Assembly: GCA_027492035.1 (NCBI GenBank)
Contig: JAOZFT010000008.1
Location: forward strand, 1-62,419
Direction: 5' to 3'
DNA length: 62,419 nt
Source: Thermoproteota archaeon
GTDB lineage: Archaea > Korarchaeota > JAOZGF01 > JAOZFZ01
Shown here: piece by piece, positions 1-62,419 of the stretch
How positions within the stretch are numbered: the stretch's first letter is position 1
Layout of the letters: each line of letters starts with the position of its first letter
Made by a program: the position numbers and the translations under genes
The notes under the pieces: model-generated
Databases searched by the model: none
Told to the model about the DNA's origin: nothing
Seen by the model: only the letters and a program-made list of their open reading frames with translations

Positions 1-392
1 TAGGAACAGTTATAAACCCTAAATTAGCTGAGGGACAAATCCACGGAGGATTTGCAATGGGTTTAAGCATGGCTTTACTTGAAGACACTGTTTACGACGC
101 TGAAACAGGGGATCTTCTTAACAAAGGATTTCTGACGGACTATAAAGTACCCACTGCCACTGAGCTACCTTCCATAGAAAACTTTAAAATATTTTTTGCC
201 CACACAAGCGAGCCAACAGGCCCTTTTGGGGCAAAAGGGTTAGGAGAAGGGGCAACAAACCCTGTAGCTGCAGCAGTAACAAATGCAATATATAACGCTA
301 TAGGAATTAGGTTTTATGAATTACCAATAACCCCTGAAAAAATAGTTGAGGCTTTAAAGAGGAAGGAGGGAGAAAACAATGGATATAAATAA
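1..392 (+). CDS. Xanthine dehydrogenase-family molybdopterin-binding subunit, C-terminal part
   Basis: The reading frame is open from base 3, so the gene begins before the window; only the last 129 or so residues are present. This is the large subunit of a molybdenum hydroxylase (xanthine dehydrogenase/aldehyde oxidase family), which binds molybdopterin-cytosine dinucleotide and hydroxylates its substrate with water. The visible GAKGLGE stretch is the family motif carrying the catalytic glutamate, and it is preceded by the conserved GQIHGGFAMG loop. The next gene starts inside its last 14 bases, and FAD and 2Fe-2S subunits follow, so it heads or sits in a complete three-subunit operon. The substrate cannot be read from this fragment: purine, aldehyde, CO and aromatic CoA are all family possibilities. 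Confidence 0.9.
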   Translation, partial: GTVINPKLAEGQIHGGFAMGLSMALLEDTVYDAETGDLLNKGFLTDYKVPTATELPSIENFKIFFAHTSEPTGPFGAKGLGEGATNPVAAAVTNAIYNAIGIRFYELPITPEKIVEALKRKEGENNGYK

Positions 393-1284
393 GATTAACA
401 CAAGGATTTTACCTGTTAAGTTCCAATACTTAGCTCCAAAAACATTGGAGGAAGTTATTTCATTTCTTGCGGAACATGGCGAAGAAACAAAGGTTTTAGC
501 CGGGGGAACGGATTTATTGGTTAAAATGAAACAAAGGTTAATTGAACCAACCTACATCCTTAACATTAAAGAAATAAAAGAGTTGAGTTTCATCAAAAGT
601 AACGGAAACAGCTTAAACATAGGAGCAACTACTAAACTAAACGAATTAGAGAATTCAAGGATTATAAAGGAGAAATTCATTGCGTTACATGAAGCAGTAA
701 AGGCGATGGGATCTGTTCAAATCAGAAACATGGGCACTGTTGGCGGAAATCTTTGCAACGCTTCCCCAGCTGCAGATTTAGCGCCTCCACTTTTAGTGTT
801 AAACTCAAAAGTCAAAGCCGTTAGCACGGAAGGTGAAAGGGAGATTCCTCTGAACAAGTTCTTCCTTGGACCAGGTAAGACATCTCTAAAACCTAATGAG
901 CTATTGACTGAAATACAAATCCCTTACTTGCCGGAGGACACAGGCACTTCCTTCTTAAAAGTTGCCAGGACAAGCATGGACCTAGCCAAAGTTAATGTTG
1001 CAACAGTTTTGAAACTTAAAAACGGAAAGGTTGAAAATTGTAGAATAGCTTTAGGCTCTGTAGCCCCCACACCGTTAAGGGTTTGTGAAGCTGAAAAAGT
1101 TTTGCTGAATTCTGAATTCACAGCTGAAAAAGTTGAAGAAACAGCTGAAAAGGCAAGTCAAGAGATAAAGCCAATAACTGATGTTAGGTCGACAGCTGAA
1201 TACAGGAAAGAAGTTTCAAAAATTTTGGTTAGGAGAGCTTTACAGAAAGCATATGAAAGAATAAAGGTGAGGGAATGTGGGTAA
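379..1284 (+). CDS. Molybdenum hydroxylase FAD-binding subunit
   Basis: Medium subunit (301 residues, normal for the family) that carries FAD and passes electrons between the Fe-S subunit and the final acceptor. The two FAD pyrophosphate-binding segments are visible: AGGTDLL at about residues 41-47 and GTVGGNLCNASPAAD at about 119-133. The C-terminal CO-dehydrogenase flavoprotein domain follows. The ATG at 379 is preceded by a strong AAGGAGGG ribosome site and overlaps the end of the molybdenum subunit by 14 bases; the Fe-S subunit overlaps its own end by 8 bases. Such overlaps indicate one translationally coupled operon. Confidence 0.92.
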   Translation: MDINKINTRILPVKFQYLAPKTLEEVISFLAEHGEETKVLAGGTDLLVKMKQRLIEPTYILNIKEIKELSFIKSNGNSLNIGATTKLNELENSRIIKEKFIALHEAVKAMGSVQIRNMGTVGGNLCNASPAADLAPPLLVLNSKVKAVSTEGEREIPLNKFFLGPGKTSLKPNELLTEIQIPYLPEDTGTSFLKVARTSMDLAKVNVATVLKLKNGKVENCRIALGSVAPTPLRVCEAEKVLLNSEFTAEKVEETAEKASQEIKPITDVRSTAEYRKEVSKILVRRALQKAYERIKVRECG

Positions 1285-1750
1285 AAAAATCAGTTTCATC
1301 CTTAATGGAGTGAAGAGGGAAGTTTATGTTGAACCAAATGAGTTACTACTAAACGTTTTAAGAGAAAAAATGGGGTTGACAGGAACTAAGTATGGTTGCG
1401 GAATAGGGGAATGCGGCGCATGCACAGTGCTTTTAAACGGAAACCCTGTGTTGTCCTGTTTAACTTTAGCCATGGATGTAGATGGGAAAGAGCTTGTAAC
1501 AATTGAAGGATTAGCTCAAGAAGAGCTTCAAATAATTCAGAGAACCTTTTTAGAGGAAGGAGCTGTTCAATGTGGCTTTTGCACACCTGGAATCATAATA
1601 ATGGCAAAATCGCTTCTGAAAAACAAAACAAACCCTACAGAAGAGGAGATAAGGGAGTATTTGAAAGGTAACCTTTGCAGATGCACAGGGTATGTGAATA
1701 TAGTGAAATCTATAAAGAGGGCTGCTGGAAAGGCTTGTAAAAAATGTTAA
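1277..1750 (+). CDS. Molybdenum hydroxylase [2Fe-2S] subunit
   Basis: Small electron-transfer subunit (157 residues) with a GTG start at 1277. The N-terminal plant-ferredoxin-type cluster uses Cys 41, 46, 49 and 61 (CGIGECGAC...C). The C-terminal helical domain carries the second cluster on CGFC at 99-102 and CRC at 134-136. Both cysteine sets are complete, so the protein should be functional. It ends next to the convergently transcribed SufB-like gene, with the two coding ends overlapping by 4 bases, leaving almost no room for a separate terminator on either strand. Confidence 0.93.
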   Translation: MGKKISFILNGVKREVYVEPNELLLNVLREKMGLTGTKYGCGIGECGACTVLLNGNPVLSCLTLAMDVDGKELVTIEGLAQEELQIIQRTFLEEGAVQCGFCTPGIIIMAKSLLKNKTNPTEEEIREYLKGNLCRCTGYVNIVKSIKRAAGKACKKC

Positions 1751-2976
1751 AGTCCTGAAGCGGCTGAGTTAATAGCCCACTCAATCTGTTTAGACAGTAT
1801 TTCAGGCAATCCTTCCACTTTTACTTTCATGAAGCCTCTTACAAGAACTGAAGCTGCTTCTTTCCTTGTTAAACCCTTCGAAGTTAAATAGAATATTTCA
1901 TCTTCTTTGAGTTTCCCAACTGCCGCTTCGTGGGTTAATTCCACGTCGTCACTTTCAGACCTTAAAACAGGGATTGTGGATATTTTAGAGTTTTTTGAAA
2001 GCATTAAACCGTTACATTCAATATGTCCCTTGGTTTTAGGTGATTTAGCTATTATTTCACCCCTAGTTACTACTTCAGCTTCATCTTTTGTTATCACTCT
2101 TGAAATTATTTCTGCAGATGTTCCTTCTGCCTCTAAAAAAACTGTCCCGCCAACGTCCATGTTCGATTTTTTCTTGGATACAATAACCGAAGATAGATGC
2201 ACCTTAGCGTTTCTTCCCTTCAGAAAAATTTCAGGTGCTGTTTGAAGAGATGAAACAGGTGTTAAATTGATGTAGTGAATAATTAATTGTCCATTTTCTT
2301 CAACTAAAGCTCCTGTACGGGGTCTAACATGTGTTTCAGGGTTCCATGAGTGAATCATGGTGTAAGTTACTTTAGCCCTCCTTTTAACATAGATTTCAGT
2401 TACTCCAGCATGTAACCCTACTGACTCAGGCATAACTAAACAACCTGTAATGACATGAATTTCAGAGTTTTCTTCTGCAATAATCATGTTGTGAGGAGCC
2501 TGTACCGAGTTTGGAGAGGACATAAAGAAACAAGTCTGGACTGGGTACTTAATTCTTTCACCCTGCAAAGCTATGTTTACGTAACCTGCCTTACCTTTCA
2601 AAGCAGCAACTGCAGTATACTTATCTTTGTCGACAGGAACCAGTTTGTGGAAGTAATCTTTTATTACCCCCTCCTGGAAAGCTTTGTTTAAAGAAAGAAC
2701 TTTTAGTCCTGGTTGGGAAGAAGAAGCTTTACCAACTATTTCATCCAGTTGATAATAAGTGCCTGACCTCTTTTTTTCCTCTAGGTCTACACCTACCTTT
2801 TCCAGTAGATTTCTACTTCCTTGAAGTAATTTTAAAGGTTTATTAACAGGTTTCGGTGACTGAAAAACTGAAACATCTAGGTCTAAACCATATTTTGCGG
2901 GTTTATTTAAGGCTTTCTCAGCTTTTCTTCTAAATCCTTCAACACTTGTAGTATTCACATTTAACACATTCTTCAA
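1747..2976 (-). CDS. SufB/SufD-family Fe-S assembly scaffold (SmsB-like)
   Basis: This 409-residue protein has the SufB/SufD beta-helix core near its C-terminus. The key stretch reads HECNGLML-like (Cys in GHIECNGLML) followed by LTHEAAVGKLKEDEIFYL. The Cys and the HEA pattern match SufB rather than SufD, where the motif is HGA. Only one SufB/D-type gene sits with SufC here, as in the minimal two-component archaeal systems described as SmsCB, so the scaffold probably works as a homodimer. The first codon is TTG with an awkwardly close GGGG site; the GTG three codons later (2967) fits the ribosome site better. The gene overlaps the end of the upstream ATPase gene. Role: building or transferring Fe-S clusters in the cytoplasm. 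Confidence 0.88.
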   Translation of the reverse strand: MKNVLNVNTTSVEGFRRKAEKALNKPAKYGLDLDVSVFQSPKPVNKPLKLLQGSRNLLEKVGVDLEEKKRSGTYYQLDEIVGKASSSQPGLKVLSLNKAFQEGVIKDYFHKLVPVDKDKYTAVAALKGKAGYVNIALQGERIKYPVQTCFFMSSPNSVQAPHNMIIAEENSEIHVITGCLVMPESVGLHAGVTEIYVKRRAKVTYTMIHSWNPETHVRPRTGALVEENGQLIIHYINLTPVSSLQTAPEIFLKGRNAKVHLSSVIVSKKKSNMDVGGTVFLEAEGTSAEIISRVITKDEAEVVTRGEIIAKSPKTKGHIECNGLMLSKNSKISTIPVLRSESDDVELTHEAAVGKLKEDEIFYLTSKGLTRKEAASVLVRGFMKVKVEGLPEILSKQIEWAINSAASGL

Positions 2977-3685
2977 ACCCCTTTTTCCGTATATTTTTCA
3001 ATATTATTTCCGGGTTTCCGTAACATTTTACTGTGCCTTTTAACATTACATAGGCTCTATTTGCTTCAATGTAGTCAGCAATATATCCCGTATGAGTCAC
3101 TACTATTGCAGAATTTTTCCTGCGTTTCCCATCTAAATTTAAAAGTTTTCTAAGCATTTTCCCAATCAAGGAAATGTTTTCAACGTCTACACCTGAGTCT
3201 GGTTCATCAATCAATGCTAGCTTAGGTTTTTTAACGAATAGAAGGAACAATTCAGCTTTTTTCATTTCTCCACCGCTAAAACCTACATTTAAGTCACGTT
3301 TCAGTAAATGGTTTACTCCCATTTCATTAATTACTTCTTCCAGCTTTTCAAAGCCTCTTCCAGACTTAGAAATTACGAGTTTAATAAGTTCTTGAAAAGT
3401 AACCCCCTTTATTTTTGGAGGAATTTGAAAAGCTGCAGAAATCCCCTTAGAGACTCTTTTCTCAGGTGAAAGAGCTGTTATGTCTTCATTGTTGAAGAAA
3501 ATTTTCCCCCTAACCACTTTATATTTAGGGTTTCCGATTATGGTTTGGATAAGTGAGGATTTACCTGAACCGTTTGGTCCAAGTAGAAGTATTCTTTCAC
3601 CAACTCCTATACTCAAATTCACGTTTTTCAATACTTTTTTTCCATCAACTTCAACACTTAGATCCATTACTCTTAAGAGAGCCAA
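2939..3685 (-). CDS. sufC: SufC-like ABC ATPase for Fe-S cluster assembly
   Basis: Soluble ABC-type ATPase of the SUF system. Visible motifs are Walker A GPNGSGKSS, signature FSGGEMKKAE and Walker B LALIDEPDSG, followed by the H-loop VVTHTG. The variant signature (GGEMKK) is typical of SufC. A GTG at 3694 also opens the frame, but an AGGTG site six bases before the TTG at 3685 gives a start of MALLRVMDLSVEV, which matches the usual SufC beginning. The scaffold gene begins inside the last codons of this one, so the two are co-translated. The C-terminus ends with an unusual cysteine-containing tail (CVKCEYYKC) whose meaning I cannot tell. Confidence 0.9.
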   Translation of the reverse strand: MALLRVMDLSVEVDGKKVLKNVNLSIGVGERILLLGPNGSGKSSLIQTIIGNPKYKVVRGKIFFNNEDITALSPEKRVSKGISAAFQIPPKIKGVTFQELIKLVISKSGRGFEKLEEVINEMGVNHLLKRDLNVGFSGGEMKKAELFLLFVKKPKLALIDEPDSGVDVENISLIGKMLRKLLNLDGKRRKNSAIVVTHTGYIADYIEANRAYVMLKGTVKCYGNPEIILKNIRKKGFEECVKCEYYKC

Positions 3686-4100
3686 TTCAAACACCTACGA
3701 TTTTGCAGAAAACATAAAGAAATTTTTCATGGGAAACTGCGGAAATACCTAGAATTTTTCCGAACGTTTTCCATCTATATAAGTTGGTTATAAAAATTTA
3801 TAGAAAGAGATTTATGGGGGGAAGCAGAAATTTATTGTTTAAAAATTTTTAGGGTGAAAGTAAACCTTTTTTCAGCACCCCATGACATATAGAAAAAGTT
3901 TTGCAGCCGCCTGAGAACTTTGGACAACTACCAAAAATTTCCATCATTGAGCAAGGATTTGCCATCTTAACCGCTGTTCATCTTTCTCTCAAAAGCGATT
4001 CTAGCTTTAATGCATTAAAAATTTAAAAAGGGGAGAGATGCTTGTAGAGAAAACTGATACTATTAATTTCTTCACAACTTAAAAGGAAAGGATGATATAA
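3686..4100. other. Divergent promoter region between sufC and an exported-protein gene
   Basis: No open frame of interest. A TATA-like stretch on the minus strand (about 3787-3801) could serve sufC, and AAAATTTAAAAAGG at about 4017-4030 could serve the plus-strand gene starting at 4101, giving a leader of about 50 bases with an AAGGAAAGG ribosome site. No RNA gene was recognised. Confidence 0.4.
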
Positions 4101-5501
4101 ATGGCAATAAAAGAGAGGAACTGGTTTAAAACAAGAAAGGGGGTTATTTTGTCCTTGGTTTTAATTGTTGCTGTCCTTGCTTCATTAATCATTTTCTTTT
4201 ACACTTACTCGAAACCCCGTGAAGGAATTCAAGTAAATCCCTCTTACACCGTGTCTACTGTCCAGGGAGGATATGTGTTTATTGATTTAAGTATTATAGC
4301 GCCCCAAAACCAGCCACTTAAAAACGTTAACGTCACAGTTACCGACAAACCAGAGAATTGGAACGTAACACAAGTTAAACCAAGTTTCTTTAAGGAGATA
4401 ACTCGCAGCAACGTTTCAAATATTGCACTTTTAGTTTCTAGAAACGCGACACTAGGCATTCAAAACGTTTCAATAAAAGTTTCGGGATTTATTGGAAGTA
4501 AACTCGCAAGTAAATCCTTGATTTTCGAAATAAAGGTGAACCCATTAAGTTTTAGTGAAAAATATGTAAGTGGAGTAGAGCTTCTTCTACCTTCGAAATG
4601 GAAAATAGATAGTTTTGGGAATGTGTTAAAAGGATATTTAGTGTCTTACGGAAGCCAAAATCTACCACTATATTACAAATTGGAATGGGAACCCCTTGAT
4701 AAGTTAGGGAACCTTTCTTTAAAGGAGTATGCAGTAAGGAAAGTTATTGAGGGAAAATACCAAGTGGTAAGTTCCGAAAACGTAAATGTAAGTAAACACT
4801 CAGCCATAAGGCTTTTCTTTAAAAGGAAGGGTAAAATAGGAATTCTTGATTTCTGGTTTTCACAAGTTACAGACAGAGCTTATAAAATGGAGGTAACAAC
4901 CCTTTACACATATAAAACCTACTTACCTTTACAAATTACTCCCTGGCTTCCTTATTTTGAAACAGTTACGGATTACAGTTACTACAGAAACAAAGCCTCA
5001 AACTACTCCTTATTCGTTCCACTTTACTGGAACACTACCCTTGAAGAAAGAACAACGATGAAAGAAACTAACTTGTCAACCCTTTTCACTTATGAAGACA
5101 GAGTTGGAGGAGTTATTGAAGAATTTTATGTTCATGAAATGGATAATGTAAAATTTGAAGTAGGGATCCTTCCTCCCAAAATTAATCAAACAAATATTTT
5201 TGAGGACTGGAGTGGAAAACTTTCTTATCAATTAACTCAACAAGGTTATAAAATAGAGGAAGTTACAGACATAAAAACTTCAGAAACAAAATGGCGTTCC
5301 CCTGTAATTTGGAGAGGCTTCACGATGAAAAAGGGAGATATAGAGACAGTTTATATAATGTTTACAGTTTACAGCCTCAACAACGGCCACCCTTATTACG
5401 GTTATTTAAATCTTTACTCTGAACTTGAAAACATGAGAAATCAGGCTTTTTATTTATTCAACAAGGTGATTTATTCATTTGAGACTCAACCCCGCACTTA
5501 A
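4101..5501 (+). CDS. Membrane-anchored extracytoplasmic protein with an N-terminal Ig-like (NEW3-type) domain
   Basis: A 466-residue protein with a basic N-terminus, one hydrophobic segment at about residues 16-35, and a long Asn/Thr-rich exterior part with many N-glycosylation sequons. Residues of about 45-150 form a beta-sandwich-like segment ending in NVSIKVSGF, similar in style to archaeal NEW3/CARDB-type modules. The remaining 300 residues repeat a pattern of aromatic beta strands (for example YNLY- and LPLYYKLEWEP-like segments) that may be two copies of a surface domain. I do not recognise the C-terminal part. It stands alone, so context gives no function; a cell-surface role is inferred from topology only. 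Confidence 0.65.
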   Translation: MAIKERNWFKTRKGVILSLVLIVAVLASLIIFFYTYSKPREGIQVNPSYTVSTVQGGYVFIDLSIIAPQNQPLKNVNVTVTDKPENWNVTQVKPSFFKEITRSNVSNIALLVSRNATLGIQNVSIKVSGFIGSKLASKSLIFEIKVNPLSFSEKYVSGVELLLPSKWKIDSFGNVLKGYLVSYGSQNLPLYYKLEWEPLDKLGNLSLKEYAVRKVIEGKYQVVSSENVNVSKHSAIRLFFKRKGKIGILDFWFSQVTDRAYKMEVTTLYTYKTYLPLQITPWLPYFETVTDYSYYRNKASNYSLFVPLYWNTTLEERTTMKETNLSTLFTYEDRVGGVIEEFYVHEMDNVKFEVGILPPKINQTNIFEDWSGKLSYQLTQQGYKIEEVTDIKTSETKWRSPVIWRGFTMKKGDIETVYIMFTVYSLNNGHPYYGYLNLYSELENMRNQAFYLFNKVIYSFETQPRT

Positions 5502-5549
5502 TTACTTTCCTCTCCTTTTCAAAAAACTATGGACAAACAGTTTCTAAGC

Positions 5550-5798
5550 TTATTTTATAGCTATGCAGCTGATGGTTTCAATTACACCGGGGAGCTGTCT
5601 AAGACGGAAAATTACTTCACGGAAGTCAGCTAACTTTTCTGTGTCTACACATAAAATCACATCGTAGGGTCCTGTGAATTCGTAAATGAAGGGTTCACCC
5701 TTTATTTCAAGTATGCTTCGCCCCAGTATCTCTTTAGCATTTTTAATTACGTCTACTTCCTTTCCAGGAATTGTTTTGATAAGTATTAATGATAACAA
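5550..5798 (-). CDS. Stand-alone Lrp/AsnC ligand-binding (RAM) domain
   Basis: An 82-residue protein that is only the C-terminal alpha-beta sandwich of Lrp/AsnC regulators, with no DNA-binding helix-turn-helix. Typical features are the N-terminal strand LILIKTIPGKE, the central GPYDVILCVDTE strand and the closing strand around GVIETISC. Stand-alone copies are common in archaea and are thought to bind small effectors or to partner with full-length regulators. The start is a TTG preceded at good spacing by AAGGGGAT. It lies convergent with the exported-protein gene and has its own AT-rich upstream region. Confidence 0.85.
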   Translation of the reverse strand: MLSLILIKTIPGKEVDVIKNAKEILGRSILEIKGEPFIYEFTGPYDVILCVDTEKLADFREVIFRLRQLPGVIETISCIAIK

Positions 5799-6279
5799 AT
5801 TTCATCCCCTTCAAACTTACTTTAAAATTTCTTTTTCCCTTTACCTGTCTATCTAAAAATTTTGTGTTACAGGAACCCTTTTATTTAAAAATTAACTTTG
5901 CGCATGCAAAATTCCGTGTTTTTGTTTTTTTTAAAAGGAATAGGAAAAGAAGCCCCTTACATTTTTAACAAACGTTACTAGAAACCTGTTTCTGCAGGAA
6001 CCGAAAGTTTCTGTTTTGAAATTTAATTTATGTTATTAGAAAGATGAAAGAACAGTAACCAATAAAATTTTTTTAATTTTTTTCCAAAAAAATAAGAGAA
6101 GGATCTGTTTTCAAATTTTTTTTTAAAAGAATAACGAAAAAACTTGTTTTTTCGAGTATTTCTTGAATAAAGGTTATTTATAAAGGAAGAGAACGAGGCA
6201 ATACATAAGGAAACTGAAAAATTTCTTCAGTATTCCATGGAAAGAATCTCTTGTTTAGGTTTCTGGAAGGTGTTGAATT
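5799..6279. other. AT-rich divergent intergenic region with TATA-like boxes
   Basis: No gene seen in about 480 bases. On the plus strand TTATTTATAAAGG (about 6173-6185) is a good TATA-like box for the cDPG synthetase gene, predicting a leader of about 70 bases. On the minus strand TTTAAATA near 5880-5892 could serve the AsnC-domain gene. Several runs of six or more T or A occur between them. Confidence 0.45.
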
Positions 6280-7620
6280 TTGAGTCAGATGAAGAGAAAG
6301 GTTATTTTACTCGGTGCAGCTGGGAGAGACTTTCATAATTTCAACATGTTCTTTCGTGGAAACCCTAACTATGAAGTGGTTTGTTTCACAGCTACGCAGA
6401 TTCCTTTTATAACTGGTAGAAAGTATCCTCCTGAACTTTCAGGCCCCCTATACCCAAAAGGGGTACCTATTTTTGATGAAAGAGATTTACCTAAACTTAT
6501 AAAAAAGTTCGATGTAGAGCTTGTGGTTTTCAGTTACAGTGACGTCTCAAACCAGTACGTAATGGAAAGAGCAGCTATTGCAATGGCTAACGGAGCAAGT
6601 TACATGTTACTTGGCCCAAAAGACACTATGCTTAAATCAAACAAGCCAGTAATTTCAGTCTGCGCTGTAAGGACAGGTTCTGGAAAAAGTCCAACAACAA
6701 GAAAAATAGGGAAATACTTACTAAGTAAAGGAATAAAAGTAGCAGTGATTCGGCATCCGATGCCCTACGGCAATTTATCAGAACAGATAATGGAGAAGTT
6801 TGAAACTGTTGATGACTTAGACAGGTACAAATGTACAGTTGAGGAAAGGGAGGATTATGAGCATTTAATAAAGGCAGGGTTACCTGTTTACGCCGGGGTA
6901 GATTATGAAAAAATACTCCGTACAGCTGAAAAAGACGCAGAAATAATTATTTGGGATGGCGGCAACAACGATTACCCCTTCATAAAACCTGACTTAAGCA
7001 TAGTAGTCACAGACCCCCACCGAGCAGGACATGAATTAACTTACTACCCAGGAAACGTTAACTTCCTTATGGCCGACGTAATAATAATCAATAAAGTTGA
7101 CACTGCTGAAAAAGAAAAAATTGAACTTTTGCGAAAACACATTAAGCAATTTAACCCTAGGGCAATGGTGATTGAGACAACTTGCCCTGTAACAACAAAC
7201 AAACCTGAACTAATAAAAAATAAGAGGGTGGTTGTGGTGGAGGATGGCCCAACAGTTACTCATGGGGGAATGAAAATAGGGGCAGGGTATTTGGCTGCTG
7301 AAAAATATGGTGCAAAAGAAATAGTTGACCCCAGACCATTTGCAGTGGGAACCATAAAGGAAACCTATAAGAAGTATCCTCATTTAGAAAAGGTTTTACC
7401 TGCAATGGGTTACAGTAAAAAACAAATAAATGAGTTAGAGCAAACACTTAACAAAGCTGACTGCGACACAGTGGTTACTGGCACTCCCATAGATTTAAGT
7501 TTAATCATAAAAATAAATAAACCTATAGTCCATGTTGTTTACGGAATAAAGGAGGTTAGGGAAGGAGAACTTACCAGGATAATCGATGAGTTCTTAGATA
7601 AAAAACAAATAAGAAAATAA
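6280..7620 (+). CDS. cpgS: Cyclic 2,3-diphosphoglycerate synthetase homologue
   Basis: A 446-residue protein (the characterised enzyme is of similar length) that in thermophilic methanogens closes 2,3-diphosphoglycerate to the cyclic anhydride using ATP. An N-terminal nucleotide-binding fold begins VILLGAAGRDFHNFN. A P-loop GSGKSPTTRKIG follows at about residues 133-144, and a GTPase-like middle region contains VDTAEKEKIELLRKH. Homologues are widespread in archaea that are not known to store cDPG, so the true activity here is uncertain. TTG at 6280 is favoured by a GGAAGGTG site eight bases upstream; the ATG at 6289 is the alternative. It is a single-gene unit with its own TATA-like box. Confidence 0.82.
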   Translation: MSQMKRKVILLGAAGRDFHNFNMFFRGNPNYEVVCFTATQIPFITGRKYPPELSGPLYPKGVPIFDERDLPKLIKKFDVELVVFSYSDVSNQYVMERAAIAMANGASYMLLGPKDTMLKSNKPVISVCAVRTGSGKSPTTRKIGKYLLSKGIKVAVIRHPMPYGNLSEQIMEKFETVDDLDRYKCTVEEREDYEHLIKAGLPVYAGVDYEKILRTAEKDAEIIIWDGGNNDYPFIKPDLSIVVTDPHRAGHELTYYPGNVNFLMADVIIINKVDTAEKEKIELLRKHIKQFNPRAMVIETTCPVTTNKPELIKNKRVVVVEDGPTVTHGGMKIGAGYLAAEKYGAKEIVDPRPFAVGTIKETYKKYPHLEKVLPAMGYSKKQINELEQTLNKADCDTVVTGTPIDLSLIIKINKPIVHVVYGIKEVREGELTRIIDEFLDKKQIRK

Positions 7621-7773
7621 ATTTCTACAACAAGAAGTAGGCTCCCTCCTCCATCACCAAAAGGGAAGTAAATATTTTAAAAGTTAAAAAATTTTTTAAA
7701 AACTTAGAAGAGAATACCTTTAAATTTTTTAGAAAAAAAGGGAAAGTTGTCATGTTGAACGAGGGTGTAAAAA

Positions 7774-8079
7774 ATGCCAAGTTACGCAATCAAAAAGATA
7801 GGTTTGTTCTCTGTGTTTAAATTCGGTTTAGTTTATGGGATAATTGTAGGTATAATTACAGCTGCTTTAACAGCGCTTTTCATTTCCTTCACACCAATTC
7901 CGCCAACTGCAAGGCCATTCATTAGAAACTTGCCTTTCAGTACAGCTTATGGCATAATAGGCAGTTTAATCATGGGAGTAATTTATGGAATAGTTTCGGC
8001 AATAGGGCTCGTTATTGCTGCTGCCATTTACAACTTAATAGCGGCATTAACTAAGGGGATAGAGATAGAGTTAGAATAA
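7774..8079 (+). CDS. Small membrane protein, DUF3566-like
   Basis: A 101-residue protein with two long hydrophobic segments (about residues 15-42 and 58-92) separated by a short Pro-rich loop. The end pattern AAIYNLIAALTKGIEIELE and the opening IKKIGLFSVFKFG resemble DUF3566 transmembrane proteins, in which the last segment reads 'yNlia..tGGieve'. Start ATG with GAGGGTG upstream. Function is unknown; it is followed by a RidA-like and a DUF63 gene on the same strand. Confidence 0.6.
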   Translation: MPSYAIKKIGLFSVFKFGLVYGIIVGIITAALTALFISFTPIPPTARPFIRNLPFSTAYGIIGSLIMGVIYGIVSAIGLVIAAAIYNLIAALTKGIEIELE

Positions 8080-8122
8080 GGAAAACCGTTTCTTCCCCCT
8101 TCTTTCTCAAGAAGAAAAGTGA

Positions 8123-8596
8123 GTGAAAGTGTCCATTATTAATCCAGAGGATGTATTAAAAGAAATCGGTTTAGAACTGCCTGAAACAGCGAAACCCGTA
8201 GGGTCTTACACATTAGCTGTGAAAACAGGCAACTTGGTTTTTGTTTCAGGGCAGTTACCCTTCTCACAGGGGAGACTGAAGTTTAAAGGCAAAGTTGGGA
8301 AAGAAGTATCTCTAGAGGAGGGGTGCAAAGCAGCTGAAACATGTGCATTAAACATTTTGTCTGCTGTCAAATGGTTAATAAGTGATTTAAGAAAGGTTTC
8401 TAGGGTTGTTCAATTGGTAGGTTACATAAACAGTAGTGAGGAATTCACTGACCAATCTAAAGTTTTGAACTGTGCATCTAACCTGTTTAAAAAAGTTTTC
8501 GGTGAAAAAGGAGTTCATTCAAGGGTAGCTGTTGGAGTGAATACACTACCCCTGAATGCACCTTTAGAATTGTCTGCAATATTTGAAGTGAAGTAA
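8123..8596 (+). CDS. RidA/YjgF-family protein
   Basis: A 157-residue member of the YjgF/YER057c/UK114 superfamily. It belongs to the longer subtype with an N-terminal LxELGLELPE helix and the motifs LVFVSGQLPF and HSRVAVGVNTLP. The conserved Arg in the last motif is the residue RidA uses to bind the carboxylate of reactive imine/enamine intermediates. Members of this subtype are less studied than true RidA, so imine deamination is an inference. GTG start at 8123; no strong ribosome site. The gap to the following DUF63 gene is 26 bases, so they are likely co-transcribed. Confidence 0.88.
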   Translation: MKVSIINPEDVLKEIGLELPETAKPVGSYTLAVKTGNLVFVSGQLPFSQGRLKFKGKVGKEVSLEEGCKAAETCALNILSAVKWLISDLRKVSRVVQLVGYINSSEEFTDQSKVLNCASNLFKKVFGEKGVHSRVAVGVNTLPLNAPLELSAIFEVK

Positions 8597-8622
8597 AAAT
8601 TTAATATGAGGAAAGGGGAGGC

Positions 8623-9429
8623 TTGCTCAACAACGCCTTAAATATTTGGAAAGAAATAATTGACTTCCTGAACAAATATTTCATAGAACCTATAATTTAC
8701 AGAAAAGGGGAATACAACATCTACAACACATTAACCTACTCAGTAACAGCTTTACTTTCACTTATACTCTTGTACCGTTTTTTGAAAGAGAAAATCGATT
8801 TCAACCTAAACTTTTTCCTTTCCTTAACCCCCTTCATTTTTTTAGGGAGCAGTTTAAGGGTTTTAGATGATGCTTCCTTGGTGAAAACTTGGCTCTTCGT
8901 CACTCCTATGATTTACATCCTTGTTTTCCTGATATGGTTCATTTCCCTTTACTTTTTCTGGTTGAAACTTGACAAACTGAATTTGCATGTCGCTTTCGGT
9001 TTTTCACTGCTTCTTTACCCGGTTTACTTCCTGAAACAGCTTAATCCACACCATTTAGGTTTGATACTTTATGTCTCCCTTCTTACCTTGCTCTTCATAG
9101 TTTTATTCTCTGTCCCACGTTTACTTTACAGAAAAGTTCTCTTAAACCCATCTGAATGGTTAACTCTTTTCTCCCAAACCTACGACGGCTTCATAACTTT
9201 CCTAGGTGTGACTTTTTACGGGTATTTGGAGGAACATGTTCTACCCCGCTTCATTTTCAATTACTTACCGACTTCAACCTTCATTTTTTTAAAAGCAGCA
9301 GTGACACTTGCAGTGATCTATTTTTTGAGAGAGTACGGTAAACAGGGAAAGTTTCTTCTTGCCGCAATATTCGTTCTTGGTTTAGCTACAGGCACGCGCA
9401 ACTTTCTTCGAATTTTATTTGCTGTGTAG
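8623..9429 (+). CDS. DUF63-family integral membrane protein
   Basis: A 268-residue polytopic protein with about eight hydrophobic segments. The loop GSSLRVLDDA at about residues 83-92 is the family hallmark of the archaeal DUF63 group, which is found almost only in archaea and has no known function. A conserved Glu-His pair occurs in GYLEEHVLPRF in the second half. The TTG start is supported by a strong GGGGAGG site immediately upstream. It ends a three-gene run of a small membrane protein, RidA-like protein and DUF63. Confidence 0.85.
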   Translation: MLNNALNIWKEIIDFLNKYFIEPIIYRKGEYNIYNTLTYSVTALLSLILLYRFLKEKIDFNLNFFLSLTPFIFLGSSLRVLDDASLVKTWLFVTPMIYILVFLIWFISLYFFWLKLDKLNLHVAFGFSLLLYPVYFLKQLNPHHLGLILYVSLLTLLFIVLFSVPRLLYRKVLLNPSEWLTLFSQTYDGFITFLGVTFYGYLEEHVLPRFIFNYLPTSTFIFLKAAVTLAVIYFLREYGKQGKFLLAAIFVLGLATGTRNFLRILFAV

Positions 9430-9716
9430 ACCCTAAATACTTCATAAAGCCTTGAAAAAATAATTTAACAAGGGATAATGAATTATTCCGTTTCCTCAAA
9501 AAGAGAAAAAACAAGTAAATTGGTCAAAGGTTATTTAAAGACCGTAAAGACATCAAAGACAAGTTTCCACCTTTATAAGTTTAAATGTAACTCAAGAAAT
9601 ATAACTTAAACAGTTAAATATCGTAAAAAACTATAGAGACATAAGGGAATAAAAAGGTTTTCTTAAGAAAAGAGCTTTAATTTTATTTTCTTGGTTTAAA
9701 GGAAGGAGGTGTTTTA

Positions 9717-11474
9717 TTGCCGAAGTATACTGGAGGAGAAATTCTAGTCAAATGTTTATTAAAGGAGAAAGTTAAATTTGTTTTCGGCATACCTGGAGAC
9801 CAGCTTAACCCTTTCACAGACGCTATTTACAGGATAGGTTCAAAAGAAGGAATGCAATTCATAATGACAAGGCATGAACAAGCAGCAGCTCACATGGCTG
9901 ATGCTTACTCAAGAGTTACGGGTGAACCTGGAGTATGTACCGGCACAGTAGGGCCCGGTGCAGCTGATCTAGTGCCTGGGGTCTATGTAGCATACGCTGA
10001 CAGTATACCCTTAATTGTAATAACTGCACAAAACCAAACATGGAAATCTTACCCTGACCACGGATCCACTCAGGCCTTGAACCAGAAAAAATTGTTTGAG
10101 GCAATAACAAAGTGGAACGTTGTAGTGAATAGGGTTGAGAGGATACCTGAACTTGTAGAAAGAGGTTTCAGGGTTGCTTTAAGTGGTAAACCAGGGCCTG
10201 TCCATTTAGATTTCCCCGTTGACATCTTTTTTGAAGAAGTTGAAATAGATGAAGACGAGTTCCTGAGACCAAGTCAGTACAGAGCTGTTGAGCCGCCAGC
10301 TGGGGATTTAAAACTTGTTAAAGAAGCAGCTGAAATGCTGATTAAAGCAAAGCTTCCGTTAATTCACGTAGGTAGGGGATTATTGGCTTCAAATGCTTCT
10401 AAAGAATTAATACAATTGGCTGAGTATATTTCAGCACCTGTAACCACGACAGTGGCTGCCAAGGGAGCCATACCTGAAGACCACCCTTTATGTTTGATAT
10501 CTGACGGCTTCGGTGCTTTAGCGGCTCAAAACGATTCAGATGCAGTTTTACTTGTAGGTTCAAAACTTGGAGACTTGGATTTCTGGGGGAAACCACCAGG
10601 CTGGAGTGACCCTTCTGAACAAAAGTTTATTCAAATTGACATTTCACCTGAAATGATAGGTTTAAACAGGAGGGTTGATTTAGCAATTGTCGGAGATGCA
10701 AAAAAGGTTTTAGATTCCCTCTTAAATGAAATAAAGAAGAGGTCACCTAAGATCGAAAGGGATTTAAGTGAATACAAAGAAGCGCAGAGAAACTGGTTAA
10801 AAGAGTTTAGAGAAAAGGCTAAATCAAACAGGAAACCAATCCATCCCCTAAGACTAATCAAGGAAGTTAGGGGCTTTTTTCCAAGAGATGCTATCTCCTG
10901 CATTGATGGAGGAAACACAGCTGTCTGGGCCCACTACCTAAACAGGATATATGAACCTAGAAGCTTTCTTTGGGCAGCTGATTCAGGCCATTTAGGGACG
11001 GGGTTACCATTCGCTATCGGAGCTAAGTTAGCGAACCCTGAGAAACAAGTTTACTTAATAACTGGCGATGGAGCTTTCATGTTCAATATTCAAGAACTTG
11101 AAACAGCTGTAAGGTTGAAAACAAACATAGTGGTCATAGTTGCTAATGACTCAGCTTGGGGAATGATTAAAGGGTCCCAAATGCTTCAATTCAATAAAAG
11201 ATACATAGGAGTTGATTTTTCAGACGTAAGGTATGACAAAGTTGCACAGGCAATGAACTGTTACGGTGAAAGAGTTGAAGACCCAGAAGAAATAAAACCC
11301 GCCCTAGAAAGGGCTGTTTCTTCAAACAAGCCAGCTGTTCTAGACGTGAAAATAGACCGTGAAACAAACCTAAACCCACCGGATTTAGTTACTTTAGCTG
11401 CAATTTGGCTTGAAGGATGTGAACACCCAAAAAGAGAAGTTACAAAGGAAAAGTTAGAGAAAACAGTTGTTTAA
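9717..11474 (+). CDS. Thiamine-diphosphate-dependent enzyme, acetolactate synthase-like
   Basis: A 585-residue protein with the three-domain layout of the acetolactate synthase/pyruvate oxidase family. The N-terminal PYR domain holds the catalytic Glu54 (TRHEQAAAH), a central domain at about 195-340 would bind a cofactor nucleotide in some members, and the C-terminal PP domain has the diphosphate motif GDGAF...N starting at residue 450. The start is a TTG with an excellent GGAAGGAGGTG site. No small regulatory subunit (ilvN) and no branched-chain genes lie nearby, so a catabolic or stand-alone TPP enzyme is as likely as biosynthetic acetolactate synthase. About 290 bases of gene-free upstream sequence suggest an independent promoter. 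Confidence 0.8.
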   Translation: MPKYTGGEILVKCLLKEKVKFVFGIPGDQLNPFTDAIYRIGSKEGMQFIMTRHEQAAAHMADAYSRVTGEPGVCTGTVGPGAADLVPGVYVAYADSIPLIVITAQNQTWKSYPDHGSTQALNQKKLFEAITKWNVVVNRVERIPELVERGFRVALSGKPGPVHLDFPVDIFFEEVEIDEDEFLRPSQYRAVEPPAGDLKLVKEAAEMLIKAKLPLIHVGRGLLASNASKELIQLAEYISAPVTTTVAAKGAIPEDHPLCLISDGFGALAAQNDSDAVLLVGSKLGDLDFWGKPPGWSDPSEQKFIQIDISPEMIGLNRRVDLAIVGDAKKVLDSLLNEIKKRSPKIERDLSEYKEAQRNWLKEFREKAKSNRKPIHPLRLIKEVRGFFPRDAISCIDGGNTAVWAHYLNRIYEPRSFLWAADSGHLGTGLPFAIGAKLANPEKQVYLITGDGAFMFNIQELETAVRLKTNIVVIVANDSAWGMIKGSQMLQFNKRYIGVDFSDVRYDKVAQAMNCYGERVEDPEEIKPALERAVSSNKPAVLDVKIDRETNLNPPDLVTLAAIWLEGCEHPKREVTKEKLEKTVV

Positions 11475-11711
11475 TGCCAAAAAAAAGAAAGGAAGAAATC
11501 CAACTCTCTTCCTTCCATAAATCCAGCACCTAATAGAGGAAGTTTTAAAATTAAATTTTTAATTAAAAAGGGTTTAATTCATGTGAAAAAGATGCTACGA
11601 AATCTTAACTTTTCCATATCAACTACTTTATGTTTTTTACAAGGCAGAAAATAAAAAACAAAGCCAGTAAAAGTTAAGAGCAAATTTCTTGCTTAAGGGA
11701 GGTTTTGAAAA

Positions 11712-12242
11712 ATGAGAACAGCTTTATTAGTGATTGACATGTTGAAAGAATTCGTTTATGGCAGATTAGGTTTTGAAAATGCGAGAAAGGTAGTTCCAAA
11801 CATTGTTAAGTTGGTGAAGGAAGCAAGAAAGAGAAAAATCCATATTTTCTTTATTTGTGACTCTCATAAACAAGAGGATTATGAATTAAAGATATGGGGG
11901 CCCCATGCCTTAGAGGGGAGTGAGGAAGCTCAACTAATTCCTCAACTAAAACCTGAGGAAGGGGAGGGAATAATCAAGAAAAATACCTACGACGGCTTCT
12001 TTAAAACCAGTTTAGAAAAGGAACTTAAAAAGAAAAGAGTTTCTGAAGTTATTTTAGCAGGGATAATGAGTGACATCTGTGTCCAGCACACTGCAGCTGG
12101 TGCGTTTTTTCGAGAGTTTAAGGTAGTTATTGTTAAGGACGCTGTTGCAGCTTTAACAAAGGAGAGAAATGATGCAGCATTAAATTACATGAAAAAGAAC
12201 TATGGGGCTAAAATAGTTTCTTTAAATGATTTATTTAAGTAA
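11712..12242 (+). CDS. pncA: Nicotinamidase (isochorismatase family)
   Basis: A 176-residue cysteine hydrolase that converts nicotinamide to nicotinate. The catalytic triad is visible as Asp9 (LLVIDM), a Lys near residue 89 (IIKKNTYDGF) and Cys123 (SDICVQH). The metal-binding set of PncA is present as CDSH followed by GPHALEGS, and these Asp/His residues distinguish it from plain isochorismatases. The next gene encodes nicotinate phosphoribosyltransferase, which consumes its product. Start ATG behind AAGGGAGG. Confidence 0.87.
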   Translation: MRTALLVIDMLKEFVYGRLGFENARKVVPNIVKLVKEARKRKIHIFFICDSHKQEDYELKIWGPHALEGSEEAQLIPQLKPEEGEGIIKKNTYDGFFKTSLEKELKKKRVSEVILAGIMSDICVQHTAAGAFFREFKVVIVKDAVAALTKERNDAALNYMKKNYGAKIVSLNDLFK

Positions 12243-12333
12243 CAAAGGGAATCAGGGAAAAGAATTGAAAATCATTTAAAAGTTGTCGAAAAAGAAATTT
12301 TTCAAATATTTGGAAAAAGAGGGTGTGAACAAA

Positions 12334-13539
12334 ATGAACTTTCTTCACGTTGCTACAGACTCTGAAGTGAAGAAATGTAAAACAACCGATATCTATTTTT
12401 TAAGAACCTATAAAATCCTTGAAAAAAGGGGGTTAAGCAGAAAAAGGGTTACTATGGAGTTTACGGCAGAGAGTTTACCTAACGAGTGGGAATGGGGTGT
12501 CTTGACAGGGACAAATGAATTCATTAAACTCTTTGAAAAAGTACCTGTTGACTTGTACATGTTTAAAGAGGGAACAGTGTTTAAGCCTAAAGATGAAAAC
12601 GGAGTTAGAGCTCCTGTTGCCTTTATTGAAGGCCCCTACAAAGAGTTTTGCATGTTTGAAACACCAGCTTTAGGGTTAATTTGCCAAAGCACAGGGGTTT
12701 CAACAGCTGCAGCCCATATAAAAGTTAAAGCATGGAACAAAGTTTTATTAGCTTTCGGGGCCAGGAGGATGCATCCAGCAATTTCTCCAATGCTTGATTG
12801 GGCAGCTTATGTTGGAGGCTTTGATGCTGTATCTACAATAAAGGGGGCTGAGTTAATAGGTCAAAAACCGGTTGGAACAATGCCTCACGCACTTGTTCTT
12901 GTTTTCGGTGAACAAACTGAGGCGTGGAAGGCTTTTGATGAAGTTGTAGAACCTGAAACACCTAGAATAATGCTTGTGGATACGTTGTTTGACGAAAAAA
13001 CAGAATCTATTTTGGCGGCTGAAACTTTAAAAGATAAACTTTATGGAGTCAGGCTTGATACTCCCTCATCAAGGAAGGGAGAAATGGGTGAAATAATTGA
13101 GGAAGTAAGATGGGAACTGAACATTAGAGGGTTTAAACACGTCAAAATTTTTGTTTCAGGAGGGATAAACGAAAAAAATATTGACGAATTGATTCAGGCG
13201 GGTGCAGACGGCTTCGGTATAGGTACAAGTTTAAGTAATGCACCAACTGTTAACTTTGCAGCTGATATTGTACGTGTAGATGATAAGCCCTTTGCAAAAA
13301 GGGGAAAGTTTTCTGGAAAGAAGCAAGTTTGGAGATGTGAGAAATGTTTCAATTTTAAAGTTACTTCCTGGGGAGTAAAGGAACAAAAGTGTAGTAAGTG
13401 CGGTGGAGAAATGACTCCTTTGCTTGAGAAGGTTATTGAGAAGGGAGAAATTAAGATTAAGCTTCCAAATGCTTCCAGGGCTAGGGATTATGTGATAAAG
13501 CAACTTGAGAAAATTAAGCAATTGGGATTGGGTAAATAA
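12334..13539 (+). CDS. pncB: Nicotinate phosphoribosyltransferase, archaeal type with zinc knuckle
   Basis: Converts nicotinate and PRPP to nicotinate mononucleotide in NAD salvage. The central TIM-like part contains GARRMHPAISPMLDWAAY and the phosphate-binding strand FVSGGINEKNI with GFGIGTSL. The last 80 residues hold two CxxC pairs (CEKC and CSKC), the zinc-knuckle tail of the Thermoplasma-type enzyme. The frame is open from a TTG at 12283, but the ATG at 12334 has AGAGGGTG at proper spacing and gives 401 residues, close to the known archaeal enzyme. It follows the nicotinamidase by 91 bases; together they form a two-step salvage operon. Confidence 0.9.
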   Translation: MNFLHVATDSEVKKCKTTDIYFLRTYKILEKRGLSRKRVTMEFTAESLPNEWEWGVLTGTNEFIKLFEKVPVDLYMFKEGTVFKPKDENGVRAPVAFIEGPYKEFCMFETPALGLICQSTGVSTAAAHIKVKAWNKVLLAFGARRMHPAISPMLDWAAYVGGFDAVSTIKGAELIGQKPVGTMPHALVLVFGEQTEAWKAFDEVVEPETPRIMLVDTLFDEKTESILAAETLKDKLYGVRLDTPSSRKGEMGEIIEEVRWELNIRGFKHVKIFVSGGINEKNIDELIQAGADGFGIGTSLSNAPTVNFAADIVRVDDKPFAKRGKFSGKKQVWRCEKCFNFKVTSWGVKEQKCSKCGGEMTPLLEKVIEKGEIKIKLPNASRARDYVIKQLEKIKQLGLGK

Positions 13540-13680
13540 CTTTATTGATTTTTTGTTCAAGAAACAAGGAAGAGCTGTGAAGTAAATTGAAAGTAGATTA
13601 AGATTTCTTTCCTAAAACTAAGAATTTTTGAGGAAAGAGTTGTTTAGGAAGCTGGATTTTTAGGTTCCCGTAAAGCTTCG

Positions 13681-14958
13681 TTAACTCTTTGTCCTGCTCC
13701 TAATTTCTTGCAATATTTTTTTAGCGTTATCAACTCTAACTTTAACTTTTCTTTTAATCATTAACTCAGCAACTGAGTCTATTTCTTCCCCAACTGCCCC
13801 AGCCATGGCTGCAATGTTTTTGGCGTGAAGTACCATGTGTCCCTTTTGAATACCTTCTGTTGCTAAAGCTTTTAAAGCTGCCAAGTTCTGAACTAAACCT
13901 ACAGCCCCCATTATTTCTGCAAGTTCCCTAGCATTTTTAATTCCAAGAATTTTTAGGCTTAATTGAGCTAAAGGGTTTATTTTAGTTGCACCTCCCACTA
14001 TACCGACAGGCATAGGTATTTCAATGCTTCCAACTAGGTCTCCTTCGCTGTTTTTCTCCCATACACTTAAGGAGGTGTATTTACCTGTTTTCGCTGCGTA
14101 AGAGTGAGCCCCTGCTTCAATTGCCCTTGTGTCTTGGCCCGTAGCTAAAGCTACAGCTATTACACCGTTCATAATTCCTTTGTTATGAGTTGCAGCCCTG
14201 TAAGGGTCAGCTTCAGCGAAAGCATAGGCTGAAACTATTCCATCAACTACTTCTTCCCCTCCTAATGCTTCTTTACGTACAACAGTTTTTGCTCTAACAA
14301 CTCTACGGTCAGCTAAGTTTGACACTATCCTTAAATAAACTTTCCCCCCTGTTATTTTTTCAATGTAGGGAGCTACTGCTTCAGCCATTGTGTTTACTGC
14401 ATTAGCTCCCATTGCGTCTTTAACATCAACCAGTAAATGTATAATAACCATTTTACCCTTTAAACTATCCAGAATCCTGACTTCAACATCTTTAGCTCCT
14501 CCCCCAAGCTTAACAAGTACCGGATCTTGTTTATTTGCTAGATCAAGTATTTCTTGTTTCTGGTTAAGAATTTCAAACCTAGCAGAGCCAGGACACTCCA
14601 CGTTCACAAGTTGAATCTGAGCAATCATTACAGGTTCTGTGCTGTTTGTGAAGACACCTCCTCCGCTTCTAGTCATTTTAGCTGCGTTACTAGCTGCTGC
14701 AACAACTGAAGGTTCCTCGATAACCATTGGAATCAAGTAATCTTTACCGTTTATCAAAAAATTTGTAGCTATACCGAAAGGAAGTTCAAAAGTACCTATA
14801 ACGTTTTCAATCATCCTGTTAGCTGTTTCTAAACCAAGTCTACCGGTTTCCTTCAACAATTTAATTTCTTCTTCACTTAAACCTGCAAATTCCTTAACTT
14901 TTTCTATTCTATCTTTTAAACTAAGTTTATAGAAGCCTGGAATTCTTGAATTCAACAC
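13681..14958 (-). CDS. HMG-CoA reductase, class II
   Basis: Makes mevalonate from HMG-CoA for isoprenoid lipid synthesis. At 425 residues without a membrane domain it is the class II (bacterial, Pseudomonas mevalonii-like) form. Visible catalytic residues are the Glu in [11 protein letters not shown] (about residue 82), Lys in [10 protein letters not shown], Asp in [14 protein letters not shown] and His in [11 protein letters not shown]. The DA(M)[11 protein letters not shown] coenzyme-binding motif is also present. The GTG start has GAGG upstream and a TATA-like box on the minus strand at about 15008-15020. Class II enzymes in archaea are usually attributed to transfer from bacteria; the direction here (synthesis or degradation) is inferred from archaeal lipid need. 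Confidence 0.92.
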
Positions 14959-15357
14959 TTCTCAACCTCAAAGAAGAAGATGTAACTATCAAATTTTTTC
15001 AAAAAATAATTTTTTAAATGTGCACCTACATAAGCAATTAAAACCCTTTTTTGTTTAAAGGAGGAGTAAACGTTTAAAATACATGTTGTAAATACAAAAG
15101 AAAACCTGCGTAAGTTTTTACCTTAGATTTCTTGAAAAGAAAAAAGCCAAGATAAGGTACCTGGTTAGTTTCAGCTTAATTTTACTTTCAACTTTAACCT
15201 TTAAGAAATTTCCTATGACTTACCCCTGTCTTCCTCTTTTAAAAACTAAAAAGAGGTTGGAGAATGAATAAAGTACTTTTAATAGTAAAACTTTAAAAAG
15301 TAATATATCTCAGTAAAATCTACCAAGGTACACCAAAAAAGTGAGGCGGAAAAATAA
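14959..15357. other. Divergent promoter region between HMG-CoA reductase and an ABC importer operon
   Basis: No gene seen. Minus-strand TATA-like box near 15008-15020 for the reductase; plus-strand CTTTAAAAAG near 15290-15299 for the importer, followed by a GAGGCGG ribosome site ahead of the ATG at 15358. No RNA structure was recognised. Confidence 0.4.
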
Positions 15358-16314
15358 ATGAGGAAACAGTTGAAGGCAATGTTTATTTTTCTCCTAATTG
15401 TTTTAGTCACTGCAACAATTTTACAAACCCGTTTCTCAAAGAAGGAAAAAAGCCAAGTGAGAATGGCCGTTGAATTAAATGACCACGCTGCAGCAGCTTA
15501 TGTAGCTTTAGACAAGGGATGGTTTAGTAAAAAGGGAATTAACGTTTCAGCTTTCCAAACCTACTTAACAGGTTTGCAGCTTTCCGCTGCCTTAACCAGA
15601 GGAGACATAGATGCAGGCTGGGTTTGTTTACCTCCAGCTATATTAGCTATATCCAAGGGGGTGCCTGTTAAAATAGTGGCTTTAACACATAAATACGGTT
15701 ATTGCTTAGTTGTTAGTCCGGAAATAAAAGAAATTAAGGACTTAAATGGGAAAAGGATAGGTTTGTGTAGAGAGGGAACCCCGACAGATATTCTTTTTCA
15801 TGTATTAATCAAAAAGTACAATATTTCAGACGTCCAAATTCTCCGCATGAACCCTTTACATCAACTTAACGCAATAGTTTCTGGGAGTGTAGATGCTGTT
15901 TTCTGTCCAGAACATTATGCTTCAGTAATTGAATCAAAAGGGTTTAGGGTGTTAGTTGAATCCAGAGATTTATGGAGCAACTGGCCTGGAAGCGTATTGG
16001 TTGTAAAGAAAAAGTTTTTAGAAGAGAAACCTGGTTTGGTTAAGGAAATAGTGGAAGTTACAGTTGAAGCAACAAATTGGATCAATATGAACAGAAACGG
16101 AGCAGCGTTAATTTTAAGCAAGCCAGAGTACCTAAAAACCAACGCTTCCATAATAACCAGATCTATGAGTAGGTTGAAATACACTAACGACCTAAACTTA
16201 AGTTCCATACAAAAAGTAATTGATTACATGACTAAATTAGGGTACATAGGCGAAGGAGTGAAGGCAGAAGATATAGTGGATACAAGTTTTCTTAACCAAA
16301 TTAGGGAGGGGTGA
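15358..16314 (+). CDS. ABC transporter substrate-binding protein, NMT1/SsuA-like
   Basis: A 318-residue periplasmic-type binding protein held by an N-terminal hydrophobic segment (about residues 8-24). It has no lipobox Cys, so a membrane anchor or cleaved signal is more likely. The fold signature is ALDKGWFSKKGINV near the start, then QLSAALTRGDIDAGWV and later KDLNGKRIGL, as in binding proteins for sulfonates, nitrate, thiamine precursors and similar. The ligand cannot be deduced from the family. First gene of a tight four-gene operon (permease, ATPase, DUF364). Confidence 0.85.
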   Translation: MRKQLKAMFIFLLIVLVTATILQTRFSKKEKSQVRMAVELNDHAAAAYVALDKGWFSKKGINVSAFQTYLTGLQLSAALTRGDIDAGWVCLPPAILAISKGVPVKIVALTHKYGYCLVVSPEIKEIKDLNGKRIGLCREGTPTDILFHVLIKKYNISDVQILRMNPLHQLNAIVSGSVDAVFCPEHYASVIESKGFRVLVESRDLWSNWPGSVLVVKKKFLEEKPGLVKEIVEVTVEATNWINMNRNGAALILSKPEYLKTNASIITRSMSRLKYTNDLNLSSIQKVIDYMTKLGYIGEGVKAEDIVDTSFLNQIREG

Positions 16315-16320
16315 AGAGGG

Positions 16321-17076
16321 ATGAAGGGGAAAGATAGGTTTATTCCTTTAATTTCTTTACTACTCCTTGGTTTAAGTTGGGAAATAATAAGTGATTTAAA
16401 CCTTGCTCCTTCCTTTCTTTTCCCCTCTTTAACAAAAACACTATGGAAAATGTTCCAGTTACTTCAAACAGGCGAACTTGTCAAAGATTTCATTAAAAGC
16501 TTAGTGAGGGTTCTAATTGGATTCACCCTAGGTTCAGCTGTTGGGGTGGTTGTGGGGATACTTGTTGGTTTAAATGAAACTCTTTACAAGTTTCTGAACC
16601 CTATTTTTACACTTTTCTATGCAATACCAGCACTCGGTTGGGCACCTATCTTCATGATCTGGATAGGCTTAGGAGACACACTTCCCATATCTCTTATTTT
16701 TATCTGTTCATTCTTTCCACTACTTTACAACACAGTTACTGGAATAAGGTCTGTCAGTAAGGATTTAATTGAGGCTGCAAGGACACTAGGTGCTTCACCT
16801 TTACAAGTTCTAACCACAATCATGCTTCCACAAGCTGCATTGAACATTTTCACCGGTTTACGTTTAGAAGCAGGCATGGCTTGGAGGGTTGTAATAGCAG
16901 CTGAAATGATAGCCGTACCCACTGGAGTAGGGGCCCTAGCTATTAAAGCTGAAAGTTTATTGCAAGTGGATACCATATTTGTTTGTTTAATGGTTCTAGC
17001 TTTAACGTGTTTCCTTTTCGACAAAGGGTTTGAATTCCTTGAACATAAAACTCAAAGGTGGAGAGAGATTGACTGA
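16321..17076 (+). CDS. ABC transporter permease, SsuC/TauC type
   Basis: A 251-residue inner-membrane permease with about six hydrophobic segments. The EAA loop is visible as EAARTLGASPLQVLTTIMLPQA at about 152-173 (key residues E-A-x3-G), which docks on the ATPase. Closest in style to permeases of sulfonate/nitrate/taurine importers. The start lies 6 bases after the binding-protein gene and behind a GAGGGGTGA site overlapping its end. The ATPase begins inside its last codons. Confidence 0.88.
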   Translation: MKGKDRFIPLISLLLLGLSWEIISDLNLAPSFLFPSLTKTLWKMFQLLQTGELVKDFIKSLVRVLIGFTLGSAVGVVVGILVGLNETLYKFLNPIFTLFYAIPALGWAPIFMIWIGLGDTLPISLIFICSFFPLLYNTVTGIRSVSKDLIEAARTLGASPLQVLTTIMLPQAALNIFTGLRLEAGMAWRVVIAAEMIAVPTGVGALAIKAESLLQVDTIFVCLMVLALTCFLFDKGFEFLEHKTQRWREID

Positions 17077-18118
17077 AATTAAACTTGAGAACATCAGCAA
17101 CAGTTATATTCTTCGAAACGTAAGCTTAACTGTGCATAATAAAGAATTTTTTGTCCTCTTAGGCCCAACAGGAGCCGGGAAAACAACATTGTTAAATGTC
17201 ATAGCAGGCTTAACTAATTATGAAGGTAGAGTGTACTTTGATGGAGAAAGTGTAGACAAATTACCCCCTCACAAAAGACAAATAGGGTATGTCTTCCAAA
17301 ATTTAGCTTTATTTCCTCATTTAGACGTTTCTCAAAACATAGCCTACGGTTTAAAGGTGCGTAAAGAGGGAAGGGAAAAAATTAGTCAAGTAACTAAAGA
17401 AATGATTAAATTGATGAAGCTTAAAGGGTTGGAGCATCGTTTCCCAAACAGTTTAAGCGGTGGAGAAAGGCAGAGGGTAGCTTTAGCAAGAGCCTTAGCT
17501 ATAAAACCTAAAATTCTGCTTTTAGATGAACCACTAAATAATTTGGATGAAAGAACAAGGAAATACCTTAGGCTAGAGTTCAAATACCTACAAAGGAAAC
17601 TGGGAATAACAACAATTTTCGTCACTCACGACCTCAAAGAAGCTCAAGAAATAGGGGATAGGATAGGTGTGATTTTTAAGGGGGAGCTGCAACAAACAGG
17701 AAAAGTTAAAAAAGTTGTTTCAAACCCGAAAAATAAAGAAATAGCTGAATTTCTAGGTTCAGACAACATTTTAACCTGTGAGAAAATTAATGCTTTGAGG
17801 AAGGGACTAATTGAAGCTTTATGTCAAGACTTGAAACTGGTAATACCCTACGAGAAAGAAAGAATTGGAAAAATAATTATTTCGCCAAGAGAAATCTATA
17901 TCTCAACCTACAATATACCTGGACCAAAAATAAACATTTTCAGGGGAATAGTTACAGAAATAAACCATGTAACTGACTCAGTAGCTAAAGTAAAGGTTAA
18001 GGTGGGGAGGACGGAGTTAACGGCTGAAACCGCCTCAGAAATAATTGAAAACCTAAAACTTGGCAGAGGAAGCAGAGTCTACGCTAAAATAAAGCTTAAA
18101 GGAATAAGAGCAATTTAA
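17069..18118 (+). CDS. ABC importer ATPase with C-terminal TOBE-like domain
   Basis: The N-terminal ABC domain contains GPTGAGKTT (Walker A), LSGGERQRVALARAL (signature), ILLLDEPLNNLD (Walker B) and VTHD (H-loop). The last 60 residues or so, starting near NIFRGIVTEINH, look like a MOP/TOBE ligand-sensing domain of the kind found in ModC and WtpC. The frame extends back to 17030, but the TTG at 17069 has GGTGGAGAG at ideal spacing and overlaps the permease stop by 8 bases. The combination of an NMT1-type binding protein with a TOBE-bearing ATPase is worth noting because TOBE domains usually sense molybdate, tungstate or sugars. Confidence 0.85.
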   Translation: MTEIKLENISNSYILRNVSLTVHNKEFFVLLGPTGAGKTTLLNVIAGLTNYEGRVYFDGESVDKLPPHKRQIGYVFQNLALFPHLDVSQNIAYGLKVRKEGREKISQVTKEMIKLMKLKGLEHRFPNSLSGGERQRVALARALAIKPKILLLDEPLNNLDERTRKYLRLEFKYLQRKLGITTIFVTHDLKEAQEIGDRIGVIFKGELQQTGKVKKVVSNPKNKEIAEFLGSDNILTCEKINALRKGLIEALCQDLKLVIPYEKERIGKIIISPREIYISTYNIPGPKINIFRGIVTEINHVTDSVAKVKVKVGRTELTAETASEIIENLKLGRGSRVYAKIKLKGIRAI

Positions 18119-18143
18119 TTTTTTCAAAAGAGGGCTTAACAAA

Positions 18144-18869
18144 TTGTACAAAAGGGTATATGAGTTTTTTAAAAGAATAGTCGAGAGGGAGCAATTACTT
18201 CAAGAAAAGATTTCATGTGAAATACTTATTCCACCCCCTAAACTTCCTTCCAAAGAGTATGCCTTAGAAAAAGGGAGGGAAGTTATTTTACAATGCAGAT
18301 TCAGGAATTCAATAGGGCAAGCCTTCACAAGCAAACCTAAAGAGTACAAAGGGAAAATAAAAGATGTCCTAAAAATGGTTTTTGGAAAAGAAAGCGAGAA
18401 AGCAATTTTCTTTTCAGTTTTAAACGCAGTTTTTAGGGAGTTAGGTTTCATAGAAGGAACTGTTCACTGCAAAGGAGTTGAAGCTGAACTTTGTGGGGTA
18501 AAAATGGCTGATTACGCTTCAAAAAAATTCAGTAAAGTGAAGATAGTGCATATAGGTTACCAACCAGGCCATATAAAGGCTTTGATAAATAAATTCGGGG
18601 AAGAAAATGTTCTAGTCACAGATTTAAACCCTGAAAACATAGGGAAAAGTAAGTTCGGTACAAAAATAATCGATGGATCATTAAATAAACAAGTAATTAC
18701 GGGTGCAGGAATAGTTTTTGTCACAGGCAGCACTATCATAAACAACACTTTACCCGAAATTCTGAAATACTGTAAAATTAAAGGAATTGAAGTTTTGATG
18801 TACGGCGTAACAGGTAAAGCAGCTGCCAAAATATTAAATATAAAAAATTTTTGTCCATATGGACATTAA
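18144..18869 (+). CDS. DUF4213/DUF364 putative heavy-metal chelation protein
   Basis: A 241-residue two-domain protein. The N-terminal part (about 1-95) matches the style of DUF4213; the C-terminal part has the DUF364 Rossmann-like pattern VKIVHIGYQPG, VLVTDLNPENIG and VTGSTIINNTLPEIL. DUF364 was named a putative heavy-metal chelation domain from structure; no reaction is proven. It is the last gene of the importer operon, 25 bases after the ATPase, so it probably handles the imported compound or a metal complex of it. The TTG start has only a weak AGAGGGC site. Confidence 0.8.
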   Translation: MYKRVYEFFKRIVEREQLLQEKISCEILIPPPKLPSKEYALEKGREVILQCRFRNSIGQAFTSKPKEYKGKIKDVLKMVFGKESEKAIFFSVLNAVFRELGFIEGTVHCKGVEAELCGVKMADYASKKFSKVKIVHIGYQPGHIKALINKFGEENVLVTDLNPENIGKSKFGTKIIDGSLNKQVITGAGIVFVTGSTIINNTLPEILKYCKIKGIEVLMYGVTGKAAAKILNIKNFCPYGH

Positions 18870-19087
18870 AAGAATAAAAATGCAGATTCCATAAATTTTA
18901 GAGAAAGTACATGGAGGAAAACTTAACTATCTAAGTAAAGACAAACACTGAAAATTGAAAAAAGACATGGAAGTTTACTTAAAAAACTAGTTTTAACCAC
19001 ATTAATATTCATGGAAACATTTATTGTGAGAGGCAGAAAACTGCAAGGTAAAAGGAGTTCCTTAGAAAAAATGAAGAAGGCGAGAAG

Positions 19088-19309
19088 ATGTACCCTTCCC
19101 TACAGAAAATTGTTGTAGACAAAGAAATTAAGTTAAAAGACCTCCTTTTAAAACTAGGGAAAGAATACTTATACTCCTATGAAAGGAACACTTTAGGGGT
19201 TTATGTAAAAAATAGAGCAGTATATCCTTCAATGATTTTGAAACCCGGCGATGAAGTAATTATTTATCCTGTAATAGCTGGAGGGACAGGGTCAGGAATA
19301 AGTTGCTAG
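19088..19309 (+). CDS. MoaD/ThiS-like ubiquitin-fold sulfur carrier with residues after the Gly-Gly
   Basis: A 73-residue beta-grasp protein: strands with VVDKEIKLKDLL and VYVKNRAVYPSMIL, then PGDEVIIYPVIAGG. MoaD and ThiS carry thiocarboxylate on a C-terminal Gly-Gly; here seven residues (TGSGISC) follow it, so either a processing step exposes the Gly-Gly or the protein does not act as a normal sulfur carrier. It lies 218 bases after DUF364 and is followed by 1 kb of apparently decayed sequence, which might once have held its partner. Molybdopterin or tungstopterin synthesis is possible but unproven. Confidence 0.72.
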   Translation: MYPSLQKIVVDKEIKLKDLLLKLGKEYLYSYERNTLGVYVKNRAVYPSMILKPGDEVIIYPVIAGGTGSGISC

Positions 19310-20319
19310 ATAAATTAAGCAAGGTAATATTGAGCTTGTAGGAATTAGTAGAGAGTTTAGGGTTCCAGAAAACGAAGTGGGAGGGCTATTTAAAGGAAAA
19401 AGTTGCCTTAGTACTGCGACTATTTACACAAGAGCTTCATCACACTCCAAGAAAGCAACTTAGATAAGTAACATCTTTTGCTGAAAAATTATACGGAACG
19501 ATGAGTCACAAGGAAAAGAGGTTGCACTTAGATTCAAATTAGGAAGAAAATTAAAAATATCCTTTTAGGAAGATAAAGAATAGGGCTGCATAGGTGGAGT
19601 TTCCGTAAATTTCAGTTCATTACAGAATATAGGCTGAATTAAATGGAATTTTTATAATTCATGTTAATACTAAGGATACTTCTACTTACTGCCCCGATAC
19701 GTGGGGCAAAAACTAAGCCTGAATGGACAATATAGAGTTCAAAAATGCAGAAGATTTAGATTATAAGCGGATAGAAACGTTATAGGAGCTTAAAACATTA
19801 GATTAGAACGAATAAATGTGAGGGGCACAATTCCCTGCGAAAACCCATTACTGAACCTGAGGCGGGAAGGCTCTCCGCTACAAACAATATCAAAAAGTTA
19901 TAGAGTATCGGAAACTCGAACAGTTAATCAGCAACATGGAATTTGACACGGAAAAAGTAAACTTTTTAAAAAATAAAAATTTAAAAGCAAAAGGTTTACT
20001 TAATTAGATATACTAAAGTTGCTTTTAACAAAGTTAGGCGAGCAATTGTAGTTTAAGAGGGTAAATGAGTCTAAAGCCAAAAGTTTTTATTTTTTGGCAT
20101 AAGTGGAAATCTTCAAAAAATTTTTCTGTGACATATTTGTTTTAAGGGGGTTCCTATTTTATTCGTGTTCAGCCTCCTATATCCTTTCTAGGCCTTCGTT
20201 AATATTTTAAAACTAGATTTCTATTTTTGTTTTCTTTCTTAGGTTAAAAGGTTGTTTTCTTTCATTTTCTAAATAAAATAAAAGATAATTTTAAATGATG
20301 TAACTTATTAAAAGATAAG
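19310..20319. other. 1 kb region with decayed coding-like remnants, no intact gene
   Basis: No long open frame. One frame from about 19340 reads coding-like for about 40 codons (FRVPENEVGGLFKGKS region) before a stop near 19460, and the same frame remains protein-like in patches with several further stops to about 19670. A small perfect hairpin, GCCCC-GATACGT-GGGGC, lies near 19691-19708, followed by AAAAA. I could not identify a parent family. The last 60 bases hold the promoter of the radical SAM gene (TTTTAAATG near 20289-20297). Confidence 0.4.
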
Positions 20320-21822
20320 GTGATGGCGCCGAAGGTGGATAAAATGAAAGAAGAATCGGAAAGCGAACTTGAAACCACTGTAGGAACATCTGAGGCTATT
20401 CAATCCCTTAAAAAATTAACGGAGAACTTCTTTGTAAGAAAAATTCTGCGAAGTTTAACTTCTTACTGTGAAAGGGACAAAGCTAACCGTTTAGAGGTCG
20501 CTCTTGAACTTTACACAGGTGTTAGAAAGGATGCTTGCTTCAAATGCAAAACAGCCGAAAAACTTCTTAAACCTGTGATTGAAAAATCAGCTAAAACTTT
20601 CGGTGTAACTCCTGAAGGTTTGAAAGAGAAATTCAAAGAAGCTTACTGGAGACGTGGATTAGTTAATGTTATTAAAGGAATTAGTTTCTTCGGTGTACAA
20701 AGACCTTTTGTCCCTGGAGCTCCCTTCCAAGTAGTCTGGAACATAACTAAAGCATGTAACTTAAGGTGTAAACATTGTTATGAGAAAGCAGGGAAACCTG
20801 CATCTGACGAATTAAACACTGAAGAAGCAATCAAGGGAATTGATATTTTGGCTGATGCAGGGGTAGTCATTCTAGCATTTTCAGGGGGTGAACCCACAGT
20901 CAGACCTGATATTTTGAAACTTGTAAGGCATGCTTCAGAAAGGGAAATTTATGTTGCAATGGCTACAAACGGAACTCTGCTTTCAAAAAAGAGAGTTAAT
21001 GAACTAAAAGAAGCAGGTTTACAGTTTGTGCAAATAAGTCTCGACGGAAGCACATCTGAAACCCATGACAGTTTCAGAGGAACCCTTGGAACCTTTGAAA
21101 AAACAGTTCAAGGAATAAAAAACTGTGTAGAGCAGGGATTATTTGTTGAAATAGCCACTACAGTTACCAAACACAACCTTGCAGAAGTTCCAAGTTTAAT
21201 AGAATTAGCTGAGAAATTGGGGGTAAACTGGTTCATGCATTACAACTTTGTTCCTGTAGGTAGAGGAAAAGAAATAGTAGCACTTGATTTATCCCCTGAA
21301 GAAAGAGAGCAACTGTTAAAAACTTTATGGGAAGAAATGAAGAAAAGGAAAATAGAGGTGCTTTCAACAGCTCCCCAGTTTTCAATGGTTGCCCTAATGA
21401 TGGAAGGGGCAGACAGTTCAGAGTTAGTTATGCCAACCCATTTCTACAACCCTCACCTAGGAGGACAACTGAAAAATTTAGCTGAGTTTATAGGGGGATG
21501 TGGTGCAGGCAGGTTTTATATTTCAATAGAACCAAACGGGGACATGTACCCCTGTGTTTTCTTCCCCCACGAACAAGAAGTAAAAATTGGGAACTTGTTG
21601 AAAGACGACTTTGAAGATCTGTGGAGGAACTCTCCAATACTTAAGACATTAAGAAATAAAGACATACTTTATGAGAACTGTGGATCCTGCGTGTACAGAT
21701 ATGTTTGTGGAGGATGTAGAGCTAGGGCATACAATTACTTCCATGACCTAAAAGCACCTGATCCAGGTTGTACATTAAATAAGGAGCACTACAGGAGATT
21801 AGTTACGCAAATAAATGCTTAA
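20320..21822 (+). CDS. Radical SAM/SPASM domain protein
   Basis: A 500-residue protein. An N-terminal helical domain (about 1-125) precedes the radical SAM core with CNLRCKHC at about residues 146-153 and the GGEP motif. A SPASM domain at about 390-490 has cysteines in CGAGRF, YPCVFF and the cluster CGSCVYRYVCGGC. SPASM proteins hold extra 4Fe-4S clusters and modify peptides, proteins or cofactor precursors. Three starts are possible: GTG 20320, ATG 20323 (leaderless from the TATA-like box) or ATG 20344, which alone has a ribosome site (GAAGGTGGA). No peptide precursor is obvious nearby. It leads a run with two B12-type radical SAM genes. Confidence 0.85.
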   Translation: MMAPKVDKMKEESESELETTVGTSEAIQSLKKLTENFFVRKILRSLTSYCERDKANRLEVALELYTGVRKDACFKCKTAEKLLKPVIEKSAKTFGVTPEGLKEKFKEAYWRRGLVNVIKGISFFGVQRPFVPGAPFQVVWNITKACNLRCKHCYEKAGKPASDELNTEEAIKGIDILADAGVVILAFSGGEPTVRPDILKLVRHASEREIYVAMATNGTLLSKKRVNELKEAGLQFVQISLDGSTSETHDSFRGTLGTFEKTVQGIKNCVEQGLFVEIATTVTKHNLAEVPSLIELAEKLGVNWFMHYNFVPVGRGKEIVALDLSPEEREQLLKTLWEEMKKRKIEVLSTAPQFSMVALMMEGADSSELVMPTHFYNPHLGGQLKNLAEFIGGCGAGRFYISIEPNGDMYPCVFFPHEQEVKIGNLLKDDFEDLWRNSPILKTLRNKDILYENCGSCVYRYVCGGCRARAYNYFHDLKAPDPGCTLNKEHYRRLVTQINA

Positions 21823-21876
21823 AAACGAGGAAACCCTTTCTCTTCCATTAAAAAAGAGGAGGAAGATGAATGAGAG

Positions 21877-23286
21877 ATGAAGATATTATTTATTGTTCCT
21901 AACTCAACATATGCCTTAAGAAACGTTTTAAATGTGACAGGTCCTCCCCTAGGTATAGGGTACTTAGCTTCTTATGTTAGAAGCGAAAACAGTTTTAAAC
22001 CATATATCTTAGACGCATTAACTCTCAATTTTAGAGTAAAGGACGTTTTGAAAGAAGTGGAGAAAATTAACCCTGACGTGGTAGGCTTAAGCATTAATTT
22101 CACCCCCTCAATATATGACGGTTATGAATTAGCTGAAGCAATAAAGGAATTCAATCCAGGAACAACTGTAGTAGCAGGGGGTTTACATGTCACCTTTACC
22201 CCCACGGAAACATTAAACTCTTCAAAAGCAATTGATGTAGTGGTTAGGGGAGAGGGTGAAGAAACACTCCTTGAACTTTTAAAGAAACTGAAACAGAACG
22301 AGCCATTAAACAGTGTTGAAGGAATATCTTATAGGGATGGGAATCAAGTAAAGAACAACCCAAACAGACCATTAATAAAAAACCTTGACACTTTACCTTT
22401 TCCAGCTTACGATTTAATGCCTATGGAAAAGTACAGAATGGGTAAAACAAGGTTCAGCACGATAATTACAAGTAGGGGATGCCCCTTTAAATGCATTTTT
22501 TGTTCATCCTCAAGGCTTTACGGCAGCACATGGAGGGTCAGAAGCCCTGAAAACGTCGTTAAAGAACTTGAAATGTTAAATAGGGAGTATAAAATTAATG
22601 AAGTGGAGTTTATAGATGACAATTTCACTTTAAACCCGAAAAGAGCAATTAAAATAGCTGAATTAATAAAAGAGAAAGCTTTGAGTATTTCATGGTCATG
22701 TTCATCAAGGGTAGACACTATTGTGAGGTTCCCTGAAATCCTTAAAAAAATTAAAGAGGCAGGATGCCATACAATCTATGTAGGGGTAGAATCTGGAGTT
22801 CAAAGAATCCTCAACATAGCAAATAAAGGAACAACTGTTAAACAAATTGAAAAAGCTTTCAAATTTATTAGAGAAGCAGGTTTAAAAGTTGTAGGCAGTT
22901 TCATGATCGGTTTCCCTACAGAAAGGGTAGAAGATGTTAAGAAAACAATAAATTTCGCAAAAAAACTTAGACCTGACATTGCACAGTTTTCAATTGTCAC
23001 CCCTTACCCAGGGACTCCCTTGTTTGATAAAGTAAGGGCTGAAAAAAAAATTTTAACATTAGACTGGAGAAAATATGATGTGTTAAACCCTGTAATAAAA
23101 CTAGATGAAATAACACCTGAAGCCTTAACCAACTTACTAAAACAAGCTTACATAAGTTTTTACGGTAGATTTTCATTCTTGGTTGAACAAATAAAGAATA
23201 AAAATTTCTTTCTTTTGAAAAAGGGGATTGGAGCTTTCTTCCAGTATTTACGAAACAAGATCTTGAAGAAAAACATGTTGTTTTAG
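21877..23286 (+). CDS. B12-binding domain radical SAM protein
   Basis: A 469-residue protein. The first 140 residues form a cobalamin-binding Rossmann domain (opening KILFIVPNS, later PDVVGLSINFTP and VVAGGLHVTFTP). It is followed by a radical SAM core with CPFKCIFC near residue 203, preceded by TSRG. The core goes on to the IDDNFTLNPKRA and GVESG motifs typical of class B methylases and related enzymes. Known relatives methylate unreactive carbons or rearrange rings; the substrate is unknown. The ATG has GAGGAGGAAGATG ahead of it. The next gene begins 20 bases later, so the two B12-type proteins are probably made together. Confidence 0.88.
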   Translation: MKILFIVPNSTYALRNVLNVTGPPLGIGYLASYVRSENSFKPYILDALTLNFRVKDVLKEVEKINPDVVGLSINFTPSIYDGYELAEAIKEFNPGTTVVAGGLHVTFTPTETLNSSKAIDVVVRGEGEETLLELLKKLKQNEPLNSVEGISYRDGNQVKNNPNRPLIKNLDTLPFPAYDLMPMEKYRMGKTRFSTIITSRGCPFKCIFCSSSRLYGSTWRVRSPENVVKELEMLNREYKINEVEFIDDNFTLNPKRAIKIAELIKEKALSISWSCSSRVDTIVRFPEILKKIKEAGCHTIYVGVESGVQRILNIANKGTTVKQIEKAFKFIREAGLKVVGSFMIGFPTERVEDVKKTINFAKKLRPDIAQFSIVTPYPGTPLFDKVRAEKKILTLDWRKYDVLNPVIKLDEITPEALTNLLKQAYISFYGRFSFLVEQIKNKNFFLLKKGIGAFFQYLRNKILKKNMLF

Positions 23287-23306
23287 TCTTGGGGGCAGGA
23301 AAAGAA

Positions 23307-24857
23307 ATGAAAGGATATGAAATAGTTTTAACAGGAGACAGGACAATGATGAGCGATTACGGAGGAGGACTTTTTCTAGGTTTCATTTCAACAGGGCCCT
23401 CAAAAGGGTTCATTCCCACACCCTTACTTTTCAAGTTTGTTTTTAAACCAGTACCTGTAATTGACGGCGGAAGAGCTTTACTTGCACCCCATGGTTTAAG
23501 AAGGATAGAGGCTGCTTTACTTGAGAACGGTTTTAGTGAAGATGAAGTAGTTATTTCACCCCCTGAAGCTTTACATGAAACAATAGGGTCCTCCACCAAA
23601 ATAATAGGTATCCACTCTCACGACCACTTAGGAAGGGGACCAGCCACCACCACAATGTCGGGAGAAACAGGCATAATACATGAAGAACCTTTATCAGCTT
23701 ACGGTTTCAGGAAACTTGTCACAAGCAAAATAATACAGAAGACAAGGAAAAAAGGCGCTGTAGTTGTTGCTGGAGGCCCAGGAGCTTGGCAATTCAGAAA
23801 GGAAGACATGGGAAGACTGGGTGTAGACCTTGTCGTTTGCGGTGAAGGGGAAAAATACGTACCGAAAATTTTCAAGGAAATAATTGAAGGGGAAAAATTT
23901 GAGAAACCGGCAATACTTCATGTTCCAGTTGAAGAAATACCTAAACCTGAAGAAATACCTGCTTTGAAAGGTGCAACAATAGGTGGGTTAATTGAAGTGT
24001 CAAGAGGATGTGGTAGAGGATGTAGTTTCTGTAGAGCCAACTTAAGACCCTTAAGGCATAGACCACTTGAGGAAATAAAGAAAGATGTTGAGATAAATGT
24101 GAAGTATGGACAGAGAGGAGTATGTCTCCATTCAGAAGACATTTTTAGGTATGGTTCAACCCCCTTCCAAGTATCACATAAAAAAGTTGTTAAGCTATTT
24201 AAAACAGTTGAAGCAGTTGAAGGAGCGAAAGTAAATAGCTTCAGCCACGCAAACCTTTCATCGATAGCAGCCTATCCAGAAACAGTTGAAGCAGTAGCTG
24301 AAATAATAGGAACAAGCAAAGAGAAATGGATAGGATATGAAACAGGGATTGAAACAGGAAGTTCACGGTTGATAGAGAAACACATGAAACATAAACCATA
24401 CCCCTTCAAACCATCAGAATGGAAAGAAGTTGTGGAGGAAGCATTTGCAGTAAGCATAGAGAACGGCTTAATTCCAGCAGCAACGTTAATAGTTAATTTG
24501 CCAGGAGAAGAAGAAAAGGATGTAGTTGAAACAGTTGAGTTAATAGAGAACCTGAAAAACTACAAAAGCCTAATAGTTCCTCTGCTTTACGTAAACCCAT
24601 TTAACCCGTTAGATAAAAGAATAAAATTTGTTGAGGACTCAAAACCTTACCACTGGGAACTATACAAAGTTATATGGGAACACAATATGAAATGGGTTTC
24701 TGCTTTAGTTAAGGAATACACAAGAGAAAACAAGTTGTCTTCAAAGATTTTCCTAAAGTTTCTGATACTAGCCATAGAGAAATTCTTTAACAGAAAAGCA
24801 ACTGAATTCATAGAGGAAAGAATGCTTCAACAAAAAAAGGCATGTATTCCAAGGTAA
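23307..24857 (+). CDS. B12-type radical SAM protein, second paralogue family
   Basis: About 516 residues. The N-terminal half has a B12-domain-like fold with the distinctive segment HSHDHLGRGPATTTMSG and VVVAGGPGAWQF. The radical SAM cluster motif CGRGCSFC lies near residue 232, followed by SEDIFRYG and GIETGSSRLIEKHM. A TTG at 23289 also opens the frame, but the ATG at 23307 has GGGGGCAGGA at correct spacing. It differs clearly from the preceding gene, so this is not a recent duplication. The C-terminal 80 residues are helical and basic. Function unknown; genetic context suggests a step in the same pathway as the SPASM and first B12 protein. Confidence 0.83.
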   Translation: MKGYEIVLTGDRTMMSDYGGGLFLGFISTGPSKGFIPTPLLFKFVFKPVPVIDGGRALLAPHGLRRIEAALLENGFSEDEVVISPPEALHETIGSSTKIIGIHSHDHLGRGPATTTMSGETGIIHEEPLSAYGFRKLVTSKIIQKTRKKGAVVVAGGPGAWQFRKEDMGRLGVDLVVCGEGEKYVPKIFKEIIEGEKFEKPAILHVPVEEIPKPEEIPALKGATIGGLIEVSRGCGRGCSFCRANLRPLRHRPLEEIKKDVEINVKYGQRGVCLHSEDIFRYGSTPFQVSHKKVVKLFKTVEAVEGAKVNSFSHANLSSIAAYPETVEAVAEIIGTSKEKWIGYETGIETGSSRLIEKHMKHKPYPFKPSEWKEVVEEAFAVSIENGLIPAATLIVNLPGEEEKDVVETVELIENLKNYKSLIVPLLYVNPFNPLDKRIKFVEDSKPYHWELYKVIWEHNMKWVSALVKEYTRENKLSSKIFLKFLILAIEKFFNRKATEFIEERMLQQKKACIPR

Positions 24858-25121
24858 GAACAAAAACAGAGGGCTTCAACACTGCCATAAAAGGAATATA
24901 AAAGGATAACTCTTTCTCTACTCTTTTCCTAGAAAAAATTATTTAAGAAAGGAACCCTCCCCTTTTAAGAAAAAAATAAAGCGTTACTTTTTAAAAATTC
25001 ATAAAATAAAGTTTTCCAGACGAAATATTGCGTAAAGTTAAGTAAATAGAAGAAACAAAAACCCTTTATAGATTTTCTTTTCCTTAAAAGGTTTTCTCTT
25101 AAATAGAGAAAGGTGGAAAAA

Positions 25122-25349
25122 TTGGCTATACCTGGCTATGTAGAGTATAAGAGAAGAGAATTTTGTAACGACATAAAATGCCCTATACAGTTAACCTTAA
25201 ACAAAGAAAAACCTGGCTCTGAAAAATATGAAAAGATAAGAGAAACATGCAGAACAGACTGTAAATTTACAGCCTGGCAATTCCATCACTGGCTAATAGA
25301 TAAAGGCTACTTGATAATTAAACCTATTAAAAATGAAGGGGGTGTTTAG
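25122..25349 (+). CDS. Small four-cysteine protein of unknown function
   Basis: About 75 residues from a TTG start preceded by AAAGGTGG at good spacing (a GTG at 25113 is inside that ribosome site). The sequence holds two cysteine pairs, CNDIKC and CRTDC, spaced by about 22 residues, so it could bind zinc or an Fe-S cluster. It is followed by a Trp/His-rich helix (WQFHHWLIDKGY). It ends 2 bases before the aldolase-like gene, so the two are tightly coupled. A TATA-like CTTTATAG at about 25065 starts this unit. I do not recognise the family. Confidence 0.65.
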   Translation: MAIPGYVEYKRREFCNDIKCPIQLTLNKEKPGSEKYEKIRETCRTDCKFTAWQFHHWLIDKGYLIIKPIKNEGGV

Positions 25350-25351
25350 AA

Positions 25352-26140
25352 ATGGAGTGGGGTATGAAAAATAGGCTTTCAAGACTCATACAAAAAGATG
25401 GTAGAGCACTTTTCCTTCCAATAGACCATGGATATTTTCAAGGCCCTGTTCATAAGTTAGAAGAACCTGGCAAAACAGTAGAACCCCTCCTTCCATATGC
25501 AGACGGGATCATGCTCACACGGGGGGTTCTCCGCTCATGCATAAAACCCTCTATTTCAAAACCAGTTATTTTAAGAGTTTCAGGTGGAACAAGCATAATA
25601 GGAGAAGATTTATCCAACGAAGAAATAACTACTTCAGTGAAAGAAGCCATTAAACTCAACGCCAGCGCAGTTTCTGCTTCAATTTATGTAGGAAGCAAAT
25701 ACGAACATCAGACACTTATGAGTTTATCAAAATTGGTAAACGAGTGTGAGGAGTACGGCATACCTGTAATGGCTGTTACAGCAGTAGGTAGAGAACTTGA
25801 AAAACGTGAAGCAAGATATCTAGCTTTAAGTTGCAGAATAGCAGCTGAACTAGGTGCAAGAGTAGTAAAAACATATTATTGCAGAGAAAACTTTGAAAAA
25901 GTAGTTAAGGGTTGCCCAGTTCCTGTTGTAATTGCAGGAGGCCCAAAAGTTGAGTCAGAATTCGAGGTTTTCAGTTTTGTTTATGACGCTTTACAAAAAG
26001 GGGCGATAGGAGTAAATCTGGGCCGGAACATTTGGCAAAACAATTACCCTGTAGCCATGATTAAAGCAATTAGAGCAATTATACATGAAGATGCAACACC
26101 TAAGGAAGCTCAGCAAGTATTTGAAGAAGAGAAGAAATAA
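25352..26140 (+). CDS. DeoC/FbaB-family class I aldolase, LsrF-like
   Basis: A 262-residue TIM-barrel aldolase. PIDHGYFQGP near the start, SGGTSIIGEDLSNEE, AVTAVGRE and the Schiff-base lysine in ARVVKTYYC follow the pattern of LsrF and archaeal FbaB-type enzymes; the phosphate-binding end reads VIAGGPK and GVNLGRNIWQ. LsrF is a thiolase on a phosphorylated dione, and other archaeal relatives make fructose bisphosphate or the aromatic precursor ADH; which reaction applies is not visible. ATG behind GAAGGGGGTG, coupled to the four-Cys protein. Confidence 0.85.
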   Translation: MEWGMKNRLSRLIQKDGRALFLPIDHGYFQGPVHKLEEPGKTVEPLLPYADGIMLTRGVLRSCIKPSISKPVILRVSGGTSIIGEDLSNEEITTSVKEAIKLNASAVSASIYVGSKYEHQTLMSLSKLVNECEEYGIPVMAVTAVGRELEKREARYLALSCRIAAELGARVVKTYYCRENFEKVVKGCPVPVVIAGGPKVESEFEVFSFVYDALQKGAIGVNLGRNIWQNNYPVAMIKAIRAIIHEDATPKEAQQVFEEEKK

Positions 26141-26273
26141 TTGAAATGAAAATTCATCAACATAAGAAAAACACTTCTTTAAAAAAGGAATTCAAGAAGC
26201 CTTAAAAAACCTTTTTTCTGAACCCTTTTAAAGCTTTTAAGAATAAAGGATCAAATTTAAGAGGAAATTTTTC

Positions 26274-27299
26274 ATGAAAGTTGCAATGTATTATAACAAC
26301 AACGACGTACGTTTAGAGGAGTTACCTAAACCCAAAATAGGGCCTGAAGAAATTTTAGTGAAGGTAATGGCTTGTGGGATATGTGGCAGTGACGTTTTAG
26401 AATGGTACAGAATTAAAAGAGCCCCTTTGGTGCTTGGCCACGAAGCCACAGGTGAAATAGTTGAAGTAGGTGAGAAAGTCCGTAAATACAAAGCTGGACA
26501 AAGAGTGTTTGTTTCCCACCACGTACCTTGCGGAAAATGCCGTTACTGCTTAAGGGGACATGAAACAGCCTGTGAAACACTTCACACAACCAATTACTAC
26601 CCTGGAGGCTTCTCTCAATACATTAAGGTGCCGAAAATAAACGTTGAGAAGGGGGTTTACCCCTTGCCTAACAGTTTATCATTTGAAGAAGGAACATTTA
26701 TCGAACCTTTAGGTTGTGTTGTAAGGGGACAAAGACTAGCAAATGTACAGAAAGGAGATACAGTAATTGTTTTAGGTAGTGGAGTTTCAGGGATTCTTCA
26801 TATTCAATTAGCTAAATTTTTAGGGGCTGAAAAAGTAATTGCAACAGACATAAACGATTACAGGTTAAGAGCTGCGAAAAGATTTGGAGCTGATGAAGTA
26901 ATTCACGCAAAAGAGAAAGTGCCTGAAAAAATTCTTCAATTAAATGGAGGTAAACTTGCTGACAAGGTGATAGTTTGTACTGGAGCTGAATCTGCAAGTA
27001 AACAGGCCTTACAATGCGTAGATAGGGGAGGAACTATTCTTTTCTTTGCTGTTCCAGAACCATGGGTAAATATTCAAGTACCTATCACCAAGTTTTGGCG
27101 TAACGAAGTGACCATCATGACTTCCTATGGTGCAGCACCTAGAGATTTAGAAGAATCGTTAAAGTTGCTGTCTAAGCATAAAATAAATGTAAGAGACATG
27201 ATAACACACCGTCTAAGTTTAAAAGAAGCAAATTTAGGGTTTAAATTAGTTACCGCTGCTAATCAATCCTTAAAAGTAATTATTGAACCGCAGAAATGA
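26274..27299 (+). CDS. Zinc-dependent medium-chain alcohol/polyol dehydrogenase
   Basis: A 341-residue NAD(P)-dependent dehydrogenase. Catalytic zinc ligands appear as CGICGSD and GHEATGE with the later EPLG glutamate. The structural zinc lobe is CGKCRYCLRGHETAC, and the nucleotide fold is VIVLGSGVSGILHIQLAKFLGA, followed by ATDIND (Asp at the end of beta-2 favours NAD). It resembles sorbitol/threonine/galactitol-phosphate dehydrogenases. It follows the LsrF-like aldolase by 133 bases with its own TATA-like stretch, so shared sugar or sugar-phosphate metabolism is plausible but not shown. Confidence 0.88.
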   Translation: MKVAMYYNNNDVRLEELPKPKIGPEEILVKVMACGICGSDVLEWYRIKRAPLVLGHEATGEIVEVGEKVRKYKAGQRVFVSHHVPCGKCRYCLRGHETACETLHTTNYYPGGFSQYIKVPKINVEKGVYPLPNSLSFEEGTFIEPLGCVVRGQRLANVQKGDTVIVLGSGVSGILHIQLAKFLGAEKVIATDINDYRLRAAKRFGADEVIHAKEKVPEKILQLNGGKLADKVIVCTGAESASKQALQCVDRGGTILFFAVPEPWVNIQVPITKFWRNEVTIMTSYGAAPRDLEESLKLLSKHKINVRDMITHRLSLKEANLGFKLVTAANQSLKVIIEPQK

Positions 27300-27895
27300 G
27301 GCTGTAATACTTAACTGAAAGGGAGACACGTTAAGTTTGGATAGTTGGCTACCACATTTTTGAGAAAAAGTATTATTAATGGTGCCTTTTTTAAAGCATC
27401 ATTAAAACTTTGAAAGCCAAATAAGAGGCATACAGTAGTACAGATAGACAAATTAGCAATCCTATGTGTTTTATAACAGTTAACTTAAACAAATTTAACA
27501 CCTCTCAAAAAATTTTTTAAATTAATAAACCATAAAAAATAATTCTAAGGCTGTATTATCTAAAGAAGGGATTTCTATTTAAATTTAGCAGCTTATTTCC
27601 ATTAAATTTTTCCGTTCAAGCAATTTTAACGACTTAAAGTATATATTCCAGGTAAATAATAGATGTACGTCATTTTTCAATTGTAAAAAAAGAAAAAATT
27701 TTGATTAATTTTTTAGTTAATTTTTCAAGAAGAATAGAAGTTATTAAATGGGGGAGAGTACAATTTGAGAAGGATCATCTCCGATAATTTTCAATATCCT
27801 CTAAACTATCCTGTAACATTCACTATAGTCTAAACCTGTGAGAAACACAGAAAAAACAGAAGAAAGTAGGAGGGAAAGTGAAAATTGTGGAAAAT
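27300..27895. other. Gene-free intergenic region, about 600 bases
   Basis: No coding-like frame on either strand. It contains the first copy of the GACTTAAAGTA repeat (27631-27670) and otherwise AT-rich sequence without a convincing RNA fold. It separates the plus-strand dehydrogenase from the minus-strand surface-protein cluster. Confidence 0.45.
27631..27670. repeat. GACTTAAAGTA repeat, copy 1
   Basis: Begins GACTTAAAGTA, ends near GGTAAATAATAGATGT. Identical to copy 2 (28547) at about 25 of the first 29 positions. It lies beyond the 3' end of the 173-codon membrane-protein gene. Confidence 0.6.
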
Positions 27896-28384
27896 TTATT
27901 TTATTATTTCTAATTTAGTTATTCTTAGGTAACCTTTATCTTCCAGGTCCAGAATTCTGTCAAGAATTGTTGACATCGGGGTTTCTAAAGCATTGGAAGC
28001 TTCTATTAAGTTTATTTCGTTCTTATCGCTTAAGTAGGCAGATATGAGTAGATCGATTTCAGAGGGATTTTCTCCTTCCTCCTCCTTATTTGTGTACTCA
28101 TAATTAATTTTTAAATGAGGTGCAATTGCAAGGAATTCTGATTCTGAGTGGTAATAAAATAAGGCTATCAATAGACTTGAAATAAGCCCCAAGATTAAAA
28201 GGGCGTAAATTTGCCATGTAAATGCGTAATTAAGCATGGAAAGAGAGATTATTAGCGTTAAAATGAAAGTGAAAGTCCCTATTTCGAAACTTGAAATAAA
28301 GCATCTTTTTCTTCTCTTGTTATAAATTTCTTTAATTTGTTTGTTAACCATGGTTAGGTACTTCCTTCGGAGGATTTCCTCCAT
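27896..28384 (-). CDS. Two-pass membrane protein with a possible C-terminal winged-helix domain
   Basis: About 162 residues from the ATG at 28384 (an upstream TTG at 28417 would add 11 residues). A basic N-terminal stretch (KQIKEIYNKRRKR) is followed by two hydrophobic segments (about 35-80), an acidic linker, and a final 55 residues. That last part, with LLISAYLSDKNEINLIEASNAL and STILDRILDLEDKGYLRITK, has the helix-turn-helix-wing spacing of a small winged-helix domain. This would be a membrane-tethered one-component regulator or an adaptor. It sits 3' of the surface cluster on the same strand, with repeat copy 2 about 160 bases before its start. The family is not recognised. Confidence 0.55.
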   Translation of the reverse strand: MEEILRRKYLTMVNKQIKEIYNKRRKRCFISSFEIGTFTFILTLIISLSMLNYAFTWQIYALLILGLISSLLIALFYYHSESEFLAIAPHLKINYEYTNKEEEGENPSEIDLLISAYLSDKNEINLIEASNALETPMSTILDRILDLEDKGYLRITKLEIIK

Positions 28385-28546
28385 TTTAATGCATCTCTTT
28401 AGGTAGAGGGGCAACAATAAATTCTTCCTAAATGAAAAATTTTCAACATTAAAAAGGGCTATCTTGGATTATTGAGGGAAGTTGATCCTTAAATTTAAAT
28501 TTTACGTTTTTTAAAAAGCTCAGAAGAAAGTAGAGCTGATTTTCAG

Positions 28547-28586
28547 GACTTAAAGTAAGTATTTTAGGTAAATAAAGAATGTCTTC
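28547..28586. repeat. GACTTAAAGTA repeat, copy 2
   Basis: Reads GACTTAAAGTAAGTATTTTA then GGTAAATAAAGAATGT. It lies about 160 bases upstream of the minus-strand 173-codon gene and just past the end of the giant surface gene. It could be an operator shared with copy 3. Confidence 0.6.
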
Positions 28587-28693
28587 TTGTTTTTATTTTT
28601 AAGCAGCTGTCCAAAAATTCAAGAAAGTAACCTAAGAAAGTATGAATTATAAAAGGGTTAAATGTTAAAAAAAATATTTTCTTTACTAAAACT

Positions 28694-31600
28694 TCATTTA
28701 TTTCCTGTAAGATATTGTTGATAAGTTTGAGTTTTTAACCCCATTGCCTCAGCTATTTTCGTCACAGGAGAATTAACTAAAATAACTTGTTTAGCTTTCA
28801 CCTTTGAAGCTGCAATTAAGGCGCTGAGCTGCTCCGGGTTAAACCCTTCTCTTCGAAGGTAGTAAAGTAAAGCTGCATCTACACCTGAGAAGGGTATAAC
28901 TTGCACTAAACCGCCTGAAACCAGTTCATCTAGAACTGTTTTGAGGCTGCGATCCTTTAAAGCCTCAATAAGAGTGTACTCTGAAATAACTAAATTTGAA
29001 GTTTGTTCCAGGAAAGAAGCGAGAAGCTGCATGACATGAAGATTTTTTAGGGATTGATAATCTATCACTGTAAATTTCTTCCTCCTTTTCAAGGCAAAAA
29101 GGGATAATGGAGCTATTAAAGGAAAAACTGCAGCGAACGATGCATAAACTACAGGTTTTATAGCGGGTTGATGCACTGCAGCTGAAGCCAAGCCAATAGG
29201 TAAAGTGGGGGAGGGGGAAGGAATAGGAGAGGTAATGGGGGAAGGAGTGGGAGAGGGGGAAGGAGTAGGAGAAAAAGGAGGGGGGGTATAGGGAGGAGGT
29301 GGGGTAGCTGGGGAAGGTGAAGGGATAGTGGGGGTAGGAGTTTTTGGAGGCGGCGAGGTGAGAGGAGGTGGAGGGACAGGTGGAGTTGTTTTTATACAGG
29401 TGATTTGAGGTTCCTTTACGACTCCACTTAAGAAATAAGTGTTTTTAATTACTTCATGTAAAGATACAGATGTTCCATGAATTAAGGGTTGAACAGTGTA
29501 GTTTACAAGTGCGTAATAAATTGGGGTGTAATTGGTTGGGGTTATGTCGGAGTAAGTGTTAGAGTACCATTTTTCTCCAGGTTTAATTAACACGTTTGGG
29601 TTCTCTTGAAAAATTAACCTGCCTGAAATATTTTTTTCCCTTACGGAAACTTCACTTATATTGTATGAAATTTCTTCAGCTGTGTTTATTACTGAAACGT
29701 TAACTTCCCACCCATTACTTATTTTCTTTTTAGTTAAGCATATGTCAGCGGGACCTACTGCCTTAACGGATTTAATTCTTTCTCCAAGTAAGGTTTCATT
29801 GTTTCTGTAACTCAAATAAGCTGCAGGTAAGGTTGCGTTGAAGGAGGGGGTGAGAATTAGGTTTAAAGTTAATGATTCACTACTTCCCTTCTTTGACGAA
29901 GCCATACTCCAATTAATTTGGTGAGTAGTGTAAGAAAGAACCCCTTTCGTGACAGTTGCTGAAGCAATTTTCACCCAGGAGGGGAACTCTTTGAAGTAAC
30001 TAACATTTTCAATGTCTTGGAAGGTATTAATTTCCACGTTTAATTGACCTTTCCTCTCTTCTCCACAAATTGATGGAGAGAAAGAAAGGAATTCATAAAC
30101 ATTTAGAGGAACTACTGCATATTTAGGGTCGATTTGATATTTCCACCTAACATAATCGCCTGGCCTCAAATTATTAATGTGGAGAGGAGGAGGTACTGGC
30201 GTGTTTGAGGGGGAGGGGTAGTCGAGGTAAAAAGTTACGCCGGTATTGTTAATTTTTACCCATATGTCTGAAAGCGTGTCATTCGTCGGGTTCGAAACTG
30301 TTAAGAAACCGAAAAGTTTGGAGATGTGGAAGGAACCGTCTGGGTAAAAGGTTGCATCCAAATATTCTCTGATTTCCAAGTGGAGGTAGTTGTTTGGGGA
30401 TCCTTTAACTGAAGGAATAAACATGAAAGAAAGTGTGGCAGGCAAAATAAAAAACAAGACTTTATATAACACTTTACATTTCCCTTTTCTTCTCCTTAAT
30501 TGCTTTAAAGAAATTAAAAATAGGGAAAGAGAAAGTGGGAAAATGGTTTCAGTTAACTGCATAAATTTCCTTTCTTCATGTGTCATTTCTTTAACTTCTT
30601 CTTCAATTTTAGGGTCTAAACCTACTTCATAAGCCTTTAAGGTGAAGTATTGTGAGGGACAGGTTGAGGCAGTTAATGTGTAGTTTATGACTTTGAAATT
30701 GTTGGGGTAGGTGTTACCTAAAAAGGAAATGTTCCAGTAATAAATTGTTCCGTCTGTAGTGGATAGGCTTCCGTTATAGTTAGGTTGAGGGTTAACGACA
30801 AGGAAGCCTGAAGGCGCAAAATCGTAAACTACAGCGTTGTAAAGGGGGGTGCCAGCGAAGTTAGTTATGTTCAATGAAACATTGTAACTGCAAGGGTTCA
30901 CTCCTTCCTTCACTGACTTCTTAACACTTAAATTGTAGAGTATTTGTTGAATTCGGTAATTTAAACTGAACTCCGAAGTTCCGTTCCCGGGCAAAGTAGC
31001 TGTGGAAGTCACCCAATCCCCAACTTCAACTCCTTTACCTGTAACGTTTATTTCACAGTTGAAAGAGTTATTGGAGGGGTAAGTTGTACAGTTCCCTAAA
31101 TAAATTAATCCTTCACCGTGGTAAGGAGAAGCGTCGTTTGTGACGCCTGGGTTTGGATTATTTGAACCATTAAATGTGGAGAGATAGAATTCAATGGTTG
31201 AGTTAGCGAAAACAGATTGCGAGGGATAAAGACCAACAAATCCTTTCACATACAGAAAGTTTTTACTTAAATAAATAGATGAAATGTTTGGAAAGTCCAT
31301 GCCGTTGTTAGGTTGACTTGTATTTAGTAACCCGTCATTGTTTGTGACACCGTCTCCTTTAACGCTTCCAGATGAATCGTCACATAAATCTATACCGAGG
31401 CCTGTGTTATTGTAGAAGGCGTTACGGGTTATTGTTACATTGAAGCTGTTCCCGTAACTTGAAATTCTCCAATTAGAAACTATTAAACCAACTAGGTTGT
31501 CATGTAAAACATTGTTCTCCACTCTTACATTTCTGCAGCCCCTGTCAACTAAAACTCCGTAACCTGAACTGTTAACGACGGTGTTGTTTAAAAAGTAAAC

Positions 31601-34600
31601 ATTTCTTAAATTTCCCAGTAATTCAACAGCCCCACCGTCTAAACGGGAAGTGTCAGCTTCACAGTCCCTAATAAGGTTGTACTCTACAGTTACATTGTTT
31701 CCTTGTAAAAGGTCAATAGCTTCACTTGTTTTACTTGAACCCATGTTAGCTTCAAATAATTCACAATACTTAACTTCTAAATTGTTTCCTCCCCCTCTCA
31801 CTAAACCCCAGGAGGAGTAGCCAATATAGGACCCTGTAACTTTTATGTTTTGGTTGTTGACATAAATTATTTCACGTGAAGCACTTGGTTGCCCTGGATA
31901 ACTACCATCTGCCCTAACACCTAGTAAACATCCTTTAATCTGAGACCCTGCTCCATTTAAATAAATTAAACTTGTTACTCCAGTGAAACCGTAAACTGAA
32001 ACGTTTACAAGTAAAAAGTTAGCTCCATCCACTCTTAAACCATAGGAACCTGAAACGTCTATGTTGATTTCTATTTCAGGTTTACTGTAAAAGGGAAGTT
32101 TTTCCTCATCCCCTGTATTTGGTTCAACGTCCCCTCCTATACCTACGGTTCCTCCACTGCCAATTACTCCTTTATTGGTATCCACCCAGTTAAACAATGA
32201 ATTAAACACTGTACCATTAACCACTGTCCCTGAATCTTCAACGTAAGGGAGCCCCCCAACAGTTGAGTTAAGATTTATTCTCCACCATTTATGCTGGATA
32301 TCCTGGACAACGTTAGGGTTCACCATCATCACAAACCAGCTTCTGTCAGGGCCGGTTATAGCGTTAGAATTGATTATGAATTGTCTAAAAGACCCTTGAA
32401 CTGTCCTTGGCTCTGTTGGAGAATCATCAGCATCTCTAGTGTTCACTATCACGTCAAAACTAAAACCAAAATCCACATTTGGTATATAGCATTTAGTGGC
32501 GTTAATAAAAGATACATGCTCATAATGGTTGAAAGATGCGTTTACACTGGAGGAGTTCCAGTAATCACTTACTTCAGGGTCAACCCCGCCAAATTCTGAG
32601 CCGCAATTCAATGTTGAACCTGTGTAATTGCATCCGTAGGTTTGTTCAGCCCAAACATAGGTTTGATCATAGCCTGAATTGTAGCCGTTATTTGCAGGGG
32701 CAGGTTTTACATCTCTCGAATTCACAGTCACAAAGTAGACTCCAGTTTTTTTAACAAAAACAATGTAGTAACCTGTTGAATTAGTGGTTGCATTATAAAC
32801 ATTTACATCTCCGCCGTCAAGTGTTCCGTCTCCATCATCTACGAAAACCCTTACTTCAACACCAGATTTACCCTCGTCACCGGGTTCAAAAGGGTCTCCC
32901 CTGGAGTCAGAGTCCTCAAAAACCCTGCCCTCAATCTGGCAAAGGACAGTGAAGTTAGTTTCATCTATGTTGAAATACGTTGTGTAGTTTTCAGGGTCCG
33001 TAGGTCTCCCAGGGATATGGATTAAACCGTTCTTTGAAGGATCAATTGTAGAGGTTGACAAATCTTTAGCGTAAACTTTAACCTCCCATTCTCCGCATGG
33101 ATCAGAGGGTTTTATTACGTAAACGTTACTGTTTGTGAATACGCCATCTCCTGCTGTCACGTCTCCATGCGTGCCGTCATCATATAGAGTCGCAGTAGTT
33201 TTAATATTTCCTTCGGAATCAATAACTTCAGCTATTATACTTCTAGTAGGAGCTGCATCAACCGCAGCTGTAACATTAACAACATCTCCATAAGTGTAGT
33301 TCCCTTTTGGAGAGGTTAGGTTAACACCAAACCCCTCAGCCATAGCAGCTTGAAGAGTTGCGGTAACTGGGCACCAAACAACGTCGTCAATATATACCCA
33401 AGTTTTATAGTAAGGGTCATAATATGTGTGAAGGTTAAAGTAAACCCTTAAGGTTTGGCCTGCATAAGGAGATAAACTGTAGAGATAAGTTAACCAGCCT
33501 GAATCAGCGTAATAACCATAACTCCAACCTGGGTTTGGGTTGTATCCTGAAATCAATGTAGCCAACACCGTGTTGCTTGTATCTCTTAATGTCACTGTTA
33601 AGTAGTCATAGTATGCTGAGTCCCAACTTTCAACGCGGTAAGAGAAATATAGGTTTCCACCATCCGAAGGAACAGTAAATTGGTAGTATGCCCAAGTGTT
33701 TTCACCATTAGGTGTCAAATCTTCATCATTGTCTCTGTAACCCATCAAGAGAGAGTAATTTCCAGTGTAGGGGGCTCCGCTGTCTATTATTGGTGAAGGG
33801 GAACCATAATTGTCGTATACAGTATATGGCCCTCTTGGACTAGCTTCTATTTGTGAATTAATGTTAGGTGGGTTTCTGCCATAAACCCAATAAGAAAGAC
33901 TTCCTGATTCCAGACCTGTATTTAAAGTGTCAAGGCTTGTTTTCGCTCCATTTTCCAGTATGTCAAAGTAAATGTAATAAGTTGTTGCTGAAGGTAGGTT
34001 TTTATCTAAAATGAACCTTACAGTTCCTACTCCGTTACTTACGGGTATGTATTCTTGGGAAGGCACCAAGTTGCCTTCATCATTAATTACCCTTACCGAA
34101 TTCGGGTCAAAAGTCCCTGTTATGTTAAGTCTACTAAGCAAATTACTAAAGTTAACATAAACTGTTATCACGTGGTTTTGCTGCGTTGAAGGTATTGACA
34201 CAGGCACTCTGTAGTGCCAGTCTTCACCGTTGTTAGGACCATCAGGGTCCCACCATTCCGGGACATTGTAGAGGATGTAATAGTACCTGTTTGGGTCGTC
34301 ATAAAAAATTACTTCATTCCCTTCCTGAACCCAAATTTTTATTTCTTCTACTACGTTACCAACTTTTTTAAAAACCTTGAACGCCTGTGCACCCCTCGGT
34401 AGGTAAGCTTTTAACCTAACCCATTTATTCCTTGTTTTGTTTTCAAGAATCACTGTGACTTTCTTGTTAAGAAGGTCTATTACTTGGTGAACCTTAATTT
34501 CTCTCTTCCCCATTATTAATTTTTCAATTAGTAGATTGCAGTTGCTTGGAACAAAGATTGATCCGTTAAATATTTTTATCCTTGCTCTCCCAATTAGGAG

Positions 34601-36706
34601 GTGCGTTCCGTAACTTTTTAGGAGGGTGAGGTTTAGGATGCCTTGTGTAGTGTTTAAAAGTGTAACTTGCCATATTGCATTAATGCCTGAAGCGTTAAGT
34701 TTATTTATGAGCTTAAGTGAAGCATGTTTTTCTACTTTCAGTTTTTGAATTTTCCTAGGTTTTGAGACAACACCACCAATAATAGATGTTATTACGCCAT
34801 TTTCTTTCTTATCTAAGTCCCCATATTTCCCATCTGTTAAATTCACTTTGATCGATGAACTATTTATTTTAAAGAACCTTACAATGCTTAAATTCCTTTT
34901 TTTAGGGTCGTAAACTTTAACTCCGGAAATGTTTAATGGGAAATTTATTAGTAAAGAGACATTACCCCCCCTCTTCATTTTTACAATTAACTTAAATAAG
35001 CCTAAAGGGAACTCCTCCTTTCCCCAAGTTAAATTTGTTAATGAGTAGTTTAAGTGTTTAAGGGAGAGGATTGTTCCCTCCAAGGCTTTAAATTGGACAA
35101 GGTGCCCTTTAATACGTGGTTTTGTGGTTTTGGGTTTAAGTTCTAGAACCTCCAGCGAAGTTACTCTTGAGACCGTACAACCTTTTCTACTTACATTTAC
35201 TAGGATTAGGTAGCTTCCAGGTTTGAGTTTGCCAAGTTTTAAAGAAAAACTGCCGTTAGTAAGAAATTTTCCTCTCTTAATTATTAAATTTTCCTCCTTT
35301 TCTTTAACAAAATAGGTTACGTCGAGTTTCAGGGGTTTATTTGTTGAAACAAACCCCTTAAGAGTAACTGATTTATTCTTCGGAACACTTAATTTCTTTG
35401 GTAAAAAGAAAGTGAAGTTACACGGCGTAGTTGGGGGACGAGACTTGACAATCAACGTAGTTTTGAGTGAAGATTTTAGAGAGAACCAGCTTGAATTAAT
35501 TAATAAAGTGTAGTTTCCAGTTGTTAAATTTATTTTAAAAACAGCTTCCCCGTTTAAGGTTTCCCCCTTTAACTTATATTCCTTATTTTTGTTGTAGATT
35601 AAAACTGAAACGTTTGCTTTATCTACTAAACCTGAAGAAACTCTTTGAACAATTACTTTTAAAGTTTCTTCACCTGTGAACATTTTTTCCGGTAAATGGA
35701 CGTAAGTTTTTAATATATCCACAGTAAATTGTACGGAGCAATTTTTTCTCTTCTTCTCACTTAAAGCTTCAGCGTAAACACGGTATTTCCCAAGAGAAAC
35801 TGAACTGTTTAAGTTATAAAGGGAGTAATACGTTAGGTTTGTTAATTTAATGGGTTTTACGTTTATTTCTCTTCCATCAGGGGTTTTAATTTTAATAAGT
35901 AGTTTGTAAACTTCTTTTGTGGAGTTAATTAATAGTTTAACTGTTTCCCCAGGTGAATACGTTAGTTTATTTGTTTTTATTGTGAGTTTAAATGGTTTGG
36001 GAGGTTGCTTTGTTTGGTTAAGTGACGCATTAATACTTGCGGAAAAACTTCCCTTTATTCCCCTTTCATCAATTACTTCCCCGGTGAGGTGGTAATAATT
36101 GTCAGTTAAATTATTTAATAACAAGAAGGTTTCTCCATTCTCTATTTCCAGACTAAAGGATTTCTTTTGAGATTTGGAAGTTAAGGTTAGGTTTATTTTT
36201 CCGTTAACTTTTTCCTGGGTTAAATAGTCTTCAGCAAAGAATTTAACAAGCCAGGCAATAACGTTTTTCCGTGAAACTTTGACCTTGGCTTTTAGGGAAG
36301 TTATTGTGAAGGAAGTTGAAGTTAACTCCTCTTCCCCTATTTTTAAAGTTGCAGCATATCTTCCTAAAACTATATTTGATGAGAAATTTGTAACTGCCTC
36401 AAAAAGTGTTTCATTTATTTCTTTCAAGCATAAAATAAACGATTTGTTCAGCGGAGAAACTATTTCAATGTAACTCTCGTTTAAGGTTTTATTTTCCATG
36501 TTTAAAAGATAAGTTAGGTTTCCTGAAACGAATACCCTTATTTCGTCGAAGGGGTTGTAGAAACGTTTTTCAGGGTAAATTTCCAAGTTAATTATGGGTT
36601 GAGAGTAACTTAAATTGTTAATTAAAGAAATGAGAAGTATGGAGACAAGGAGAGAATGAACAATTCTTTTCTGTATTTTTTTGAGTTTAGAAACGTGAAT
36701 AAACAA
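28694..36706 (-). CDS. Giant multidomain surface protein (2670 residues), apparent in-frame fusion of two surface proteins
   Basis: TTG start with AGGAGG six bases upstream. Residues 10-35 are a signal peptide. About 40-800: repeated macroglobulin-like/Ig-like beta domains (for example KLTYSPGETVKL). About 828-915: a DUF2341-like segment starting WHYRVPV. About 925-1120: a jelly-roll-like domain rich in Tyr/Trp. About 1120-1215: a domain ending in DDGTHGDVTAGDGVF. About 1255-1345: an SdrD-B-like carrier domain (DSDSRGDPFEPGDEG). About 1400-1800: a right-handed beta-helix region with many NN/NV turns. About 1920-2040: DUF11-like. At 2050-2072 lies a hydrophobic segment plus LRRRKGK, then a second signal-peptide-like segment at 2079-2101 and a new ectodomain. 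After that come a Pro/Ser/Thr-rich linker (about 2440-2505), a membrane helix (about 2512-2535) and a cytoplasmic domain of about 120 residues that resembles a degenerate PIN fold. It is the last gene of the minus-strand trio. Confidence 0.8.
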   Translation of the reverse strand: MFIHVSKLKKIQKRIVHSLLVSILLISLINNLSYSQPIINLEIYPEKRFYNPFDEIRVFVSGNLTYLLNMENKTLNESYIEIVSPLNKSFILCLKEINETLFEAVTNFSSNIVLGRYAATLKIGEEELTSTSFTITSLKAKVKVSRKNVIAWLVKFFAEDYLTQEKVNGKINLTLTSKSQKKSFSLEIENGETFLLLNNLTDNYYHLTGEVIDERGIKGSFSASINASLNQTKQPPKPFKLTIKTNKLTYSPGETVKLLINSTKEVYKLLIKIKTPDGREINVKPIKLTNLTYYSLYNLNSSVSLGKYRVYAEALSEKKRKNCSVQFTVDILKTYVHLPEKMFTGEETLKVIVQRVSSGLVDKANVSVLIYNKNKEYKLKGETLNGEAVFKINLTTGNYTLLINSSWFSLKSSLKTTLIVKSRPPTTPCNFTFFLPKKLSVPKNKSVTLKGFVSTNKPLKLDVTYFVKEKEENLIIKRGKFLTNGSFSLKLGKLKPGSYLILVNVSRKGCTVSRVTSLEVLELKPKTTKPRIKGHLVQFKALEGTILSLKHLNYSLTNLTWGKEEFPLGLFKLIVKMKRGGNVSLLINFPLNISGVKVYDPKKRNLSIVRFFKINSSSIKVNLTDGKYGDLDKKENGVITSIIGGVVSKPRKIQKLKVEKHASLKLINKLNASGINAIWQVTLLNTTQGILNLTLLKSYGTHLLIGRARIKIFNGSIFVPSNCNLLIEKLIMGKREIKVHQVIDLLNKKVTVILENKTRNKWVRLKAYLPRGAQAFKVFKKVGNVVEEIKIWVQEGNEVIFYDDPNRYYYILYNVPEWWDPDGPNNGEDWHYRVPVSIPSTQQNHVITVYVNFSNLLSRLNITGTFDPNSVRVINDEGNLVPSQEYIPVSNGVGTVRFILDKNLPSATTYYIYFDILENGAKTSLDTLNTGLESGSLSYWVYGRNPPNINSQIEASPRGPYTVYDNYGSPSPIIDSGAPYTGNYSLLMGYRDNDEDLTPNGENTWAYYQFTVPSDGGNLYFSYRVESWDSAYYDYLTVTLRDTSNTVLATLISGYNPNPGWSYGYYADSGWLTYLYSLSPYAGQTLRVYFNLHTYYDPYYKTWVYIDDVVWCPVTATLQAAMAEGFGVNLTSPKGNYTYGDVVNVTAAVDAAPTRSIIAEVIDSEGNIKTTATLYDDGTHGDVTAGDGVFTNSNVYVIKPSDPCGEWEVKVYAKDLSTSTIDPSKNGLIHIPGRPTDPENYTTYFNIDETNFTVLCQIEGRVFEDSDSRGDPFEPGDEGKSGVEVRVFVDDGDGTLDGGDVNVYNATTNSTGYYIVFVKKTGVYFVTVNSRDVKPAPANNGYNSGYDQTYVWAEQTYGCNYTGSTLNCGSEFGGVDPEVSDYWNSSSVNASFNHYEHVSFINATKCYIPNVDFGFSFDVIVNTRDADDSPTEPRTVQGSFRQFIINSNAITGPDRSWFVMMVNPNVVQDIQHKWWRINLNSTVGGLPYVEDSGTVVNGTVFNSLFNWVDTNKGVIGSGGTVGIGGDVEPNTGDEEKLPFYSKPEIEINIDVSGSYGLRVDGANFLLVNVSVYGFTGVTSLIYLNGAGSQIKGCLLGVRADGSYPGQPSASREIIYVNNQNIKVTGSYIGYSSWGLVRGGGNNLEVKYCELFEANMGSSKTSEAIDLLQGNNVTVEYNLIRDCEADTSRLDGGAVELLGNLRNVYFLNNTVVNSSGYGVLVDRGCRNVRVENNVLHDNLVGLIVSNWRISSYGNSFNVTITRNAFYNNTGLGIDLCDDSSGSVKGDGVTNNDGLLNTSQPNNGMDFPNISSIYLSKNFLYVKGFVGLYPSQSVFANSTIEFYLSTFNGSNNPNPGVTNDASPYHGEGLIYLGNCTTYPSNNSFNCEINVTGKGVEVGDWVTSTATLPGNGTSEFSLNYRIQQILYNLSVKKSVKEGVNPCSYNVSLNITNFAGTPLYNAVVYDFAPSGFLVVNPQPNYNGSLSTTDGTIYYWNISFLGNTYPNNFKVINYTLTASTCPSQYFTLKAYEVGLDPKIEEEVKEMTHEERKFMQLTETIFPLSLSLFLISLKQLRRRKGKCKVLYKVLFFILPATLSFMFIPSVKGSPNNYLHLEIREYLDATFYPDGSFHISKLFGFLTVSNPTNDTLSDIWVKINNTGVTFYLDYPSPSNTPVPPPLHINNLRPGDYVRWKYQIDPKYAVVPLNVYEFLSFSPSICGEERKGQLNVEINTFQDIENVSYFKEFPSWVKIASATVTKGVLSYTTHQINWSMASSKKGSSESLTLNLILTPSFNATLPAAYLSYRNNETLLGERIKSVKAVGPADICLTKKKISNGWEVNVSVINTAEEISYNISEVSVREKNISGRLIFQENPNVLIKPGEKWYSNTYSDITPTNYTPIYYALVNYTVQPLIHGTSVSLHEVIKNTYFLSGVVKEPQITCIKTTPPVPPPPLTSPPPKTPTPTIPSPSPATPPPPYTPPPFSPTPSPSPTPSPITSPIPSPSPTLPIGLASAAVHQPAIKPVVYASFAAVFPLIAPLSLFALKRRKKFTVIDYQSLKNLHVMQLLASFLEQTSNLVISEYTLIEALKDRSLKTVLDELVSGGLVQVIPFSGVDAALLYYLRREGFNPEQLSALIAASKVKAKQVILVNSPVTKIAEAMGLKTQTYQQYLTGNK
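30470..30505 (-). promoter_or_regulatory. Possible internal translation start (GTG at 30472) inside the giant surface gene
   Basis: On the minus strand the sequence AAGGAGAAGAAAAGGG precedes an in-frame GTG (codon 2079) that opens a signal-peptide-like run, VLYKVLFFILPATLSFMF. AAGGG sits about nine bases before this GTG and AAGGAG about eighteen. No stop codon separates it from the preceding membrane anchor. A separate second protein could therefore be initiated here; whether it is cannot be told from sequence. Confidence 0.4.
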
Positions 36707-36764
36707 CTAAACCTCCTTTTTTACTTATCCATTGCTTTTTAGAAAATTGTCTCTTTTTATTTAT

Positions 36765-37520
36765 TTATAGTTTTTTTAAGATTTTTCTGTAAATAAGTAG
36801 AGTTATTCCAGTTAGGAGTATTGTGCACCAAAAAAGGATATAGCCTTGTAAAGGCAAGAGTGGGAAGGGGAATTTACTGAATTCACAGTTCACTTTAATT
36901 CTTTCACCAGGTTCAAAATTGGTTATTTTTAAAGTGCCACCGTGAACTAATTGCTTGGAGCTGTAAGTGAAATGGTACCCCCTCGGTAGGTGAAGAATAA
37001 TTTCCCCATTTTTTATTTCTGAAGAAAAGGGCCCTATTTCAAAATTTAACTCGTTAAAAATTAATCCTTCAGCCACTATCCCCCTAACCATCAACGTTAC
37101 TTGGAAGGGGTATTCTCCGTTAGGTTCTATTGGGTCCCAAAGGGAATACCTTACCGCAACATTTCCTTTGCTACGTAAAACAATTGCTTCCTTTTCCTGT
37201 TTTGTTTCTGGGTTTTCAGCTGAAACCTTTTTAACTGTTAAACTGCTTCCCTTGATGAAGGGACTTAATGTGAAACCTGTTTCTTTACATGAAATATTTA
37301 TTATGCCATAACCTGGAACCACGTGCACGTTTGCAGTGTTTTTGTAGACACCGTAAAAAATGATTTGGGCTGAATTGTTTTCGAAAAAGAAAATATTGAT
37401 GCTTAATTTTTCGATTTTTAAGGGGTTAAGTTCATTTTGTGAAAAACTAGTCTGGGGAATTAGAAGCAATAAAAAAAGTAGGGTGGAGAAGGTGGCAACC
37501 CCTATTTTTCCCCTTTTCAC
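36765..37520 (-). CDS. Surface protein with signal peptide and C-terminal membrane anchor
   Basis: A 251-residue protein: signal peptide at about 5-28 ending TSFSQ, a beta-rich exterior part, and a C-terminal hydrophobic segment (about 222-245) closed by a basic tail RKILKKL. GTG start preceded by AAGAGGTA. It lies 17 bases after the 742-codon-class gene and 58 bases before the giant gene, so the three form one operon. The exterior resembles a single beta-sandwich pair with an LPRGYHF segment; no named domain is recognised. Confidence 0.7.
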   Translation of the reverse strand: MKRGKIGVATFSTLLFLLLLIPQTSFSQNELNPLKIEKLSINIFFFENNSAQIIFYGVYKNTANVHVVPGYGIINISCKETGFTLSPFIKGSSLTVKKVSAENPETKQEKEAIVLRSKGNVAVRYSLWDPIEPNGEYPFQVTLMVRGIVAEGLIFNELNFEIGPFSSEIKNGEIILHLPRGYHFTYSSKQLVHGGTLKITNFEPGERIKVNCEFSKFPFPLLPLQGYILFWCTILLTGITLLIYRKILKKL

Positions 37521-37537
37521 TTACCTCTTCCTCTTCC

Positions 37538-39745
37538 TTATTCAGTTAAAGATTCCTTGCCACCCTTTTTATTTTTCAGTTTCAGTGGAAATAGGGCGGA
37601 GACAAAGACAGCTGCACCTAAGGTAGCAAGTAAATATTCGAAAGTCACTGTCCCTGATGACAGGCTTGTTTCAGGCTGGAAAATCGCTAAAGCATTTAAT
37701 GTATGCCTGGGATCCACCCCAACAATGAAAAGGTCAAGCGCTTTATAGACTCCTGTGCCGCTTACATTGTAGTAAATTATTACAGGATTTGTAACATTTA
37801 TTCCAAGATTTGTATAGAACCCCTTTGCTGAAACAACAACTTTACCTCCCTCGGTTGAGTTCAGGGAGTCCTGAATAAAGGTTACTGTGAAATTGGTTTC
37901 TGAAGATAAGCCGCTATTTACTGTGAAGTTTGCTCCTTCGTTGTAATTTGTGCCATTAATATTTACCGCTGAGTTGCTTACAGGGTATACAGTCCATGTT
38001 CTTTGGGTTCCGTCAGTTAAAGTCACGTTAACATTTTCTTGGTTAGATGACCCTGTTCCATTGAACCATTCAGCGAAACCATGTTGAGGAGCAGGCATTG
38101 GGTAAATATCCCAAACGTAGCCTCCACTGTAACCTGTAGGGGTTGTTTTTCTGGAGTAGTCAGGTGGACTGTTCGCGTCAGCATCGTTAGCTAACATGCT
38201 TAAGGGTTTAAAGATCATTCCACCTTCCGTAGCTGGAGGATCAGGGTTGAAATTGGTCGGAACCAAATCGTAAACTGAAACGTATGGAGATGTCCACTGC
38301 CCTAAATTATGTACTTCAATTAATATGTTGTATTTATTTGGTGTGGAGGGGTCAGATCTAACTTCCTTGACAGCCTTGATTAAATACCCTTTAACAACCC
38401 AAACTTTTTCAATTACTAAGTAGGTTGAGTTACCGTCAGGTTTTTCACTATTCCTTGTATAGTTGTAAACCCACCAGCCTTTCTGTTGATCTTTAGCTAT
38501 CCTGAATTTATCAATAACCCAAATTTTAGGTACTCCATTATAGGTAAAGTTAAGGCCTCCATCTGAGTAGTTTCCTAAAGGTTCAACAGTTGCTATTGGG
38601 TCTCCCGTAACAGAATGGCTAGAACCGCTTACTAATGTAGAGTCAGGTGTGTCCCCTTGGGTTGCCCAAGTTGTCATGTTGTAAAGTTCATACTTGAAAG
38701 TTGCGCTTGTACTGTAGAAAATATTTGTTTCATTCCATGTATTAGTTGCATAAGTGCCTTGTTCCTTTCTTGCCTCAATATCCGCTTGCCCAATTGAGAA
38801 AATGTACCCTAAAGTTGTGTTTGTGAATGTTTTTTGGGCTGTGAAGTAGACATAAACTCTGCCTATTTCTATTTTGGTAGTTTGTCCCCCTACTTCGCTT
38901 AGGTCAGGGGTTCCTTGCACCTGAAAGTTCCTTATTGTACCACTTGCACCGCTGTTTAAGGTGAACCAGTTGTCAGGCCAGTCACCGTTGCTTGTCCAGT
39001 TTAATCTTTTATTGTCTGATGTTAAACCTGTGTTTCCAACTGTAGCTGTTCCTGCACTTGTGAATTGGGGGTTATTGGCAACGGCGTTGCTCCAGCCATC
39101 GTTGCTTGTCCCGTCAGCTGGTAGGATTTTTCTCACCCTGAAATTAACAGTGTACCATAAATTGTTGGTGATGGTTAAGTTTATTGTTAAAGTTTGACTT
39201 TGCCCATCCACTATTTTGTTGGGTGAAACTTTTTCACTCACAGTTATAGGGGGGCATTGGGGTTGGTTTCCACCTGTCCAGGTGACAGTGTACCAAAGAA
39301 CAACTCGGTCTCCACTTCTTAATTCAGTTACATGGACCCATTTATCGGCTTGGTTGTTAGGGAATTTACTTTTTATCTCTGAAGGAACATTTCCAGCAAG
39401 AATTTCACTTACGTCTGCATATGTTGGTTTTTCGTAAGGTATTGTCCAGGTGTATGTGTAAGTTGAGTTTTCATTTATTGGGATCCATATGTCTGAAACT
39501 GTTTCCCCTGTGTTGCTGTTCCAAATTGTTATGTTCCCTGAGACGTTCCATGCTCTGCAGTGAGTATTTACTCCATCTGTCTCAATTGTAGCATTAAGGT
39601 ACTCTGTAACATTCACAAGTAGGGGTGCATCTGGTAATCCATAAGCTTTAAAGCTTAAAGGAGCCGTTGAGGGAGTGTAGAAGAGAAATACTAGAAACAA
39701 TGTTGAAACAAGCATCACTTTAATTTTTGTATTTGATGCTCCCAT
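37538..39745 (-). CDS. Surface protein with DUF11-like domain and C-terminal anchor
   Basis: About 735 residues from the ATG at 39745, which has GAGAGGTG nine bases upstream (an earlier ATG at 39766 overlaps that ribosome site). A signal peptide is followed by the segment EYLNATIETDG...VSDIWIPIN, which is clearly related to EYLDATFYPDG...LSDIWVKIN in the second half of the giant protein. A DUF11-like domain lies near residues 440-560 (KAVKEVRSDPS, VYDLVP). The end FIVGVDPR, a membrane helix and KLKNKKGGK is mirrored at the join of the giant protein. It heads the surface operon. Confidence 0.75.
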   Translation of the reverse strand: MGASNTKIKVMLVSTLFLVFLFYTPSTAPLSFKAYGLPDAPLLVNVTEYLNATIETDGVNTHCRAWNVSGNITIWNSNTGETVSDIWIPINENSTYTYTWTIPYEKPTYADVSEILAGNVPSEIKSKFPNNQADKWVHVTELRSGDRVVLWYTVTWTGGNQPQCPPITVSEKVSPNKIVDGQSQTLTINLTITNNLWYTVNFRVRKILPADGTSNDGWSNAVANNPQFTSAGTATVGNTGLTSDNKRLNWTSNGDWPDNWFTLNSGASGTIRNFQVQGTPDLSEVGGQTTKIEIGRVYVYFTAQKTFTNTTLGYIFSIGQADIEARKEQGTYATNTWNETNIFYSTSATFKYELYNMTTWATQGDTPDSTLVSGSSHSVTGDPIATVEPLGNYSDGGLNFTYNGVPKIWVIDKFRIAKDQQKGWWVYNYTRNSEKPDGNSTYLVIEKVWVVKGYLIKAVKEVRSDPSTPNKYNILIEVHNLGQWTSPYVSVYDLVPTNFNPDPPATEGGMIFKPLSMLANDADANSPPDYSRKTTPTGYSGGYVWDIYPMPAPQHGFAEWFNGTGSSNQENVNVTLTDGTQRTWTVYPVSNSAVNINGTNYNEGANFTVNSGLSSETNFTVTFIQDSLNSTEGGKVVVSAKGFYTNLGINVTNPVIIYYNVSGTGVYKALDLFIVGVDPRHTLNALAIFQPETSLSSGTVTFEYLLATLGAAVFVSALFPLKLKNKKGGKESLTE

Positions 39746-40070
39746 AAAAAAAGCACCTCTCAACATGTTTTTGTTTAAACGTTTTTCAATTTTTCAAAGA
39801 AAAGATTTTGGAAAAAGAATTCTGGAAACTATTTAAATTTTTTCCTTTAATTAGCTCTGTCGACGGACTAAAAAAAGGACTTTAAGTACTTATTTTATGT
39901 ATTTTCTGTCTTCACATAACTTTTGTTACCTCTAAAGGGAACAGACACAGTTCTCGTTTTTTAAGCGGATTTCATAATGCAAAAAAATTTAAAAAGAATT
40001 TACATATTTTCAAAAATGTTTTATTAAATATATTCATTTTCAAATTTTTGTCTTGAAGGAGTGGAAGAAA
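39746..40070. other. Divergent promoter region between the surface operon and an aminotransferase
   Basis: No gene. Minus-strand TATA-like TTTAAATAG near 39832-39842 would serve the surface operon. Repeat copy 3 lies just upstream of it at 39878-39912. On the plus strand TTTATTAAATATATTC near 40019-40033 could serve the aminotransferase, giving a very short leader. Confidence 0.45.
39878..39912. repeat. GACTTAAAGTA repeat, copy 3 (diverged)
   Basis: Reads GACTTTAAGTACTTATTTTA then TGTATTTTCTGTCTTC. It shares the GACTTnAAGTA-TATTTTA core and the TCTTC end with copy 2. It lies about 130 bases upstream of the first gene of the surface operon, next to its likely TATA box, a position suited to an operator. 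Confidence 0.5.
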
Positions 40071-41411
40071 ATGGATAAAAGCGTCAAACCCAAGATTGTT
40101 ACTGAACCCCCAGGGCCTAAATCTAAAAAATTAATGGAGGACAGGGAAGCCTTTGTTCCCAGGGGAGTTTATGCTGTCACCCCTATTTTCGTTAAGAAGG
40201 CTGAAGGAGCTGTTGTACAAGATGTTGATGGAAACATTTACTTAGATTTTTCGGGAGGAATAGGTGTTTTAAACGCTGGCCACTGCCCACCAAAAGTGGT
40301 TGAAGCAATAAAGAAGCAGGCAGAGAAGTTTCTACACACTTGTTTCCATGTGTTAGGTTATGAGAAATATGTTAGGTTAGCTGAAGAATTAACCAAAATT
40401 GCTCCAGGAAATTACCCAAAGAAAGCATTTTTCCTCAACAGTGGAGCTGAAGCCGTCGAAAACGCTGTTAAAATAGCCATTTATTACACAGGGAGACCTG
40501 TAGTTATAGCTTTTGAAAATGCTTTCCATGGAAGAACCAGGTTAACTATGGCTTTAACAAGTAAGGTTAGGCCTTACAAGTTCGGTTTCTTAGCTTTTTC
40601 ACCCAATATTGAAAGGTTTCCTTACCCTTACTGTTACAGGTGCCCGTTTGGTTTGAATTACCCGGAATGTGGGCTTCATTGCTTAAGTTATTTGGAAAGA
40701 GGCTTTGTGACGAGGATTGACCCTCAAGAAACAGCTGCTATATTAATTGAACCTGTTCAAGGGGAGGGAGGATTCATTGTTCCTCCCAAAGATTATCTTA
40801 AAGGGTTAAGAGAGATAAGTGAGGAAAACAATATCCTTTTCATTGACGATGAAGTTCAGAGTGGAATGGGAAGAACAGGTAAAATGTTTGCTATCGAGCA
40901 CTTCAATGTGGAACCAGACTTAATAACTGTTGCTAAGTCAATAGCTGCAGGTTTACCTTTGGCAGGAGTTATTGGGGAGAAAGAGATCATGGATGCTCCT
41001 CATGAAGGGGGGTTAGGAGGAACCTTTGGAGGAAACCCTGTTGCTTGTGCAGCAGCTTTAGAAGCCATAAAAATAATTAAAGAAAGTCTTGGAAAAGCTG
41101 ATAAATTAGAGAAAATAATAGATTCAAGATTAAGAGAAATGAAGGAGAAATATGAATTAGTTGGGGATGTACGTGGATTAGGCCCAATGGCTGCGTTAGA
41201 ACTTGTCAAAAATAGGAAGACGAAGGAACCTGCCAAAAAAGAAACAAAAGAAGTAATTAAGAAATGCTATAAGAGAGGGTTGATAATTCTTAGCTGCGGC
41301 ATTTACGGAAACGTTTTAAGGATACTTGCACCATTAATAATTTCAGAGGATCAATTAAATCAAGGTTTAGACATTATGGAAGAGAGTATAAAGGAAATGT
41401 CCAGAACTTAA
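40071..41411 (+). CDS. Class III PLP aminotransferase (GabT/ornithine type)
   Basis: A 446-residue aminotransferase that moves an amino group from an omega-amino acid to a keto acid. Motifs: FLNSGAEAVENAVKIA (phosphate loop), HGRTRLTMALT, IEPVQGEGG, FIDDEVQSGMGRTG, and the PLP lysine in VAKSIAAGLPLAG at about residue 290. It best resembles 4-aminobutyrate or acetylornithine aminotransferases. An unusual insertion, YCYRCPFGLNYPECGLHC, carries four Cys, as in some archaeal homologues. ATG at 40071 is chosen because AAGGAGTGG lies directly upstream; the TTG at 40053 is inside that stretch. It overlaps the convergent neighbour by 4 bases. Confidence 0.88.
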   Translation: MDKSVKPKIVTEPPGPKSKKLMEDREAFVPRGVYAVTPIFVKKAEGAVVQDVDGNIYLDFSGGIGVLNAGHCPPKVVEAIKKQAEKFLHTCFHVLGYEKYVRLAEELTKIAPGNYPKKAFFLNSGAEAVENAVKIAIYYTGRPVVIAFENAFHGRTRLTMALTSKVRPYKFGFLAFSPNIERFPYPYCYRCPFGLNYPECGLHCLSYLERGFVTRIDPQETAAILIEPVQGEGGFIVPPKDYLKGLREISEENNILFIDDEVQSGMGRTGKMFAIEHFNVEPDLITVAKSIAAGLPLAGVIGEKEIMDAPHEGGLGGTFGGNPVACAAALEAIKIIKESLGKADKLEKIIDSRLREMKEKYELVGDVRGLGPMAALELVKNRKTKEPAKKETKEVIKKCYKRGLIILSCGIYGNVLRILAPLIISEDQLNQGLDIMEESIKEMSRT

Positions 41412-41950
41412 TTTTTCAAGAAGCCTTTGTTCAGCTCCTTTAGAATAATTTGGCATAAGGCATTACCGAACCCTTTCCTTTTAATGAATTCCACTTCAAC
41501 GTTACTTTTAGGTAAAAGTGTTTTTATCCAGGTTTTCCACAGTGATTCACAAGCTATACAGGCTTGGTCTATCCTTTCTAAACCTGCTTTCTTCACTCCC
41601 TCAAAAGCTGGGCACCTGTAAATTTTTACTTCTGCTGAACCGTTTCTGAAACAGTGTTCCTCTTTCAATCCTTCACCGAAGAAAATTTCAGAGTAAGTAA
41701 GTATGATTTTTAAAGCGTCAAGGAAGTCGTCTGCCTCTTTCTTGCCTAGAAATTTGAGAATAGTCTTCATTTCTATTTTTCCAAACGAAGCCCTAACTTT
41801 TCTGTTTAATTCAATAGCTTTATTTATTCCGTTTTCTAAGTAAATCTTCAGAAACCATTGGCCATCCCATGCAAGAAGAAGCCTCCTTAAAATTTTAAGT
41901 TTAATTTCAGGTGGAACAAAGTATTTTTCAACATCCACTTTTAGGCTCAT
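41408..41950 (-). CDS. DUF6125 / ATC-hydrolase-like protein
   Basis: A 180-residue protein with an alpha-helical N-terminal half (WDGQWFLKIYL) and a Cys-bearing C-terminal half (RCPAFEG, CIACESLWKTWIKTLLP, FIKRKGFGNALC). This matches the general look of DUF6125 and of L-2-amino-thiazoline-4-carboxylate hydrolase-like proteins, whose function in archaea is unknown. The listed start has a ribosome site very close; a GTG four codons later (41938) has better spacing from GAAGGGATGA. It ends overlapping the aminotransferase stop. Confidence 0.55.
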   Translation of the reverse strand: MSLKVDVEKYFVPPEIKLKILRRLLLAWDGQWFLKIYLENGINKAIELNRKVRASFGKIEMKTILKFLGKKEADDFLDALKIILTYSEIFFGEGLKEEHCFRNGSAEVKIYRCPAFEGVKKAGLERIDQACIACESLWKTWIKTLLPKSNVEVEFIKRKGFGNALCQIILKELNKGFLKN

Positions 41951-42297
41951 CCCTTCACATGCGTTATTTTAGTTCTTAAGTTTTCCAAATGTTTTAAAAT
42001 GAAAATTTAACTGATTCATTTAAAGTTTTTTGTTACTATAAATAATCGTTACTTTTAGGTTTTGAATCTTTTTGTTAAGGGGGAGGTTAAGGTATAATGG
42101 AACCCTCTTGAAAATAATAGAGGCTTCTCCAAAAGTTTAATTTTGCCTAAATTATTAACAGGTTGTAAAATTTCTTGCCGTTATTTAGCTTAGTTTGAAA
42201 CAGAAAAGTTTGTTAACGCTCAAGAAAAAGCATGAAAAAGTTGTTTTTAATAACAGAAGAGATGTCTTCTTGAGAAAGTCAATTCATGAGTGATGTT
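41951..42297. other. Intergenic region without a recognised feature
   Basis: About 350 AT-rich bases between the start of the DUF6125-like gene and the end of the dehydrogenase gene, both on the minus strand. Apart from TATA-like runs near 41985-42010 that could serve the DUF6125-like gene, I see nothing. Confidence 0.3.
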
Positions 42298-43695
42298 TTA
42301 GGGAAGCATACCTGGGTTCATTATGTTATATGGGTCCAGAACCTTTTTGATTTTCTTTAGAATGTTTAAGCTTTCACCGAGTTCTGTAATTAACAAGTCC
42401 TTAGCATCTACTTTTACACCCATTCCGTGAGAAAGGGAACCGCCGAACTTTAACCCGGCACTGTACATCTCTTTCACCGCTTCAGTGTACTTCAACCTGT
42501 TTTTCTCATCATGAACCCTATAGAAGAAATCTATGTATGTTGGGTTTAGCTTTAAAATTAAGGCGCCTAAAGGCTCAATTTCATATTTACTTAGTACCCT
42601 GTAAAAACTGTTCAATGCTTCATTAACCTTACCCAGTGGTATGCACATATCAATAGCTCCCCACCCGCCTTTACCTGTTCCAGCTATGGCTGAATAGAAA
42701 TCGGCACCGTAACCTGAAATAAATTGAATTACTCTTTTGTTTATTTCATACCCATTTTGTTTGTGGCATATATTAAGTATTTTCTGTCTCAACAGGGTAC
42801 ATATTTCCTTTGGACCCTCAAAATCTGTCAGTAAAAGGGCATCTGCGTCGGGTATGGCGGGGCCATACTTCATCTTTTTATGGGTGGAGATCGCTACCTT
42901 GTCCCAAATAGTGAGGCATGTTACGGGTATGTTCTTCCTTTTGATTTCAATTGCTACTTTCAAGGCATTATCAACTTTATTGAATGCTACAAGGACTGAT
43001 TCCGATGCTTCTGGTTTTGGATATAATTTCATTGTTGCCTCCACTATTACGCCTAACACACCGAAGCTGCCAACGAAAAGCCATTTAAGAGGCGGGCCTG
43101 TAGAGGTCTTCTCTGTTTTGCCTGCAACACCACCACCAACTTTAATGATTTCTCCATCAGGTAAAACAACTTTTAGGCTTGAAACCCGGTCGCCAAGGGA
43201 GCCTTGAACCATTTGTCTCCCGTCAATTCCACCAGAAGCTATGCTTCCCCCTATTGTAGCGGCGTATCTGCTAGCAGGGAAGTGGGGAGGGAGAAACCCT
43301 TTTTTCTCGACTTCATAAGCAAGTTTTGAACAGGTAATCCCTGCTTCACAAGTCACGTGCATATTCTCTGTATCTATCTCAATAATTTTGTCTAATTTCC
43401 TTAAATCCATTACTACTCCGCCAAATTTAGGTATTGCTCCTCCACTAATGCCTGTTAACCCGCCAACAGGTGTTAAAGGTATCCTGTTGGTATTTGCGAC
43501 TTTTACAACTTCAGAAATTTGGCTACTTTTTTCAGGAAGCACAACTACTTCAGGCATAGTCTTTGGTGAAGGTTTATAGAAGTCACTAGCGTAACTGATT
43601 AGATGAAAATCCCTTGTTAAAACGTTTCTTTTACCGCAAATTTCGATTAATTGAGATATTACATTTTCATTAACATGGTTATATCTCATTTTCAC
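42298..43695 (-). CDS. glcD: FAD-linked oxidase, glycolate/D-lactate dehydrogenase GlcD type
   Basis: A 465-residue flavoprotein of the VAO/PCMH family. FAD-binding pattern: VVLPEKSSQISEVVKVAN, TPVGGLTGISGGAIP and the loop SIASGGIDGRQMVQGSLGDRV. The C-terminal cap ends in LDPYNIMNPG as in GlcD and D-lactate dehydrogenases. A GTG at 43695 or ATG at 43689 may start it, with GGGGAAAGGGTGA upstream. The Fe-S partner gene is transcribed divergently from the other side of a 116-base promoter region, and the two are expected to act as one membrane-associated complex. Confidence 0.88.
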   Translation of the reverse strand: MKMRYNHVNENVISQLIEICGKRNVLTRDFHLISYASDFYKPSPKTMPEVVVLPEKSSQISEVVKVANTNRIPLTPVGGLTGISGGAIPKFGGVVMDLRKLDKIIEIDTENMHVTCEAGITCSKLAYEVEKKGFLPPHFPASRYAATIGGSIASGGIDGRQMVQGSLGDRVSSLKVVLPDGEIIKVGGGVAGKTEKTSTGPPLKWLFVGSFGVLGVIVEATMKLYPKPEASESVLVAFNKVDNALKVAIEIKRKNIPVTCLTIWDKVAISTHKKMKYGPAIPDADALLLTDFEGPKEICTLLRQKILNICHKQNGYEINKRVIQFISGYGADFYSAIAGTGKGGWGAIDMCIPLGKVNEALNSFYRVLSKYEIEPLGALILKLNPTYIDFFYRVHDEKNRLKYTEAVKEMYSAGLKFGGSLSHGMGVKVDAKDLLITELGESLNILKKIKKVLDPYNIMNPGMLP

Positions 43696-43811
43696 CCTTT
43701 CCCCTGAATAAAATATTTCACCTTTACATTATCCCAAAAAAATTTAAAATATAACGAAATATTTAAACTAAAATGATAAAAAAACCACTGTTACAGTTAC
43801 AAGTGTTTAAA

Positions 43812-44990
43812 ATGAACAAAGGCATTTTAGAGCAGCTTGACACATGTTACTCTTGTAGATGCGGGAAATGTCTTGACTCTTGCCCAGTATATGATGTTTT
43901 AAGGTTTGAATCTGTTAGTCCACGGGGAAAAGTGAAGACAATTTATTCTTATTTACAAGGGGAAATAAAGGATTCACAGGAGTTTATGGAATACTTGGCT
44001 TACTGTACACTTTGCGGTGCATGTGAAGTAACTTGTGGCGTAAACAATTTAGTTCCTGGTCCTAAAGTAAGTGTAAAAGACATAGTTAATGTTACACGGG
44101 GAGAACTTGTCTCTAAAGGATTTAGGTATTTTCCATATGAAAAAATAGTTTCCTCAACCGTTAAAGAGGGGAACCCTTTTGGAAGACCTAACAAAGAAAG
44201 AAACTGGGTTTTAAACCATGTTAAACAAAACATTAAAGCAGAATTTCTTTTCTGGATTGGATGCACATCTACTTTTTATGCTAGAGATTCTGTATTGTCC
44301 ACTATTAAATTATTTGACGTATTTGGTTTAAACTTTACAGTTCTAGGGTCGAAGGAGAAATGCTGCGGTTTACCTCTTCACCAACTTGGCTACTTTCATG
44401 AATTAGAGAAAATAATTAGCGATAACATTGAAAAAATAAAAGAATTAGATGTAGATTTCCTGGTTAGTAACTGCCCAGGTTGTATAAATTTTATCAGAAA
44501 TTATTACAAAGAATTTCAAGGAGAGCTTCCGTTCAAAGTTGTTCACACTTCTGAATACATTTCAAAAAACTTGGACAAGCTAAACTTGGACAAGTTAAAT
44601 TTACCGAGTAAAAAGAAACTAAACATTACTTTTCATGACCCATGCCATCTAGCCAGAGGTCTTGGCGTAACGGAAGAGCCTAGAATGGTTCTGAAAAACA
44701 TTCCAGGCGTAGACATAATTGAAACGCCTAGGAACAAGTTAGATACATGGTGCTGCGGAGGCAGTTTAAGATTAAGTCTTCCTCACACATCCACTACAAT
44801 AGCTGCGAAACGTATACTTCAAATACCCGAAAAAGTAAACTATATCGTTACTTCTTGCCCTACTTGTAAGATAAATTTAAGAGATGGAGCAGTAGTTGCC
44901 ACAACCAAGTACGGAGCAAAGGAAATAAAGGTTCTAGATCTTGTTGATTTATTAGCTGAGCTTTATTTGACAAACAATAAAATACTCTGA
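43812..44990 (+). CDS. Fe-S subunit with CCG domains, GlcF/HdrB type
   Basis: About 392 residues. An N-terminal bacterial ferredoxin-like part has two clusters (CYSCRCGKCLDSCP and CTLCGACEVTCG). Two CCG domains follow (EKCCGLPLHQLGYF; WCCGGSLRL with CPTC). This is the architecture of GlcF, LldE-like and heterodisulfide-reductase-related subunits. The frame is open from 43773, but that ATG lies within the expected promoter (TATA-like ATATTTAAAC at about 43756-43765), so the ATG at 43812 is preferred even though it has no clear ribosome site; a short or leaderless mRNA is likely. Electron acceptor for the divergent GlcD. Confidence 0.85.
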   Translation: MNKGILEQLDTCYSCRCGKCLDSCPVYDVLRFESVSPRGKVKTIYSYLQGEIKDSQEFMEYLAYCTLCGACEVTCGVNNLVPGPKVSVKDIVNVTRGELVSKGFRYFPYEKIVSSTVKEGNPFGRPNKERNWVLNHVKQNIKAEFLFWIGCTSTFYARDSVLSTIKLFDVFGLNFTVLGSKEKCCGLPLHQLGYFHELEKIISDNIEKIKELDVDFLVSNCPGCINFIRNYYKEFQGELPFKVVHTSEYISKNLDKLNLDKLNLPSKKKLNITFHDPCHLARGLGVTEEPRMVLKNIPGVDIIETPRNKLDTWCCGGSLRLSLPHTSTTIAAKRILQIPEKVNYIVTSCPTCKINLRDGAVVATTKYGAKEIKVLDLVDLLAELYLTNNKIL

Positions 44991-45007
44991 AAATTGTACC
45001 TGGCTCC

Positions 45008-45273
45008 TTACAAAAGCTTTATTGTTACAGTGTTCTTTGTTAGGTTGTATGGTTTCTGATCAGGTGTATATAAGGCGGCCTTGAACTTCTTCGCTGCTGC
45101 TATGTAAAGGGAATCATAAACTGTTACGTTTTAAGGTTAAAGCTAGTTCAGTGGCTTCATTGCAAAGTTCACAGGTTACAAGAATACTTAATCCTTCCCA
45201 AGTTTCCGTTAAATCTTAAGCAGCTGAATTTGCCTCTTCCTCCTTCAAATCTTTACGTAATTTAACGCGTTAA
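45008..45273 (-). pseudogene. VapC-like PIN-domain toxin remnant
   Basis: Read on the minus strand, the C-terminal half is unmistakable: VTVYDSLYIAAAKKF...ALYTPDQ, the PIN 'YDa.Y.alA..... .TpD' motif with both acidic residues. Upstream in other frames are LKEEEANSAA, DLTETWEGLSILV and EATELALTLK, and before that INALNY. At least two frameshifts and one stop separate these pieces. The N-terminal catalytic Asp region is not found. A dead toxin gene, probably originally of a VapBC pair. Confidence 0.7.
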
Positions 45274-45580
45274 TACCTATGAGAAATGAAACTGCTTCGC
45301 AAGGCAAGCTACACCTATACCAGCGATAGCAACCATTAGATACAGGCATGAAATCACATCTTGAGGTTGTATTCACAGAGTTCAGCTATGTTTCAAGTAA
45401 GTGAACAGAACTGGGGCAATCGTTTACCTGTCTACAATTAGTAGTGACAATAAAAAATCTCTTAGAAGTTAGGCTGGGAAAGCTTGTTTAGAAAGATGGT
45501 GAATGGATCCCACTGGTAGAATTAAAGGTGTTAGCACAGTTACTTTTTCAATATTTGAGGATAACGGTTTGGGGATGACG
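45274..45580. other. Gene graveyard sequence, nothing assignable
   Basis: No intact frame. Short coding-like pieces with stops occur on both strands but I cannot assign them; one around 45460-45575 (plus strand) contains GEWIPLVELKVLA before a stop. Confidence 0.3.
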
Positions 45581-45805
45581 GGAGGCATTGATACCATGAT
45601 GCCTGATGAAATTTGTTAAGAAGTAGTGAATGGGATTTTTGACGGAAGTTGGCTATGAACCTGTGGAAGATGCTATATTGTTAAAAAGACTGAGAAACTT
45701 ACCTTAACGTGCAGGTATAGACCTATTGAACTTTGCTGGATGACATGGCTTATCCAGCCTGAAGGAAGAAAAATGATAACCGAAAAATATTCAAGCCTTT
45801 TTTAA
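45581..45805 (+). pseudogene. Decayed coding remnant with a CxxC piece
   Basis: One frame stays protein-like for 75 codons apart from a TAA at 45617 and a TGA in the codon before TCGRCY. Fragments are GGIDTMMPDEIC, EVVNGIFDGSW, TCGRCYIVKKTEKLTLTC and YRPIELCWMTWLIQPEGRK, ending at a TAA. The constant frame with only stop-creating changes suggests a recently lost gene. Parent family not recognised. Confidence 0.4.
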
Positions 45806-46037
45806 AAAATTAACCTGAGCCCGATTAGCATCAATTGCGTGAACAACTGATAAAAGATTTAAAGTACAATGTTTCAGTTGCCTCGGTGCGGCATTACCTT
45901 AAACTACTAACCAAAGATTATTCCCAACTTATTTTCTGATTCTTATTTTAGTGACTTTCAACACCCTTAGTTTTTTACGTATTTTTTATATTATTGAATA
46001 AATAAATTTATGATATTCAAGTAATAGTAGATATGTT

Positions 46038-46142
46038 ATGAAATGCCTGGAAAATGGGGTCTTCGCAAAGACAACACTAAAACCTCTCGGCTCTGTGTTC
46101 AATTTAGATAGTGAAAAAGAGGTGAAAATAAGAATCGTTTAA
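46038..46142 (+). pseudogene. DUF104 (AF2212/PG0164-type) antitoxin remnant
   Basis: A 34-codon frame containing ENGVF, LKPLGSV and EKEVKIRIV, the conserved pattern of DUF104 antitoxins (in the family 'yENGvfkPLe.v.l.eg.kVkirI'). The usual length is about 60-75 residues and the C-terminal helix is absent, and four extra residues split the motif, so it is most likely a broken gene. It lies about 800 bases from the VapC-like remnant. Confidence 0.55.
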
Positions 46143-46785
46143 CAAAATGTTATTATGATAACATATCACCTTTAGATAAAACCCCTATCACACTCATAAT
46201 TCTGAGGAAAAAAATATTTTAAGTCACCCGCAACTCATCAAATACTGGATACTTGCTAAGCACTCCCTTATCCATTGCTTAAATTTAATTTACGTTTCTT
46301 ATACCGCTTTAATACATAAAGAAAAAATATCCCAAATTACCAAATCTTAACCTAAACTCTCGTAAATTTATGAAACTGTCATTTTTTACCTTTCTTTTTC
46401 TTGTGTTTTCTTGTCACTTTTAAACAAGAAACCTTACCAAATAAGAGCTTAGGTTATTTCTAAATAATAGAAATTGTTTCATTATGAAATATCTTAGTTC
46501 TTGCCTCCACTTGCATCCTATACTTTTTTCTTTAAAGTTCCTTTGGATACACATGGTGAATATTGATAATATTGTACACAATCAATTATACATATTTGTG
46601 AAATGTTTTATAAAACGTTTTCCTTTTACCCTTAAAATTTTTTGGTTCTGAGTCTTTAAAAACTTTTAAAGTTTTTAACGCCTCCTTTAATTTTTATTGT
46701 TCCTTCCCTGTTTAAGCCTTGGTTGCAGAAGCTTTTTAAATGCTTCTGCCCTTTCTTTTCAACAGGAAAAAGTGTGGTGAAAAGT
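46143..46785. other. Gene-free region with short palindromes; promoter of the DUF354 gene
   Basis: No coding-like frame. Short perfect inverted repeats occur at about 46149-46164 (TGTTAT-TATG-ATAACA) and 46571-46582 (ATTGTACACAAT). CTTTTAAAG near 46664-46672 is a TATA-like box for the downstream gene. Confidence 0.35.
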
Positions 46786-47835
46786 TTGGGCAAAGTAGCT
46801 TTGGATGCAGCAACTCCTAAACATGCAATTTTAGCTTCTATACTTTACAATGAATTAAAGAAAAGAGGGTATGAAGTTGAAGTATTGGCTAGGGAGGAAA
46901 CCCAAACACTGGATTTACTGAAACTTTTCAAAATACCTTACTTAGAAACTGGGAAATACGGAGGAGCAACTTTGGAAGGGAAACTTGAAGCGACTATTCA
47001 GCAAGAAATAAAAATTTTAAATCATTTTAAAAGGGAAGGCAAACCTGATGTGTTTTGGACACATGGAAACGTAAGCGGTGTAAGGGTTGCGTACGGGTTA
47101 GGGATTCCAATAGTTTACAATAATGACACGTTACATAATGAACCAGTGGTTAAATTAACAGTTCCGCTTACAACTAAATTAGTGATTCCTGAAGCTTACA
47201 AAAAGAGGGAATGGAGCAGATACGGAATAGATCTGAAAGAAATCATAAGATTTAAAGGGACAGAGGAAGTGGCTTGGGTGAAAAATCTTAAAATTAACAA
47301 AGAAGAAATTTTTAGGGAGGCGAAAGTTAAAACAGGGAAATTGGTTGTGGTGAGAGGATCTGAACACATGGCTTGCTACTCCAGCAAGGAAACTTTAAAT
47401 CTACGGAAAATATTGAGGGAACTAAGTAGAGAAGCTACGGTGATGTTTCTGCCAAGGTACAAGGGTGAAGAAAAATTAAGTGAAGGAATTAAGAACGTAA
47501 CTGTTCCGAAAAAAACAGTTTTTGCAGCTGGATTTGTTGGAGCAGCTGACTTAGTGGTGGGTTCAGGAGGAACGATATGTAAAGAAGCAACTCTTCAGGG
47601 GACACCAACAATCAGTTTCCATTTTGAAGATGCAGTAACGAAGTACCTTGAAAGGAAAAATTTCCCTATATGGTATATTCCTACAATTAATGAAGTAATA
47701 AAAAAATCGGAAAAGATACTTAGAGACCCTGAAAAATACAGGGTGGATACATCAAAGAAGTTAAAAAGAATGGAGTCACCTGTGCCTGCTGTGTTGAAAA
47801 GCATCGAATCAGTTAGTGAGAAGCTGCAAACTTAA
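46786..47835 (+). CDS. DUF354-family protein (glycosyltransferase-like fold)
   Basis: About 349 residues. DUF354 proteins have a GT-B-like fold related to UDP-GlcNAc epimerase/MurG-type enzymes. The N-terminus KVALDAATPKHA...LKKRGYEVEVLARE matches the family opening, and the C-terminal half has AADLVVGSGGTICKEATLQGTP, the donor-binding Gly-rich loop. The frame is open from 46723, but the family start and a GGTGA site point to TTG 46786 (GTG 46777 is the alternative). Role unknown; likely surface glycan or lipid-linked sugar metabolism. Downstream is a regulator with an exporter. Confidence 0.8.
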   Translation: MGKVALDAATPKHAILASILYNELKKRGYEVEVLAREETQTLDLLKLFKIPYLETGKYGGATLEGKLEATIQQEIKILNHFKREGKPDVFWTHGNVSGVRVAYGLGIPIVYNNDTLHNEPVVKLTVPLTTKLVIPEAYKKREWSRYGIDLKEIIRFKGTEEVAWVKNLKINKEEIFREAKVKTGKLVVVRGSEHMACYSSKETLNLRKILRELSREATVMFLPRYKGEEKLSEGIKNVTVPKKTVFAAGFVGAADLVVGSGGTICKEATLQGTPTISFHFEDAVTKYLERKNFPIWYIPTINEVIKKSEKILRDPEKYRVDTSKKLKRMESPVPAVLKSIESVSEKLQT

Positions 47836-47905
47836 TTTTCCAATTAGCAATTTCTTAAGTTTTTACCTACTTCTCTATTTTCTTCCTTGTTTTCTTCAGG
47901 TTTTA

Positions 47906-48490
47906 ATGCTTCAATATAAAGTAAAAGCTTTAAAAACCTTTTTGAGGAAAAACGCGGGAAAGAAATGTTTTATAGAAACTCCTATAGAGACCCCTTCCGA
48001 AAAATTTAAATATTTTTGTAATATCACAAAGAATTTTATAATAATTAGAGAGAAAGACGAAGTCAAGGTTAATGAAGTAGGGTTTGTTAGAATTCATCGA
48101 GAATGGTTTTTAATGTGTAGAAACAAATGTAGGGAAGGTTATAGGGAATCAAATGGTTTTTGGAAGTACTTTAGGGCTCTTCATTGCCCAATAAGGTGGG
48201 TAATTATCCACCTTGTAAGTAATGGAGATAAAAGCACAAGTGAAATTTTTGAAGGGTTAAGGGAGAGGGGAGAAGTGCTTTCACGATCTGGACTTTATTA
48301 TCACCTTTCTGAATTGGAGAATGCAGGTATAATTGAAGTTGCTAAGTACAGAGAAGTTGGGGGAGGGGCACCTGAAAAGGTTTGGCGGCTGAAAACAAAA
48401 GAAATCAGGATTAATTTATTAACTGACTTAAAGGAGGGTAAAAGAGTGAATGAAAAAAGAAAAAGCTGTAGAGGTTTCAAGTCTCACTAA
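47906..48490 (+). CDS. Winged-helix transcriptional regulator (ArsR/PadR-like)
   Basis: About 194 residues from the ATG at 47906; the longer frame from 47816 has an implausible hydrophobic start. The C-terminal third is a winged helix: CPIRWVIIHLV, STSEIFEGLR, SRSGLYYHLSELENAGII and a wing with GGGAPEKVWRL. The N-terminal 100 residues are unlike known regulator domains and may sense a ligand or metal (CRNKCREGY). The exporter ATPase gene starts inside its last 41 bases, so it probably controls that operon. Confidence 0.72.
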   Translation: MLQYKVKALKTFLRKNAGKKCFIETPIETPSEKFKYFCNITKNFIIIREKDEVKVNEVGFVRIHREWFLMCRNKCREGYRESNGFWKYFRALHCPIRWVIIHLVSNGDKSTSEIFEGLRERGEVLSRSGLYYHLSELENAGIIEVAKYREVGGGAPEKVWRLKTKEIRINLLTDLKEGKRVNEKRKSCRGFKSH

Positions 48491-49379
48491 GTGTTTTGGT
48501 GAATTAGTGGCTGTTGACCATGTAAAATTTGAAGTTGAAAAAGGTGAATTTTTTGGTTTTTTAGGACCAAATGGTGCAGGCAAAACAACCACTATTAGAA
48601 TACTTACTGGAGTCATTAAACCTGATGAAGGAAATGTTCAAGTTTTAGGTTACGATGTTTTAGAGAACAGTATTGAAGCTAAACAGTTAATGGGTGTTGT
48701 TCCTGAAATGGCTAATGCTTACTTAGATCTTTCAGCTTGGAATAACCTCATGTTAGTTGGGGCTTTGTATGGTGTCCCTAAAGAGTTGAGAAAAGAGAGA
48801 GCAAGTAAACTTCTTAAAGAGTTTAAGTTGTATGAAAGAAGAAACTGTTTAGTTAAAGGTTTTTCAAAAGGGATGAAACAGAAGCTGCTGCTTTGCATGG
48901 CTTTAATAAATGAACCTGAAATTCTTTTTTTGGATGAACCTACTTCAGGTTTAGACGTGGAAAGCCGAAGATTAATAATAGAAGTTATTCAGAAACTTAA
49001 CAAGGAAGGGAAAACTGTTTTTTTAACAACCCACAACATTGAAGAAGCTAACCAGCTTTGTGACAGGGTGGCAATTATCAACCGTGGCAGAATTGCAGCT
49101 GTTGATAGGCCGGAGAAACTTAGGTTGAAAAGCAGTGGGTTACAGTCAATAGAAGTTAGTTTCGACAGAAAAGTTGATGTTGAGGAGGTTTTAGAAATTG
49201 AAGGAGTTAATAAAGCCAGGAAAATGGGTGACAAAATAAAAATTTACATTGACGACCCAGATGCAGCAATAAATGAATTAGTTGATTTTGCACGTTCAAA
49301 AAAACTTAAAATTGTTTCCCTTAACACACTTGCACCTAGCTTGGAAGACGTGTTTCTCAAACTTATTAAGGAAAACTGA
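48450..49379 (+). CDS. ABC-2 exporter ATPase (DrrA/CcmA-like)
   Basis: A 309-residue ATPase with GPNGAGKTT, FSKGMKQKL (variant signature), ILFLDEPTSGLD and the H-loop TTHN. The C-terminal 80 residues (VEVSFDRKVDVEEVLEIEGV) form the small domain of drug-export ATPases. ATG at 48450 behind AAGGAGGGT, within the end of the regulator gene. With the following permease it forms a two-component exporter; substrate unknown. Confidence 0.9.
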   Translation: MKKEKAVEVSSLTKCFGELVAVDHVKFEVEKGEFFGFLGPNGAGKTTTIRILTGVIKPDEGNVQVLGYDVLENSIEAKQLMGVVPEMANAYLDLSAWNNLMLVGALYGVPKELRKERASKLLKEFKLYERRNCLVKGFSKGMKQKLLLCMALINEPEILFLDEPTSGLDVESRRLIIEVIQKLNKEGKTVFLTTHNIEEANQLCDRVAIINRGRIAAVDRPEKLRLKSSGLQSIEVSFDRKVDVEEVLEIEGVNKARKMGDKIKIYIDDPDAAINELVDFARSKKLKIVSLNTLAPSLEDVFLKLIKEN

Positions 49380-49391
49380 AGGGGTAAAACA

Positions 49392-50147
49392 TTGAAAAGG
49401 AAACCGTATTTGAATCAGTTCAAAAGATCTTTAGCAATAGCGGAAAAGAATATACGAATTTATTACTATAAAGGACCAGTTATTATTTTCGGGGTTTTAA
49501 TTCCTTTATTTCTTTTCCTTTCTTTCTACATTGGAAGAAACATACCTATTAAGGCTCTTATACCCGGGTTGCTTGGCATGACAACCTTTTTCACATCCAC
49601 TTCAGTAGGGCCAGCTATTGTTCCTTGGGAAGCTAGGGCAAAAACATTGGAGAGACTTATTTCATCTCCTGTCTCTATCTGGACTATTTTTCTGGGTGAC
49701 GTTATTTCCTCTTTTCTTTTCGGCATTCTTGTGTCAACAATTCCTGTTTTTGTTGGGTTATTGCTCGGAGTCAAAGTTTTAAATCCTTTCACGCTAATTT
49801 TCGGGGTTGTTCTCGCAGCTTTCTGTTTTGCTTCTTTTAGTGTATTGTTGTCCTCTTACCCTCCTTCAAACGTACCGGCTAGTTCAATGATGCTGTCTTC
49901 CTTAGTTAAGTTCCCACTTATTTTTGTAAGCGGAGTTTTTATTCCAATAAAGAATCTGCCCTTAATAGGAAAAATTGTTTCTTCAGTTTCCCCTTTAACT
50001 TACTTTACAGAACTGGCAAGGTATTCCCTTCAAGGCAGTTGCTTCTTCCCTGTTGAAATAGATTTTTTAGCTTTAATGTTTTTCAATGTTTTATTCTTTG
50101 TTGCTGCTGTGAAAATCCATGAACGTACTTTGCCTCAGAGACTATAA
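49392..50147 (+). CDS. ABC-2 type exporter permease
   Basis: A 251-residue permease with six hydrophobic segments. GATP-type ABC-2 signature appears as FPLIFVSGVFIPIKNLP at about 176-192 and SSVSPLTYFTELARY, followed by the last helix. TTG start with GAAGGGGT upstream, 12 bases after the ATPase. Typical DrrB/YadH family partner of the ATPase. Confidence 0.87.
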   Translation: MKRKPYLNQFKRSLAIAEKNIRIYYYKGPVIIFGVLIPLFLFLSFYIGRNIPIKALIPGLLGMTTFFTSTSVGPAIVPWEARAKTLERLISSPVSIWTIFLGDVISSFLFGILVSTIPVFVGLLLGVKVLNPFTLIFGVVLAAFCFASFSVLLSSYPPSNVPASSMMLSSLVKFPLIFVSGVFIPIKNLPLIGKIVSSVSPLTYFTELARYSLQGSCFFPVEIDFLALMFFNVLFFVAAVKIHERTLPQRL

Positions 50148-50232
50148 ACTTCAAGAACAGAACCAAAACTTAGAAAGGCTAACAAATTCAGAAAGAAAAT
50201 TTTATAAGTTCAAGAATAATTTTCCTGAAATC

Positions 50233-50802
50233 ATGAATTTTACACCTTTCATTGTTTCTTTTATGCTTGTGTCTATTACGGAGTTAGGAGATAAAACCCA
50301 ATTCGCAGTTATTAATCTTTCTTCGAAGTTAAAAACTTCCTCTGTTTTTCTGGGGGCTATGTCGGCTTTTTCAGCTGTAACTTTGTTTTCAATGTTTATT
50401 GGTGGAGTGTTAACTTTTGTAATTCCCATGTTTTGGGTAAATCTTTTTTCAGGTTTAATTTTCCTGGTTTTCGGATTTTACATCATTTACAGCCTTGCAC
50501 TTAAAAAATCTAGGTGGCAGTTTGAAGTAGAGAAAACGAGAGGTGGTATTTTTTCATCTTTCACTTTGGTTACGTTGATGGAGTTAGGGGATAAAACCCA
50601 ATTTGCTGTAATTGCTCTTTCTATGAAATACAGTTCTTTATTAGCCGTTTACATCGGTTCAATCCTTGCTTTCCTTTCCGTTACAGCATTTGGTGTAATA
50701 ATAGGTTCTGCTTTAAAGAAGTACTTACAGTTTAAATATGTTCAATTAATTAACGGCTTCATTTTTGTACTTTTAGGGGTTACTCTTTTAATTGAAGCAT
50801 AA
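50233..50802 (+). CDS. TMEM165/GDT1-family (UPF0016) divalent-cation transporter
   Basis: About 189 residues in two homologous halves of three membrane helices. Each half carries the hallmark ExGDKT/S motif: SITELGDKTQFAVI and LMELGDKTQFAVI. Members move manganese or calcium across membranes in exchange for protons. The frame extends to 50119 inside the permease gene, but ATG 50233 lies directly behind a TATA-like TTTTATAAG at 50197-50205 and has no ribosome site, so a near-leaderless mRNA is likely. Hence it is probably not part of the exporter operon. Confidence 0.9.
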   Translation: MNFTPFIVSFMLVSITELGDKTQFAVINLSSKLKTSSVFLGAMSAFSAVTLFSMFIGGVLTFVIPMFWVNLFSGLIFLVFGFYIIYSLALKKSRWQFEVEKTRGGIFSSFTLVTLMELGDKTQFAVIALSMKYSSLLAVYIGSILAFLSVTAFGVIIGSALKKYLQFKYVQLINGFIFVLLGVTLLIEA

Positions 50803-50837
50803 ATTATTTTTTTTAAAGTTTAAGAGAGGCCTGGTTC

Positions 50838-52028
50838 TTAAATCACTTTCTCTCTCCTTAGTTTTTCTATTTCCTTTTTTGAGTAACCTAAAAGTTTATT
50901 CAGAACTTCTTCCGTATGTTCACCAAGTAATGGAGGATATTTACTTATTTTAAGAGGTGTTTCAGAAAATTTTATCGGGGTGCCTACCATTTCCAGTTCA
51001 CCGATTTTAGGATGTTTCACTTTAACAAGCATTTCCCTATGTAGGACTTGAGGATCCTTAAATATTTCTTCCATTTTGTAAACTGGTCCACATGGAATTT
51101 TGGCTTTGTTTAAAATATTTATCCATTCATCTCTGTTTCTTCCTTGAAACAATTTCTCCAGTAAAGGTATTAACTTATTCTTGTTTTCAACTCTTCCACT
51201 GTTTGTTCTGAATTCAGGTTTATTAGCTAAATCTTTTAAACCTACTGTTTCACAAAAGACACGCCAAAAATTATCATTTCCAATTGCTAAAACCATGTAT
51301 TTACTGTCTTTTGTTTTGAAGCATTGGTAGGGAACAATGTTAGGGTGAGCTGAACCCATAGGTTTAGGGGATTTTCCTGTAGCGAAATAGTTTTGAGCCA
51401 TGTAAGTCATCCAAGAAACAGATGTGTCAAACAGTGATAAATCAAGATATTGACCCTTCCCTGTTTTCTCCCTCAGCCACAAAGCTGAAATAATGGCTAT
51501 TGCCGCATACATTCCTGTACCTAAGTCAGTTATAGCCACTCCTATCCTTACGGGAGGCCTTTCAGGTTCACCTGTTATCCCCATAAAGCCACCCATGCCT
51601 TGTATAATTATGTCGTAAGCTGTTCTGTTGCTGTAGGGCCCTGTTTGACCGAAACCTGAAATTGAACAATAAACAATTCTTGGGTTAACTTGTTTAATTG
51701 ATTCATAGTTTATACCTAATTTCGCAGCCACTCCAGGTCTGAAATTTTCCAAGAAAACATCTGATTTTTCAGCTAGTTTGTAAAGGATCTCCTTTCCCTT
51801 TTCACTTTTCAAATTCAAAGTTACACTTTTCTTTCCCCTATTAACTGAAAGGTAGTAAGCGCTTTCCCCATTAATGAAAGGAGGGCCCCAAGCTCTTGTG
51901 TCATCTCCCACACCTGGTTTTTCAACCTTTATTACTTCAGCCCCTAGATCTGCAAGTATCATTGAACAGAAAGGACCGGCTAAAACCCTACTTACATCCA
52001 AAACCCTAATTTTTTCTAAAGGAAGCAT
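50838..52028 (-). CDS. Family III CoA-transferase (CaiB/Frc-like)
   Basis: A 396-residue CoA-transferase. The N-terminal core has LDVSRVLAGPFCSMILADLGAEVIKVE and KSVTLNL; the catalytic Asp is in LDLSLFDTSVSWM at about 195-207. The C-terminal part has GPVYKMEEIFKDPQV as in formyl-CoA and succinyl-CoA transferases. ATG preceded by AAAGGTGA. It follows the citryl-CoA lyase-like gene by 107 bases on the same strand; together they could charge an organic acid such as citrate or citramalate with CoA and then cleave it. Confidence 0.9.
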   Translation of the reverse strand: MLPLEKIRVLDVSRVLAGPFCSMILADLGAEVIKVEKPGVGDDTRAWGPPFINGESAYYLSVNRGKKSVTLNLKSEKGKEILYKLAEKSDVFLENFRPGVAAKLGINYESIKQVNPRIVYCSISGFGQTGPYSNRTAYDIIIQGMGGFMGITGEPERPPVRIGVAITDLGTGMYAAIAIISALWLREKTGKGQYLDLSLFDTSVSWMTYMAQNYFATGKSPKPMGSAHPNIVPYQCFKTKDSKYMVLAIGNDNFWRVFCETVGLKDLANKPEFRTNSGRVENKNKLIPLLEKLFQGRNRDEWINILNKAKIPCGPVYKMEEIFKDPQVLHREMLVKVKHPKIGELEMVGTPIKFSETPLKISKYPPLLGEHTEEVLNKLLGYSKKEIEKLRREKVI

Positions 52029-52135
52029 ACACTTTCACCTTTTAAAAAGGAACTATTGGAAAGGGTTTTTCAACTATAAATTTTTCAAAAATACAAATCT
52101 TTTCAAGGAGAAGATGTAACCACCAGAAAGGAAAT

Positions 52136-52954
52136 TTATTTTTCATCCCTCCGATGGATGGGTAAACCCCTTTCTTTTGGTCCCACGTAACGAATTTGTT
52201 TCAAAGGAACTTCTTTGAATGGTCTTCCATTAACTATTTCTTCGTAAGAGTGAGCTGCTATGCCTAAACCCCTCGATAAAACAAAGATGGCTCTTCCCAT
52301 TCTCCAATCGAAACCAAGTTCACAAGCCACTGCAGCCATTGCCCCGTCAATATTGAGAGGCAACTTCCTCCCTTTAATTTCTGCCAAAGCCTTCTCTACG
52401 TTTCTGGCTATTTCTAGGTATTCACCCTTTAACCCGCATTCTTGAGCTATTTGGAAAAGTTTCAGTACCCTAGGATCTTTGTCTGTGTGAAGTTTATGCC
52501 CAAAACCAGGAACACGGCCTTCTTTCTTCAAATACTTTAAAACAAATTCTTTAACTGCTTCCTCCATCCTTCCTTCCTTTTTAATTTCTTCTTTTAAGAT
52601 GTAAAAGAATTTCATCGCCCCTTCAATGGCTCCGCCGTGATATTTCCCTAAAGCATTCACCCCACTTGCTATAGCGTTTTGTAAACCAACCCCTCCTGAA
52701 GCAACATACCTTGCAGCTGCAACAGAAGGACAGAATAAACTGTGGTCACAGCCGGCAATTAATAAGGCATCAAGTATTTTTTTCCATTTCCTATTCGGCA
52801 GCTCCCCTTTAAAAATCAAATAAAAGGTTTCACCATAGGAAAGGTTTTCCATCAAGTCCTCTATTCTGTAACCTCTTACAAGAATTTTATTTTTTTCAAC
52901 ATATGTTATTGAAGTTTTCCAGTAGGATCCTTCTTCCTCCATTTCCCCCGACAC
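52136..52954 (-). CDS. Citryl-CoA lyase / short citrate synthase-like protein
   Basis: A 272-residue member of the citrate synthase superfamily, about 100-150 residues shorter than true citrate synthase. The catalytic His (PGFGHKLHTDKDPR) and Asp (LNIDGAMAAVACELG) are present; the small domain is reduced, as in stand-alone citryl-CoA lyase. GTG at 52954 or ATG at 52942 may start it. Paired with a family III CoA-transferase. Whether the substrate is citryl-CoA, citramalyl-CoA or another hydroxyacyl-CoA cannot be seen. Confidence 0.82.
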   Translation of the reverse strand: MSGEMEEEGSYWKTSITYVEKNKILVRGYRIEDLMENLSYGETFYLIFKGELPNRKWKKILDALLIAGCDHSLFCPSVAAARYVASGGVGLQNAIASGVNALGKYHGGAIEGAMKFFYILKEEIKKEGRMEEAVKEFVLKYLKKEGRVPGFGHKLHTDKDPRVLKLFQIAQECGLKGEYLEIARNVEKALAEIKGRKLPLNIDGAMAAVACELGFDWRMGRAIFVLSRGLGIAAHSYEEIVNGRPFKEVPLKQIRYVGPKERGLPIHRRDEK

Positions 52955-53071
52955 CTATTTTTCACTCTTCATTAAAAGTAGACATGATTTTTTAAAAGAG
53001 GAGGGGTTTATTAACTTTCCCAAAAAATAAATTTAATTGGGATATAAATGGAAGAAACAATATTAACATTG

Positions 53072-53550
53072 ATGGAGGAGGAAGATTTATTCTTAACATT
53101 AATCAGTCCAGAGGCAATTAAGGATGCTGAAACTAAAGATAAACTAAAGATAAATAGTAGAAAGAGTAGATGACGCATTATCTGCAGAAACTGTAGCCAT
53201 AGCTAACAGCGGCTTCGTAGGGGTGGAACCTGAAATATTAGTACCTTCCCATGTGGTAAATCAGTTGAAACTACATAACATAAAGGAATTGGAAACTTAC
53301 ACAAAAATCACAGGAGACGGTAGGGAAATAAGATTTTTGAAATATAGGAACGCTGTCAAAGTCTATGTTGTTACCGGTGACAGGGTAGAGGGACCAATCA
53401 TCAACACCGTCCTGCTCTCAACCAGAGCCAAGTACACCTTGTTAAACGATAAACTTCTCAGCAAATTAAAAATAAATTCCTTTAGACTTTGGTGAAGGTA
53501 CCTGGTGCTTTAGAGATGAACCAGGAAAGAAAGAGAGAAGAAGCGTATGA
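53072..53550 (+). pseudogene. Decayed clan-AA aspartic protease-like gene
   Basis: Three frames together spell one protein of about 155 residues: EEDLFLTLISPEAIKDAETKDKLK (frame a, 53072-53150), then IVERVDD...AIANSGFVGVEPEILVP...TGDGREIRFLKYR...YTLLNDKLLSKL (frame b, to 53490), then LDFGEGTWCFRDEPGKK (frame c, to the TGA at 53548). This matches the AF_0612-type retropepsin-like family, in which the catalytic motif is DSG or DTG; here it is NSG. Two frameshifts and the Asp-to-Asn change point to a dead gene. Confidence 0.6.
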
Positions 53551-53779
53551 AACAAAGCAAAAATAAGAGATTCAAGTTACTCTTCCATTTTTAAACATCG
53601 CTTTTAAGGTAAGTTTTTGCCAGTAAATTGAAAAAAATTGTAAATAAGAAATAGGACATAGTTAGTTAAGTTTTCGGTTTTAGAATAAAATTACCAGGTG
53701 CACTATCCATCGAAACAGTTAATAAGCTAAAACCTACCAATACCTACGAGAATTCATCAGTTATGAACTCCCTGAACCT
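53551..53779. other. Short gene-free stretch
   Basis: AT-rich sequence between the decayed gene and the end of the NifX-like gene; no feature recognised. Confidence 0.3.
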
Positions 53780-54148
53780 TTAACCGTGTTCATGGAATCT
53801 TTCTTTAGGTTCATAGGGCGTACTAACAAGTTCTCCTTTTATGAAACTCTGAACTATGTCTCTTATTTTGCCGGAAGCACCTGTAATAACCTGAATCCCC
53901 AACTTTTTAAACCAGTCCTTTGCCCTCCACCCTATTCCCCGTGCAATAATTACGTTAACTTTTTGTGAAAATAGGAAGTTAGGGATATCCCCTGGTGAAT
54001 GGGAGCCGAAAGGAGTTTTTATAGCTTTTACGTTTTTTATTTCAGATTTTTCAATGTCAACTATCGTGTAAAAAGGGGATCTCCCGAAATGTTCACCTAC
54101 AAAACTATCTAACCCTTTGTCATCGATTGAAGGTATTGCTATCCTCAT
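53780..54148 (-). CDS. Dinitrogenase iron-molybdenum cofactor-binding (NifX/NafY-like) protein
   Basis: A 122-residue RNase-H-like fold with VGEHFGRSPFYTIVD, the family motif, and DIPNFLFSQKVNVIIARGIG. Family members carry FeMo-co precursors in nitrogen fixers, but stand-alone archaeal copies without nif genes are widespread and probably bind other metal clusters. It ends with a His-containing tail (RFHEHG). No nif genes are in the window. Confidence 0.88.
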   Translation of the reverse strand: MRIAIPSIDDKGLDSFVGEHFGRSPFYTIVDIEKSEIKNVKAIKTPFGSHSPGDIPNFLFSQKVNVIIARGIGWRAKDWFKKLGIQVITGASGKIRDIVQSFIKGELVSTPYEPKERFHEHG

Positions 54149-54396
54149 TTCTCATCGCCGTCTCCACAAAGAAATGTTTCTGAAAAAAAATTGTGTTTAA
54201 TCTCAAAATTCCCTTCTCCACCCCCTATAAAAATTTTACGATTCTAAATTTCTTTTGTTTAAATTTTTTGTTTCATTTTTCAAAATGAAATATTTCCATC
54301 CAGTAAACCTCAACATCAAAAACATTTTTTAAAACAAAGTAAATAAATAACAGTTTTTTACATTCACTTAATTTAAGGAAAGTTTGTGGAGGGAAA

Positions 54397-54894
54397 ATGA
54401 ACATAAAAAATTTCCAATCTTTTAAAAGGGGAAAGGAACAGCTTGAAAACTTCCTTAAAAAGAAAAAAGTGAAGTATAAAATAATAACTCTCACCGGTAG
54501 TACAAGAACGGTTCAAGAAGCAAGTAAGGAATTAAGTGTTGACTCCTCAGAAATAGTTAAAAGCTTGATTTTTATAACAGAGGAAGGTAAACCTGTCCTG
54601 TGTATAGTTAGGGGGGACAGGAAAGTTGATAGAAAGAAACTCAAAAAAATTTTAGGAACAAAAGATGTTAAATTAGCTTCTCCAAAAGAAGTTCTTGAAA
54701 TAACAGGTTTTGAAGTTGGTGGTGTACCACCTGTAGGCCTTAAAGGGCTGCACAAAATAATAATTGACAAGAACATAATGGAGAAGCCTGTAGTTTATGG
54801 TGGAGGAGGAGAGGGAAACCTCATCCTAGAAATAAACCCAGAAGACATAAAGAAACTTGTAAACGCAGAAATAACCGACATCTCCAAAAAATAA
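54397..54894 (+). CDS. ybaK: YbaK/EbsC-family aminoacyl-tRNA deacylase
   Basis: A 165-residue stand-alone editing domain that removes wrongly attached amino acids (in bacteria Cys-tRNA(Pro) or Ala-tRNA(Pro)). Core motifs: EASKELSVDSSEIVKSLIF, with the conserved Lys, and VGGVPPVGLKG, the substrate-binding GxxPP loop. ATG with GTGGAGG upstream. The lipoate ligase gene begins 15 bases after it, so both are probably on one mRNA. Confidence 0.88.
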   Translation: MNIKNFQSFKRGKEQLENFLKKKKVKYKIITLTGSTRTVQEASKELSVDSSEIVKSLIFITEEGKPVLCIVRGDRKVDRKKLKKILGTKDVKLASPKEVLEITGFEVGGVPPVGLKGLHKIIIDKNIMEKPVVYGGGGEGNLILEINPEDIKKLVNAEITDISKK

Positions 54895-54909
54895 TTTTTC
54901 GAAGTAGAG

Positions 54910-55728
54910 GTGAGGGAGATTCAGGAGAAACAGGAATGGAGACTTATCCCCCTAAAAGAAAATAATGCGTTCATGAACATGGCCATTGACGAGGCAATAC
55001 TTAACCACGTGGTGAAGAAGAAATCCCCCAACACTTTAAGGTTTTATCGCTGGAACCCTTCAGCAGTCTCAATTGGTTTCTTTCAAAACGTGTACGAAGA
55101 AGTGAACATTGAACTCTGTAAAAAATTAAAAATCGATGTGGTGAGAAGAATAACGGGAGGAGGAGCTGTTTTCCACGACTACAACGGAGAAATAACTTAC
55201 AGCATAATCTACAACGAAAACAACCCTGAAATACCTAAAGAAATATCTAAAGCCTACTTCTTCACTTGTAAAGGAATAATTAACGCCCTCAAAAGGAAAG
55301 GATGGAAAGCAATATTTCAAACAGGAAAAATTCATTCATGTCCCAACATTGAATTACAAGGGTACAAAATTTCAGGAAACGCCCGTACACGAAAACATAG
55401 CGTTGTTTTGCAGCATGGAACTATTCTTTTAAAGGTTAGACCTGAAGTAATGTTTAATGTTTTGAAAAAACCGGTTCCTGGTGTAGAAAACCATGAAAAG
55501 GCTTTCCAGATAGCAAGTAAAAAAGTTAAGGGGGTAAATGATATAGTAGAGGATAAACTTAGTTTTGAAGAGCTTTACGAAGCATTGGTTTCAGGTTTTG
55601 AAGAAGCTCTAAACGTAAATTTCAGAACGGGAAACTTGGAAAAATCTGAACTTAAAGAAGCTGAAAAACTTGCAGTCAAAAAATACATGACGAAAAAGTG
55701 GCTAGTTAATAGAAAAGAAAGCAAGTAA
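54910..55728 (+). CDS. lplA: Lipoate-protein ligase A-type protein
   Basis: A 272-residue enzyme of the BirA/LplA fold that attaches lipoate to carrier proteins. The lipoyl-AMP loop reads RRITGGGAVFHDYNGEITYS at about 78-97, and the catalytic Lys is in YKISGNA near residue 155. It lacks the C-terminal domain of bacterial LplA; archaeal enzymes of this length use a separate LplB, which is not found next to it. GTG start at 54910, overlapping the ribosome-binding region GAAGTAGAGGTGAGG. Confidence 0.85.
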   Translation: MREIQEKQEWRLIPLKENNAFMNMAIDEAILNHVVKKKSPNTLRFYRWNPSAVSIGFFQNVYEEVNIELCKKLKIDVVRRITGGGAVFHDYNGEITYSIIYNENNPEIPKEISKAYFFTCKGIINALKRKGWKAIFQTGKIHSCPNIELQGYKISGNARTRKHSVVLQHGTILLKVRPEVMFNVLKKPVPGVENHEKAFQIASKKVKGVNDIVEDKLSFEELYEALVSGFEEALNVNFRTGNLEKSELKEAEKLAVKKYMTKKWLVNRKESK

Positions 55729-55774
55729 TTTTTCGTAAGCCTTAAAATCGTTCCTTACGTAACTGTTTATTTTG

Positions 55775-56572
55775 TTAAAGAAAATGCTCCAGGTTTTCTT
55801 TGCCCATAAAGTAACTCTTTAATTTATAGCAACCAACCAAACCAATTAGCCCCATAATTGCAACAATTGCTTCTACAAAGTACAGTCCTTTCAAAGTTTG
55901 AAGGTTAAAGCAGCTTTGAAGAAACGGAATCAAACCATCTACAGCTGTCTTGTATACAACAGCAACTAGAAAGAGTGAAAGTTTATTTTCATGTAAGGAA
56001 GCAGCTACAAGCAAAACAGAAAAAACATGGACGAAAATAGTGAATAATCTCTCAATTACAGGCGCCGGAATAAATAAACTGCTTACACTTAACTGTTTCA
56101 AAACAATAGCTCTTTGCGGCGCAGGCACCAAATTTAAAAGTTCAGGGTATAAAACAAAAACTAAAACGTTAATGAACGAAGAGAAACCGAGAAGTATGGC
56201 TTCCAAACAGCCGAAACCTAAACCAAAGGCTACAGCTTCCTCAAAAAACATGTCCTTCAACCTAAACTTCACCATCAACAAGTAAGGAAAAACGTTTTCC
56301 AAGATACCTGTCCTTAACCCAACATACAACCCGGTTAAGCCAATAACTAAAACCTGGTTTGAAAAGGTAGAAAACCATGAATAAATACCTTTAGTCACTG
56401 AAACATCCATTAAAGCCTTTATTGAAACAGCTGCAACCCACGCTATGAAACCAAACCCAAAAAATTTAAATGAAATGTCTTTTTCTTTCCACCAGTAAAT
56501 TAAAGGGAAGAAACCAACCAACATCATCCCTAAACCACTAAAAACCAAGAAGGGATTAATCAAGTTTCCCAT
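55775..56572 (-). CDS. YhfC-like intramembrane metalloprotease-family protein
   Basis: About 265 residues with seven or eight hydrophobic segments. The segment EEAVAFGLGFGCLEAILLG lies where YhfC-family proteins (related to CAAX-type intramembrane proteases) have their first Glu/His motif; the His expected in that motif is not seen, so activity is doubtful. The ATG at 56572 has AAAGGTGG six bases upstream; an earlier GTG belongs to that site. Convergent with lplA. Confidence 0.6.
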   Translation of the reverse strand: MGNLINPFLVFSGLGMMLVGFFPLIYWWKEKDISFKFFGFGFIAWVAAVSIKALMDVSVTKGIYSWFSTFSNQVLVIGLTGLYVGLRTGILENVFPYLLMVKFRLKDMFFEEAVAFGLGFGCLEAILLGFSSFINVLVFVLYPELLNLVPAPQRAIVLKQLSVSSLFIPAPVIERLFTIFVHVFSVLLVAASLHENKLSLFLVAVVYKTAVDGLIPFLQSCFNLQTLKGLYFVEAIVAIMGLIGLVGCYKLKSYFMGKENLEHFL

Positions 56573-56850
56573 GGCTTCCACCTTTCCCTTATTGAAAAAA
56601 TAAGAAGCTGAAAAACACGTTAGAAAGAAAAGAAAAACTTTTTAAAAGTTTCTTTCCGTTTAAATACTTAAAAACTTTTGGTTAGGCCCTAAAACCCTTT
56701 TAGCTTTATAGAATTTTAAAAAAACTAAACCAACTAGGTAACATGTAACGTTTAAACTTTTATTACTAGCTCCTTTCCCCTCACTCTGCATCAGTTTTCA
56801 GCTTTTTTCCCTTTTAAAAACAGTTTCCAGATCCTAAAGGTAGATAAGCA

Positions 56851-57747
56851 ATGCTTATATTTATTTTCGGCTTCTTAGAAAATAATTCAGGAAAAACAAC
56901 TGTTGCAAGGGCTTTAATCAGTTGCTTGAAAGTGAGAGGGTTCAAAGTTTCAGGGTTTAAACCTTTATCAGGTCACAGTTTTTGGTGGCAGTATAATTCT
57001 TATCTTAAATGTGTGGAGAAAGGCAGTTTATTTAGTGAAGACGCTTACATCCTGTGGAAAACAATGAATGAAAAAATTCCTGTTGAAGTATTAAACCCTG
57101 CAGATGTTCTTCTTTCTGTTCCAAACCTTGAAAAACTCTACAGGTTCAAAAACTTCTCTTTGCTCTATAACTCTTCAACTATGAACTGGTTCGTTGCAGG
57201 AAGATTTACTTTCTTGGATGGAAAGAAGAAAAAAGATTTAATATACTACAACAAAAGAGAAAACCTATTAATTAAACCTGAAAAACTCATTGCTTCCTTA
57301 AAGAAAAGAAACACACTTCTCCCGGTTTCAAACCCTAAAGAATTCCTTGACCTCCACAGAAAATATTACAGAAAATCAGTTGAAACCTGTTTCCAAGAAA
57401 TCTCGAAAAAATTTAGTTTAATTGTTGCAGAAGGATTTAACGACGCTGTTTACCCATGGAAGGGAGTAGAAAAAGCAGGTTTAGTATTGGGGGTTTCACC
57501 AGGGTTTGTTTCAATTTTTGGAAACAAGGAATTCACTGAAGCTATCCATGCCAGAGGAAAATGGGAGTTAACAACTTCTGCAGATATAATTAACTTGATG
57601 AAACCTCTAAAAACAGTTAAGTTTCCCCATTTAACAAGTAAAGAAGTGGAAAGCGACGAAGCAATCCTTAAAAAAGCAGAAAAATCTTTGGAAGAAATCT
57701 TAAGCCACTTCCTTCAGATGGAAGATAGAGCCCAAGAACAATTCTAA
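56851..57747 (+). CDS. P-loop ATPase/GTPase of the BioD/MinD-like class
   Basis: A 298-residue protein with GFLENNSGKTTVARAL (P-loop with deviant Asn-Asn-Ser) at the N-terminus, then GFKPLSGHS, a dethiobiotin-synthetase-like pattern, and LIVAEGFNDAVYPWKGVE in the C-terminal half, where such enzymes have their Walker B. Similar archaeal proteins are annotated only as predicted P-loop ATPase/GTPase. No biotin genes are present. AAAGGTAG precedes the ATG. Function unknown. Confidence 0.65.
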   Translation: MLIFIFGFLENNSGKTTVARALISCLKVRGFKVSGFKPLSGHSFWWQYNSYLKCVEKGSLFSEDAYILWKTMNEKIPVEVLNPADVLLSVPNLEKLYRFKNFSLLYNSSTMNWFVAGRFTFLDGKKKKDLIYYNKRENLLIKPEKLIASLKKRNTLLPVSNPKEFLDLHRKYYRKSVETCFQEISKKFSLIVAEGFNDAVYPWKGVEKAGLVLGVSPGFVSIFGNKEFTEAIHARGKWELTTSADIINLMKPLKTVKFPHLTSKEVESDEAILKKAEKSLEEILSHFLQMEDRAQEQF

Positions 57748-58087
57748 AAATCAACGAATAACACTGAAACATAAAAAAGATTTTCAACGGATTTCTCCGT
57801 CGGAGATGCTTAATTGAATTTAACAAAAATTTTTACTTTCCTTTCAAACCAGTAGCAATTAAAAAAGTTTCTCATTCATAGCTACAGAAAAATTAAGGAA
57901 GTAAGGAAGGGAGGAAACAATTAAGGAAGCAACTAATAACTAAGTAAACAATAAATAAAGGTAAGACTTTTTAACTAAATTCTTCATTTTTCCCTTTCAT
58001 GTAAAAAACAATCCAAAACTGAGTTGTTACTTTGTTGTTGAGTAAATTTTTCTTTGGGAAAGTTCTGTAAGAGAGGTTGCTTTTGTT
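57748..58087. other. Intergenic region with two overlapping, mutually exclusive hairpins
   Basis: About 340 bases. At 57787-57806 ACGGA-TTTC-TCCGT can pair, and the overlapping TCTC-CGTCG-GAGA can pair instead, 40 bases after the stop of the P-loop gene. The rest is AT-rich with no coding-like frame. Confidence 0.35.
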
Positions 58088-58708
58088 ATGGTTAAAGTTT
58101 CACCTGCTGGCTTAATTTATTTATATCCTGGTTTATTTTCCACTCCATACAAGCTAGGTTCTTCCTTAATAAAGTTTAATGACCCCCTAAAACCCGGTGT
58201 TTACTGGTCGGTTTCAGGTTTAAGGGAAAAAATGATCCTAGCCACTATTTTGGCTTTAACAGAAGACAACAAAGTTTTTCTGGTTTCCAAAGAAAGTAAA
58301 AAGTTAAGTAGAGGGGAGTATTACAGTAAAGACAGCAGAGTCGTTGAAATAGTCAAGAATGAAAACTTCAACTCAAGAATTTATGGTTTCATCTCTGAAC
58401 CTATTGAAAAATTAATCTTAAAAGAGAGCATTTCTTTAAGAATCGTTTCAAAAAGAGCTGTTCAGAAAGTCCCTAAGTTCACAAGTTTTATGGCGCAGGT
58501 TTTTAAAAGAGACATTGAACCTTTAGGTTTATTTAAACAAGAGAAACGTTTAGGTATAATCAAGAGACATGTCCCGGTTAAAGAAAAAATGAAGGGGTTA
58601 AGAAAAGAAGCTGAAAAACTCAGAAAAACAGTTTTAAGGTTTAGAAGGGAAGAACCTGAAAAATATAAGATTGCGGTGAAGAATATAATTGAAGGAATAG
58701 TGAGCTAA
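58088..58708 (+). CDS. Unknown conserved-looking archaeal protein
   Basis: A 206-residue soluble protein. The first 130 residues look like a mixed alpha/beta domain (VYWSVSGLREKMILATILAL, KVFLVSKESKKLS, IYGFISEPIEKLILK), and the last 45 form a basic, coiled-coil-like helix (MKGLRKEAEKLRKTVLRFRREEPEKYK), which could bind nucleic acid. ATG with GAGAGG ten bases upstream. It is 44 bases ahead of the SAM hydrolase gene, so likely co-transcribed. I do not recognise the family. Confidence 0.6.
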   Translation: MVKVSPAGLIYLYPGLFSTPYKLGSSLIKFNDPLKPGVYWSVSGLREKMILATILALTEDNKVFLVSKESKKLSRGEYYSKDSRVVEIVKNENFNSRIYGFISEPIEKLILKESISLRIVSKRAVQKVPKFTSFMAQVFKRDIEPLGLFKQEKRLGIIKRHVPVKEKMKGLRKEAEKLRKTVLRFRREEPEKYKIAVKNIIEGIVS

Positions 58709-58752
58709 TTCCATTTTTCCAGTTGTAAAAACCCTATTTTGGTGGTTAAGTA

Positions 58753-59544
58753 GTGAACAAAACAATCATAACCCTAACTACTGATTTCTCGATTAAAAGC
58801 CCTTACCCTGCAGTTATGAAAGGAGTTATCCTTTCATTAAACCCTCAAACACAAGTCATTGATTTGACACATGAAATACCTAAATTCGACATTTTCACAG
58901 CATCTTTCATTCTGAGTTACGCAGTAACTTACTTTCCTAAAGGAACAATTCATGTATGCGTTGTCGACCCAGGAGTTGGAACAGAAAGGAAGGGAGTCAT
59001 TATTAAATGCCAAAAAGGATATTTGGTAGGCCCTGACAATGGATGCTTGTCCCTGGCAGCTGAAAAATTAAAACCTTTAAAGGTTTTCGAAATAATACCT
59101 GAAAAATTCAATATTTCATCCCAAACTTTTCATGGAAGAGATCTTTTCGCTCCAGCTGCCGCCTACATAAGTCTAAAAAAAGATTTAAATGAGTTCTGTA
59201 AACCTCTCACCCACTTCAACAAAATCAATTTCCCAAAGCCTCACTTAACCAAGGAAGGAGTTAAAGGAGAAATCATATTTATTGATGATTTCGGAAACCT
59301 AGTCACCAATATTTCATTGTCTGAAATCAATGAAGCCGGTTTTAAATTGAAAGAAAAGGTTAAACTAAGATTTAAAGGGAAAACTTTCAAAACTAGGCTG
59401 CTGGAAACCTACGGCCAAGGCCGCAAGGGAGAGTTAATGCTTGTACTTAACAGCTTTAACTTATTTGAGATATCGGTAAGGGAAGGAAACGCCAAAGAAA
59501 AACTCGGTGCAGAAACAAAGAAGGTGATTGAAGTAATGAAGTAG
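58753..59544 (+). CDS. S-adenosyl-L-methionine hydrolase (adenosine-forming), DUF62 family
   Basis: A 263-residue enzyme that hydrolyses S-adenosylmethionine to adenosine and methionine; relatives include fluorinase/chlorinase. Family motifs are TTDFSIKSPYPAVMKGVI near the N-terminus, VVDPGVGTERKGVI and VGPDNGCLSLAAEKL; the C-terminal beta-barrel has IDDFGNLVTNI. The halide pocket loop of fluorinase is not apparent, so the hydrolase activity is expected. GTG start behind GGTGG. Likely in one unit with the unknown gene upstream. Confidence 0.9.
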   Translation: MNKTIITLTTDFSIKSPYPAVMKGVILSLNPQTQVIDLTHEIPKFDIFTASFILSYAVTYFPKGTIHVCVVDPGVGTERKGVIIKCQKGYLVGPDNGCLSLAAEKLKPLKVFEIIPEKFNISSQTFHGRDLFAPAAAYISLKKDLNEFCKPLTHFNKINFPKPHLTKEGVKGEIIFIDDFGNLVTNISLSEINEAGFKLKEKVKLRFKGKTFKTRLLETYGQGRKGELMLVLNSFNLFEISVREGNAKEKLGAETKKVIEVMK

Positions 59545-59681
59545 CGTTCCCTTCTTGTTTTTAAACCATTACACAAATATGAATTACGGTTTCTGTAAAA
59601 CAAAAAAATTTAAAAAGGGTTCATTATTTAGATAAACTCTGCTTTTTTCCCTTTCTAGAAAGGGAAAGGAGGTGAAAAATT

Positions 59682-60474
59682 TTGGGCGATTTAGTTCCAG
59701 TACGGAATAGCACTTAAACCCTCCTTTTTTGATTCAGAAAACCTTCAATCTACACTTCACCTTTGCAAAAGACTCGGTTTCTCCTTAGCAGTGATTGATG
59801 CCGAATACAGTGACTACTGTTTAAATCCGACGTTCTTCCGCCAGTTAACAAATAAATTTTGTAGTAACAGCTTCTCTCTACTACCTACTATCCAAATAAA
59901 AAGGGAGAGACATAGAAAAATCCTTTCAGACTTTTTAGAAACAACAAAGAAGGTAGTTATTGTTCCTGGCAATAAAGTGTATCTGAGGGATAAAGAGAAG
60001 AATATGCCTTTCAGAAACGAAATGAAGAGATTAGTTGAAGAATTATCCCTTAACGGAACAAAAGTTTTTGTAGGTACAGAGAAAAACCTAAATTTGGTAA
60101 CTAAGCTGAAAAACAAAGAAAAAATTGTGCCCTTTGCTTTACTTAACCCAAATATTAAAAACGAAATAATTAAACTTAAGGAAAGCGGTTTCAAAGAAAC
60201 AGCCATCTACACACCATTCTACATCGTTGAAAAAGGAAATAAAACCCCTCAAAAACTGATTAAGTACGTTGAAAGAAGAGAAGCAGGCAAAAACATAAGT
60301 TTAAAAAATCTGAAAAGGCTGGTTCAGTCATACATTGTTGCAGGAACCCAAAAAGAAATAGTTTCGTCCATTAAAAAATTAAGCAAGTTATCAACCACGC
60401 TTGTTTTCCATCCCTTAAACCTAAACCCTTCAGAAGCAATTAAGGCACTGCAAAAAATAAGAAGTTTAATCTGA
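59682..60474 (+). pseudogene. Diverged TIM-barrel (luciferase-like?) protein gene with an apparent frameshift near its start
   Basis: A strong GGAGGTG at about 59669-59675 precedes a TTG at 59682 that codes only MGDLVPVRNST before a stop. One frame over, immediately after a TAG at 59692, a protein reads FQYGIALKPSFFDSENL...CKRLGFSLAVIDAE and continues open to 60474 (227 codons from the first possible start, GTG 59791). Removing one G near 59693 would give MGDLFQYGIALKPSF and about 263 residues. The pattern of LGFSLAVID and C-terminal VAGTQKEIVSSIKKLS resembles F420-dependent luciferase-like enzymes, but weakly; an RNase P Rpp30-like fold was considered and fits worse. Could be a sequencing error, a fresh pseudogene or programmed frameshifting. 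Confidence 0.5.
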
Positions 60475-60666
60475 AATCTTTTTTATTATTTCTTATTTGT
60501 GTATATGCCTTATAGCCCCCCTGTAAACAGGAACTGAACAGATCTACATGTTCCCTTCCCTGTCCTTCCGAACCCTTTCCTCGTAACTATTTCCCCGATT
60601 TCTCTAACTAGTTCCAAAGGGTTGAAAGGTTTGAAAACCGGTGAAAGAAACCTCTGGTACCCCATT

Positions 60667-61461
60667 TTAATCTACCGTTACCACCTTTATTTTCTTTGGG
60701 TCAGCGACACCTAACCCTTTCATTTGGGCAAGTCTTAGATGTTTAATGGAGAGAGGGTTGTAACCTAGGTACTTTGCACCTACTGCGTCAGCAGCTACCA
60801 AGTCATTGGAGAAAATCATTAACCTCAGTTCTTTTGGCCTTGATTTCAGTTCTCCTCCTAAACCAGCAAGCCTTCCATCAATTACAGCTAAACTTGGTTT
60901 AAGGTAAAGGTTTATGTCGACTATGCATTCATTAATCCCTAACTTGTGGAAAACATTCTTCTTTGCAACCCCTGACCCCTTCCCTATTGTTGCCCCAAGC
61001 ATGTTCTTTAGGGAAAGGGTAACAGTGGTTATTGAGTGTTCTTTAAGAACAGGGACTGAAACTATATAAGAGTCTTTGAGTGTTAAGGGAAACTTAAACT
61101 CTTTTAACACTATTGTTTCAGGTAGTTTCTTTATTTCATATCTGTCCTTGTTTAGGTCAACTAAACTTACTCCATATAATTCAGCTAGTTTCAAGTAACC
61201 CAGGGATTTATAGGCATTTTTTGTTTCACACCATCCTGACCCTTCAGCTATAACTACTTCGTAACCTTTAATGTAATGTTTAACCAAGGCTTCAACTGTT
61301 TCACTTGGTGTAGTTGTGGGTGGTGGTTCGGTGTTGATAAGGTTAGGCTTTAACACAACCTTCCTCTTAGATGGTTCATTAAAATAACTTAATCCTTTAG
61401 ATACCATTAACCGTGGATCATTTCCCCTAACTACTACTACCTTTGACATTTCCTGCATCAA
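60667..61461 (-). CDS. DUF362-family protein
   Basis: A 264-residue protein. VVLKPNLINTEPPPTTTPSE and the YEVVIAEGSGW strand, then VPVLKEHSITTVTLSLKNMLG and VIDGRLAGLGG, are the DUF362 pattern, found in proteins often fused to 4Fe-4S ferredoxin domains; this copy has no ferredoxin part. Function unknown, with an Fe-S or redox link suspected from relatives. Start either the codon at 61461 or the ATG four codons later (MSKVVVV). Confidence 0.82.
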   Translation of the reverse strand: MMQEMSKVVVVRGNDPRLMVSKGLSYFNEPSKRKVVLKPNLINTEPPPTTTPSETVEALVKHYIKGYEVVIAEGSGWCETKNAYKSLGYLKLAELYGVSLVDLNKDRYEIKKLPETIVLKEFKFPLTLKDSYIVSVPVLKEHSITTVTLSLKNMLGATIGKGSGVAKKNVFHKLGINECIVDINLYLKPSLAVIDGRLAGLGGELKSRPKELRLMIFSNDLVAADAVGAKYLGYNPLSIKHLRLAQMKGLGVADPKKIKVVTVD

Positions 61462-61705
61462 TTATACATTCCTCAACCTTCACCTTTAAACTTTTTTAAG
61501 GGATTGCCACCTACATCTAGCAAAGTAATTTAACTCGGATTCTCTGAAAAGGTAAAACCACCGGCTAAAAATCTGCAAAACATAAAATTAAAAATTTCAG
61601 CATCGAATATCACATCTCTAGTTCGTGATCATTGCTTTATCGCAAACAGGGATGTAGGAGAAAAGCTGGGAATTTTATTAAAGAGTAGGTTATCTTAAAA
61701 AGCGG
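61462..61705. other. Gene-free intergenic stretch
   Basis: Between the DUF362 start and the small zinc-ribbon gene. TATTAAAG near 61677-61684 is a TATA-like candidate for the zinc-ribbon gene. Nothing else is seen. Confidence 0.3.
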
Positions 61706-61846
61706 GTGAGGGAGAAGTTTTACTGTATTACTTGTGGAAAGTCGATGTCACCTACAACGAGGGCTGCTAAATGCTCCTATTGCGGTAAGATGAAGAAGAT
61801 GAATTATATTTGGCCGGATGGACATTGTACATGTGAGAATTTGTAA
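61706..61846 (+). CDS. 46-residue zinc-ribbon protein
   Basis: GTG start at 61706 in GGGTGAGG. The sequence has CITCGK, CSYCGK and a final CTC, that is two CxxC knuckles 13 residues apart plus an extra Cys pair and one His (DGHCTC): a zinc ribbon of the rubredoxin/TFIIS-knuckle style. No membrane segment. The cysteine spacing and complete small frame make it more likely a gene than chance. It stands alone, so its role (DNA, RNA or protein binding) is unknown. Confidence 0.6.
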   Translation: MREKFYCITCGKSMSPTTRAAKCSYCGKMKKMNYIWPDGHCTCENL

Positions 61847-62173
61847 GCTTTTCGTTCTCTAATAGAATTATTAGGAAGGTTTATGAATTTACTAGGGAGG
61901 TGGTTCTAGGAAGATAGGAATATCCTCTTGATAATGATATACGGGACCATGCATCTGGATGACTGGATGCTTCATCTTGTGAGTACCGTTTTACCGGCCG
62001 CTTTAAGATCGATAATTCCATATTTTATAAGGCTGTTGCAAGGGGGGAGAGGATTCACTTGGGATCATGTGGACTTTGAGGAACCTGTGGGGGCTGTATA
62101 AGAATAAAGCATACAAAGGGAATTTTTAGAAAAATTTATAATAATTCTATTTAGAGAAGTTTTGTGATTATTC
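61847..62173. other. Region with ambiguous small frames, possible decayed gene
   Basis: One plus-strand frame from about 61837 to 62152 reads like protein but is interrupted by TAG (61915), TGA (61960) and TGA (62077); it contains CGL, GTCGGC and FKIDNSIFYKAVARGERIHLG. A second frame is open from 61934 to 62101 (55 residues, starting MIYGTMHLDDWML). I cannot tell which, if either, is real. A TATA-like AATTTATAATAATTC at about 62131-62147 serves the next gene. Confidence 0.35.
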
Positions 62174-62419
62174 ATGTTTCGTATGAAATGTTCCATCCTA
62201 CTTTTATTGTTCATCATATTTACATCCCCAGTCCTAATTATGCATACAACTATAGGAGAAATGGTACCATCCTCAAACCCTGAATTCCACTTATCAGATC
62301 CTCCAAACTTGGAACTTACTATAGAAGTACCAGAGGAAACAGATTTCTGCATATCCAATAATTACACAATTAAAATAAGAAACGTTGGAGATGGAAACGC
62401 CACGGAAGTAGAGGTAAAC
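62174..62419 (+). CDS. Exported protein with CARDB/DUF11-like start, truncated by the window
   Basis: The frame starts at ATG 62174, about 30 bases after a TATA-like box and without a ribosome site, so a near-leaderless mRNA is likely. Residues 5-25 are a signal peptide (SILLLLFIIFTSPVLI), followed by PPNLELTIEVPEETDFC and YTIKIRNVGDGNATEVEV, the opening of a CARDB/DUF11-type surface domain. The remainder is outside the window. Confidence 0.7.
   Translation, partial: MFRMKCSILLLLFIIFTSPVLIMHTTIGEMVPSSNPEFHLSDPPNLELTIEVPEETDFCISNNYTIKIRNVGDGNATEVEVN

Follow-up and report, generated by a model that had tools for sequence, protein, structure and literature searches.

A giant korarchaeal surface-protein gene suggests an incomplete fusion of two genes or a product cleaved in two during membrane passage

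The window analyzed here, by which we mean the whole stretch of 62,419 nucleotides, is one contig out of 42 from a genome of 1.87 Mb. On one of its strands lie genes A, B, C, and D, arranged as in the cluster of Korarchaeia, where the products of A and B measure about 700 and about 230 aa, that of C measures 2500–3290 aa, and D encodes a small protein. Gene A of the window (37538–39766, minus strand) encodes a surface protein of 742 aa and is conserved beside B and C in Korarchaeia, at about 45–50% identity. Gene B (36765–37520, minus strand) is conserved between A and C and encodes a protein of 251 aa with a signal peptide and a C-terminal anchor. The small gene D (27896–28417, minus strand) has an equivalent place in relatives and encodes membrane segments followed by a winged-helix-like end; in all complete Korarchaeia loci it adjoins C. 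Its product matches the Pfam family HTH_24 weakly (E = 0.015) and is possibly a membrane-bound regulator. The A-B-C cluster is uncharacterized and spans Korarchaeia and methanogens; a literature search for MJ1396 or for the cluster found no relevant paper, and a search for relatives among viral contigs found none.

Gene C (28694–36706, minus strand) carries an N half (Cn) and a C half (Cc) in one frame. The initial annotation had described a giant single frame that joins two surface proteins, and the open-frame check bears this out, with 2670 codons, zero internal stops and a TTG start codon preceded by a strong Shine-Dalgarno match (−12.8 kcal/mol). The Cn half (codons 1–2032; 30611–36706, minus strand) is homologous to separate genes of other archaea that end at VGxDP. 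It consists of a signal peptide, a long ectodomain, a right-handed beta helix at about 31508–31975 (Pfam Beta_helix match) and a last beta domain ending in VGLDP. The Cc half (codons 2103–2670; 28694–30400, minus strand) is homologous to stand-alone Cc proteins and comprises an ectodomain beginning with EYL, a Pro-rich stalk, a C-terminal anchor (29096–29152), and a cytoplasmic PIN-like domain (about 28697–29086). The likely stalk is a Pro/Thr/Ser-rich low-complexity linker immediately outside the anchor (codons 2437–2503; 29197–29400, minus strand). The PIN-like fold of this cytoplasmic tail of Cc (28697–29119, minus strand) was recognized with AlphaFold (pLDDT 82) and Foldseek; in the PDB it best matches PIN proteins, among them Pyrococcus horikoshii VapC4, with a TM-score of about 0.65. 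Judged by eye, its acidic residues appear incomplete. Tails resembling this domain are also present in Cc of two other archaea (G234 and G383). A PIN-like domain following a giant surface protein is an unusual arrangement.

The two halves are linked by an insert of 70 residues, which runs from a weak hydrophobic stretch through the basic loop KQLRRRKGKCK to a strong segment of signal-peptide type. From the N-terminal side, the join reads VGLDP (codons 2028–2032), the charged stretch KIEEEVKEMTHEERKFMQLTET, a first hydrophobic run of 13 residues, IFPLSLSLFLISL (codons 2055–2067; 30506–30544), KQLRRRKGKCK, a second hydrophobic run, VLYKVLFFILPATLSFMFIPSVKG (codons 2079–2102; 30401–30472, minus strand), and then SPNNYLHLEIREYLDATFYPDG. 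Everything between VGLDP and the second run forms an extra tail of weak hydropathy (codons 2033–2078; 30473–30610, minus strand) that is absent from all relatives. The second run ends in SVKG, is followed by SPNN...EYLDATFYPDG, and has a (−3, −1) pattern of V-K-G that is compatible with a cut after residue 2102. In an AlphaFold run on residues 1925–2450 together with four related sequences, beta domains flank the insert, which itself was modeled as a low-confidence helix.

The initial annotation had placed both a membrane anchor and a new signal peptide in the middle of the protein, and hydropathy upholds the second of these better than the first. The internal signal-like segment reaches a KD19 value of 2.06, comparable to the values at the two genuine ends of the protein (N-terminal signal, 1.88; C-terminal anchor, 2.00). 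The first run reaches 1.42, which is within the range of ectodomain maxima (0.91–1.65) and below all C-terminal anchors of the family (1.64–2.48). At the internal signal of gene C, the signal itself is thus strong but the preceding candidate stop-transfer segment is weak. Six basic residues come after the weak run. In shape and distance from EYL, the internal segment correlates with the signal peptides of korarchaeal A proteins (r = 0.81) more closely than with seamless joins (r = 0.47), and its spacing to EYL resembles that seen in A-family signal peptides and in the signal peptide of a stand-alone korarchaeal Cc (genome G015). The correlation with outgroup Cc signal peptides is only 0.06, because those lie nearer to EYR. 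The comparison with neighbor A made in the initial annotation is accurate, since A begins with EYLNATIETDG and ends in VGVDPR...LKLKNKKGGK.

In 13 Korarchaeia genomes (G003–G010, G013, G014, G019, G020, and G026, several of them on partial contigs), gene C likewise crosses the border in one frame, but there the halves meet seamlessly: VGxDP is followed by a few residues and then by the next domain, without any hydrophobic or membrane segment. These fusions share with the window the cluster, both halves in one frame, the N-terminal signal and the C-terminal anchor, and differ from it at the join, where the hydrophobic and basic insert of the window aligns to a clean gap in the other sequences. 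Hydrophobic segments are missing from this position in all related fused proteins, so the segment is special to the window. Related genomes had been proposed as a check on the reading of two joined surface proteins; the 13 relatives are continuous and lack a signal peptide at the border, which speaks in part against that reading, yet the clean fusion is theirs and not the window's. Gene order matches in these 13 genomes and in the two-gene genomes described below, which led us to reject a gross assembly chimera as the origin of the join. The window's family (f1) is not that of most relatives (f3), and the locus is absent from G001 and G002, its nearest relatives among the compared genomes. Phylum-mates include Ca. 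Methanodesulfokora washburnensis, which the NCBI taxonomy places in the class Korarchaeia.

One korarchaeon, G015, carries the halves as unlinked genes. Its Cc, a gene of 858 aa that encodes a separate signal peptide, occupies the customary position between B and D, whereas its Cn, a gene of 2672 aa, is located on a separate contig and ends in VGVDPPGYCPLWWQEGGK, 13 residues past VGxDP and without an anchor. In the gene A tree, G015 is nested among the fused genomes (100/99), and its split is therefore most simply read as secondary. The G015 split shows that the fusion process is reversible.

Outside Korarchaeia, Cn and Cc are two neighboring genes in 11 genomes of other archaea, including methanogens (G111, the same record as L080; G252, G336, G352, G383, G070, G251, G217, G234, L082, and L083). 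A gene A profile located the cluster in L080, L082, and L083, and a profile of the Cn end added further genomes; a scan of genome contigs using the C half alone gave no match, whereas the A-family profile did. In the two-gene genomes, Cn stops 1–6 codons past VGxDP, with neither anchor nor tail, and Cc starts −4 to +72 bases from Cn, often with a 4-base ATGA overlap, and begins with a signal peptide followed by EYR. We consequently dropped the idea that a membrane anchor usually terminates the first protein. The join itself was rightly described as the end of one surface protein meeting the start of another, as the 11 genomes have a stop and a fresh signal peptide there. In two further genomes (G077 and G292) Cn also stops at the border, and the next gene is not Cc. 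Cn of G234, which we take to be Methanocaldococcus jannaschii, is 2894 aa long. The same genome also carries a protein of 987 aa in which a Cn piece is fused to an A-type protein (L117: 3888–6851), which indicates that domain swaps inside the cluster are recurrent.

Compared with the two-gene pairs (L080, L082, L083, and G234), the window has the same VGxDP ending of Cn, the same A and B neighbors and a predicted signal peptide before the EY domain of Cc, called from hydropathy, spacing and position. It differs in that the pairs have a stop after VGxDP, an ATGA overlap or short gap and no tail on Cn, whereas the frame of the window is open. Because 11 genomes of other archaea separate Cn and Cc exactly there, comparison of the sequences demonstrates that the join position corresponds to an ancestral gene boundary and that the signal-like segment is located at this boundary. 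Altogether, the border is fused in 13 genomes, separate in 11 and unlinked in one, and among the compared loci only that of the window retains a gene-boundary signal within an open frame.

We consider it probable, at roughly 60%, that gene C arose by in-frame fusion of the neighboring ancestral Cn and Cc genes and kept the second signal peptide, preceded by a hydrophobic-plus-basic tail. Fusion of exported proteins poses a topology problem, as after stop loss alone the second signal peptide becomes a stop-transfer segment and the second protein stays inside. Here the translocating chain would meet the old signal peptide as such a segment, leaving Cc in the cytoplasm. Two ways would keep Cc outside: deletion of the signal, as in the other Korarchaeia, or an extra membrane segment before it, as in the window. 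Cytoplasmic loops carry basic residues (the positive-inside rule), and a weak segment followed by a basic cluster would for this reason fit the second way. The chain probably forms a hairpin across the membrane, with the weak segment running inwards, the basic loop in the cytoplasm and the signal segment running outwards, so that both ectodomains would be outside. Signal peptidase may cut the chain after VKG-2102; the N half would then stay attached through its tail, and the C half through an anchor of its own. More tentatively, gene C could encode an archaeal polyprotein whose chain crosses the membrane repeatedly and from which signal peptidase yields two equimolar surface proteins. It would then preserve a fusion intermediate, with the initial gene pair and the final seamless form each still found among relatives.

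The simplest history suggested by these loci is a fusion that set out from two genes and halted before reaching the seamless form of the other Korarchaeia. The trees of gene A and of Cn both leave the branching order at the base of Korarchaeia, including the window's branch, without resolution, so that the term intermediate is not proven. Korarchaeia form one group in the gene A tree, whereas the Cn tree places the Korarchaeum group (G003–G006 and G020) together with Cn sequences of euryarchaea (L080, G252, and G336), which hints at exchange of the giant gene or at more than one fusion. The insert has a GC content of 0.289, within the lowest 4% of the ORF, a weak hint that it was formerly spacer DNA. 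We found no copy of it elsewhere in the genome, the best match being at chance level (E = 0.015, 29% identity, containing a stop), and rejected an origin from another place in the genome.

A stop codon or a one-base shift at the join could instead have been lost in assembly or vary between strains, Cc being an ordinary gene that starts from the GTG at 30472. All outgroups carry two genes at the border, a single change would turn many loop codons into stops, and an out-of-frame ATG-TAA lies near the join. The GTG pointed out by the initial annotation is present, with AAGGG nine bases upstream, and has a modest ribosome-site match. This match (−5.3) ranks only 18th among the 74 in-frame start-like codons inside the ORF and does not rise above background, so that the proposed internal initiation loses its Shine-Dalgarno support. 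The assembly is moreover continuous and clean through the join, and 13 relatives are fused too. Since the tail is missing from stand-alone Cn genes, its 46 codons (135 bases, in frame and free of stops) would still call for an explanation. We therefore regard a hidden stop as unlikely. An insert gained late is still harder to accept. On this view, seamless fusion was already present in the korarchaeal ancestor, and the lineage of the window afterwards acquired the insert as an extra membrane hairpin, leaving the protein uncut, with one anchor midway and another at its end. The wide occurrence of seamless fusion in Korarchaeia speaks for it, as does G015, whose secondary split from within the fused genomes (100/99) left a signal peptide on Cc and indicates that such gains happen. 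The position of the insert nevertheless coincides precisely with the ancestral gene border, and in location and form the second half of the insert matches a signal peptide of the family; a random hairpin would need neither.

Under the preferred reading, a fusion that kept the second signal peptide, one border offers a natural series: a gene pair, a single frame that retains the signal, a seamless fusion, and a renewed split. How cells pass the topology barrier is therefore directly testable. That Cn and Cc have been joined repeatedly argues for a joint role of the two at the cell surface. Surface genes commonly occur both in fused and in separate form; the new element is the boundary signal retained inside an open frame. 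Tetrabrachion of Staphylothermus is an archaeal surface precursor that is cut into two chains, although it is not known to use an internal signal peptide. Like it, gene C encodes a single archaeal surface precursor, which the cut proposed here would divide. A comparable layout is found in fbcH of Bradyrhizobium, which encodes cytochrome b and c1 as one chain cut at an internal signal sequence, and viral glycoprotein precursors with internal signals. As proposed for gene C, a single frame encodes two exported proteins with a signal peptide in the middle, after a membrane segment, for which gene C has a weak candidate. Cutting is established for those precursors, whereas in the window it is proposed, for giant surface proteins of an archaeon.
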